Shown here: in pieces, positions 1 to 32,736 of the stretch | How positions within the stretch are numbered: the first letter of the stretch is position 1 | How the letters are laid out: every line of letters begins with the position of its first letter | Assembly: GCA_024405675.1 (NCBI GenBank) | Contig: JAKSOH010000008.1 | Span: 1 to 32,736 of the forward strand | Direction: 5' to 3' | Source of the DNA: Victivallaceae bacterium | GTDB taxonomy: Bacteria > Verrucomicrobiota > Lentisphaeria > Victivallales > Victivallaceae | Length of the DNA: 32,736 nt | The notes under the pieces: generated by a model | The model's input: only the letters and a program-made list of their open reading frames with translations | Database searches by the model: none | What the model was told of the DNA's origin: nothing | Program-made: the position numbers and the translations under genes

Positions 1-756
1 CGACATGAAGGCGCTGTCGGCGAATTCGAGACGTATCAAAGCCGGAGTCCAGAAGGTGAAGACAAACTCCCCTCCGCCCGCGAACAACATCGCCACGAAG
101 AAGAGATAGAATCTAGGGCACTTCAATACCGCCCTCGTCTTCTTCCTGACGTCGGAAGCGGAGGAAGCAGAGGTGTCGCGATACCTGTTGTCACATCTTG
201 ACAACCAGGCAATCGGGACAAGGCAGAACGCACCGCATCCGATGACGATGGCCCGCCATGAAACATTGCAGTAGAGCACAAGGCCGATGACAAGCGATGC
301 CAGCACGATTCCAAGCGACCAGAACCCATGCCCGAATATCACATATCTCGCCGGATCGTCATCTGAATGTACGTCCTGGATAAAAGGTGTGCCGAGCCCC
401 TCTATATGTCCTTCTCCGAAACCAGCCAACGCAAGGACCAGGAAGACGAACCAGTAGGTTTTGGAAAATGCGACGAGAGTGATTCCAACGCCCATCGCCA
501 GCACGGATGCGAGAATGGCATTCACCTTGCCGAACCGCGCGGCCGTGAATCCGCAGACGACCATGGAGAGCACCATCATCACGCCCCGGCTTATCTGTAG
601 TGCGCCGGACATTCCGCCGCCGCCACTCGACAACGGAAACCCAAGTTCATGCGACAATTCGTACAGGACGATTGGCACCGTCACGGACGAAGCGGAATAT
701 GCCATGTAGAACAAATATGCCGCCACATCGTAGCGGCCAAGGGAAAGCCGGCGCAT
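1..756 (-). CDS. MFS transporter, N-terminal part (cut by window edge)
   Basis: Reading the minus strand from the ATG at 756 gives an uninterrupted frame of 252 residues that runs off the left edge. It starts MRRLSLGRYDVAAYLFYMAY and contains several hydrophobic helices, a short basic loop after the second helix (AARFGKVNA), and a charged central loop (RDTSASSASDVRKKTRAVLK) before the seventh helix. This is the layout of a 12-helix major facilitator, with the second half of the protein missing. The substrate cannot be told from the sequence; sugar or other solute uptake or efflux are all possible. The start lies 5 bases after the hisB stop, so the two genes are probably cotranscribed. No strong Shine-Dalgarno is visible, which fits translational coupling. 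Only shadow frames of this gene exceed 60 codons from an ATG here, because the true frame is cut by the edge. Confidence 0.8.
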   Translation of the reverse strand, partial: MRRLSLGRYDVAAYLFYMAYSASSVTVPIVLYELSHELGFPLSSGGGGMSGALQISRGVMMVLSMVVCGFTAARFGKVNAILASVLAMGVGITLVAFSKTYWFVFLVLALAGFGEGHIEGLGTPFIQDVHSDDDPARYVIFGHGFWSLGIVLASLVIGLVLYCNVSWRAIVIGCGAFCLVPIAWLSRCDNRYRDTSASSASDVRKKTRAVLKCPRFYLFFVAMLFAGGGEFVFTFWTPALIRLEFADSAFMS

Positions 757-761
757 TTATA

Positions 762-1349
762 TCAGAGAGAACCCTTGGTGGAAAGCACTCCGCTTATCCG
801 GGGGTCTAACGAAGTCGCGATATCAAGCGCTTTGGCGAAGCCCTTGAATATTGCCTCGAAGAGGTGATGGTTTTCGCCCGCCGCCAGCTGCCTGATGTGC
901 ATGTTCAGTCCCGCCTTAGTACAAAGGGCCTGAACGAACTCGTGGAAAAGCGTAGCGTCGAATCCGGCGACCAGCTCCGCTGGTGGATTCACCTGATAAT
1001 AAAGTCCGGGGCGTCCGGAAAAATCCAACGCAACCATCACCAGTGTCTCGTCCATCGGCAGCAGGAACGACCCGTAGCGCCTTATACCGGCCTTGTCTCC
1101 GGCCGCCTTCAGCAGTGCCTCGCCAAGCACAATGCCGACATCCTCCAGCGTGTGGTGTGCATCGACATCAAGGTCTCCATGCGCAACCACCGCAAGATTG
1201 AAGAAACCATGCTTGGCGAACAATTCCAGCATGTGGTCGAGAAACCCAATTCCTGTACTAATATCTGATTCTCCGGTACCATCAAGTTCTATGGAGACGG
1301 TGATATCCGTCTCCCTTGTGTTTCGCGTCACTTCGCCGTATCTCAACAT
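762..1349 (-). CDS. hisB: Imidazoleglycerol-phosphate dehydratase
   Basis: 195 residues, the usual length for the monofunctional enzyme. It dehydrates imidazole glycerol phosphate to imidazole acetol phosphate in histidine synthesis, in the cytoplasm. Family signatures are plain: GIGFLDHMLELFAKHG near residue 35, DVDAHHTLEDVGIVLGEAL around 60-80, and ENHHLFEAIFKGFAKALD near 160; the paired histidines and glutamates bind the catalytic manganese ions. There is no N-terminal HAD phosphatase domain, so histidinol phosphatase must be encoded elsewhere. The start is ATG with AGAGG upstream, overlapping the stop region of the pseudopilin gene 10 bases before it. No other his gene is nearby, so hisB appears detached from a histidine operon. 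Confidence 0.96.
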   Translation of the reverse strand: MLRYGEVTRNTRETDITVSIELDGTGESDISTGIGFLDHMLELFAKHGFFNLAVVAHGDLDVDAHHTLEDVGIVLGEALLKAAGDKAGIRRYGSFLLPMDETLVMVALDFSGRPGLYYQVNPPAELVAGFDATLFHEFVQALCTKAGLNMHIRQLAAGENHHLFEAIFKGFAKALDIATSLDPRISGVLSTKGSL

Positions 1350-1359
1350 GGCAACACCT

Positions 1360-2193
1360 CTATTGATCTACATCTACTACAAAGAATGCTTCTTTATTGA
1401 CTGGCGTCGCCTCCTCGTCCGACATGGAAGGCACGTACATGCGATGCTTGCTTTCGCCACCTGTATTCCCGAACTCGTTATAACCGAGCGACTCGCAATG
1501 CCCGTCGAAAAAGAATACGTTGCTCTTCGCCAGATGCAGTCCGCATGGCCATCCCTTGTCCTTGCCTGCGCCACGACTCTTGTCGAATTCTCCGTTTGAA
1601 AAGCGTGGTGTCTCGTGGGACATGTAAATCGTGCTCTTGCCCTTGTTCTTGATCGATGCGCTACAGGCACCGAGAATCATCCTCGACTCTGACACGAAGG
1701 AGTTATCATATCGAAAGTACTTGCGGCCGCGTAGATCAAAACCGCAAACCTTGGTGTCGTCTCCGTATTTTAGCCAAGGCTGGATTTTGTTGGAATCGGT
1801 GTAGACCACGCCGAAGGCCTGATCCATCGCATAACCTGCATCGCTGTCGTTCTTGGCGTTCTCGATTTCGCTGTAGTCGCGTTCGTAGTAGAGCGCCGGA
1901 CAGCGCAACGCCTCCATGGACGATATCGTTCCTTCCAGATAGAGATAGCTGACCCAGTTCATCTCGCCTTCGAGTATCTTGCCTTTTCTTCCAGATTTAC
2001 CGGACACCAGGAATCCGGTTCTCATAATCTCCTCGGTCAAGAAACGCGCAGCTTGTTCCTGGCTACCGCGGCATTTTCCGTTGATTCCGGATGCCCTTGC
2101 CATATGGACCGCTGGAAAGAGCATGCCCAGCAATATCACGATTATGGCGCTGGTCACTAACAGTTCGACTAGCGTGAAGCGCTTCGTGTGCAT
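1360..2193 (-). CDS. Pseudopilin with H-X9-DG motif
   Basis: 277 residues from the ATG at 2193, chosen because AAGGAGGG lies 5 bases upstream; a longer frame to 2367 has no such site and puts extra residues before the pilin signal. The N-terminus MHTKRFTLVELLVTSAII is a type III (prepilin) signal with Glu at +5 followed by a hydrophobic helix to about residue 30. The C-terminal third has HLAKSNVFFFDG, an exact His-X9-Asp-Gly spacing, the hallmark of the 'prepilin-type processing-associated H-X9-DG' proteins abundant in Lentisphaerae and Planctomycetes. Such proteins are expected to be processed by prepilin peptidase and assembled at the inner membrane in a type II secretion/type IV pilus-like system; the individual role is unknown. 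It is divergent from a second pseudopilin gene and lies just upstream of hisB. The region looks more AT-rich than its neighbours. Confidence 0.88.
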   Translation of the reverse strand: MHTKRFTLVELLVTSAIIVILLGMLFPAVHMARASGINGKCRGSQEQAARFLTEEIMRTGFLVSGKSGRKGKILEGEMNWVSYLYLEGTISSMEALRCPALYYERDYSEIENAKNDSDAGYAMDQAFGVVYTDSNKIQPWLKYGDDTKVCGFDLRGRKYFRYDNSFVSESRMILGACSASIKNKGKSTIYMSHETPRFSNGEFDKSRGAGKDKGWPCGLHLAKSNVFFFDGHCESLGYNEFGNTGGESKHRMYVPSMSDEEATPVNKEAFFVVDVDQ

Positions 2194-2232
2194 ATCGCCC
2201 TCCTTGTTCGTTTCGCCAAATTTCATATTCGT

Positions 2233-2261
2233 ATGATATATTCTCACGGCAGTTTTTTCAA
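2233..2261 (-). promoter_or_regulatory. Putative sigma70-type promoter for H-X9-DG pseudopilin
   Basis: On the minus strand TTGAAA (2261-2256), a 17-base spacer and TATCAT (2238-2233) are seen. Transcription would start near 2226, leaving a leader of about 33 bases before the ATG at 2193. Judged by eye from consensus; no experimental support. Confidence 0.45.
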
Positions 2262-2280
2262 GCAAAACGGCTGTTATTTC

Positions 2281-2310
2281 TTGCGTGCGACCGCATGCGC
2301 GGTCTATATT
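2281..2310 (+). promoter_or_regulatory. Putative promoter for GspG-like pseudopilin operon
   Basis: TTGCGT (2281-2286), an 18-base spacer and TATATT (2305-2310) precede the ATG at 2347 by a leader of about 30 bases. It lies back to back with the minus-strand promoter at 2233-2261, so the two pseudopilin genes could share regulation. The -35 match is only moderate. Confidence 0.35.
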
Positions 2311-2346
2311 AGTGGCGTAATGGCGAAAACAAACCGGAGGTTGCCG

Positions 2347-3081
2347 ATGTTCTACGCGAAAAGACATGCATTCACGCTGGTGGAGATGCTGGTCGTGGTG
2401 GCGATTGTCATCCTATTGGCCGGCATACTAGCCCCTTCGATACACATGTCGCTACAAAAAGCGAAAGTCGCTAGGACCAGAAGCGACATGAATTCCATCC
2501 GCATGGCACTGATGTCGGCGAATGACACCTATGGAAACTACGTCAATTTCAATGGCTCCAATGCCACATTCAATCGTGCCTCGATAAGCGAGCACGGTAC
2601 TACCTACAAGTATGTGAGAATTGGGGAAACCAAGACTCTAGGAGGAAGCGCCAACACCGCGGAGGAAACCGCCTACACTGATTTCATGGCGGAGCTTAGT
2701 GATCCTACCAATTCCGCGCTCACGAAGCGCAACATCAACCAACGGTGCATCAGGTTTCTGAATTCCACAGAAGGATATTCGGCGGACAAGCCTTACACGT
2801 TGACGGAAAACGACGAGAACCTGTGGCGCGATCCATGGGGTATGCGCTACGTGATACTGATAAACACCGATGGGCAGGGGATGCTCGATGTGCATTGCAC
2901 CGACATCCAGACGAGCATGGCGCCGGATCACATAAAGATAGTACCAGGCGACGTGCAAGTGTATTCTTGCGGTCCGAACACAAATAACGAGTTCGGTTTT
3001 AACTTCAAATGCGATCCGGAGGCATCAAGCGACGCAAAAGCCCGCATGTGCGACGACATCGCAACCTGGCACACGCCATAG
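2347..3081 (+). CDS. GspG-like pseudopilin
   Basis: 244 residues from the ATG at 2347, preceded by CCGGAGG with a 6-base spacer. In-frame upstream ATGs, such as 2320, lack a ribosome site. The N-terminus MFYAKRHAFTLVEMLVVVAI is a prepilin signal with Glu at +5 and a hydrophobic segment to about residue 32. The C-terminal part has RDPWGMRYVILINTDG and VYSCGPNTNNEFG, resembling the DPWG...Y and S-x-G-x-(D/N) pieces of GspG major pseudopilins. It is expected at the inner membrane in a type II secretion or pilus-like fibre. It is the first gene of a plus-strand run with fmdB-like, rsmA and nadA. The residue before the presumed cleavage point is Ala, not the usual Gly. The secreted cargo is unknown. 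Confidence 0.85.
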   Translation: MFYAKRHAFTLVEMLVVVAIVILLAGILAPSIHMSLQKAKVARTRSDMNSIRMALMSANDTYGNYVNFNGSNATFNRASISEHGTTYKYVRIGETKTLGGSANTAEETAYTDFMAELSDPTNSALTKRNINQRCIRFLNSTEGYSADKPYTLTENDENLWRDPWGMRYVILINTDGQGMLDVHCTDIQTSMAPDHIKIVPGDVQVYSCGPNTNNEFGFNFKCDPEASSDAKARMCDDIATWHTP

Positions 3082-3087
3082 GTTAGT

Positions 3088-3318
3088 ATGCCGATATTCA
3101 GATACAAATGCAAGAGATGCGGCGCGCAATTCGAAGCGCTGGTATTCGGCAAAGAAAAGGCAACTTGTGAAAAATGCGGCGGTAGAAATCTTGAAAAGCT
3201 ACCGACCGGATTCTCAACTGTCTCTGCTAAAGTTCCATCCCAATGCGCCGGTTGTCTGGACGCCGGGGGCGACCGCGGATGCGGTTGTCATTGCGGATGC
3301 CATCACCATTCTAAATGA
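3088..3318 (+). CDS. FmdB-family zinc ribbon protein with Cys/His-rich tail
   Basis: 76 residues. The first 30, MPIFRYKCKRCGAQFE followed by CEKCGG, carry two CxxC pairs (Cys8, 11, 27, 30) in the arrangement of the FmdB putative regulatory zinc-ribbon family, and the MPIxxYxC opening is typical. Members are small proteins of uncertain role; the name comes from a regulator proposed at a formamidase locus. The C-terminus, CGCHCGCHHHSK, is very rich in Cys and His and could bind further metal. Six bases separate it from the pseudopilin stop, and its stop overlaps the rsmA start as ATGA, so it is cotranscribed and probably coupled to rsmA. The ribosome binding site is poor. Confidence 0.85.
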   Translation: MPIFRYKCKRCGAQFEALVFGKEKATCEKCGGRNLEKLPTGFSTVSAKVPSQCAGCLDAGGDRGCGCHCGCHHHSK

Positions 3319-4148
3319 ACAGACAGGACTTGCTGGCCGCCATGGCGGCCATCGGCATGCGGCCGGGACGCGGACTTGGTCAGAACTTTCTTCTTGACCA
3401 AAACCTTTTGGATTGCATTATACGAATGGCCGAGGTGTCGCAAGGCGAGCAAATACTCGAAGTCGGTCCCGGATTCGGCGCACTGACGGAAAAACTGCTT
3501 GCAGCCGGAGCCGAAGTCACGGCAATAGAATACGACAATCGCCTCGCCGCCTATCTGAGAACAAAATTCGCCGACACTTCGGCACTGCATGTTGTTGAAC
3601 AGGATGCGTGCAAGGTAGATTACGAAGCGCTGCTCTCCTTGGGACGATTCAAGGCGGTGGCAAATCTGCCATACTCAATAAGCTCGGTTTTCATTGCCAA
3701 ATTGCTGGAATGCGACCATGCGCCCCAAAGCATGCTCTTCATGCTCCAACGGGAAATGGGAGAGCGTCTTGCCGCGTCGCCTAGTACGAAATCATATGGC
3801 GCTCTTTCCGTTCGCTGCCAGCTGGAATATGACGTCAAGGTTGCCCGGATTGTTCCGCCGGAGGTGTTCCACCCGGCACCTGCCGTGGAGTCGGCTCTGG
3901 TTTCGTTCAAACGTCATGACAAATACAGATCTTTGAATCGCGATGCCGCCGGCAATCTGATCAAGCTGGTATTCGGACAGCGTCGCAAGCAGATGGGTAA
4001 AGTGCTGACGCGATCCGGGCTGGAAGAAAATCTGGTTAGGAAAGCACTGGAGACAGCCGGCGCTCAAATGGAAAGTCGTCCGGACGCCTTGAACGTGCGT
4101 CAGTTCGCCATATTGTGCAGCATCTTGGATGATCATGGGAGGAAATGA
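3315..4148 (+). CDS. rsmA: 16S rRNA (adenine1518-N6/adenine1519-N6)-dimethyltransferase
   Basis: 277 residues, normal for RsmA/KsgA. It dimethylates two adjacent adenines in the helix-45 loop of 16S rRNA late in 30S assembly, using S-adenosylmethionine. Visible signatures are RGLGQNFLLDQNLL near residue 17, the SAM-binding loop LEVGPGFGALTEKLL near 50, an acidic ribose-binding position in AIEYDNRLAAYL, and the catalytic NLPYSISS motif near 118. The C-terminal part (VFGQRRKQMGKVL onward) is the helical RNA-binding domain. The start overlaps the FmdB-like stop by 4 bases, and the stop overlaps the start of nadA. Confidence 0.96.
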   Translation: MNRQDLLAAMAAIGMRPGRGLGQNFLLDQNLLDCIIRMAEVSQGEQILEVGPGFGALTEKLLAAGAEVTAIEYDNRLAAYLRTKFADTSALHVVEQDACKVDYEALLSLGRFKAVANLPYSISSVFIAKLLECDHAPQSMLFMLQREMGERLAASPSTKSYGALSVRCQLEYDVKVARIVPPEVFHPAPAVESALVSFKRHDKYRSLNRDAAGNLIKLVFGQRRKQMGKVLTRSGLEENLVRKALETAGAQMESRPDALNVRQFAILCSILDDHGRK

Positions 4149-5050
4149 TGACGGAAATACAGAAAAGGGCGCTTGAGCTCAAACAAGAACGCGGTGCTAT
4201 CATATTGGCTCACAACTACGTTGACGAATCACTGCCGGGAATCGCCGACTTATGTGGCGACTCGCTGGAACTGAGCATGAAGGCATCCAAGACGAATGCA
4301 AAGGTGATTGTCGTCTGCGGCGTCAGGTTCATGGCCGAAACGGTCAAGCTGCTGTCGCCCGATGCAACGGTTCTGCTGCCATGTTCCGACGCAGGCTGTC
4401 CCATGGCTGACATGGCCGACGGGACGATGGTGGAAAAGGCTAGATCCGAACATCCAGACGCAATCGCCATGGCCTACGTCAACACGACGGCGGAAACCAA
4501 GGCGCATGTCGACATCTGCTGCACAAGCGGCAATGCGGAGCGGGTGGTCTCATCGATTCCATCTGACAAGAAGATAATTTTCCTGCCCGATGCAAACCTG
4601 GGGAGCAACGTTTCGCATAAGTTAGGGCGAAACGTGATTCCATGGAAGGGATGCTGCCCCATCCACGATAAGGTTACGGCCGAAATGATCGAAAACAACC
4701 GCAGGATGCACCCGGGCGCAGTGGTTATGGTCCATCCGGAATGCCGCCCCGAGACAGTGGCCGCCGCGGACGTGGCCCTGAGCACCGGAGCGATGCTGAA
4801 ATTCGTAAGGGAATCCAATGCGAAAGAATTTATCGTCGGTACGGAAAGCGGCATCATTCCGCGTCTGATCAGGGAGAATCCCGGCAAGACGTTCCACCCC
4901 CTCCTGCCGGAACTTGTCTGCGCGGATATGAAGAAAATCACCGTCGAGCAGGTTGTGGAGTCGCTCCGGAACGACACGGAAGCCATAGTCGTTCCGGATG
5001 ATGTCGCGTCGAAGGCCCTGGAATCGGTCAGGAGAATGCTCGCGCTTTGA
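4145..5050 (+). CDS. nadA: Quinolinate synthase
   Basis: 301 residues. NadA condenses iminoaspartate with dihydroxyacetone phosphate to quinolinate, the NAD precursor, using an oxygen-sensitive [4Fe-4S] cluster. Recognised by LAHNYVDESLPGIADLCGDS, CGVRFMAETVKLLSP, CSDAGCPMADM, MVHPECRPE and VGTESGIIPRL. The three presumed cluster ligands are Cys85 (in GCPMAD), Cys171 (in GCCPIH) and Cys259 (in ELVCADMKK), matching family spacing. Two ATG codons stand in tandem (4145, 4148); the second has better spacing from GGGAGG but both give almost the same protein. The gene overlaps rsmA, and its stop abuts the stop of convergent pfkA with no base between. The partners nadB and nadC are not in the window. 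Confidence 0.96.
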   Translation: MMTEIQKRALELKQERGAIILAHNYVDESLPGIADLCGDSLELSMKASKTNAKVIVVCGVRFMAETVKLLSPDATVLLPCSDAGCPMADMADGTMVEKARSEHPDAIAMAYVNTTAETKAHVDICCTSGNAERVVSSIPSDKKIIFLPDANLGSNVSHKLGRNVIPWKGCCPIHDKVTAEMIENNRRMHPGAVVMVHPECRPETVAAADVALSTGAMLKFVRESNAKEFIVGTESGIIPRLIRENPGKTFHPLLPELVCADMKKITVEQVVESLRNDTEAIVVPDDVASKALESVRRMLAL

Positions 5051-6334
5051 TCAGAAGCACGTGTGCGTCTTGACGCAGTTCCAGAGCGGACTGTCCAACC
5101 TTATCTTCTTCCTCTCGCTCGTAACGAGCTCAATCGGCACGTGCGTGAAAGCACCTCCCCAGTGCCCGACCATCATGTCGGTGCGTCCCGCCATGGCGGC
5201 GTGGACCGCGCTCGTTGCCAGCAATGCGCAGAAGACCGAATCCTCGCCGACGGCGCTCACGCTGCGTATCGCATATCCGGGATCAAAGTACTTCAGTGTG
5301 ACATCCATCTTCTCCCGTTTCATATAATCGAGTATTTCCGACTTGAGGAACAGCCCGATGTCGTCGTGTAGCACGTTGCCAGACGCGTCGCGTCTCTTGT
5401 CCTTGTTCCCGATGAGCTCCTGTCCCGCTCCCTCCGCCACGATGATGACGGCGTGATGACGCTTTTCCAGTCTCTCCTTGAGCGCGGGAAGCAGCGCATG
5501 CGGTCCGTCCTCCAGCGTGAACTTCTCCTCCGGAACCAGGCAGAAGTTGACATACGGGTTCGCCAGCGTCGCAACGGCCGCGATCCATCCGGAGTCGCGT
5601 CCCATCACCTTGATGAGGCCGATGCCGTTGTAGGCGCCCCTGGCCTCGCAGTGCGCCCCGCTGATAAACGATCCGGCGGCGAGTATGGCCGTGGCGAATC
5701 CGAAACTGCGGTCTATGTAGCTGAGGTCGTTGTCTATGGTCTTGGGAATCGCGATCACGCTGATTGACAGCTTGCGCTTCTTGATCTCCTTGACCAGTGC
5801 GTGTGCGCCGCGGGCGGTGCCGTCGCCGCCGATGCAGAAGAGCATGTTTATGCTCATGCGCACCAGCGTGTCCACCATGACCGCTGGATCCTCCGCCCCG
5901 CGCGACGATCCCAGAATGGTTCCGCCTACGGAATGGATGTCGTCCACAACCTCCTTGTTCAGGATAATAGGATCCAAATGGTTGGCCGGATTCAGCCCCT
6001 TGTAGCCGTACTTGATGCCGTATACGACCGGAACGTTGTAGTCGTCGATCAGCGTGAAGGTCAGGGCGCGGATTACCTCGTTGAGCCCGGGGCAAAGTCC
6101 TCCGGCGGTCAGTATCGCCGCCTTGCTCCAGGCCGGATCGTGAAATATCTTGCGGCGCACACCGGCCATTTCAAACGCCGGAGGAACTTCACCTCGCTTG
6201 ATTTCAGCGGCGACCCCGGAGGCGTCACGTTCGTAAAGGACGGTTGCTTTGTCGTCGACGAACGCCAGTCCGTCGATCGGTGACGGAATTGTCGCCTTGC
6301 CCAGTTTGCAAACTTCGAAATCCTTTGCCTTCAT
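5051..6334 (-). CDS. pfkA: 6-phosphofructokinase (plant/spirochaete-like group, predicted ATP-dependent)
   Basis: 427 residues from the ATG at 6334, preceded by AGGAGGAGAG; a GTG 24 bases upstream would add eight residues inside the prfB tail. It phosphorylates fructose 6-phosphate in glycolysis. Landmarks: GGLCPGLNEVIRALT, YGIKYGYKGL, GTILGSSRG, CIGGDGTARGAHALV, AIPKTIDNDLSYIDRSFGF, and GRDSGWIAAVATLANP. In this superfamily the Gly of GGDG favours ATP, while GGDD marks pyrophosphate users. The Lys of PKTIDND occurs in pyrophosphate enzymes and in the long plant-type ATP enzymes, so ATP is the better guess but not certain. The ATG lies one base after the prfB stop, so it is cotranscribed with prfB. 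It converges on nadA with no intergenic base. Confidence 0.9.
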   Translation of the reverse strand: MKAKDFEVCKLGKATIPSPIDGLAFVDDKATVLYERDASGVAAEIKRGEVPPAFEMAGVRRKIFHDPAWSKAAILTAGGLCPGLNEVIRALTFTLIDDYNVPVVYGIKYGYKGLNPANHLDPIILNKEVVDDIHSVGGTILGSSRGAEDPAVMVDTLVRMSINMLFCIGGDGTARGAHALVKEIKKRKLSISVIAIPKTIDNDLSYIDRSFGFATAILAAGSFISGAHCEARGAYNGIGLIKVMGRDSGWIAAVATLANPYVNFCLVPEEKFTLEDGPHALLPALKERLEKRHHAVIIVAEGAGQELIGNKDKRRDASGNVLHDDIGLFLKSEILDYMKREKMDVTLKYFDPGYAIRSVSAVGEDSVFCALLATSAVHAAMAGRTDMMVGHWGGAFTHVPIELVTSERKKIRLDSPLWNCVKTHTCF

Positions 6335-6335
6335 T

Positions 6336-7439
6336 TCAGTCTCTCCTCCTGTTTTCACTCCGAAGGTATCCCTCTATGAACATATCGATGTCGCCGTCCA
6401 GAACCCCGGCGGTATCGCTGGTCTCGACTTCCGTGCGTAGATCCTTCACCATCTGATATGGTTGCAACACATAGCTTCTAATTTGGCTTCCCCAGCCGTT
6501 GTCCAACTGCTCACCGCGCGCCGCCGCCTCCTCGGCGCGCTTCTTCTGCATGCGGTCCTCGTAAAGTCTCGCACGTAGCATCTTCATCGCAGTCGCCCGG
6601 TTCTTGTGCTGGGAGCGCTCTGCCTGGCAGCATACGACGATTCCGGTTGGCAAGTGGGTTATGCGCACCGCGCTGTCTGTCGTGTTTACATGCTGCCCGC
6701 CAGCTCCGCTAGACCTGTAGGTGTCGATACGCAACTGCGATTCGTCGATCTCGATCTCGACGTCGTCGTCGATTTCCGGAAACACCTCCACCGAGCAGAA
6801 GCTGGTGTGGCGCCGCGCATTGCTGTCGAACGGGGAAATGCGGACCAGGCGGTGCACACCGCTCTCGGACTTGAAATACCCGTAGCCGAATTCGCCACGG
6901 ACATTCATTGTGACACTCTTGATTCCGGCCTCCTCGCCCGGCTGCATGTCGATCATCTCGTCCTTCCAGCCGCGGCGTTCGAAGTAGCGACGATACATCC
7001 GGAGCACCATGGACACCCAGTCGCAACTTTCGGTCCCGCCGGCGCCGGCGTGAATGGAGAAATAGAAGTTGTTGCGGTCGAAACGTCCGGAAAGGAAACT
7101 GACCAGCTCCAACTTGTCGAGTTTCTTTCCTATCTGTTCGGTCTCACGATCGACCTCGCCCAAAAAATCCGGGTCCTCCGATGCCAAGTCGAGCATCGCC
7201 GGCAGCTCGCCAATGGCACGGTTCAGCGCATCGAACGGCTCTATCACGCCGCGCACGGAGGAAAGTTCCGCCACCGTTTCCTGCGCCGCATCCTTGTCAT
7301 CCCAGAAATCCGGAGCCGACATCTTCTTCTCCAGCTCCTGGAGGCGGATACGGCGGGTCGGGATATCGAGATATTTTTCCAGCTGTGCCGCGCGTTCGGC
7401 GAGATTTCCGTATGCCTGTTTGATTTCCTCTATGGTCAT
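6336..7439 (-). CDS. prfB: Peptide chain release factor 2, without programmed frameshift
   Basis: 367 residues from the ATG at 7439, which overlaps the upstream nifU-like stop as ATGA; the frame is open further upstream but only as a shadow. RF2 reads UGA and UAA stop codons. The stop-codon-reading tripeptide SPF is present in RISPFDSNARRHTSF, and the peptidyl-tRNA hydrolysis motif GGQ is in SSGAGGQHVNTTDSAVRI. The N-terminal helical domain begins MTIEEIKQAYGNLAERAAQL. Near codon 25, where many prfB genes have an in-frame TGA and +1 shift, this gene reads TAT CTC GAT straight through, so the classic autoregulation is absent. Downstream pfkA starts one base after the stop. Confidence 0.95.
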   Translation of the reverse strand: MTIEEIKQAYGNLAERAAQLEKYLDIPTRRIRLQELEKKMSAPDFWDDKDAAQETVAELSSVRGVIEPFDALNRAIGELPAMLDLASEDPDFLGEVDRETEQIGKKLDKLELVSFLSGRFDRNNFYFSIHAGAGGTESCDWVSMVLRMYRRYFERRGWKDEMIDMQPGEEAGIKSVTMNVRGEFGYGYFKSESGVHRLVRISPFDSNARRHTSFCSVEVFPEIDDDVEIEIDESQLRIDTYRSSGAGGQHVNTTDSAVRITHLPTGIVVCCQAERSQHKNRATAMKMLRARLYEDRMQKKRAEEAAARGEQLDNGWGSQIRSYVLQPYQMVKDLRTEVETSDTAGVLDGDIDMFIEGYLRSENRRRD

Positions 7440-8026
7440 TTCTTGAGCGACTCCAGTTTCCAAAGATCGTCGAGTATGTGCTGAATTTCGCCAAGACAGC
7501 TTCCGCAGGCACCGCCGGCCTTGCAGTAGTTGGTCACCTCTGACGCCGAATGAAGATTGTTTTCCTTCGCCACCTTGACAATCTTCACGTCCGTCACCCC
7601 GAAGCACTTGCAGACCAGCTTGCCCTCGTGGTCGAGATTGCGTTCGAATGGATTCGGTTCTCCCTTGTAGTCGGCGATAGCCGCCTGGAGCGCCTCCATG
7701 CCCATCACGGAGCAATGCATCTTCGCCTCGGGAAGCGAACCAAGTTCATTGACGATGTCCTGGTTCGTGATTTTCGCAACCTCCTCCAGCGTCTTGCCTT
7801 TCACCATTTCGGTGAGCACGCTGCTGGAAGCGATGGCGCTGGCGCATCCAAAGGTCTTGAACTTGACATCCGCAATCCGGCCGTCCGGTCCGAGCTTGAA
7901 AGTCAACTTGAGAGCATCGCCGCAGGATGCGTTGCCGACCATGCCGGTTCCGTCGGCGTTCTCGATTTCGCCGACGTTGCGCGGATTCATGAAATGGTCC
8001 ATTACCTTTTCAGTGTAGTTCCACAT
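7436..8026 (-). CDS. NifU-like Fe-S scaffold: IscU domain plus Bfd-like [2Fe-2S] domain
   Basis: 196 residues in two domains. Residues 1-125 are IscU-like: MWNYTEKVMDHFMNPRNVG, then Cys35 (NASCGDAL), Cys61 (KTFGCASAIASSS) and Cys105 (MHCSVMGMEA), the three cysteines that hold a nascent cluster. Residues 137-182 are a Bfd/NifU-central type domain with CKC (139, 141) and CGSC (174, 177), which normally bind a permanent [2Fe-2S] cluster. The third, C-terminal NifU domain is missing, so this is a two-domain NifU as found in many anaerobes. It builds Fe-S clusters with a cysteine desulfurase that is not nearby. It lies between proS and prfB, 19 bases after proS, and its stop overlaps the prfB start. 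Confidence 0.92.
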   Translation of the reverse strand: MWNYTEKVMDHFMNPRNVGEIENADGTGMVGNASCGDALKLTFKLGPDGRIADVKFKTFGCASAIASSSVLTEMVKGKTLEEVAKITNQDIVNELGSLPEAKMHCSVMGMEALQAAIADYKGEPNPFERNLDHEGKLVCKCFGVTDVKIVKVAKENNLHSASEVTNYCKAGGACGSCLGEIQHILDDLWKLESLKK

Positions 8027-8045
8027 GATTTAATCCTTCCCGCCA

Positions 8046-9782
8046 TTACATGGCGTATTTGGCAAGTTCCAAAGCGACGCGATCCTTCACGAATTCCGTG
8101 AGTTCGTCCAGCTTGACGCGCATCGTGTCGCGACTTGCGCGGGTGCGGAATTCCGCCTCTCCGTCGGCCAGTGTACGCGGCGACACCGTGATTCGAAGCG
8201 GAACACCGATGAGATCGGCGTCCTTGAACATCACTCCGGCCTTCTCCCCGCGGTCGTCGAACAGCACCTCTATTCCGGAATCAAGCAGCTGGCCGTACAC
8301 CTTTTCGGCCGCTTCACGCACGCCGTCCTTGCCGATGTCCAATGCGCAGAGTTGCACTTGGAATGGGGAGATGGACATCGGCCAGATCGGACCGAAGTCG
8401 TCATGGCTGTATTCAATGACGGATGGCATCGCCCTGCCGACCCCTATGCCGTAGCATCCCATGACCATCGGCTGGCTTTTGCCTGCCGCGTCAAGAAAGT
8501 TGCAACCCATCGGTTCGGAATACTTGGTCCCTAACTGGAATATGTTTCCGACCTCGATGCCGCGTAGCATCTCCATCGGCTGCCCGTTGATTGGATCCGG
8601 ATCCCCGGGACGCACGGTCGCGATGTCGGCCACCACGTAGTCTACGCCATCGAGATCGCGAGAAGCATTGAAGTTTCGGTAATGGCAATCCGGGCGATTG
8701 GCTCCGACAACCAGATTGCCGCACTCGAACGCGGAACGGTCGAGCACTACCTTGCACTTCCCCTTGCCGATTCCAATCGGGCTGGCATACCCCGGCACCG
8801 CGCCGGCCGCGATGATGGCCGCGTCATCGGCGAACTTGATTTCCGGAATGCGCAATGTGTTGCAAAGCTTGCTCTCGTTGACCTCGAAGTCGCCGCGGAT
8901 CATGGCGAAAACCAGCTCGCCTGTCTTGGCGTTCTGATAGAACACCGCCTTGCCAGTGTTCTCCGCCTTCACCCCAAGGAATCCAGCGACTTCATCTATC
9001 GTCTTCATGCCGGGAGTGGAGACCTCCTCCAGCGGCAGCGGTTCGACTCTGTCAAACGTCCACTTGGCAGTGGCTATCTCGCGGTTCGCCCGATAGGCGC
9101 GGTCCTTTGAAACGAATATCGTGTCCTCCCCGCAATCGCAGATCGCCATGAACTCGTGCGAGACATGGCCTCCCATCATTCCGGAATTGGATTCGATGCT
9201 GAGCACGTTGTCCAGACCGATGCGATGGAATATCCGCTCGTAAGCCTCATGAACCCTGGCATAATATTTCTCGAGATCCGCTTGGTCTGTATGAAAGCTA
9301 TAGGCGTCCTTCATCGTGAATTCCCTGGTGCGGATGAGGCCGGCGCGTGGCCTCGCCTCGTCGCGGTACTTGGTCTGTATCTGGTAGACCATGAGCGGAA
9401 GCTGGCGGTAGCTGTTCACCTCGGTGCGTACCAATGCCGTCACGCATTCCTCATGGGTCATGGCGAGAATCATCGGCTTATCGTTGCGGTCGCTGAACCG
9501 GAGCAGTTCCGCCCCGACCGAATCGTAACGCCCAGACTCCTTCCAGAGATCGGCCGGAAGCACCACCGGCATGAGAATCTCCTGACCGTCGACGCGGTTC
9601 ATCTCCTGACGGATTATCTCGGCGATCTTCGTCACCACCCGCTGCCCCAGCGGCAACAGGGAGAACATTCCGGCCGACACCGGACGGACATAACCGCCGC
9701 GGATCAGAAACTGATGGCTGATTATCTTGGCATCCTTCGGCGCCTCGCGGAGAGTGCGGCCGATCATCTGGGACATTCTCAT
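8046..9782 (-). CDS. proS: Prolyl-tRNA synthetase, bacterial type with editing domain
   Basis: 578 residues, typical of the long bacterial form. It charges tRNA-Pro and hydrolyses mischarged Ala-tRNA-Pro. Class II motifs are visible: RPVSAGMFSLLPLGQRV and NRVDGQEILMPVV (motif 1 region), QTKYRDEARPRAGLIRTREF (motif 2), and GCYGIGVGRAMPSVIEY (motif 3). The segment from about 225 to 400 (TIDEVAGFLGVKAENTGKAV ... VLDRSAFECGNLVVG) is the inserted YbaK-like editing domain, and the last 110 residues are the anticodon-binding domain. The start is ATG with TAAGGAG upstream, 6 bases away. It follows lysC by 10 bases and precedes the nifU-like gene. Confidence 0.96.
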   Translation of the reverse strand: MRMSQMIGRTLREAPKDAKIISHQFLIRGGYVRPVSAGMFSLLPLGQRVVTKIAEIIRQEMNRVDGQEILMPVVLPADLWKESGRYDSVGAELLRFSDRNDKPMILAMTHEECVTALVRTEVNSYRQLPLMVYQIQTKYRDEARPRAGLIRTREFTMKDAYSFHTDQADLEKYYARVHEAYERIFHRIGLDNVLSIESNSGMMGGHVSHEFMAICDCGEDTIFVSKDRAYRANREIATAKWTFDRVEPLPLEEVSTPGMKTIDEVAGFLGVKAENTGKAVFYQNAKTGELVFAMIRGDFEVNESKLCNTLRIPEIKFADDAAIIAAGAVPGYASPIGIGKGKCKVVLDRSAFECGNLVVGANRPDCHYRNFNASRDLDGVDYVVADIATVRPGDPDPINGQPMEMLRGIEVGNIFQLGTKYSEPMGCNFLDAAGKSQPMVMGCYGIGVGRAMPSVIEYSHDDFGPIWPMSISPFQVQLCALDIGKDGVREAAEKVYGQLLDSGIEVLFDDRGEKAGVMFKDADLIGVPLRITVSPRTLADGEAEFRTRASRDTMRVKLDELTEFVKDRVALELAKYAM

Positions 9783-9792
9783 GGATATCTCC

Positions 9793-11199
9793 TTACTTCT
9801 CGTTCTCGACGAACTCGCGATGCAGCGCCTTGACCGCTGCCTCGAAGTCCTCGCGGTTGACGATGAACTGCATGCTCACCTGACGCGGAGACTGGTCGAG
9901 CGCAAGAATGTTGATTCCGTCTCCGGCGAGAGCCTTTGCCGCCCGGGACAGGAATCCCGGGAATTTCATGTTGGATCCGAGCACCGCCACAATCGCCACT
10001 TCGCTGGATCTGATGTCCGCAGTCGGGAACGAGGCCTGCATCTCGTCGATGCACTCCCTGAGCCGACGTGCCTTCTGTGGCAGGAAATGGGTTATGGTGT
10101 TGGCGTTCGTGTTCTTGGCGATGTAACTGATCTCCGTGTGGACCAGTGCCTCGGTGAGCTTGTGGTCGTAGCCGCAGGCGCCGACCATCTCCGGGTCGAA
10201 CACCTCGATGGCGACGATGTCCTTGCGACCGCAAATCATATCTACCCGGGGAGCGGGCGAGACGTAGTCGGAGGAAATCAGCGTTCCCGGGCATCCGGGG
10301 TCGAACGCGTTGTCCACGCGAATCGGAATGCCGTGGCGTTCCATTGCCTTGCTTGCCTTGGGATGAATTGCCTCCATGGCCATGTCCGAAAGCTGGTCGG
10401 CGATGTCGAAGTTGGTATTTCCTATGATGCGCACCTTGTCCGTGCCGATGAGCTTGGGATCGCCGGTCGACAGGTGGAATTCCTTGTGGATCACGCCCTC
10501 CCTGGCTTCGGTGACAACCGCGAGTTTGCTGAAGGTGATTTCGCTATATCCGCGGTCGAACACCGCCATGATGCCACCGCGGCACTTGGCATACCCTGTG
10601 ACGATCGGCATGCACTTCGCGAAGTCCAGTCCCTTCATGTGCTCGGAAATTACATCCTCCATCTCGCCTGCCTCAGCGCGGTCCTTCCATCCGGAAAGGT
10701 CCACCAGCACTGCGTTGACACCATGGTGCTTGAGGATGTCGACGGAATTGAACGCGCTATGCGACTCGCCGACGGAGCTAAGCAGCTCGCGCACCGCAGC
10801 CAGAGGATCCATTCCGCCGAAGAGATTGTAGCTGCGCAGCTGAATCAGATGCTCCAGGCAATCGGTGATGCCGTCCATCCGCTCGTTGACGAAGGCGTCC
10901 GCCTCCTTCAAATCGAGTCCGATTCCGGCGAATGACTTGTTGAACTCGATCATTCGATTCCTAGTCTCTTCGAGCTTGGCGCGCCAATTGCCGCCGGTTT
11001 TGAAACAGCCATAGATGCCCGGCTCGCCGGTTTTCTTGTTCTCGAGCAGCATGTCGGTGATTCCGCCGTATGCGGATACCACGAATACGCGGTTGTAGAG
11101 TTCGGACGGCTTGCGATTGCCGATGAAGATATTGTCCAGCAGTTCGCCGAAGCGGCTCATGCTGGTTCCGCCAATTTTTTCGACGGTATGCATTCCCAT
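9793..11199 (-). CDS. lysC: Aspartate kinase, resembling the ectoine-type (Ask_Ect) subgroup
   Basis: 468 residues. It phosphorylates aspartate as the first step to lysine, threonine and methionine. The kinase domain begins MGMHTVEKIGGTSMSRFGEL, with KIGGTSM as the nucleotide-binding variant of KFGGTS, and includes FDRGYSEITFSKLA and HLSTGDPKLIG. Two C-terminal ACT domains follow: VAIEVFDPEMVGACG to ITHFL, and EVAIVAVLGSNMKFPGFL to the end. From memory, the N-terminal signature, the NANTIT motif and the SPRQVSMQF region look most like the specialised aspartokinases found in ectoine gene clusters; this should be tested by phylogeny. It lies 13 bases after hom, so the two form an aspartate-pathway operon. 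The start is ATG at 11199 with AGGAG 10 bases upstream; ATG at 11193 is an alternative. Confidence 0.93.
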   Translation of the reverse strand: MGMHTVEKIGGTSMSRFGELLDNIFIGNRKPSELYNRVFVVSAYGGITDMLLENKKTGEPGIYGCFKTGGNWRAKLEETRNRMIEFNKSFAGIGLDLKEADAFVNERMDGITDCLEHLIQLRSYNLFGGMDPLAAVRELLSSVGESHSAFNSVDILKHHGVNAVLVDLSGWKDRAEAGEMEDVISEHMKGLDFAKCMPIVTGYAKCRGGIMAVFDRGYSEITFSKLAVVTEAREGVIHKEFHLSTGDPKLIGTDKVRIIGNTNFDIADQLSDMAMEAIHPKASKAMERHGIPIRVDNAFDPGCPGTLISSDYVSPAPRVDMICGRKDIVAIEVFDPEMVGACGYDHKLTEALVHTEISYIAKNTNANTITHFLPQKARRLRECIDEMQASFPTADIRSSEVAIVAVLGSNMKFPGFLSRAAKALAGDGINILALDQSPRQVSMQFIVNREDFEAAVKALHREFVENEK

Positions 11200-11212
11200 G
11201 ATGACTTTTCTC

Positions 11213-12505
11213 CTAGATTGTCTCGATGCGTAGCAGTCTGACCGGCGCCCGGTTGAACGGCATCGCGCCGATTTTTTCCAAAGCCTGCTTCATTTCCTTC
11301 TCGGACGCCGGATGCGTGAGCACGACGAGCGGCACGCTGCCGTCGGCGTCGGTATGCTCCTCCTGGATCAGGCTGGCGATGCTTATCGAATGCTCCGATA
11401 GTATCTTGGATATGCCGGCCACCACCCCCGGACAGTCGTCAACGGTGAAACGCAGGTAGTAGCGGCTCTCGATCTCGTCCATCGGAGACAAGCGTTCGTA
11501 GAGCTGCCCCTCCTTGAAGCACGGCACGCGCTGCGAGGTTCCGTAGATTAGGTTGCGGCCGATGTCGATTATATCGGCCACCACCGCGCTGGCCGTGGCC
11601 TGTCGACCGGCGCCGCGTCCGTAGAAAAGCGTGCGGCCGACCATGTCGCCCTCGACCATGACTCCGTTGAAAACGTCGGATATGTTCGCAATCATGGAGT
11701 CCGTCGCAACCAGCGTCGGATGCACGCGCATCTGAATCGCGCCGTTTATGTTCTTGATGATTCCTAGTAGCTTAATCCGGTATCCGGCCTTTGCCGCATA
11801 CTCGATGTCGCGGCTGTCGAGACCATTGATGCCCTCGACATGGACGTCGTCCATCCCAAACCAGCGTCCGCATGCAAGCGAAGCCAAGATCACCGTCTTG
11901 TGGGCGGTGTCAAATCCGTCGATATCAAGCGACGGATTGGCCTCGGCGTAACCGAGTTTCTGGGCATCGGCGAGCACGGATGCGAAATCGGCATGCTCGT
12001 TCTCCATCCTAGTCAGGATATAGTTGCAGGTTCCGTTGAGAATGCCACAAATGCGGTTGATGCGATTTGCTGCCAGCCCCTCGCGCAAGGCCTTGATGAT
12101 CGGGATGCCACCGCCCACGCTAGCCTCGTAGAAGAGATCGACGCCGTTCTTGCGGGCGGCTTCGAACAACTCCGCCCCGTAATGCGCGAGCAGCGCCTTG
12201 TTGGCGGTGACCACCGACTTGCCGGCATTCAGCGCTTGCAGGATAATCTTCCTGGCTATCGTGGTTCCGCCGATGAGCTCGATGACGACATCAGCCGCTT
12301 CGATGGCCTCGGTCGAATCGGTTGTGAGAACGCCGTCCGGAACCTTGACTCCCCTGTCGCGCTTGATGTCAAGGTCGGCTATTCTAGTCAGTTTGAGAAC
12401 GACACCGGTTCGCGTCGCGATGACATCGGCATTTCCCAGCAGAATGTCCACGACTCCGGCTCCGACGGTTCCGAAACCGATTACGCTTACCTTTACTTCC
12501 TTCAC
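11213..12505 (-). CDS. hom: Homoserine dehydrogenase with ACT domain
   Basis: 430 residues from a GTG start at 12505 with GGAGGG 8 bases upstream. It reduces aspartate semialdehyde to homoserine for threonine and methionine synthesis. The N-terminal Rossmann fold has VIGFGTVGAGVVDILLG, and the catalytic domain has EASVGGGIPIIKALREGL, GILNGTCNYILTRME and LGYAEANPSLDIDGFDTAHK. A C-terminal ACT domain (LRFTVDDCPGVVAGISKIL) probably gives feedback control by threonine. It is followed by lysC after 13 bases. Its leader carries a striking inverted repeat and a probable promoter (see 12516-12570), suggesting control of the hom-lysC pair separately from upstream hydF. Confidence 0.96.
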   Translation of the reverse strand: MKEVKVSVIGFGTVGAGVVDILLGNADVIATRTGVVLKLTRIADLDIKRDRGVKVPDGVLTTDSTEAIEAADVVIELIGGTTIARKIILQALNAGKSVVTANKALLAHYGAELFEAARKNGVDLFYEASVGGGIPIIKALREGLAANRINRICGILNGTCNYILTRMENEHADFASVLADAQKLGYAEANPSLDIDGFDTAHKTVILASLACGRWFGMDDVHVEGINGLDSRDIEYAAKAGYRIKLLGIIKNINGAIQMRVHPTLVATDSMIANISDVFNGVMVEGDMVGRTLFYGRGAGRQATASAVVADIIDIGRNLIYGTSQRVPCFKEGQLYERLSPMDEIESRYYLRFTVDDCPGVVAGISKILSEHSISIASLIQEEHTDADGSVPLVVLTHPASEKEMKQALEKIGAMPFNRAPVRLLRIETI

Positions 12506-12515
12506 TTTGAATCCC

Positions 12516-12570
12516 TCCGGTGTATGTTGAGTGTTAAATAATGATTATTATTTAAATAACATACACCGGA
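12516..12570 (-). promoter_or_regulatory. Nested inverted repeat over hom promoter and ribosome site
   Basis: A perfect 13-base inverted repeat, TCCGGTGTATGTT at 12516-12528 and its complement at 12558-12570, encloses a second 9-base repeat, TTAAATAAT at 12534-12542 with its complement at 12547-12555, closed by GATT. As RNA from the minus strand this folds into one long hairpin whose last stem bases run into the hom Shine-Dalgarno (GGAGGG). As DNA, the 13-base half-sites are 42 bases apart centre to centre, about four helical turns. No T-run follows, so it is not a standard terminator. It may be an operator pair or an RNA element that hides the hom ribosome site. Confidence 0.75.
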
Positions 12571-12586
12571 AACCGGAGCAATTCAA
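12558..12586 (-). promoter_or_regulatory. Putative promoter for hom-lysC
   Basis: Minus strand: TTGAAT (12586-12581), a 17-base spacer and TATGTT (12563-12558). Transcription would start near 12551, inside the nested repeat, so a transcript made here would lack the distal 13-base arm. By consensus only. Confidence 0.4.
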
Positions 12587-12592
12587 AACGGA

Positions 12593-13801
12593 CTAGGCGT
12601 TCTCCTTCACCATGGCCAACGCCATGGGAAACACCGTTAGCGCGCGTCCGAGAACACCGGTGCAGGCCGAGATGCAGACTCCGTAGTTCGTAATCGGCAC
12701 CCCGTGTGATTCGGCCTCGGCTATTCGCGACAGTTGCTCGCGCCGGCTGATCATGCATCCCCCGCAATGAACCACCAACGCATATTTTCCGAGGTCGTCC
12801 GGGAAATCGTGCCCAGAGCACACGTCGAACTTCAGCTGTTTCCCGGTCTTACGGCATAGCAAATTAGGTATTTTCACCCGTCCGATGTCATCGTCCGCGG
12901 CATGATGAGTGCAGGCCTCTGCTATGAGAATCGAATCCCCGTCGCTGAGTCGTCCAATGGCTGCTGCTCCGGCGGCGAAGCGGGCGATGTCTCCCCGCCA
13001 GTTTGCCATCAGAATCGAAAACGTCGTGAGCGGTATTTCCGGCGGTGTGGCGGACACGATCCTGGCCACGACCTGGGAATCGCAGATTACGAGATCCGGC
13101 TTCCGGCTCAAGCTGTCGAGCAAAACGGAGTATTCCGACTCTCGAACCACCAGCGCGGAGGCGGCCGAATCCAGCGCATCGCGGATGGCCTGCACCTGCG
13201 GCAATATCAGCCTTCCTCTTGGAGCCTGGCTGTCTATTGGAACGACCATCACCACCAGGTCTCCACATCCGGCGAGTCCGGCCAGCAACCCCTGCGACTC
13301 GAACAATGAATCCGGAGCCACAGCCAATACCTTTTTCGTGAAAACCGCGAGAAACTGGCTTCTCGATCCAATGTCCGCCGCGTCGACAACGATGGTGTCT
13401 TCGGCGACTGCAACCTTCGCCCCTGGCGAATTGAGCACCTTGATTATCGGAATTTTCCTAGACTCGGCATCTTCGATCAACGCCTTTTCCACGGGGCCAA
13501 GAACCGCCGATTCGCAAACCAAGACCATCACGTCGATCCGGTCCAAGGCCTTTCGCGAAGCCCGCTCCCGCGCCCCGCCGAGCGTCCCCGAGTCTCCGAA
13601 CCCGGCGGTATCGACCAGCACCACCGGTCCGACCGGCGACAATTCCATCGTCTTCTCCACGACATCCGTCGTCGTTCCTGGCACCGGCGCCACGCTGGAA
13701 ACATCCTGTCCGGAAACCAGATTGACCAGCGTTGACTTGCCGGAATTGGTCTTGCCGAAGAATCCCAGTTGCAAACGCAACGATTTCGGCGTGCCGTTCA
13801 T
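12593..13801 (-). CDS. hydF: [FeFe]-hydrogenase maturation GTPase HydF
   Basis: 402 residues, family length. HydF is the scaffold on which the di-iron subcluster made by HydE and HydG is assembled and passed to apo-[FeFe]-hydrogenase. The N-terminal GTPase domain has G1 FFGKTNSGKS (about 14-23), G2 region PVPGTTTD and G3 VDTAGFGD. The C-terminal cluster-binding domain has EACTHHAADDDIG and, about 50 residues later, VVHCGGCMISRREQ, the C-x(n)-HCxxC arrangement of HydF. The gene implies hydrogen metabolism in an anaerobe. hydE, hydG and the hydrogenase are not in the window. Its start overlaps the trmL stop as ATGA, so it sits in a run of RNA-modification genes. Confidence 0.95.
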   Translation of the reverse strand: MNGTPKSLRLQLGFFGKTNSGKSTLVNLVSGQDVSSVAPVPGTTTDVVEKTMELSPVGPVVLVDTAGFGDSGTLGGARERASRKALDRIDVMVLVCESAVLGPVEKALIEDAESRKIPIIKVLNSPGAKVAVAEDTIVVDAADIGSRSQFLAVFTKKVLAVAPDSLFESQGLLAGLAGCGDLVVMVVPIDSQAPRGRLILPQVQAIRDALDSAASALVVRESEYSVLLDSLSRKPDLVICDSQVVARIVSATPPEIPLTTFSILMANWRGDIARFAAGAAAIGRLSDGDSILIAEACTHHAADDDIGRVKIPNLLCRKTGKQLKFDVCSGHDFPDDLGKYALVVHCGGCMISRREQLSRIAEAESHGVPITNYGVCISACTGVLGRALTVFPMALAMVKENA

Positions 13802-14268
13802 TTCTGGAAACCTTTCGCCTGCTGACGCATGGCCTCGTAGAGAACTATCGAAACGCTATTCGCCAGATTAAGGCTTCTGCTATGCTCTCCGGGCATCGGG
13901 ATTATGCGCAGCCGCTCCCGGTAACGCTCGTAGAATTCCAGTGGCAGTCCAGATGTTTCGCGCCCGAACACCAGCCAGTCTCCCGGCTCGTATCGTTCAT
14001 CCCAGTAGCTTTTGACACCATGAGTTGAAAAGAAGTACAAATTTGCATCTGGATTGGCTTCGAGAAACGCGTCCCAGTCGGGATAACGCCGGTACGACAG
14101 GTACTGCCAGTAGTCCAGTCCGGCACGGCGCAAATGCGCGTCGTCTATGGTGAATCCCAGCGGTTCTATGAGATGCAAGTCGGTACCGGTCGACACGCAC
14201 ATGCGTCCAATAGTTCCGGTATTCTGCGGAATTTCCGGTTCGAACAGCACAATGTGAAACGGAAACAT
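13798..14268 (-). CDS. trmL: tRNA (cytidine/uridine-34-2'-O)-methyltransferase
   Basis: 156 residues, a minimal SPOUT methyltransferase. TrmL methylates the ribose of the wobble nucleotide in certain leucine tRNAs using S-adenosylmethionine. Family markers are FHIVLFEPEIPQNTGTIGRM at the N-terminus, LHLIEPLGFTIDDAHLRRAGLDYW, LVFGRETSGLPLEF and IPMPGEHSRSLNLANSVSIV, the last two forming the knotted cofactor site. One base separates its start from the rsmB stop, and its stop overlaps the hydF start. The assignment to TrmL rather than another SPOUT enzyme rests on the small size and the motif set. Confidence 0.93.
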   Translation of the reverse strand: MFPFHIVLFEPEIPQNTGTIGRMCVSTGTDLHLIEPLGFTIDDAHLRRAGLDYWQYLSYRRYPDWDAFLEANPDANLYFFSTHGVKSYWDERYEPGDWLVFGRETSGLPLEFYERYRERLRIIPMPGEHSRSLNLANSVSIVLYEAMRQQAKGFQK

Positions 14269-14269
14269 T

Positions 14270-15592
14270 TTAGAATACCCTCTTCATCCTCGCCGCAAAC
14301 ATGTAGTCGTTGTCGAATCCATGTCCCATGAATCGCGCCATTCCGCCGGTATCGACGCCGTCCAGCGGATTGGTGAAACAGTCAAGTTCGAACTGCGGAT
14401 TGTCGGTCAGGAACTTCGTGACCACATCCTCGTTCTCCGCCTTGAACACGGAGCACGTGGCATAGACCAGGCGTCCGCCGATTTTTACTGCCGGAGCGAA
14501 CCCGGACAATATCGAAAGTTGCCGAGCGGCACAGGACGCCGGCTCCTCGTCCGGCAACAGCCATTGCCTTCCTGGATTACGGCGCCACACTCCGGAACCA
14601 GTGCACGGCGCGTCAACAAGCACTCCGTCATACGGGTGTCTGACCAGCTGTCGACCGGCCGGTTTCGTCATCACGTTGCCGTAACCAGCCCTTCTCACCC
14701 GCGTCCTGAGTTCCTCCAGCGCGGATTCGCGGATATCCGAGGCGACCACGGTGCCCCGGCCCTCCATCATCTCCGCCAACTGCAGTGTCTTGCCACCGGC
14801 TCCGGCACAGGCGTCAAGCCATCTTTCGCCACGGCGCGGTGAGCAGGCCATGCCGATGCATTGGCTGGCGAGATCCTGTATCTCGAACATTCCGCTCCGA
14901 AATTCCTCCGTAGTGTACAACGCCGGACTGCCGGCTGGAATCCGAACCGCCCCTTGTACCGGGAAATCCGTTTCAGGTTCGATTCCGAGTTCTGCCAGAC
15001 GCGCCATCGTTCGGTCGCGGAACTCGTCCCTGACCCTAATCCACATCGGCGGACGACTGGTCATGGTTCCAAGAAACTCCTTTACGGAAAAACCATCGGG
15101 CAGAAGATCCAAGATACGTTCCGGAACGAGATCCGACGCAAGGAAATCCACCTTTTCCCCTATCGCGGCGGCAAACGCCGCAGCGCGACGCGACTGGCTT
15201 CCACCGAGAGACAATCCGCGCAGACCGAGCTCTATTGCGAAATCGCGCAAATAATCGCGGTCATATCCGTCCACATGAAGCGCGAAGAACAACAGCGATA
15301 ACATCTCCCTGCGGGTAAGGGTCAGTTCTAGCGTCTCTATTCCTGACGAGAATTCGGCTCCCATCAGCTTGCGGGCCCACCCCCAGTACCTCAGTAGTGC
15401 GAACACCGCAGCCGATATCATTCTGCGGTCCCGCGATCCGAACTTACGGTTGCTTCTGAAAAAATCTGTCAACACCCGGTCGGCGGGCGCATGGTCCCGG
15501 AAAAACGCCTGCAATACCGCCCTCGCCGCCTCCTCTGCGCCGAAAAGCTGCGCCCGCATCTTGCCCGGGGTCAGTTTGGAATCGTCGTTCAT
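14270..15592 (-). CDS. rsmB: 16S rRNA (cytosine967-C5)-methyltransferase
   Basis: 440 residues. The N-terminal about 140 residues resemble the NusB-like RNA-binding domain (GAEEAARAVLQAFFRDHAPA ...), and the C-terminal part is the m5C methyltransferase. Visible are the SAM loop LDACAGAGGKTLQLAEMM, the catalytic-site motif VLVDAPCTGSGVWRRNPG with its Cys, and LVYATCSVFKAENEDVV with the nucleophilic Cys. The two-cysteine pattern and NusB-like domain indicate RsmB rather than RsmF. The start ATG overlaps the upstream helicase stop (ATGA), and one base separates its stop from trmL. Confidence 0.92.
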   Translation of the reverse strand: MNDDSKLTPGKMRAQLFGAEEAARAVLQAFFRDHAPADRVLTDFFRSNRKFGSRDRRMISAAVFALLRYWGWARKLMGAEFSSGIETLELTLTRREMLSLLFFALHVDGYDRDYLRDFAIELGLRGLSLGGSQSRRAAAFAAAIGEKVDFLASDLVPERILDLLPDGFSVKEFLGTMTSRPPMWIRVRDEFRDRTMARLAELGIEPETDFPVQGAVRIPAGSPALYTTEEFRSGMFEIQDLASQCIGMACSPRRGERWLDACAGAGGKTLQLAEMMEGRGTVVASDIRESALEELRTRVRRAGYGNVMTKPAGRQLVRHPYDGVLVDAPCTGSGVWRRNPGRQWLLPDEEPASCAARQLSILSGFAPAVKIGGRLVYATCSVFKAENEDVVTKFLTDNPQFELDCFTNPLDGVDTGGMARFMGHGFDNDYMFAARMKRVF

Positions 15593-17619
15593 TTCAAGTT
15601 CCTGAGTTTTTCAAAGATATCCTCGAAGGCCTTGTGCAGGTCCTCATCGCTTACCGGTTTTACAATGTCCTCGCCATCGCAACGGTCGACCGTAGTCCCG
15701 AGTTGAGCGAGAAACGGGGACGGCATCGCCGGTTTCGTGACGCCACGCTGCATACGCTTGCGCGCCCTAAGGAGGAAAAGCTCCTTCCTCGCCCTGGTGA
15801 CAGCCACATAGAACAAACGTTTTTCCTCGTCCATCGACCCCTCTTCGATCGCACGTTCATGTGGAAAAATGCCGGTTTCCACGGCGGCCACGAACACCAC
15901 GGGGAACTCCAGTCCCTTGGCCGCATGCACAGTGGATAAAACCACGGCGTCTCCCTCGGTTTCCGAGTCCTTGTCCTTTTGTTCGAGAAGCGAACAGCTG
16001 TCCAGATACTCCTGAAGCGTCAATCCGAAATGGGACTTCTCATATTGCGCGATTCCGTTTATGAACTCATCAACGTTCTCGCGGCGCATCTTCGCATCCT
16101 TTATGTCCTTGTATATCCGCTGCAATCCTCCGGTGTAACCGATGTCCTCAAGATACGATGCCGTCTTCGCGGCTAGATTACAGGGAGATGAAAAAGCTTC
16201 TCTAGCCCGACCGATCGCGGAGGCGAATTCCTCCGCGCCCGCGGCCGCCGTGCTTGACAGCTTCGATAGAAAACCGGAATCGAAGAAACCGGAAAGCATG
16301 CTCTTGTGATCCGCGGTCCGTCTGATTCTCAGCAAATCCGCCGTTTTGCCGCCGAGTCCGCGCGGCGGTGTCGAAAGCACCCGCAGCAAGCTCTGGTCAT
16401 CCTGCGGATTCACTATGAGGCCGAGATATGCAAGCGCGTTCTTTATTTCCTGCCGCTGGAAGAATGGCTGCCCGCCGTATACCCGATAAGGTATCCCGCA
16501 AGAGCGGAGTGTGGTTTCTATCTGACGCGATATCGCATTCGATCTGTAAAGTATCGCAAAGTCGGAATAGCGGGCTCCCGACTCATGTCGTTTTTGTTCG
16601 ATCACATCTCCGATGAACGAGGCCTCCGCCTCGCCACTGTCAAGCGTCACCACCTTCGGTATTTCGCCGAAACCCTCGGCGCTCCACAGTTTCTTCTCGT
16701 GTCTCCGGCCGCCGCCGGATCCGATTATTTCGTTGGCGACCCCTAGTATGGCGCCGGTCGAGCGATAGTTCTGCTCCAGACGTACGACCTTGGCCGCCGG
16801 ATAGCGATCAGGGAAGTCCAGGATGTTATCGATATCGGCACCGCGCCACGAATATATGCTCTGGTCGTCATCACCGACCACGCACAGATTCGGATGTTCT
16901 CCTCCAAGCATCCTAAGTATCTCGTACTGAGCATAGTTCGTATCCTGATATTCGTCTACCAGGAGATAGCGGTAGCGGGACTTATACATTTCAAGCACAT
17001 CCGGATGCTCCGAGAAAAGTCGCCAGACGAGGAGCAGCATATCGTCGAAATCCACCTGGTTCTGTTCCTCCAGCATGGCCTGGTATTCTTCGTAAATGGC
17101 CGCGCTGATCGCTTGAAAGTTCGTGCTTCCGGCATCGCGTCTGGCGGCCGCCGGAGTCATCAATCGGTTCTTCCAGTGACTGATCATGGCGAAGGCCTCC
17201 GCCGTGTGAAACCCCTCTCCGTTGCACCCCAGTCGGCCGGCCGCCTGCTTGAACGTACCGAACTGGTCGCTCTCGTCGGCGATGGTGAAACTCGGCAGAT
17301 ATCCCAGCTTCGAAATTTCGCGACGCAGGATCCGCCCGCAAAAGCTGTGGAATGTTCCAAGCGTCACATTCTTGGCCATTTCCCCGACAAGTCCGTCCAG
17401 ACGCTCGCGCATCTCGCGGGCCGCCTTGTTGGTGAATGTAAGTCCCAGAATGCTTTCTGCCGGAACACCGGTCGCCAGCATGTAGGCAATCCGATAGGTT
17501 ATGACCCTCGTCTTTCCGGTTCCGGCGCCGGCCAGCACCAGCACCGGACCATTGACGGTCGATGCGGCCTCGCCCTGGCGGTCGTTAAGCGCCGCCAGTA
17601 TTTCACTCCGGGACATCAT
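15589..17619 (-). CDS. uvrD: UvrD/PcrA/Rep-family 3'-5' DNA helicase
   Basis: 676 residues, normal for the superfamily 1A helicases that unwind DNA in nucleotide-excision and mismatch repair and clear stalled forks. Motifs in order: LNDRQGEAAST (Q motif), VLAGAGTGKTRVITYRIAYM (I), LTFTNKAAREMRERL (Ia), LLVDEYQDTNYAQYEIL (II), VVGDDDQSIYSWRGADI (III), LEQNYRSTGAIL (IV), STVHAAKGLEFPVVFV with ETGIFPHERA (V), and RLFYVAVTRARKELFL (VI). The C-terminal tail is short. Two ATG codons stand in tandem at 17619 and 17616 with a weak ribosome site. It lies 20 bases after purO and overlaps rsmB. UvrD and PcrA cannot be separated by eye. Confidence 0.93.
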   Translation of the reverse strand: MMSRSEILAALNDRQGEAASTVNGPVLVLAGAGTGKTRVITYRIAYMLATGVPAESILGLTFTNKAAREMRERLDGLVGEMAKNVTLGTFHSFCGRILRREISKLGYLPSFTIADESDQFGTFKQAAGRLGCNGEGFHTAEAFAMISHWKNRLMTPAAARRDAGSTNFQAISAAIYEEYQAMLEEQNQVDFDDMLLLVWRLFSEHPDVLEMYKSRYRYLLVDEYQDTNYAQYEILRMLGGEHPNLCVVGDDDQSIYSWRGADIDNILDFPDRYPAAKVVRLEQNYRSTGAILGVANEIIGSGGGRRHEKKLWSAEGFGEIPKVVTLDSGEAEASFIGDVIEQKRHESGARYSDFAILYRSNAISRQIETTLRSCGIPYRVYGGQPFFQRQEIKNALAYLGLIVNPQDDQSLLRVLSTPPRGLGGKTADLLRIRRTADHKSMLSGFFDSGFLSKLSSTAAAGAEEFASAIGRAREAFSSPCNLAAKTASYLEDIGYTGGLQRIYKDIKDAKMRRENVDEFINGIAQYEKSHFGLTLQEYLDSCSLLEQKDKDSETEGDAVVLSTVHAAKGLEFPVVFVAAVETGIFPHERAIEEGSMDEEKRLFYVAVTRARKELFLLRARKRMQRGVTKPAMPSPFLAQLGTTVDRCDGEDIVKPVSDEDLHKAFEDIFEKLRNLK

Positions 17620-17639
17620 TTTGTCAACGTGCCCTGTAT

Positions 17640-18284
17640 CTACTCGACTATGTCAAGTCCGAAATCGAATTTGTCGCCGTTGGCGAGCGCCGCCGCTGAG
17701 CATACCGGTTTCTCAAAGTCGGCGAACACCCCGCCGCCAATGGCGTAGGCAGCCGCGTCAGCCGCGGTCTGAGCGTCGAACGATTCATCGATGTTTGAAT
17801 CTGCCGGGCGGTTCTTTTCGTAAGTCGAAACATAATAGGCGCAACCGGGACGCAGCGAAAACTCGCGGACCAGTACCGCATCACGACGCACGATACCGAG
17901 ATATCCGACCGGACGGTCGATGCTCACCACCGCCGCGATGCGCGGCGTGTCGAGCGAATCGTGCTCGAAGTCGAGAGCAAGCAAACTGAATCCAAGGGCG
18001 TCCCTCACATTCATTCCGGAATCGATCTTCTCGGCGATGGGATCCGTGTGAGATCCGTTGGTCGCGACAGCCCAGGCCCCCTTGCCGGCGACCCTCAGGC
18101 AATTATAGCTGATGTACGGGTTCTTTGCGAGATCACCTTCGGCCCCCGGACGGGGCACGATGGCTACCATTCCGTCATGCTCCACCGCCCTGCGGTTGGG
18201 AAAACTTCGGGACGACACGCGGTACAAAGCAGTCGTTTTTCCAAGCTTGGTAAGACCGATTCCAACGATTCGTCCAATATACAT
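17640..18284 (-). CDS. purO: IMP cyclohydrolase, archaeal PurO type
   Basis: 214 residues. PurO closes FAICAR to IMP, the last step of purine synthesis. It is the enzyme first described in methanogenic archaea and unrelated to the usual bacterial PurH. Signatures shared, from memory, with Methanothermobacter PurO are MYIGRIVGIG at the start, YRVSSRSFPNRRAV, KNPYISYNCLRV, ATNGSHTDPIAEKIDSGMN, ALGFSLLALDFEHD, DTPRIAAVV and YYVSTYEKNRPAD. The length matches. The start is ATG with GGAGGAGAGAAG upstream. It lies 52 bases after the hemolysin III gene and 20 before the helicase. No other purine gene is in the window. PurO implies either replacement of the PurH cyclohydrolase half or redundancy. Confidence 0.93.
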   Translation of the reverse strand: MYIGRIVGIGLTKLGKTTALYRVSSRSFPNRRAVEHDGMVAIVPRPGAEGDLAKNPYISYNCLRVAGKGAWAVATNGSHTDPIAEKIDSGMNVRDALGFSLLALDFEHDSLDTPRIAAVVSIDRPVGYLGIVRRDAVLVREFSLRPGCAYYVSTYEKNRPADSNIDESFDAQTAADAAAYAIGGGVFADFEKPVCSAAALANGDKFDFGLDIVE

Positions 18285-18336
18285 CTTCTCTCCTCCATGG
18301 TTTGTTGGTTTGTTTTACTCATCATCCGGGACGCGG

Positions 18337-18984
18337 CTACGCCGGTCCCATGGCTATCACCGATGCGAACTGCAGCGCCGCCGCTAGCATGACCACCACG
18401 TGCCACGCAGCATGGGCGAACGGCACCCTCAACAGGTATATAGGCACACCGAGCGTATATGCCGCGCCGCCGGCTATCAGCAATGCGAACGACGGAGACG
18501 GCAGCTGTTCGTACATTCTACCCAGCACGGCGAGACTGCACCAGCCGCAGACAAGATAGAGCACGACGTCTATCCAGTGGTATTTTTGCGAAAGCAGGAA
18601 TTTGCACACCGTTCCCGCTGCCGCACATATCCACAATCCGGCGAGCAACCATCCGCAAAGTCCACCACGCAGCGGGCCGAGAAAAACCGGTGTGTGGGTT
18701 CCTGCGATGAGAAAGTATATCATCGAGTGGTCTAGCTTGCGCAGCGTCCTGCGCACGTCTGGATTCTTCGCCGCATGGTACGAGGCGGATGTAGAGAACA
18801 TTCCGGCGAGCGTCACGACGTAGGCGAGATACCCGATGCGCAATGCGAGATCGCCGACCGCATAGTGTTTTGCAAAGCAGATTCCGACGATGACAGCCAG
18901 CGCCGCCCCGATTGCATGAGTGGCAAAATTAACCGCGTCCTCGGCCGGCGAATAGGATTTATCCTCTCTCTGTTCTGTATTCAT
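18337..18984 (-). CDS. Hemolysin III / PAQR-family membrane protein
   Basis: 215 residues with about seven hydrophobic helices. The family-conserved polar residues sit in place: the N-terminal AEDAVNFATHAIGAALAV, then STSASYHAAKN, LDHSMIYFLIAGTHTPVFLG, and near the end VPFAHAAWHVVVML. The His, Ser and Asp residues form the zinc site of the PAQR/CREST superfamily, where hydrolase-like activity has been proposed. 'Hemolysin' reflects the Bacillus cereus founder; cytolytic function should not be assumed for this YqfA/YplQ-like protein. The start overlaps the recR stop as ATGA with GGAAGGA upstream. A 52-base gap follows before purO. Confidence 0.92.
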   Translation of the reverse strand: MNTEQREDKSYSPAEDAVNFATHAIGAALAVIVGICFAKHYAVGDLALRIGYLAYVVTLAGMFSTSASYHAAKNPDVRRTLRKLDHSMIYFLIAGTHTPVFLGPLRGGLCGWLLAGLWICAAAGTVCKFLLSQKYHWIDVVLYLVCGWCSLAVLGRMYEQLPSPSFALLIAGGAAYTLGVPIYLLRVPFAHAAWHVVVMLAAALQFASVIAMGPA

Positions 18985-19580
18985 TTGCGTCCTTCCAGCG
19001 CGGCCGCGATTGTCTGCGCATCGGCGAAAGTCAAGTTGGAACCGGCAGGCAGGCCCAGTGCCGGACGGGTCAGTTTCACATTAAGGTCCTTCAAAAGCCC
19101 TTCGAGATAAACGCAGGTAGCTCGGCTCTCGACGTCAAACCCCAGCGCAAGGATTATCTCCTTGGTTCCTGGTCGTCCTGCCTGTTCGAGCAACCCGGAG
19201 ATGTTCATGTTGGAGCCGGTCGCGTTGCTAAGTGGATCCAGCTTCCCGCCGAGCACGAAATATCTCCCGAAATATCTTCCGCTGGACTCAACGGAAAACA
19301 TCTGGGCCATCGTCTCTACCACGCAAAGCAATGATCGGTCGCGCGTTTCATCGGCGCATACCCGGCAAAGCGAGCCCGCCTCGGACAGCGAACCGCATTC
19401 CGGGCAGCGGCCGATGCGTTCGGGTATGGCCGCCAACAATTCGCCGAATCCGCGCAATTCCGCCGAATCGCGCGACATCAGGTGCATGACAATGCGTTCC
19501 GCGCCGCGCCGACCGACGCCAGGCAGTCCGCGGAAATACCCGATCAACCGTTCGATCTCGTCTGGATAGCCAGCCTTCAC
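18981..19580 (-). CDS. recR: Recombination protein RecR
   Basis: 199 residues from a GTG at 19580, chosen because it gives normal RecR length, has GGGGAT upstream and follows the ybaB stop by 16 bases; an open frame continues to 19751 only inside ybaB. RecR acts with RecF and RecO to load RecA at gaps. It shows the helix-hairpin-helix RGLPGVGRRGAERIVMHLM, a four-cysteine zinc finger (CPECGSLSEAGSLCRVC), and a Toprim domain (LLCVVETMAQMFSVESSGRY ... IILALGFDVESRATCVYLEG). The neighbour ybaB is its common partner gene, though dnaX is absent here. The stop overlaps the next start. Confidence 0.95.
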   Translation of the reverse strand: MKAGYPDEIERLIGYFRGLPGVGRRGAERIVMHLMSRDSAELRGFGELLAAIPERIGRCPECGSLSEAGSLCRVCADETRDRSLLCVVETMAQMFSVESSGRYFGRYFVLGGKLDPLSNATGSNMNISGLLEQAGRPGTKEIILALGFDVESRATCVYLEGLLKDLNVKLTRPALGLPAGSNLTFADAQTIAAALEGRK

Positions 19581-19596
19581 CGCTCGATCCCCGAAA

Positions 19597-19902
19597 CTAG
19601 ATGAAATCTGAAAGATCCACTCCGCCGGAGAGCTCCTTGAGTTTCTCCGCCTGGTCGGTGACGGCCATGCCGATAGCCATGTTCGTGGCCTCGGCGATGT
19701 CGGATTCAAGCGACCTGGGGTTGCGGTCATCCGGAAGCGCGACAGACACAATCATGTGCAGGCCGTTGACGGTCACGGTGACCAGCCCGGAACCGCTTGT
19801 AGCGGTGAATCTCTTGTCGGGAAGCTCCTTGCGGTACTCCTCCACGTTCTTCTTGATGTCCTTGATACGCCCGAACATCTTCATAGCTTCCATGAAATCC
19901 AT
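19597..19902 (-). CDS. ybaB: YbaB/EbfC-family nucleoid-associated protein
   Basis: 101 residues. YbaB/EbfC proteins are small dimeric DNA-binding proteins with a tweezer-like fold, usually encoded next to recR. The sequence has the typical MKMFGRIKDIKKNVEEYRKE coiled start, the central SGSGLVTVTVNGLHMIVSV strand region, and a helical C-terminus ending VDLSDFI. The start is ATG with AAGGAGGAGG upstream, a strong ribosome site, suggesting abundant expression. It lies between secDF and recR. Known roles are DNA bridging and possible help to recombination; nothing more specific can be read here. Confidence 0.93.
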   Translation of the reverse strand: MDFMEAMKMFGRIKDIKKNVEEYRKELPDKRFTATSGSGLVTVTVNGLHMIVSVALPDDRNPRSLESDIAEATNMAIGMAVTDQAEKLKELSGGVDLSDFI

Positions 19903-19915
19903 GCATTCCTCCTCC

Positions 19916-22492
19916 TTATTTGCGGTTCTTCTTCCGCGCGTCGATGCGACGGTGCCATGCCGTCAGAAACGGGCCGGCCACGAAAATGCTTGAGCAAGTT
20001 CCAAATATGACACCGAGCATCATAATCATGACGAAGTCGTTGATAGCCACACCGCCGCCCAGGAACAGGATAAAGACCACGATGAACGTTGTCACGCTAG
20101 TCAGCATCGTGCGGCTGAGCGTCTCGTTTACGGATCGGTTGACCAAAATCCCGAAATCATCCTCTGGCGCAAGCCTGATGTTCTCTCGGATGCGGTCGAA
20201 AATCACGACCTTGTCGTTGATGGAATATCCGATGATGGTAAGGACCGCGGCCACAACAGTGAGCGAAACCATCCGCCCCAACGCCAGGTATATACCCATC
20301 ACCACCGCCACGTCGAGCACCAGCATCAAAACACCGGTAACGGCGTAGGTGTGCTCGTAGCGAAGCGTGATGTAGATTCCAATTCCGACCAGCGACAGGG
20401 CAATAGCCCACATGGCCGCCTTTGTGAATTCCCAACCGATGAGGCCGCCTACGCTGCTCTCGATTCCCCCCTCGAACTTTGCATTCGGGAACTTGGAATT
20501 GAGCAGTTCTCCGATAACATCCTTTGGGCTGCGGCCGGCGTTGTCCGCCGTCAAATCGCCTCGAACCAGTATCTCCATCTTGCGCTCGCCATTGCCGGAA
20601 GCGATGTTGAACTTGTATGTAACTGACGGCTCGTCATATCCGGCGGCGGCCAGCACCGATTCTATCTTCTCCTTGTCAACCTGCTCAGCGTAGTTGAAAG
20701 TCACCACCGTTCCGCCGGTGAAGTCGACACCGAGCATGCCAGTTCCGCGGATGCATCCAATCGCCAGCGCGGCCGCGACCGCGATTGCCGCGACCGGTCC
20801 AGAAATCCGGTACCAGCGGATGAAGTCGTACTTCGTGTTGCGGAATATCGACAGCATTGACATTTTGGAGAATCTCGTATAATTGAAGAGAACGTCGAAT
20901 ATCAGTCTGGTTACAAAGAGCGCCGTGAACAAACTGGTGAGGATTCCGATACTCAGCGTCACGGCGAATCCCTTGACCGCGCCGGTTCCGACGTACATGA
21001 GAATGAACGAAGTGAGCAACGTAGTTATATTCGCATCGAGCACCGCCGAAAGCGCCTTGCCGTATCCGAGATCGACCGCATGGCGAAGCTTCTTTCCTGC
21101 TTCGATTTCCTCGCGTATTCGCTCGTAGACCAGGACGTTTGCATCGACCGCCATGCCGATAGTCAGAACGATGCCAGCGATTCCCGGCAACGTCAAAGTG
21201 CAGTTGAAGGCGGCCATCGCACCTAGGATGAGCACGATGTTAAGCGAAAGTGCCACTATCGCAACGAAGCCACTGGAACGATAGTAGAGTAGCATGAAAA
21301 GCGCGACGCAGAGCAACGACAATGCACCGACCCATATTCCGTTGGAGATGTTGGCCGCGCCTAATTTCGGGTCCGTGTCGAATACCGCGTTGACCTTGAT
21401 CTGGAACGGAAAGCTCCCGCTGACCAGGGCGTCCGCGATGTTCTTGGCCTCCTCCTCTGAAAAACGGCCGGTGATTTCTGCCGAGCCACCAGTGATAGCG
21501 CCGTTGATGCGGGGCGCGCAGCAAAGCTGCCCGTCGAGCACGATGGCCAGCGACCTGCCAACGTTGGCGGCGGTGACGCGACCGAAGTCCTCCGCTCCCT
21601 GCAGATTGAAGCGCAGCTGTATGCGGCGCTGACCGAACTCGTCCTTGGTCGCCACGGCGTACGTTATGTCCTTGCCCTCCATTTCCGCCTGCTTAGCCAC
21701 AAAGAACAAATGCTCCTCCGGTGCTTGTCCCTTGCGGAAATCGGTAGTCTTCATGAGCTCGTATTCAATTGGTATCTGGAACTCGTCCGGATTCATCCGG
21801 TAGGCGCGGACCATCGCATCGTTGTCCGGATGGACCAGCCGAAACTTGAGCTTCGCACTCATGCGTATGAGATCGAGCAGCTTGAGTTTCTCGTCCTTGG
21901 CCACCACCGGTGCCCGCAGTGAGACATAGCGACTGCCGGACGGCGATATTTCGGCCTCGAAAATCTTCTGGCTCTCGAGACGCTTGCGTAATATCTCGAT
22001 CGCCACGTCGCGGTAATAGTTGAACTGGTTGTCCAACCGCGCCTCCGCCTGCTCTCTGGACTCGCCCTGTTTTCCATCGGCCTTGATCTTGGCCAAAAAG
22101 TTCTCGTCCGGAACCAGTTCGAGATAGAACTCCACGCCTCCGGCAAGATCCAGTCCGAGCCTTATCGTGCCGGACGCCTTCTTCCGTATGAGACTCATGA
22201 CGTCGCGATTGTCAGTAAGTCCGGACGGATCCTCCAGCCTTTCGGAGAGAACTACGCCGTTGGCGTCGGCCGCCTGAAGCAACGCCTGCGACTGGAACAT
22301 CTGCGGGTTATTCCGCTGCAGATTCCGGGCGTCATCTACGAGCTTTTTAGCCACTTCATCGTTCTTGTCCCGAAGCAACGACATGAAAACCTCGTAATAG
22401 TCGCGTTCACGCAACGGGTACACGGCAAGGACGAACATCGCGACCACGAAAATCGCGATTATCGTCCGAAGCAATATCGGTCGCTTTTCCAT
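19916..22492 (-). CDS. secDF: Fused protein translocase subunit SecDF
   Basis: 858 residues from the ATG at 22492, four bases after the yajC stop; the longer frame to 22546 lies inside yajC. SecD and SecF, proton-driven helpers that pull proteins through SecYEG, are joined in one chain with about 12 membrane helices. The SecD half has TM1 near residues 6-25, a large periplasmic region with the P1 head (IQLRFNLQGAEDF, LAIVLDGQLCCAPRI), and GMAVDANVLVYERIREE in the membrane part. The SecF half starts around residue 555, with GVDFTGGTVVTFNYAEQVD and IGYSINDKVVIFDRIRENI, both family hallmarks. It follows yajC as in many bacteria and precedes ybaB by 13 bases. Confidence 0.95.
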   Translation of the reverse strand: MEKRPILLRTIIAIFVVAMFVLAVYPLRERDYYEVFMSLLRDKNDEVAKKLVDDARNLQRNNPQMFQSQALLQAADANGVVLSERLEDPSGLTDNRDVMSLIRKKASGTIRLGLDLAGGVEFYLELVPDENFLAKIKADGKQGESREQAEARLDNQFNYYRDVAIEILRKRLESQKIFEAEISPSGSRYVSLRAPVVAKDEKLKLLDLIRMSAKLKFRLVHPDNDAMVRAYRMNPDEFQIPIEYELMKTTDFRKGQAPEEHLFFVAKQAEMEGKDITYAVATKDEFGQRRIQLRFNLQGAEDFGRVTAANVGRSLAIVLDGQLCCAPRINGAITGGSAEITGRFSEEEAKNIADALVSGSFPFQIKVNAVFDTDPKLGAANISNGIWVGALSLLCVALFMLLYYRSSGFVAIVALSLNIVLILGAMAAFNCTLTLPGIAGIVLTIGMAVDANVLVYERIREEIEAGKKLRHAVDLGYGKALSAVLDANITTLLTSFILMYVGTGAVKGFAVTLSIGILTSLFTALFVTRLIFDVLFNYTRFSKMSMLSIFRNTKYDFIRWYRISGPVAAIAVAAALAIGCIRGTGMLGVDFTGGTVVTFNYAEQVDKEKIESVLAAAGYDEPSVTYKFNIASGNGERKMEILVRGDLTADNAGRSPKDVIGELLNSKFPNAKFEGGIESSVGGLIGWEFTKAAMWAIALSLVGIGIYITLRYEHTYAVTGVLMLVLDVAVVMGIYLALGRMVSLTVVAAVLTIIGYSINDKVVIFDRIRENIRLAPEDDFGILVNRSVNETLSRTMLTSVTTFIVVFILFLGGGVAINDFVMIMMLGVIFGTCSSIFVAGPFLTAWHRRIDARKKNRK

Positions 22493-22496
22493 GGTG

Positions 22497-22832
22497 CTAC
22501 TTCTTTGCCCCTTCGGCCGCCGGCGCCTGGCCCGGTTCGGCCACACCGTTCTTGGCGACCTTCACCACGACGGCGGGAGCGATTTCCACGCGGAAATCGT
22601 TTTCAAGCACTTCGACGATGGTTCCGTATATTCCGCTGCCAAGCATGACCGGCGTGCCCTTCACGAGCTGGTCGAGCATTTGCTGACGTTTCTGCTGCTG
22701 CTTCTTCTGCGAACGGGTCATGAAGAACATGAATACGATGAGAATGATAAAGATGGGCGCCATCTGGATCAACCCGCTCCCCACTCCCTGCTGCCCCTGC
22801 GCCGCTCCCTCTGCGATGATGAATTCCAACAT
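22497..22832 (-). CDS. yajC: YajC, Sec translocon accessory subunit
   Basis: 111 residues with one membrane helix (GLIQMAPIFIILIVFMFFMT) followed by a basic, Gln-rich stretch (RSQKKQQQKRQQMLDQLVKG) and a small domain with TPVMLGSGIYGTIVEV, the standard YajC pattern. YajC associates with SecDF at the inner membrane. The C-terminal tail is Ala/Pro-rich. The ATG has AAGGAG upstream with an 8-base spacer. It lies directly before secDF, four bases apart, supporting a yajC-secDF unit. 39 bases separate it from the upstream uxaE-like gene. Confidence 0.94.
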   Translation of the reverse strand: MLEFIIAEGAAQGQQGVGSGLIQMAPIFIILIVFMFFMTRSQKKQQQKRQQMLDQLVKGTPVMLGSGIYGTIVEVLENDFRVEIAPAVVVKVAKNGVAEPGQAPAAEGAKK

Positions 22833-22871
22833 TTTCGTTTCTCCTTATTTTCTTATGAAGACTGTCTAGTT

Positions 22872-24407
22872 TCAGTTTCTTTCACTTATGCCCAGCAACG
22901 AGACGTGGTGAACGAAATGGTTTTCCAGTGCCTCGTCGTATTCCTTCTCAAACTTCGCCATCGCCGCGAAGAAGCGTCCGCGCAGGGAACCAGTCAGTAT
23001 CGGTCCGTACGCGATATGCAACAACTGCCGCGCCTCGGGCATCTCCATGAGACAGGGGAGTTTGTCGTCCGGCAAACTCCCGACATCCGGAATGCGCGAG
23101 ATGTCGGCGGTGATGTGGTATAGTTTGAGCATAGCCTGGAAATTATCCAAGGCGCATCGATGCATGTCGCGGTAAAGTTCCGGATCGTGTCTCGCGATGA
23201 CTCCGACCGCCACCAGCCAGCTCGTTCCAGCGGTCTTGAGATGCAAATATCCCTCGGTCTCCCTACCTATCGTCGGATAGACGGCGAACTTGTCGCTTCC
23301 AGAATGCACTGACACCTTGTAGTTGCCGTACAAACGGGCGATAAGCGCATGCAAATGAAACTGCCGGTCGAATTCAGCAAGGTCGCCGATGTAGTCGACG
23401 GCTTTCTGGAATTCTCCTACGAACCGCGGCGCAATTGACGTGAAGCCGACCTTGCGGATTCTGAGTTCCCTTGCAATAAAGAGATGGTGAGAAGGCAATG
23501 TCGGAAACGTCGTCTCGTCGATCGATATCTCCAAATCGAACTCGCTGCCCCGGCGCGACTCGAGATACTCATGCACCTCGGCGGCGAAATCCAGCGCCTT
23601 GCCGTACATAATCTCGCAACGGCGAGCAGTAAGTCCGTCCAACCGAATCGAACAGCCATCATCCAGGACGAATTCCCGATCCGCGTACTCCTCAAGCACC
23701 CGCTCAGCGCGCTCGATCGGCAACTTGCCGAATTCCGCGTCAATGGCAGTTGCATCCCACTCTCCGGCAGACGCATTCATTATCTCGGAAAGATCAAGCG
23801 TTATCATCGGCATTCCGGCATCCACCGCGGTACCGATGTCGCGCAGATTCTTGAGATGGTCTCCGTCTGCGCCGTAACCTGATCGGTAGTCAGCCTCGAA
23901 CACCATGAATGTGGCGTCGTCCACAACGCCGTCAAAGGTCCGCCCGGTCATGGAAAGCTCGCGCATCGATTGCTGAGCCAGCACCGGCGCCACCTGGAAA
24001 CGCCGTATCGCACGCAAATGGCCGCGAGTGGCCAGCCCAAGGCGGTCTCCGCAACCGATTGTAGTCCGCTCGTTCCTCAGGCTGCGCGGAGCGCACCACG
24101 GAAAGCAACGGCGAAGAATCGTCGCCGTTGCATGATCGAGCTTGCAGGCGATGGCCTTTCCGCCGCCGCCTATCGCGATGTTCTCGCCTTTGAATTCGCC
24201 CGGCATGCTTGCGTTAGAACGCGACACCACCAGCAAACGCCGGCCGATTACTCCCTTGATTACCATAATCACAGCACCATCGCCATAGCGATGAACCGAA
24301 TCGGAGACTATCTCCCAGCCGTTCCCAGTGACTCCGGAAAGGCTTTTACGCACACTGTTCTCGTCACGTCCGACGACCGCCCATGCGGCGTTGGCAATGA
24401 TCTGCAT
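22872..24407 (-). CDS. uxaE: Tagaturonate/fructuronate epimerase-type protein (UxaE family)
   Basis: 511 residues, close to UxaE length. UxaE, characterised in Thermotoga, interconverts D-tagaturonate and D-fructuronate so galacturonate can enter the glucuronate route. Recognised, from memory of the family, by IGCGDRLGLATRGHLRAIR near residue 135, YRSGYGADGDHLKNLRDIG, DLEISIDETTFPTLPSHHLF, SVHSGSDKFAVYPTIGRE and HLKTAGTSWLVAVGVIARHD; conserved His, Asp and Glu could bind a metal. The substrate is an inference; a related sugar-acid epimerase is possible. It is the first gene of the 17-gene minus-strand run and diverges from an HD hydrolase. GGGGG lies 7 bases before the ATG, and a good promoter is seen at 24477-24505. 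Confidence 0.78.
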   Translation of the reverse strand: MQIIANAAWAVVGRDENSVRKSLSGVTGNGWEIVSDSVHRYGDGAVIMVIKGVIGRRLLVVSRSNASMPGEFKGENIAIGGGGKAIACKLDHATATILRRCFPWCAPRSLRNERTTIGCGDRLGLATRGHLRAIRRFQVAPVLAQQSMRELSMTGRTFDGVVDDATFMVFEADYRSGYGADGDHLKNLRDIGTAVDAGMPMITLDLSEIMNASAGEWDATAIDAEFGKLPIERAERVLEEYADREFVLDDGCSIRLDGLTARRCEIMYGKALDFAAEVHEYLESRRGSEFDLEISIDETTFPTLPSHHLFIARELRIRKVGFTSIAPRFVGEFQKAVDYIGDLAEFDRQFHLHALIARLYGNYKVSVHSGSDKFAVYPTIGRETEGYLHLKTAGTSWLVAVGVIARHDPELYRDMHRCALDNFQAMLKLYHITADISRIPDVGSLPDDKLPCLMEMPEARQLLHIAYGPILTGSLRGRFFAAMAKFEKEYDEALENHFVHHVSLLGISERN

Positions 24408-24426
24408 TCCTATACCCCCATGACAT

Positions 24427-24455
24427 TTGAATCGGCTATGGGCCGTTTATATATT
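24427..24455 (+). promoter_or_regulatory. Putative promoter for HD-domain gene
   Basis: TTGAAT (24427-24432), a 17-base spacer and TATATT (24450-24455) give an expected start near 24462 and a leader of about 38 bases. The -10 lies in an AT-rich inverted repeat (TTATATAT, 2 bases, ATATATAA; 24447-24464). It faces the minus-strand promoter at 24477-24505. Confidence 0.45.
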
Positions 24456-24476
24456 TATATATAAAAGTCACTTGGT

Positions 24477-24505
24477 AATATACAACGGCGACAAGCGGTA
24501 TGCAA
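24477..24505 (-). promoter_or_regulatory. Putative promoter for uxaE-like gene
   Basis: Minus strand TTGCAT (24505-24500), a 17-base spacer and TATATT (24482-24477). The start would be near 24470, with a 63-base leader. The -35 overlaps the start codon of the divergent HD gene. Confidence 0.45.
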
Positions 24506-25291
24506 GAAGGGGAAAATCCTTTGGAAAGTCTTTACGCCATCCTGAAGCTGGCGGCCGAACCATGGCGCTCCGGAAATCCGGAAATCGACGCATTCATCGA
24601 CTTGAAGTTGGAGCACTCCGCCCGGGTGGCGGAAATCGGTGGACAAATCGCTGCCGGCGAACATTTTCCGGCGGACATCATGGACGCCGCCAATTGTGCC
24701 TGCATGTTCCATGACATCTCGCGGTTCATGCAATACCGACACCACCGGTCGTTCGACGACCGACTGAGCTTCGACCACGGAGACATGTCGGCCGAAATTC
24801 TCAAAGACGCTGGAATACTAGACTTCCTCGCCCCCGACGATCGGCGCGACGTCATAACAGCGGTGCGCCTACACAACAAGAGAACGCTTCCGTCGGAACT
24901 TACGAAACATGCGAGACTTCTTGCGAAGCTGACGCGCGACGCCGACAAGCTGGACATAATGGCCATCTTCACCGCGCAGGCCGTCGAGAACGGAAGCGCC
25001 GACACCATTGGATTTTCCCTCGGTTCCGAGCGATTGATGTCTCCGAACATATTGGAATCGCTGGCCGCCCGCCGCTGTCCGTCATATGGCGACATCGTCA
25101 ACGCCTGCGACTTTTGGCTGGTGAGAATAGGATGGGTGTACGACCTCTCGTTCGACACATCGGTAAGCATATTCCGGGAAAGAAAATATTTGGATTTCCT
25201 AGAACAGGAGTTGGACGGAATTCCAGGAGCCGACAAGCCGTTGCGCGATGCAAAAAACTACATTGTCAGCCACGTCGGAGCGAACGTCTGA
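24500..25291 (+). CDS. HD-domain metal-dependent phosphohydrolase
   Basis: 263 residues. The conserved HD pattern is complete: KLEHSARVAEIG (first His), CMFHDISRFMQYRHHRSFDD (the His-Asp pair followed by RF.Q), SFDHGDMSAEILKDAG (further His), VRLHNKRTLP and TRDADKLDIMAIFTAQA (last Asp). Such single-domain HD proteins hydrolyse phosphate esters, often nucleotides, with bound divalent metal; the substrate is unknown. The C-terminal quarter, RIGWVYDLSFDTSVSIFRE, is family-typical. The ATG has a weak ribosome site. It diverges from the uxaE-like gene, sharing a 92-base region with facing promoters. Its last 26 bases overlap the convergent dnaA 3' end. Confidence 0.85.
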   Translation: MQEGENPLESLYAILKLAAEPWRSGNPEIDAFIDLKLEHSARVAEIGGQIAAGEHFPADIMDAANCACMFHDISRFMQYRHHRSFDDRLSFDHGDMSAEILKDAGILDFLAPDDRRDVITAVRLHNKRTLPSELTKHARLLAKLTRDADKLDIMAIFTAQAVENGSADTIGFSLGSERLMSPNILESLAARRCPSYGDIVNACDFWLVRIGWVYDLSFDTSVSIFRERKYLDFLEQELDGIPGADKPLRDAKNYIVSHVGANV

Positions 25292-26633
25292 GCTGCTCCA
25301 GGCTCTGGCGGAACATCGGTTTCTTGTCGCAAAGCAATTTCACCCGTTTTTCAGCATTGATGACCGTGGCATGATCCCGACCAAACAACGATCCGATTTC
25401 CGTCGTCGATTTTCCCGTCAGCTCCCGGCAAAGGAACATAGCCATCATCCTCGGCTCAGCCACGCTTGTCTGCCGGCATTTGCCCAGCATCTCGGGCAAG
25501 GTCACGCTGAAATGCGAAGCTACCGCCTGCTGGATGTCGGCCACCGACAACGCGCGACTTTCCTTAATCAGCACCGAGTGCAATATCCGCTCCCCTTCCC
25601 CGCCGCTCATGGAGTCGCGTCCGCTCATCGACAACGTGGTGGTCAACCTAAAGAAGGCACCAAACAACGTGCGCACGCTGGACTGTATTCTAGAGGCAAG
25701 CATCTCAAGAAGCTCATCGCTCAAAGGATGCTCGGCCATCACCTCGCGTCTCTTGTTCATGAGTATCGCCATGCGGGACTCATATCCCGGCATTAGCGCC
25801 TCTGTAACGACACCCTGTTCGAATCTCGTTGTCAGACGCTTGTCTATGTCCTGCATGTCGCACGGCTGCTTGTCGCTGGTCAGCACTATCTGCTTACCCT
25901 CGTCGTACAGTGCGTTGAAAATGTCGAAGAACTCGTCCTGGAGACGATGCTTGCCGTCCAGCAAGTAGATGTCGTCGACCAGCAGCACGTCGCAACACCT
26001 GAGGGAATCGCGGAGCTCGTAGAGATCGCCCCTTTCCGTCAGGATCCTGTAATACCTGTCGATCAGTTCGCGGCAGCTCAGGCATACGACGCGCACATCC
26101 GGCGAATTGACTAGTAGATCGTACTCTATCGAGCGCAGGAGATGGGTCTTCCCGATACCGCTGTCACCATAGATGAAAAGCGGATTGTAGAGTCCTGGCT
26201 GGGTAGCGGCGGCCTTGGCCATCAAATATGCATGCCGGTTCTCCTCGCCTACGACGAAATTCTCAAAAGTGTACTGAGATTGTGGCGGGATGACAGGCTT
26301 GACAATCGGAGGCTTGATGATATCCTCCTTGCGTTTGGTATCCGACACCGGAACCAGCGGAACTTTCAGCTCTGGATAGTCCATCGACAACTCGAAATCG
26401 TAATCCCTGCCGTTTATATCGCGTAGCGCATCTCGTAATTCACCGGAGAAATTGTCCACCGCGAAAGCATGGGTGATTACGTCGAAACCTCCAATCACCA
26501 ACTTGCCGTTGTCGCATGACACCGGATTCGCATGCTCGAAGAACCTCTCGTAGGAGTCTCTGCATGAATCGATCAGCCGCCGGGCGGCCACGGTCCATAT
26601 GGCGACCGCTTCCTTTATCGATTCCATTTCCAA
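25266..26633 (-). CDS. dnaA: Chromosomal replication initiator DnaA (with shortened box-binding signature)
   Basis: 455 residues. Domain I (about 1-90) has IWTVAARRLIDSCRDSYERF. A short linker (VKPVIPPQSQ) leads to the AAA+ domain with YTFENFVVGEENRHAYLMA, Walker A GDSGIGKTHLLRSIEYDLL, Walker B VLLVDDIYLLDGK and sensor 1 IVLTSDKQP. Domain IV binds DNA: SVAEPRMMAMFLCRELTGKS followed by TEIGSLFGRDHATVINAEKR. The usual signature is FGGRDHTTV; here one Gly is missing (FGRDHATV), confirmed from the codons. No dnaN or recF is adjacent and the upstream gap shows no cluster of DnaA boxes, so the gene may lie away from the origin or be a paralogue. The start is ATG at 26633 with GAGG 8 bases upstream. 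Confidence 0.92.
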   Translation of the reverse strand: MEMESIKEAVAIWTVAARRLIDSCRDSYERFFEHANPVSCDNGKLVIGGFDVITHAFAVDNFSGELRDALRDINGRDYDFELSMDYPELKVPLVPVSDTKRKEDIIKPPIVKPVIPPQSQYTFENFVVGEENRHAYLMAKAAATQPGLYNPLFIYGDSGIGKTHLLRSIEYDLLVNSPDVRVVCLSCRELIDRYYRILTERGDLYELRDSLRCCDVLLVDDIYLLDGKHRLQDEFFDIFNALYDEGKQIVLTSDKQPCDMQDIDKRLTTRFEQGVVTEALMPGYESRMAILMNKRREVMAEHPLSDELLEMLASRIQSSVRTLFGAFFRLTTTLSMSGRDSMSGGEGERILHSVLIKESRALSVADIQQAVASHFSVTLPEMLGKCRQTSVAEPRMMAMFLCRELTGKSTTEIGSLFGRDHATVINAEKRVKLLCDKKPMFRQSLEQLRRSLRRG

Positions 26634-27006
26634 ACCTCGCTTATCTCGACTGCGGAGCGAAAACGCCCCCCAGAATCATTCTTCCAAAATTATTCATCTT
26701 CGCAACCGGTTCAGGTCCGAGAGGACCATTTGATCAGCCCGACGCTGCCGGCGGATGAAGCACTCGTCCGTCAGGTTTTCGCCTTTTGAAGCACTATGGA
26801 AAATTACGCACTAATGCTTATTTCCAAGGCGATTGCGTCCTTGCCAAGACACCGACAAATGTAGTTCTGTGATTTGGGAGTGTCAAATGCCGACATGGCG
26901 TTTGCCGGGAAAATTTTCCGACTTTTTTTTCAAAAAAACACTTGAAAATCGCTACACCGACGATTTTCCTACGTAGTTTGAAAATGACTTGACAAACGCC
27001 GAAACA
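26634..27006. other. Non-coding gap between trpS and dnaA
   Basis: 373 bases without a credible gene on either strand. It holds a probable trpS terminator (26931-26968), an 8-T/C/7-A tract (26923-26938), a perfect 12-base palindrome GGAAAATTTTCC (26908-26919), and a small hairpin GGTCC-GAGA-GGACC (26714-26727). I looked for 9-base DnaA boxes (TTATCCACA and close variants) and saw none, and found no tRNA-like fold. A dnaA promoter must lie here but no convincing -35/-10 pair stands out. Confidence 0.7.
26931..26968 (-). terminator. Probable rho-independent terminator of trpS
   Basis: On the minus strand GAAAATCG (26968-26961), a 9-base loop and CGATTTTC (26951-26944) form a stem, followed after five bases by seven T (26938-26932). 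It lies 38 bases after the trpS stop. The stem is AT-rich and the T-run slightly offset, so efficiency is uncertain. Confidence 0.5.
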
Positions 27007-27969
27007 TCATCTCAAACCGACGGCTGCGCGCACAACGGCCAGTGTCTTTTCAGCTTCCTCCCTAGCCCTTTCAGCATGCTCCGCCAGCTTGCTCTCCACC
27101 GCTGGTATATCCGCCGCCAATTCGGCGCGACGGGCGCGCATTCCTTCGAACTTTGTCCAGAGCTTTTCGAACAACGCCTTCTTGGCATGTCCGTATCCGT
27201 AGTTGCCACCAAGGTAGTTGCGCCGCATTTGTTCGACTTCTTCAGGTTCGGCCACAAGGCTATAGATTTTGAACACATTGCATGAATCGGGATCCTTTGG
27301 TTCCGCAAGTCCCTTGCAGTCGGTGACGATGCTCATCACCTTTCCCTTGATCTCTTTTTCACTACCGAATATCGGAATAATGTTGTCATAGCTCTTGGAC
27401 ATCTTCTGACCGTCCGTGCCAGGCACCACCGCCACGTTGTCCGGAATATATCCTTCCGGAATCGTCAGGACATCGCCGAAGCGGTTGTTGAACTTTATGG
27501 CGATGTCGCGGGTTATTTCCAAATGCTGCTTCTGGTCCTTTCCAACCGGTACGAGATTGGAGCGATAGAGCAATATGTCGGCAGCCATGAGCACGGGATA
27601 TGTGAAGAGCCCGGCGTTGGCATCGAATCCCCTGGCCAACTTGTCCTTGTAGCTATGCGCACGCTCAAGAAGTCCCATCGGCGTGTAGGTGGAAAGTATC
27701 CAAGACAATTCGCAGACCTGGGGAATCGCGCTCTGCCTGAAAAACAGCGTCCGGTCAAGATCAACGCCACAGGCGATGAAATCGAGCGCCAAGTTGACGA
27801 TGTTTCGACGCAAGGCCTCAGGATCCGGATTCACTGTCAACGCATGGTAGTCAGCGATGAAGAGAAAGCTCTCCCCCTTGGCCTGCAGGTCGCACACCTG
27901 GCGCATGGCCCCGAAATAATTGCCGAGATGCGGTGTTCCGGATGGTTGTATGCCGGTAAGTATTCTCAT
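27007..27969 (-). CDS. trpS: Tryptophanyl-tRNA synthetase
   Basis: 320 residues from the ATG at 27969, preceded by AGGAGG 5 bases away; an open frame extends to 28038 but the internal start has the better ribosome site and gives the usual MRILTGIQPSG opening. It charges tRNA-Trp. Class I motifs: TGIQPSGTPHLGNYFGAM (HIGH-like, with PHLGN) and GTDGQKMSKSYDNII (KMSKS). Substrate-pocket region LMAADILLYRSNLVPVGKDQ is also typical. The C-terminal helical part binds the anticodon and ends in a charged helix (ERAREEAEKTLAVVRAAVG). It diverges from the lipoprotein gene across a region with two promoters and a palindrome, and it is followed by a terminator before dnaA. Confidence 0.96.
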   Translation of the reverse strand: MRILTGIQPSGTPHLGNYFGAMRQVCDLQAKGESFLFIADYHALTVNPDPEALRRNIVNLALDFIACGVDLDRTLFFRQSAIPQVCELSWILSTYTPMGLLERAHSYKDKLARGFDANAGLFTYPVLMAADILLYRSNLVPVGKDQKQHLEITRDIAIKFNNRFGDVLTIPEGYIPDNVAVVPGTDGQKMSKSYDNIIPIFGSEKEIKGKVMSIVTDCKGLAEPKDPDSCNVFKIYSLVAEPEEVEQMRRNYLGGNYGYGHAKKALFEKLWTKFEGMRARRAELAADIPAVESKLAEHAERAREEAEKTLAVVRAAVGLR

Positions 27970-28014
27970 GATGTCCTCCTCGTATTTTTCGTTTGCATTC
28001 ATCTTAATACGACT

Positions 28015-28043
28015 AATATAGCGGAACAGCACCGGCAAGTAAA
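28015..28043 (-). promoter_or_regulatory. Putative trpS promoter
   Basis: Minus strand TTTACT (28043-28038), a 17-base spacer and TATATT (28020-28015), placing the start near 28008 and a leader of about 39 bases before the ATG at 27969. By consensus only. Confidence 0.45.
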
Positions 28044-28059
28044 GATTCCCAAGAAGAGC

Positions 28060-28081
28060 TCCATAGGTAATAACCTATGGA
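28060..28081. repeat. 22-base palindrome between divergent promoters
   Basis: TCCATAGGT (28060-28068), AATA and ACCTATGGA (28073-28081) form a perfect 9-base inverted repeat. It lies 17 bases upstream of the trpS -35 and 12 upstream of the lipoprotein -35. With no T-run in either direction it is unlikely to be a terminator; a regulator binding site serving both sides is the simplest reading. Confidence 0.6.
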
Positions 28082-28092
28082 AAAACCTTGAA

Positions 28093-28122
28093 TTGAACTT
28101 ATTTAAAAACTATTGTTACTAT
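28093..28122 (+). promoter_or_regulatory. Putative promoter for lipoprotein-ppx-ppk operon
   Basis: TTGAAC (28093-28098), an 18-base spacer and TACTAT (28117-28122) with an extended -10 TG one base before it. The start would be near 28129, leaving a leader of about 29 bases. The surrounding stretch is notably AT-rich. Confidence 0.5.
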
Positions 28123-28157
28123 ATGAAACTACAAATTGACCAAACGGAGGTGCCGTC

Positions 28158-28721
28158 ATGAAATCTAGGTTGTTCACGATTGCGTTGGCAATGATTTGCC
28201 TGGCCTTGCTGCCGGGATGCGAAGAGTTCGAAGACCTCATGAACGAAACCAGCAACGACCCCAACTCCGAGATATACGAGCCGCGGTTCATCGTCGGAAT
28301 ATTCAGTATCATAGACTACCCGCGTGCGAGCGCGCTAGAACGAGAAATCGAGTCCGGCGACGGCAAGAAAATCTGGATAAACACCAACCAGTGCTTCAGC
28401 AGCAAGCATCTGAGGAAAGCGAGGGTCGTCGCCCGCCCCGGGGATCCAGATTCATGCGATCTCCAGTTCAAGTTCGATCGCATGGGCAAAGTGCAATGGG
28501 AAATGCTGTCGGGACAGCATCGGGGCGAACCAGTGGTGCTCGTTGTCGACGGACGCTACGTGGCGAAGTTCATTCCGGAGCCGCCGGATGACGACAGCAA
28601 GAACATGTGGATAACGTTGAGAGTGGGAATAGATCCATACACGGCCAAGGGAGTTGCCAAGTTCGCGGAAAAGAACTACTACTACTACAATCCAGACGCC
28701 AAGCACTGGTGGAACTTCTAG
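28158..28721 (+). CDS. Small lipoprotein resembling a SecD P1 head domain
   Basis: 187 residues. A lipoprotein signal is clear: MKSRLFTIALAMICLALLPG then Cys21, with Glu at +2, so outer-membrane sorting is plausible. The middle (about 70-142) reads like the SecDF P1 head domain: LRKARVV (86-91), a strand CDLQFKFDRMGKVQW, then PVVLVVDGRYVAKFIPEP (125-142), which parallels the SecD motif (LAIVLDGQLCCAPRI in this window's own SecDF). The rest is charged and aromatic, ending NYYYYNPDAKHWWNF. The ATG has GGAGG 7 bases upstream. It is the first gene of an apparent operon with a Ppx/GppA-HD protein 10 bases on, then ppk. Function is unknown; the SecD likeness is read by eye and needs a structure search. 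Confidence 0.8.
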   Translation: MKSRLFTIALAMICLALLPGCEEFEDLMNETSNDPNSEIYEPRFIVGIFSIIDYPRASALEREIESGDGKKIWINTNQCFSSKHLRKARVVARPGDPDSCDLQFKFDRMGKVQWEMLSGQHRGEPVVLVVDGRYVAKFIPEPPDDDSKNMWITLRVGIDPYTAKGVAKFAEKNYYYYNPDAKHWWNF

Positions 28722-28731
28722 CGGCATCGAA

Positions 28732-30243
28732 ATGTCCAGGAAGAAATCGGGCGAGACTGCGGTCATCGACATCGGATCTAGTTCCGTACGCATGGACATC
28801 CTGGCGTCCGGGAAATCCGGCATGCGGGTCATTGATTCCATGGCGATGCCGACCGGAATCGGGTATGACGTGTTCCGGAAGGGCAACGTGTCGCCGGGCA
28901 GCTTGTCACAGCTGGTCGGCACCTTGGTGATGTTTCGAGACAAGTTGCGCGAATATGGTTTGCGCGATGCCTACGTCTTTGCAACAAGCGCCTTGCGCGA
29001 AGCGTTCAACCGAGAGCTGGCGGTTTCTATGATTCGTCAAAAAACCGGATTCAATGCGCACATAATGGAATCGACCATGGAGATAACGACCATCTACCTC
29101 GCGATTCGCCACCAACTGGAAGAAACAGGCGTTCCAATGACCGGTCCGACGCTTATCTCGGTCACTGGAGCGGGATCCATGTTCGTGGTGTTCTGCGATG
29201 GCGGGCTGATGCGGTTCTGCGAGGAGATTCCACTTCGTAGCGCGCGTATCTATGATTCAATTGGAAGATCCTCGGTTCCGGCTGATCGGTTGGTCGACAT
29301 GCTCAGGGCCGCCAACCTTCCGCAACGTCTGCGCGAATGCACCGGATTCGACAAGTCGACCCCGATTTCCCTGGTTCTTGCCGGAGAAAATGCGAGACTC
29401 CTGGCGGCGGCGGTCACCGGAGGAAAGCCTCCAGCCGAAAACGAGATATCTGCCCCATCCATAGAGCGGCTACGGCAGTTCACCGCCGGCGAATGGTCCC
29501 CTTCCTCACCCTTGCGCACAGGAGACGCAGGCGGCGCAGAACTGGAAACCAGAACCGTAGGATACTTTCTCGGTCTCTTCAAGTGCGCCAAGGTGATCGT
29601 CCCTGGAGTGACAACGCGTAGTGCGGTCATGGAAGAACTGTATCTGCCACCAGGATACATGGATATTGCGTTCGCCGAGGATCTGCGCTCAGTGTGCGAC
29701 GCGATAGGACGCAAATACGGCTACTTCCGCGAGCATGCGGAAGCGATGCGCGTCATTTGTTCGGCGATAATGAAGAACATCGGCGGAGATTCGACATTTC
29801 CACCGGAAGCGTCGAGACTTGTGGACGTGGCGTCCTACTTGCATGACATCGGGCGCTTCGTAGACACCCGGCGGCATCACCGGCATTCCGAGTATCTCAT
29901 AGCCAACATGCAGATTCCCGGAATCAGCATGAGGGAACTGAAGATAATCTCGCTGCTCGCCCGCTACCACCGTCGGTCTGTACCGAAGGAGTCCCATCCG
30001 GAGTACATGGCCCTTCGCGACGAGGACAAAGTCCTGGTGCAGAAACTTGCCGCCGTAATCAGAGTGGCCGATGCGCTGGACTGCGCTCATTGCAAGAGAT
30101 TCTCATCTCCGAAGATAACGCGTTCCGGACTCGAACTGCGAATTTCCTCATCGGACGGAGATGTCAGGGCGGAAAAACTGGCCATCAAGGCGAAGGGCGA
30201 TCTCTTCGCGGATGTCTTCGGACTAAAGATCATCCTGGAGTAG
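28732..30243 (+). CDS. Ppx/GppA-family protein with HD domain; phosphatase motifs degenerate
   Basis: 503 residues from the ATG at 28732; the longer frame lies inside the lipoprotein gene. Residues 8-310 are the ASKHA-fold Ppx/GppA core (exopolyphosphatase/guanosine pentaphosphatase) with phosphate-1 motif VIDIGSSSVRMDI (11-23) and VFATSALREA. The usual SGxEEA motif is replaced by MESTMEI (112-118), and the DIGGGSTE phosphate-2 motif by SVTGAGSMF (143-151), so the acidic residues expected for catalysis are largely lost. Residues about 360-452 form an HD domain that looks intact: LHDIGRF (His371, Asp372), RRHHRHSEYLI, LLARYHRR and IRVADALD. It may bind polyphosphate or (p)ppGpp without cleaving it at the first site. 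ppk follows 6 bases later, supporting a polyphosphate role. Confidence 0.85.
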   Translation: MSRKKSGETAVIDIGSSSVRMDILASGKSGMRVIDSMAMPTGIGYDVFRKGNVSPGSLSQLVGTLVMFRDKLREYGLRDAYVFATSALREAFNRELAVSMIRQKTGFNAHIMESTMEITTIYLAIRHQLEETGVPMTGPTLISVTGAGSMFVVFCDGGLMRFCEEIPLRSARIYDSIGRSSVPADRLVDMLRAANLPQRLRECTGFDKSTPISLVLAGENARLLAAAVTGGKPPAENEISAPSIERLRQFTAGEWSPSSPLRTGDAGGAELETRTVGYFLGLFKCAKVIVPGVTTRSAVMEELYLPPGYMDIAFAEDLRSVCDAIGRKYGYFREHAEAMRVICSAIMKNIGGDSTFPPEASRLVDVASYLHDIGRFVDTRRHHRHSEYLIANMQIPGISMRELKIISLLARYHRRSVPKESHPEYMALRDEDKVLVQKLAAVIRVADALDCAHCKRFSSPKITRSGLELRISSSDGDVRAEKLAIKAKGDLFADVFGLKIILE

Positions 30244-30249
30244 AGGCGC

Positions 30250-32397
30250 GTGACTATTCCCACCAACAACGATTCAGTGGATACGGAGTTATTCACAAGT
30301 AGGGACCTGTCCTGGCTGGAATTCAACAGACGAGTACTCGACGAAGCTGGAAATGAAGCGAATCCGGTTTTGGAACGTCTCAAATTCATAGCAATAAGTG
30401 ATAGCAACCTCGACGAGTTCTTCATGGTTCGCGTCGCCACACTAACCCGGCAGGCGTCCGGATCCGGCGACATCGCGGATCCGGCCGGCCTGAAGCCGTC
30501 GCGGCAACTACCGCGTATCGCGAACACAGTGAAAAGCATGCAAAAGACGCAATCGCGTCTTCTGAACGGAATACTTGGGGAACTGGCAAACGGCGGAATC
30601 AAAATTTCCAGCATGGCACTTTTAAGTGAAGAGGAACGAAACTTGACGACTGGCAAATTCCGCCGGGAGATATTGCCTGTCCTGACTCCGCTCGCCATAG
30701 ATGCGGCGCATCCGTTCCCGCTTCTTGCGTCCGGGGCAATTGAGATAGCCGTTGTATTCAAGTCACCGGACAATGAGGAAATCCGCGCCTTTGTGGAAGT
30801 TCCGCAGCAACTGGAACGTTTCGTGGAAGTGTCGTCGCAAGACGGCAAACGCAAGTTCGTCATGCTGGAAGATTTGATTTCGTCCAATCTTGGAATGCTG
30901 TTTCCCGCTGGGGAAATAGTGGATAGCCTGGCATGCCGCATCACCCGGGACATGAACCTCAACATTTCCGACAACAACACCGCAGATCTCATGCAGAGCA
31001 TCGGCGCCCAGCTGCGATTGCGCAAGCGCCGGGGTGCGATACGTCTTGAAATAGCCGGTCATCGAAAAGGGAAGTTAGTCAAGTGGCTCAGGAAAAGCCT
31101 GCATCTTGACGAATCGGCGTGCTATGAGCCGGATGCGCCGCTTTGTCTTAGGCAATTCTGGGAAATCGTGGAAAAGACGGCCCGTCCGGAATGGCTGGAG
31201 AACGAATGGAAGCCGGCCCCGTTGGCGGCACTTGCCGGGCACGGCATGGTGTTCGAGGCGATACGCACAGAAGGGGAAATCCTCGTCGCCCCGCCTTTTC
31301 ACAGCTTCTCCACCATTGTCCGAATGTTGGAGGAAGCGGCCGACGATCCAAACGTACTAGCCATCAAGCAGACACTCTATCGGGTCAGCGGAAACAGCCC
31401 CGTCGTCCATGCGCTGCTGAAAGCGGCCGAACGCGGGAAGCAGGTGTCGGTTGTAGTCGAACTCAAGGCGAGATTCGACGAGTACAACAACATCGCGTGG
31501 GCCATGGAGTTGGAGCGTTACGGAGCGCATGTCGTGTACGGGGTCGCCGGACTCAAAGTACATGCCAAAGCCATGCTGGTGATAAGGCGAGAAGGCGATC
31601 GACTGATGAGATATGCCCATCTAGGCACGGGAAACTACAATGACAAGACGGCAGCAGTCTATGCGGATGTCGGGATTCTCAGCTGCGACGAGGACATATG
31701 CGACGACGTGTCAAGATTGTTCAATCTGCTGACCGGTGTCACCATGCCGGGAATTTCATTCACGACTATGGCTGTTTCCCCATTTTCATTGCGGTCGACG
31801 TTTGAACATCTTGTCGAACGCGAGATATCCAACGCCCGTTCCGGACTTCCTGCGCGCATAATCGCAAAGATGAACAGCCTCTCGGACGAAAAAATGATCA
31901 GACTGCTGCACATTGCGGCGGAATCCGGAGTTGAAATAACGCTAATAGTCCGCGGATTGTGTTGTTTACGGCCACCGCGAAATAGTTGCAACGTCAGGGT
32001 ATTGAGCATAATAGACCGCTATCTTGAGCACAGTCGCATCTACTTCTTCGAAAACGGTGGCGATGGCGAGTTCTTCTTGAGTAGCGCCGACATGATGACA
32101 AGGAACCTTGACCGACGCATAGAAGCATTGTTCCCCGTCAAATCAGATAAGACCAAATCGGCTCTGAAAACAATGCTGGAATTCCAAATCGGAGATTCGT
32201 GCAAATGTCACCGCCTGACGGCGGACGGCGACTACTTGGCGCCTAGAAACGGAGACAAGGATTCGCGCAGTCAGTACCGAACCTGGAAATACTTCGTAGA
32301 CTCGGCAAAAGGGGAGTTGTACTCAGGAAACTCGGGAACGCTCAAGGTGTTCAAATCCGAAAAGCGGGACGGAGTTCCGCCGGAAGCTTCCAGATGA
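30250..32397 (+). CDS. ppk: Polyphosphate kinase 1
   Basis: 715 residues from a GTG at 30250. PPK1 polymerises the gamma-phosphate of ATP into polyphosphate at the membrane periphery, reversibly. Landmarks: the N-terminal FTSRDLSWLEFNRRVLDEA and ISDSNLDEFFMVRVATL, KQTLYRVSGNSPVVHALLKA, the autophosphorylated His438 in LKVHAKAMLVIRR, YAHLGTGNYNDKTAAVYAD, and the second active-site His594 in DRYLEHSRIYFFENGG; the two positions correspond to E. coli His435 and His592. The Ppx/GppA-HD gene precedes it, a frequent pairing. The start has only GGAG nine bases upstream. The last 47 bases overlap the convergent cmk 3' end. Confidence 0.96.
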   Translation: MTIPTNNDSVDTELFTSRDLSWLEFNRRVLDEAGNEANPVLERLKFIAISDSNLDEFFMVRVATLTRQASGSGDIADPAGLKPSRQLPRIANTVKSMQKTQSRLLNGILGELANGGIKISSMALLSEEERNLTTGKFRREILPVLTPLAIDAAHPFPLLASGAIEIAVVFKSPDNEEIRAFVEVPQQLERFVEVSSQDGKRKFVMLEDLISSNLGMLFPAGEIVDSLACRITRDMNLNISDNNTADLMQSIGAQLRLRKRRGAIRLEIAGHRKGKLVKWLRKSLHLDESACYEPDAPLCLRQFWEIVEKTARPEWLENEWKPAPLAALAGHGMVFEAIRTEGEILVAPPFHSFSTIVRMLEEAADDPNVLAIKQTLYRVSGNSPVVHALLKAAERGKQVSVVVELKARFDEYNNIAWAMELERYGAHVVYGVAGLKVHAKAMLVIRREGDRLMRYAHLGTGNYNDKTAAVYADVGILSCDEDICDDVSRLFNLLTGVTMPGISFTTMAVSPFSLRSTFEHLVEREISNARSGLPARIIAKMNSLSDEKMIRLLHIAAESGVEITLIVRGLCCLRPPRNSCNVRVLSIIDRYLEHSRIYFFENGGDGEFFLSSADMMTRNLDRRIEALFPVKSDKTKSALKTMLEFQIGDSCKCHRLTADGDYLAPRNGDKDSRSQYRTWKYFVDSAKGELYSGNSGTLKVFKSEKRDGVPPEASR

Positions 32398-32736
32398 CGT
32401 GATCGACCACTTCGTCGATGGTCATGTCGCTGGTGTCGACTGATATGGCGTCATCCGCCTTCTTGAGCGGGGCAATCTCGCGACCGGCATCCCGCTTGTC
32501 GCGCGCCACGAGATCGGCGCACACCGATGCGAACGTAGCGCCTGTCGCATTCTCTGCCGTCTGGGCAAGACGACGTCGGGCCCTCGCCTCGAGCGAAGCG
32601 GTTAGGAAGAATTTGCATCTGGCGTCGGGAAACACTACCGTACCGATGTCACGGCCCTCCATGACAATCCAGCCGGAGACGGCGGCGGAACGTTGAACTG
32701 GACGCAAAAATTGACGAACCAACGGAATGGCGGAAA
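32351..32736 (-). CDS. cmk: (d)CMP kinase, C-terminal part (cut by window edge)
   Basis: About 128 C-terminal residues; the frame continues open through the right edge (SAIPLVRQFLRPVQR at the cut), so the true start lies outside. Cytidylate kinase phosphorylates CMP and dCMP. Family pieces are WIVMEGRDIGTVVFPDA, CKFFLTASLEARARRRLAQ, RDKRDAGREIAPLKKADDAI and VDTSDMTIDEVVDHVI near the C-terminus. A TTG at 32722 lies inside the conserved region and is not a start. It converges on ppk with a 47-base overlap of coding ends. The nucleotide-binding loop is outside the window. Confidence 0.93.
   Translation of the reverse strand, partial: SAIPLVRQFLRPVQRSAAVSGWIVMEGRDIGTVVFPDARCKFFLTASLEARARRRLAQTAENATGATFASVCADLVARDKRDAGREIAPLKKADDAISVDTSDMTIDEVVDHVIWKLPAELRPAFRI

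Follow-up and report, generated by a model that had tools for sequence, protein, structure and literature searches.

The question raised by this locus is why nearly the whole gap between hydF and hom in a Victivallaceae bacterium reads as one palindrome, stretching from the predicted promoter of hom to its start codon. The window, that is, the entire 32,736-nt stretch of DNA analysed here, comes from a draft genome (1.64 Mb in 134 contigs, with an estimated completeness of 71%), whose closest named relatives, judged by hom, are Lentisphaeria (L045 and L046, 58% identity). The genes hom, lysC, and proS are closely packed on the minus strand (Table 1), and the identities assigned to the first two by the first-pass annotation agree with family matches above cut-off; proS is possibly the last gene of the hom-lysC unit. 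Among the 41 loci used for comparison, lysC follows hom in all 30 of L015-L044 (the window and 29 relatives), and the other 11, 8 of which had been fetched mainly upstream of hom, gave no lysC. On the other side of the gap, hydF overlaps trmL by 4 bp on the minus strand and is separated from hom by 87 nt. Two ORFs further upstream (14270-15592 and 15589-17619), which by eye we take to resemble an rRNA methyltransferase and a UvrD/PcrA helicase, are packed as tightly as trmL and hydF. The gap itself is AT-rich: the G+C content drops to 38% at 12500-12599, whereas all remaining bins of 100 bases between 11500 and 13499 have 52-65%.

Table 1. Features of the hydF-hom-lysC-proS region (positions are those of the window)
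Feature	Position	Strand	Detail	Basis
hydF	12593..13801	-	upstream neighbour of hom; read-through RNA would carry both arms	TIGR03918 above cut-off
Outer left arm	12581..12587	-	TTTGAAT; contains the -35 TTGAAT (12586-12581)	sequence
hom promoter	12558..12586	-	-35 TTGAAT (12586-12581), 17-nt spacer, -10 TATGTT (12563-12558)	
Distal 13-bp arm	12558..12570	-	TCCGGTGTATGTT on the minus strand; last six bases are the -10	
Inner left arm	12547..12555	-	part of the 9-bp repeat; contains the transcript start predicted near 12551 (inferred)	
Inner right arm	12534..12542	-	9-bp repeat	sequence
Proximal 13-bp arm	12516..12528	-	AACATACACCGGA on the minus strand; takes in the first GGA of the Shine-Dalgarno sequence	
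Shine-Dalgarno sequence of hom	12513..12518	-	GGAGGG	sequence; pairing computed
Outer right arm	12506..12512	-	ATTCAAA; adjoins the start codon	sequence, fold
hom, homoserine dehydrogenase	11213..12505	-	GTG start at 12505	NF004976 above cut-off
lysC, aspartate kinase	9793..11199	-	13 nt after hom	NF006614 above cut-off
proS, proline-tRNA ligase	8046..9782	-	10 nt after lysC	NF006625 above cut-off

The first-pass annotation had described a nested inverted repeat in this gap, and its geometry was recovered in full. The 13-base repeat (TCCGGTGTATGTT at 12516-12528 and AACATACACCGGA at 12558-12570 on the forward strand) is perfect, with 29 nt between its arms, and the 9-base repeat (TTAAATAAT and ATTATTTAA, in the same sense) is perfect, with a 4-nt loop; the centers of the two 13-bp sites lie 42 bp apart, which corresponds to four helical turns. 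The distal arm was said to overlap the predicted -10 and in fact covers all of it, and the proximal arm, which was said to touch the Shine-Dalgarno (SD) sequence, includes half of it. The palindrome is, moreover, larger than first reported. An outer 7-bp pairing had been overlooked, and with it the structure runs from 12587, at the -35, to 12506, the last base before the GTG codon, so that the 7-, 13-, and 9-bp pairings occupy 82 of the 87 bases of the gap; paired without gaps over 36 nt, the two halves show 72% complementarity.

The inverted repeat is real and beyond chance. It is the longest perfect one with a loop of up to 60 nt in the window, where the next has 11 bp, and 13-bp arms appeared in none of 20 Markov windows and in one of 2000 Markov copies of the gap. 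As RNA, the 87-nt gap folds at -29.5 kcal/mol, compared with -12.9 ± 2.7 kcal/mol for 200 shuffles, none of which was as good (z -6.1); folding it as DNA gave a z of -6.7, and folding it in a 141-nt context gave a z of -3.1, with 1 of 200 shuffles as good. When the 5' arm was omitted, the fold reached only -5.3 kcal/mol (z +0.4). An assembly fault is an unlikely source of the palindrome because the genes on either side are intact and the hom promoter lies at the ancestral distance. A dispersed mobile palindrome of the REP or MITE kind was also rejected, given that only partial matches of 13-19 nt exist elsewhere in the genome, estimated to be 71% complete.

The promoter that had been predicted at 12558-12586 was missing from a simple promoter scan because only 8 of its 12 consensus bases match; its support comes from relatives, most of which have a promoter at a similar position. 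We searched 33 other genomes of the genus and obtained a hom match in 30; in every one of these, the top-scoring promoter-like site before hom shows a -10 of TATATT preceded by TGC. The distance from this -10 to the start of hom is 42-58 nt in 24 relatives and 109-125 nt in 6, compared with 52 nt in the window; the starts of the relatives are extrapolated from tblastn, so that some distances may be a codon or two off. In G009, whose hom is 79% identical over the part present and has hydF directly upstream, the promoter TTGACG-17-TATATT aligns with the window site, as does the site in G006. The hom promoter of the window is homologous to that of the relatives and represents the ancestral hom-lysC promoter. 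A divergent promoter on the plus strand was rejected, since TTGAAT and TATGTT lie only 10 nt apart in the inverted copy and inspection revealed no supported plus-strand gene.

Several features of the relatives' hom regions were observed in passing. The sequence TTGACGCGCGCGCG is common to the -35/spacer part of the hom promoters of the closest relatives at L017, L016, and L048 (in G006, G026, and G009, respectively) and has been lost from the window; in those three loci, this promoter part is far more alike than the leader downstream of it. In G006, the hydF match upstream of hom (L065; G006:C22:44333-45547) reads with one internal TGA, and about 650 bases without an evident gene lie between this match and hom. 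In five members of the genus (L027, L028, L031, L039, and L040), the leader of hom is about 109-125 nt long and forms strong stems. Outer arms of the type ACTGTT..GAAAACC / GGTTTTCAACAGT, enclosing an inner hairpin that varies, are common to three of them (L027, L031, and L039); the leaders of L027, L031, and L040 gave no match in Rfam.

What the palindrome does, if anything, is best explained by a lock against read-through transcription, a reading to which we would give a little less than an even chance. The gap carries the ancestral promoter, whose leader has turned, in this lineage alone, into an inverted copy of it that is nearly complete and extends into the SD sequence. RNA started at the promoter, at a position near 12551 that is predicted by spacing from the -10, would lack the 5' arm and leave the SD sequence largely open. 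RNA coming from the trmL-hydF side would possess both arms, snap back, and bury the SD sequence, and translation of hom should therefore depend on its own promoter. Read-through from hydF into hom seems plausible because trmL and hydF overlap, hom, lysC, and proS are closely packed, and a search for terminators in the hydF-hom gap gave none; no GC-rich stem followed by a T run was found anywhere in 12000-13000.

In the computed folds, the SD sequence has a mean unpaired probability of 0.15 in RNA that includes the end of hydF versus 0.47 in RNA from 12551, and opening of the region from -15 to +3 costs 15.0 kcal/mol in the former versus 4.8 kcal/mol in the latter. The start codon behaves in the opposite manner, being 0.60 unpaired in the read-through RNA versus 0.29 in the promoter RNA, and this speaks against a plain on/off switch. 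The fold could also be disturbed by translating ribosomes that terminate at the hydF stop codon (12593-12595), near the 5' arm. The excess of the opening cost in read-through RNA over that in native RNA is the largest among 57 hom loci, with the window included and the relatives treated alike. Among 49 genes of the same genome with a scored promoter, hom ranks second in this respect; the first is a gene on contig C63 whose neighbor is divergent, which makes the read-through RNA computed for it unnatural. In 192 upstream regions from about 381 kb of the genome, perfect pairing to the SD region extends to 13 at hom and to at most 8 elsewhere. A genome-wide habit of promoter-SD pairing was accordingly rejected: no region but hom goes beyond 8 bp, and lengths of 9-10 arose in 5 of 576 shuffles.

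The evidence from relatives weighs on the other side. The hairpin of the window was found in none of 82 distinct relative loci, including the closest one with the same hydF-hom order (G009). The idea in the first-pass annotation of a hairpin formed only in transcripts from hydF is sound as far as folding and the phage T4 precedent discussed below are concerned, but related genomes lacking the repeat, which that annotation had itself set against the idea, are exactly what was encountered. Perfect complementarity between promoter and leader extends over at most 4-8 nt in the 30 relatives of the genus, compared with 13 nt in the window. Of 57 loci, again with the window included, two reached p ≤ 0.005 against leader shuffles (200 for each locus, uncorrected), namely, the window and L052 (G057), which belongs to genus g20 of another family. 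Among a further 29 loci from the family of g20, three of which (L118, L121, and L124) repeat sites already counted, the same shuffle test gave that value for L118 alone, which is identical in site to L052. The 6-bp pairing ACGGTG in G009 was rejected as a conserved hairpin because its p against leader shuffles was not ≤ 0.1, and the gap DNA gave only short or partial matches against 34 genomes of the genus, the best besides itself being 48 nt at 80% (G017). These comparisons indicate that the hairpin is lineage-specific. Four g20 loci (L118, L124, L126, and L128) have a different 10-bp repeat (AAACACGGAA / TTCCGTGTTT in L118), which flanks the -10 of hom away from the SD sequence. Across the four sequences, pairing is retained in 97.4% of 39 cells, there is one double change besides two kinds of G-U, and the covariation is not above that of shuffles, 146 of 500 of which reach the one pair changed on both sides.

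Because the hairpin is missing from all 82 relative loci, a neutral or nearly neutral young quasipalindrome is nearly as likely as the lock. A template switch during replication might have copied the promoter in inverted form into the leader, and the product might simply be tolerated, with the promoter and the SD sequence still working and little read-through arriving. Such an origin, which we regard as quite possible, would fit not only the restriction to this lineage but also the similarity of the arms, which is not confined to the functional parts but spans everything between the -35 and the AT-rich tip. The leader length, 52 nt in the window and 47-52 nt in G009, G006, and G026, is unchanged, as would be expected if sequence was overwritten and not inserted, and template-switch mutations of quasipalindromes are known to make the arms of inverted repeats alike, according to excerpts of the reports concerned (PMC7202029, PMC8604942). 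Against neutrality, it is precisely at the -10 and on into the SD sequence that the arms match without a flaw, and the template switch itself is presumed.

The first-pass annotation had also suggested paired operators, by which a regulator of the aspartate pathway would bind the two 13-bp sites and block the promoter. The perfection of the sites, their spacing by four helical turns, and the position of one on the -10 would suit this arrangement, but we consider it unlikely in view of where the arm sequence recurs. The core CGGTGTATRTT occurs eight times in the genome versus zero times for a reversed control, and two of the eight are the arms themselves. Four of the other six have TTG at a 17-nt spacer (L138, L140, L141, and L143), one, which lacks a -35 of this kind, is located 34 nt ahead of an ORF (L139), and one is inside an open frame of the opposite strand (L142). 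The L141 site, in what we take by eye to be the gap between rpoC-like and rpsL-like ORFs, shares 16 nt with the hom promoter. The recurrence of the core mostly at promoter-like sites before unrelated genes weakens the operator reading, and the distal arm, made up of the spacer end and the -10, is ordinary promoter sequence of this organism and not evidence for a pathway operator. In addition, no second paired site was found in the genome, and the relatives retain the promoter and not the sites.

An action of the stem on the hydF message, through protection or processing of its 3' end (as an exonuclease barrier or an RNase III site) or a pause in transcription, is very improbable: the long stem does start 6 nt after the hydF stop codon, but no T run follows it, no terminator-like site was found, and hydF of G009 has no such stem downstream. 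The missing T run and terminator-like site also led us to reject an intrinsic terminator or attenuator. The earlier statement that no known riboswitch is recognizable here was upheld, because no Rfam covariance model matched the window at its gathering score (three chance-level matches fell far below) and none matched eight relative hom loci; lysine, threonine, methionine, and SAM riboswitches and other Rfam leaders were thereby rejected. In genus g28 (L114, L116, and L125), we observed, some 40-80 nt ahead of hom and downstream of the best promoter-like site, a hairpin that resembles an intrinsic terminator and carries a T run; it might be either the end of an upstream gene or an attenuator.

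A broader proposal is that a housekeeping biosynthetic operon copied its own promoter in inverted form and thereby gained a lock, which blinds its translation to all transcription except that from this promoter; we regard it as doubtful. If it is true, promoter-to-SD snap-backs would be a simple and repeatedly evolvable way to insulate an operon from its neighbors without a terminator. A working lock, which selection might then maintain through the lowered translation of read-through RNA, would mean that a phage-style device against read-through exists in a bacterial group that has been little studied, on an ordinary operon of the chromosome, and that one small mutational event can couple promoter use with the start of translation. 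If it does not work, the locus illustrates cleanly how a young palindrome can mimic a regulatory device, and it urges caution in inferring function from fold energy alone.

Comparable arrangements are known from a mobile element and a phage. In the fold-back inhibition of IS10/Tn10, the transposase start is covered by a fold in RNA that reads in from outside and stays free in RNA made from the promoter of the element itself; the difference is that IS10/Tn10 is a mobile element, and the gap studied here serves a biosynthetic operon. The text on ISPpu9, in the excerpt consulted, speaks of antisense control and not of fold-back inhibition (PMC8450116). The titles and abstract openings of the literature retrieved describe no such device in bacterial chromosomal operons, nor in work on Lentisphaera hom, riboswitches, or promoters. 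Quasipalindrome template switching, for its part, provides an origin and not a function, and at hom the event is presumed. The closest parallel lies in gene e (lysozyme) and I-TevI of phage T4. Excerpts of the relevant reports describe that the SD sequence is held in a helix in RNA from upstream promoters and that a promoter situated within the DNA that encodes the helix's 5' strand yields RNA without the strand, which is translated (PMC3014915, PMC2988022). Those systems, as far as the excerpts go, have been measured, are timed by phage late promoters, and are shared with related phages, whereas the hom hairpin is computed, has a housekeeping-type promoter, belongs to a bacterial operon, and is absent from relatives. 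The anatomy is nonetheless the same: a promoter lies within the 5' strand, as judged from sequence and homology and with a start predicted near 12551, and the SD sequence is buried, by computation, in RNA started upstream.

Follow-up and report, generated by a model that had tools for sequence, protein, structure and literature searches.

Why does a gene for a small exported lipoprotein stand directly in front of polyphosphate genes, and what does its product do? The question arises in a stretch of 32,736 nt of Victivallaceae bacterium DNA (GCA_024405675.1, contig JAKSOH010000008.1, positions 1 to 32,736, forward strand), the whole of which we call the window. Here the lipoprotein stop codon is separated by 10 bases from the ATG (28732) of a Ppx/GppA-HD gene, and ppk starts at 30250, six bases past the ppx stop; the divergent upstream neighbour is trpS. 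A sequence-only reading of this DNA had noted the open reading frame, the 10-base spacing and the ppk gene beyond, all of which are confirmed by the sequence and by Pfam. The features of the locus, with one region included for comparison, are as follows.

28146..28150, + strand: GGAGG ribosome-binding site, 7 bases 5' of the ATG (direct reading of the sequence)
28158..28721, + strand: lipoprotein gene, ATG start and TAG stop; the 187-aa product is free-standing and SecD P1-head-like
28158..28217, + strand: signal peptide, residues 1-20, with lipobox L-P-G ahead of Cys21 (sequence)
28218..28220, + strand: Cys21, predicted to be lipid-modified (Cys conservation)
28293..28352, + strand: N-terminal strands of the fold (residues 46-65), which carry the YPRA..LE+EI motif of the family (model secondary structure, alignment A1)
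28365..28661, + strand: P1-head core, residues 70-168, beta-beta-beta-alpha-beta-beta-beta-alpha (hhalign to SecD heads; fold match)
28732..30243, + strand: Ppx/GppA phosphatase with HD domain, a lineage-specific 3' neighbour (Pfam Ppx-GppA, Ppx-GppA_III and HD; synteny)
30250..32397, + strand: ppk1, polyphosphate kinase, a lineage-specific 3' neighbour (Pfam PP_kinase domains; distribution)
21407..21715, - strand: P1-head region within the SecDF encoded by this genome, for comparison (PF22599, 99 bits)

The comparison region belongs to the genome's true SecDF gene (19916-22546), which has the full SecDF architecture. The 187-aa lipoprotein is laid out far more simply, as a signal peptide, the lipobox with Cys21, a linker and then a single folded domain, the P1-head domain, which spans residues ~46-175. 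An AlphaFold2 model built with 30 aligned sequences has a mean pLDDT of 84.6 and exceeds 90 across most of this domain. When the model was searched against the PDB with Foldseek, eight chains matched at E<=0.001 and all eight were SecDF, the match to the SecDF P1 domain covering model residues 35-173. The best SecDF alignment in VIA-align had a Z of 10.4 over 117 residues (rmsd 2.7), while the top unrelated chain reached a Z of 6.1. Tail-tube/Hcp-like barrels and PH domains also appeared in VIA-align at Z 3-6; these are common arrangements scoring well under SecDF, and we rejected them.

The relation is much fainter in sequence, identity to SecD heads being ~13-15%. A sequence-only search of the PDB with profile A1 gave nothing significant (best E 0.31, to unrelated proteins), so that searching by plain sequence misses the link to SecD. 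With a profile made from the genus alone, the probability against SecD heads was just 7%, and a deeper alignment was therefore needed. Against SecD heads from the same order, the shallower alignment A1 reached 78%, and alignment A5 reached 94.6% (E 6.7e-8, score 49.1) over 94 collinear columns, the maximum among 100 shuffled-column controls being 22.4; a second profile-profile comparison scored 36.3 against a maximum of 17.0 in 60 shuffles. The segment PVVLVVDGRYVAKF, which the earlier reading had lined up with LAIVLDGQLCCAPRI of the genome's own SecDF, falls in register within these 94 columns. Conserved L102, G110, W114 and D131 of the family align with the invariant SecD residues I32, G40, F44 and D61. 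Domain libraries gave weak but repeated matches: the window protein scores 15.2 bits against PF22599, under the 27-bit curated cut-off, PF22599 is matched by 11/36 family members at E<1 (best E 0.003) and TIGR01129 secD by 3/36 (best 0.0034), and the top PF22599 score for the family in whole-genome matches is 20.9 bits (G121). The proposed P1-head identity is thus upheld by an unbiased fold search, by profile-profile comparison and by these Pfam and NCBIfam matches. From profiles and model together, we take the domain to be a remote homologue of the SecD P1 head; the protein itself is not a SecD.

What is shared with the SecD/SecDF P1 head (PF22599; PDB 3aqo, 5xan, 5xap, 5yhf) is the predicted fold and topology, a collinear head profile with G..(W/F) and a hydrophobic-D-G turn, and a place outside the cytoplasmic membrane. 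In contrast to SecD, the window lipoprotein is free-standing and lipid-anchored and has no P1 base, transmembrane helices or proton relay. Neither the window protein nor any of the 36 members matched the P1 base (SecD_1st) in Pfam, SecD_SecF_C had no match in the window protein, and the N-terminal signal helix is the only membrane segment in the 187 aa, with no six-helix bundle and no proton-relay Asp. Since the SecD membrane part is missing, the lipoprotein cannot use the proton gradient itself. The conserved surface residues differ as well. The SecD invariants N37, T48, the AP after the LDG turn and the GG.A.I.G.F segment are mostly lost, and because of this the binding surface may differ from that of the SecD head.

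In place of the membrane part there is a predicted lipid anchor. The N-terminus carries the lipobox-Cys signal by which bacterial lipoproteins are recognised (MKSRLFTIALAMICLALLPGC, with Cys21); Cys21 is invariant in 30/30 members across the class, and the Cys is preceded by G, A or S in 56/56 members from the order, which supports the earlier view of a lipid-anchored protein. The predicted product would be exported and lipidated on Cys21, with the P1-head module facing the periplasm and tethered to one membrane.

The family is widespread. A contig scan with the single window protein as query recovered no relative, while alignment A2 as query did recover them. A homologue is present, usually in single copy, in 57/60 relatives and in 29/29 of the near-complete ones; the named relatives are Lentisphaeria/Victivallaceae MAGs, mainly from animal gut, together with a small number of Lentisphaeria MAGs from the environment and one cultured organism, Victivallis vadensis DSM 14823. 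Because of its conservation in 57/60 relatives, we regard the lipoprotein as a core envelope component. When 195 genomes from the phylum were searched with a profile, nearly all of the order was positive, as were five genomes from other families of the class, with weaker matches that are all lipoproteins too; outside class Lentisphaeria the same search found no homologue. Some genomes carry the gene in tandem pairs or triplets, three tandem copies being seen in genus g33 of family f4 (G163, G204, G142, G151; L137, L138).

Family f4 also holds P1 heads of another kind. In G038 (L161:1647-2255) and G232 (L179:3174-3884, minus strand), a P1-head lipoprotein lies directly 5' of yajC-secDF. Like the window protein, it is a separate protein with a lipobox and a P1-head domain; unlike it, it is near SecD in sequence (above the Pfam cut-off, at 92.6 bits to PF22599 for G038/L161), has an extra N-terminal part and stands in the Sec operon. 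In G225 a smaller signal-peptide protein is flanked by a signal-peptidase-like gene and secDF, and the P1-head match at that site is interrupted by an in-frame stop. G233 and G234 (genus g122; L176:1663-2190 and L177:4376-4846) encode secreted P1 heads scoring 44.4 and 34.3 bits to PF22599, apparently non-lipidated, with no clear lipobox, in an unrelated place beside an amidohydrolase-like gene. These f4 genes are distinct from the window family, whose homologues coexist with them in the same genomes. Separate stand-alone P1 heads have arisen in this family, the lipoprotein of the yajC-secDF operon being probably a later, independent duplication.

What might such a protein do? The P1 head of SecDF is critical in translocation and is believed to be positioned over the SecYEG exit (PMC9508474), the SecD P1 head has a hydrophobic pocket (PMC8669966), and the SecD periplasmic domain mediates Sec-BAM contact (PMC7695460). 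By analogy with these, and from its sequence and model, we tentatively favour, at somewhat less than even confidence, the reading that the window lipoprotein is a secreted, lipid-anchored, stand-alone P1 head that binds exported polypeptide or a partner and aids secretion or the envelope, polyphosphate metabolism not being its core role because ppx-ppk joined the lipoprotein in one family only. The signal peptide would export the protein and lipidation of Cys21 would tether the periplasmic module to one membrane, where, like the SecDF head, it would most likely contact a Sec/BAM partner or polypeptides fresh from the Sec translocon, and so work as a tethered holdase or accessory in export and envelope assembly. 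Counted in favour of an export role is the recurrence of P1-head lipoproteins directly upstream of yajC-secDF in the two f4 genomes. Counted against it, the window-family gene was never beside sec genes in the loci examined, and the genes that widely flank it are regulatory, encoding an NtrC-type activator, a Ser/Thr kinase and a GreA-like protein.

A common fold is by itself no proof of a common function with SecD. The P1-head fold may no longer handle polypeptides and may have been kept only as a scaffold for an unrelated envelope role, for example that of a peptidoglycan, outer-membrane or protein-complex subunit. Such structural re-use would fit the low identity to SecD heads, the tandem duplicates and triplicates of some genera, and the residues G69, S82, N173 and Y174, which are invariant in the family and absent from SecD. 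However, the core conserved residues coincide with those of SecD, and the independent stand-alone P1 heads of the order sit in a yajC-secDF operon, so that we consider re-use unlikely, at perhaps one chance in four.

The regulatory neighbours suggest a different function. In the other families of the order, an NtrC-type sigma-54 regulator lies directly 5' of the lipoprotein gene at 14/23 loci, often with a Ser/Thr kinase gene before the regulator and, after the lipoprotein gene, a gene whose ~700-aa product bears a GreA domain at its C-terminus; each of the five loci examined in other families of the class reads NtrC-type gene, lipoprotein gene, GreA-like gene. By parsimony, the NtrC-lipoprotein-GreA order is the older setting. 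The full cluster of Ser/Thr kinase (with a ~900-aa C-terminal region), NtrC-type regulator, P1-head lipoprotein and ~700-aa GreA-domain protein was observed at L040, L041, L043, L045, L047 and L049-L051. The GreA-like gene is order-wide and remains elsewhere in the genome when unlinked from the lipoprotein gene.

Lipoprotein sensors are familiar in envelope signalling, NlpE reporting to Cpx and RcsF to Rcs. Both are small exported lipoproteins, and the commonest neighbours of the window family are signalling genes; we know of no fold or sequence relation between NlpE or RcsF and the window lipoprotein. On this model, the lipoprotein would bind mis-exported polypeptide, or be filled by export traffic, and report the state of the envelope to adjacent signalling proteins. 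The conserved neighbourhood argues for such a sensor, which we nevertheless rate as doubtful, no better placed than re-use; its candidate receivers would be the Ser/Thr kinase (whose long C-terminal region lies past a likely membrane segment) and the sigma-54 NtrC-type regulator. Against the sensor, the lipoprotein has mostly gone from the cluster, yet is kept, in the window's family, f4 and f8. GreA, moreover, is a cytoplasmic protein, and the cluster could therefore be no more than an old operon of convenience. More specifically, and to our minds improbably, a lipid-anchored P1 head freed from the export motor could serve as a secretion-state sensor for the adjacent sigma-54 regulator (and the Ser/Thr kinase), in a Lentisphaeria circuit from which the lipoprotein later moved operon in some families.

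There remains the setting seen in the window itself. Among the 33 window-genus relatives, ppk was detected in 25, in every case no more than ~3 kb from the lipoprotein gene on a shared contig, with or without ppx between them. This adjacency (25/25) recurs in several more of the family's genera, with Victivallis vadensis as one example; aroE and pilD are often divergent from the ppx-ppk setting. In six members of the genus the lipoprotein persists although no ppk was detected; five of these genomes are 94-97% complete. In the other families of the order, ppk is present in 19/24 sampled genomes and adjoins the lipoprotein gene in 0/19, one pair sharing a contig at ~15 kb apart. Surveyed in this way, the adjacency that the sequence-only reading had proposed to look for holds in part of one family and fails in the others, so linkage to ppk, taken as the mark of polyphosphate-operon membership, is not conserved across lineages. 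By parsimony, the ppx-ppk setting is derived, a late rearrangement in one family. Although the adjacency within the genus and the 10-base gap in the window, which suggests a single transcript, would suit a lipoprotein that partners Ppx and Ppk in a polyphosphate or stringent response, this role is very improbable: Ppk and Ppx are cytoplasmic enzymes and the lipoprotein is exported, the lipoprotein outlasts ppk in the six genomes above, and the distribution (25/25 in the genus vs 0/19 elsewhere in the order) leads us to reject the link as a general function. The suggestion that the lipoprotein serves polyphosphate or stringent signalling is, as a general role, largely refuted.

Returning to the favoured reading of a stand-alone P1 head, we found no described lipoprotein of this kind in the literature searched, which was thin on subscription papers; other phyla may harbour stand-alone P1-head proteins that have escaped annotation. 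How SecDF handles exported polypeptides with its moving P1 head is still debated, and a natural head free of the membrane motor, order-wide, also found elsewhere in the class and accompanied by distinct lipid-anchored versions within the secDF operon, offers a test of the head acting alone. The analysis also puts a name to an uncharacterised protein that is near-universal in Victivallales-type Lentisphaeria, the cultured Victivallis vadensis among them: an order-wide envelope protein of little-studied gut and environmental bacteria, whose build resembles the head with which SecD handles polypeptides.

Two further observations concern the region upstream of the lipoprotein gene. Between trpS and the lipoprotein gene lies a hairpin, CTCCATAGGTAATAACCTATGGAA (window 28059-28082), which may serve as operator or terminator; its palindrome (28061-28080, core CCATAGGTNNNNACCTATGG) was considered as the operator of a regulon and rejected, no second site with <=2 mismatches being found across the genome. 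Near trpS, on the minus strand at 25266-26633, the window also encodes a DnaA-like protein of 455 aa with Bac_DnaA and Bac_DnaA_C domains.
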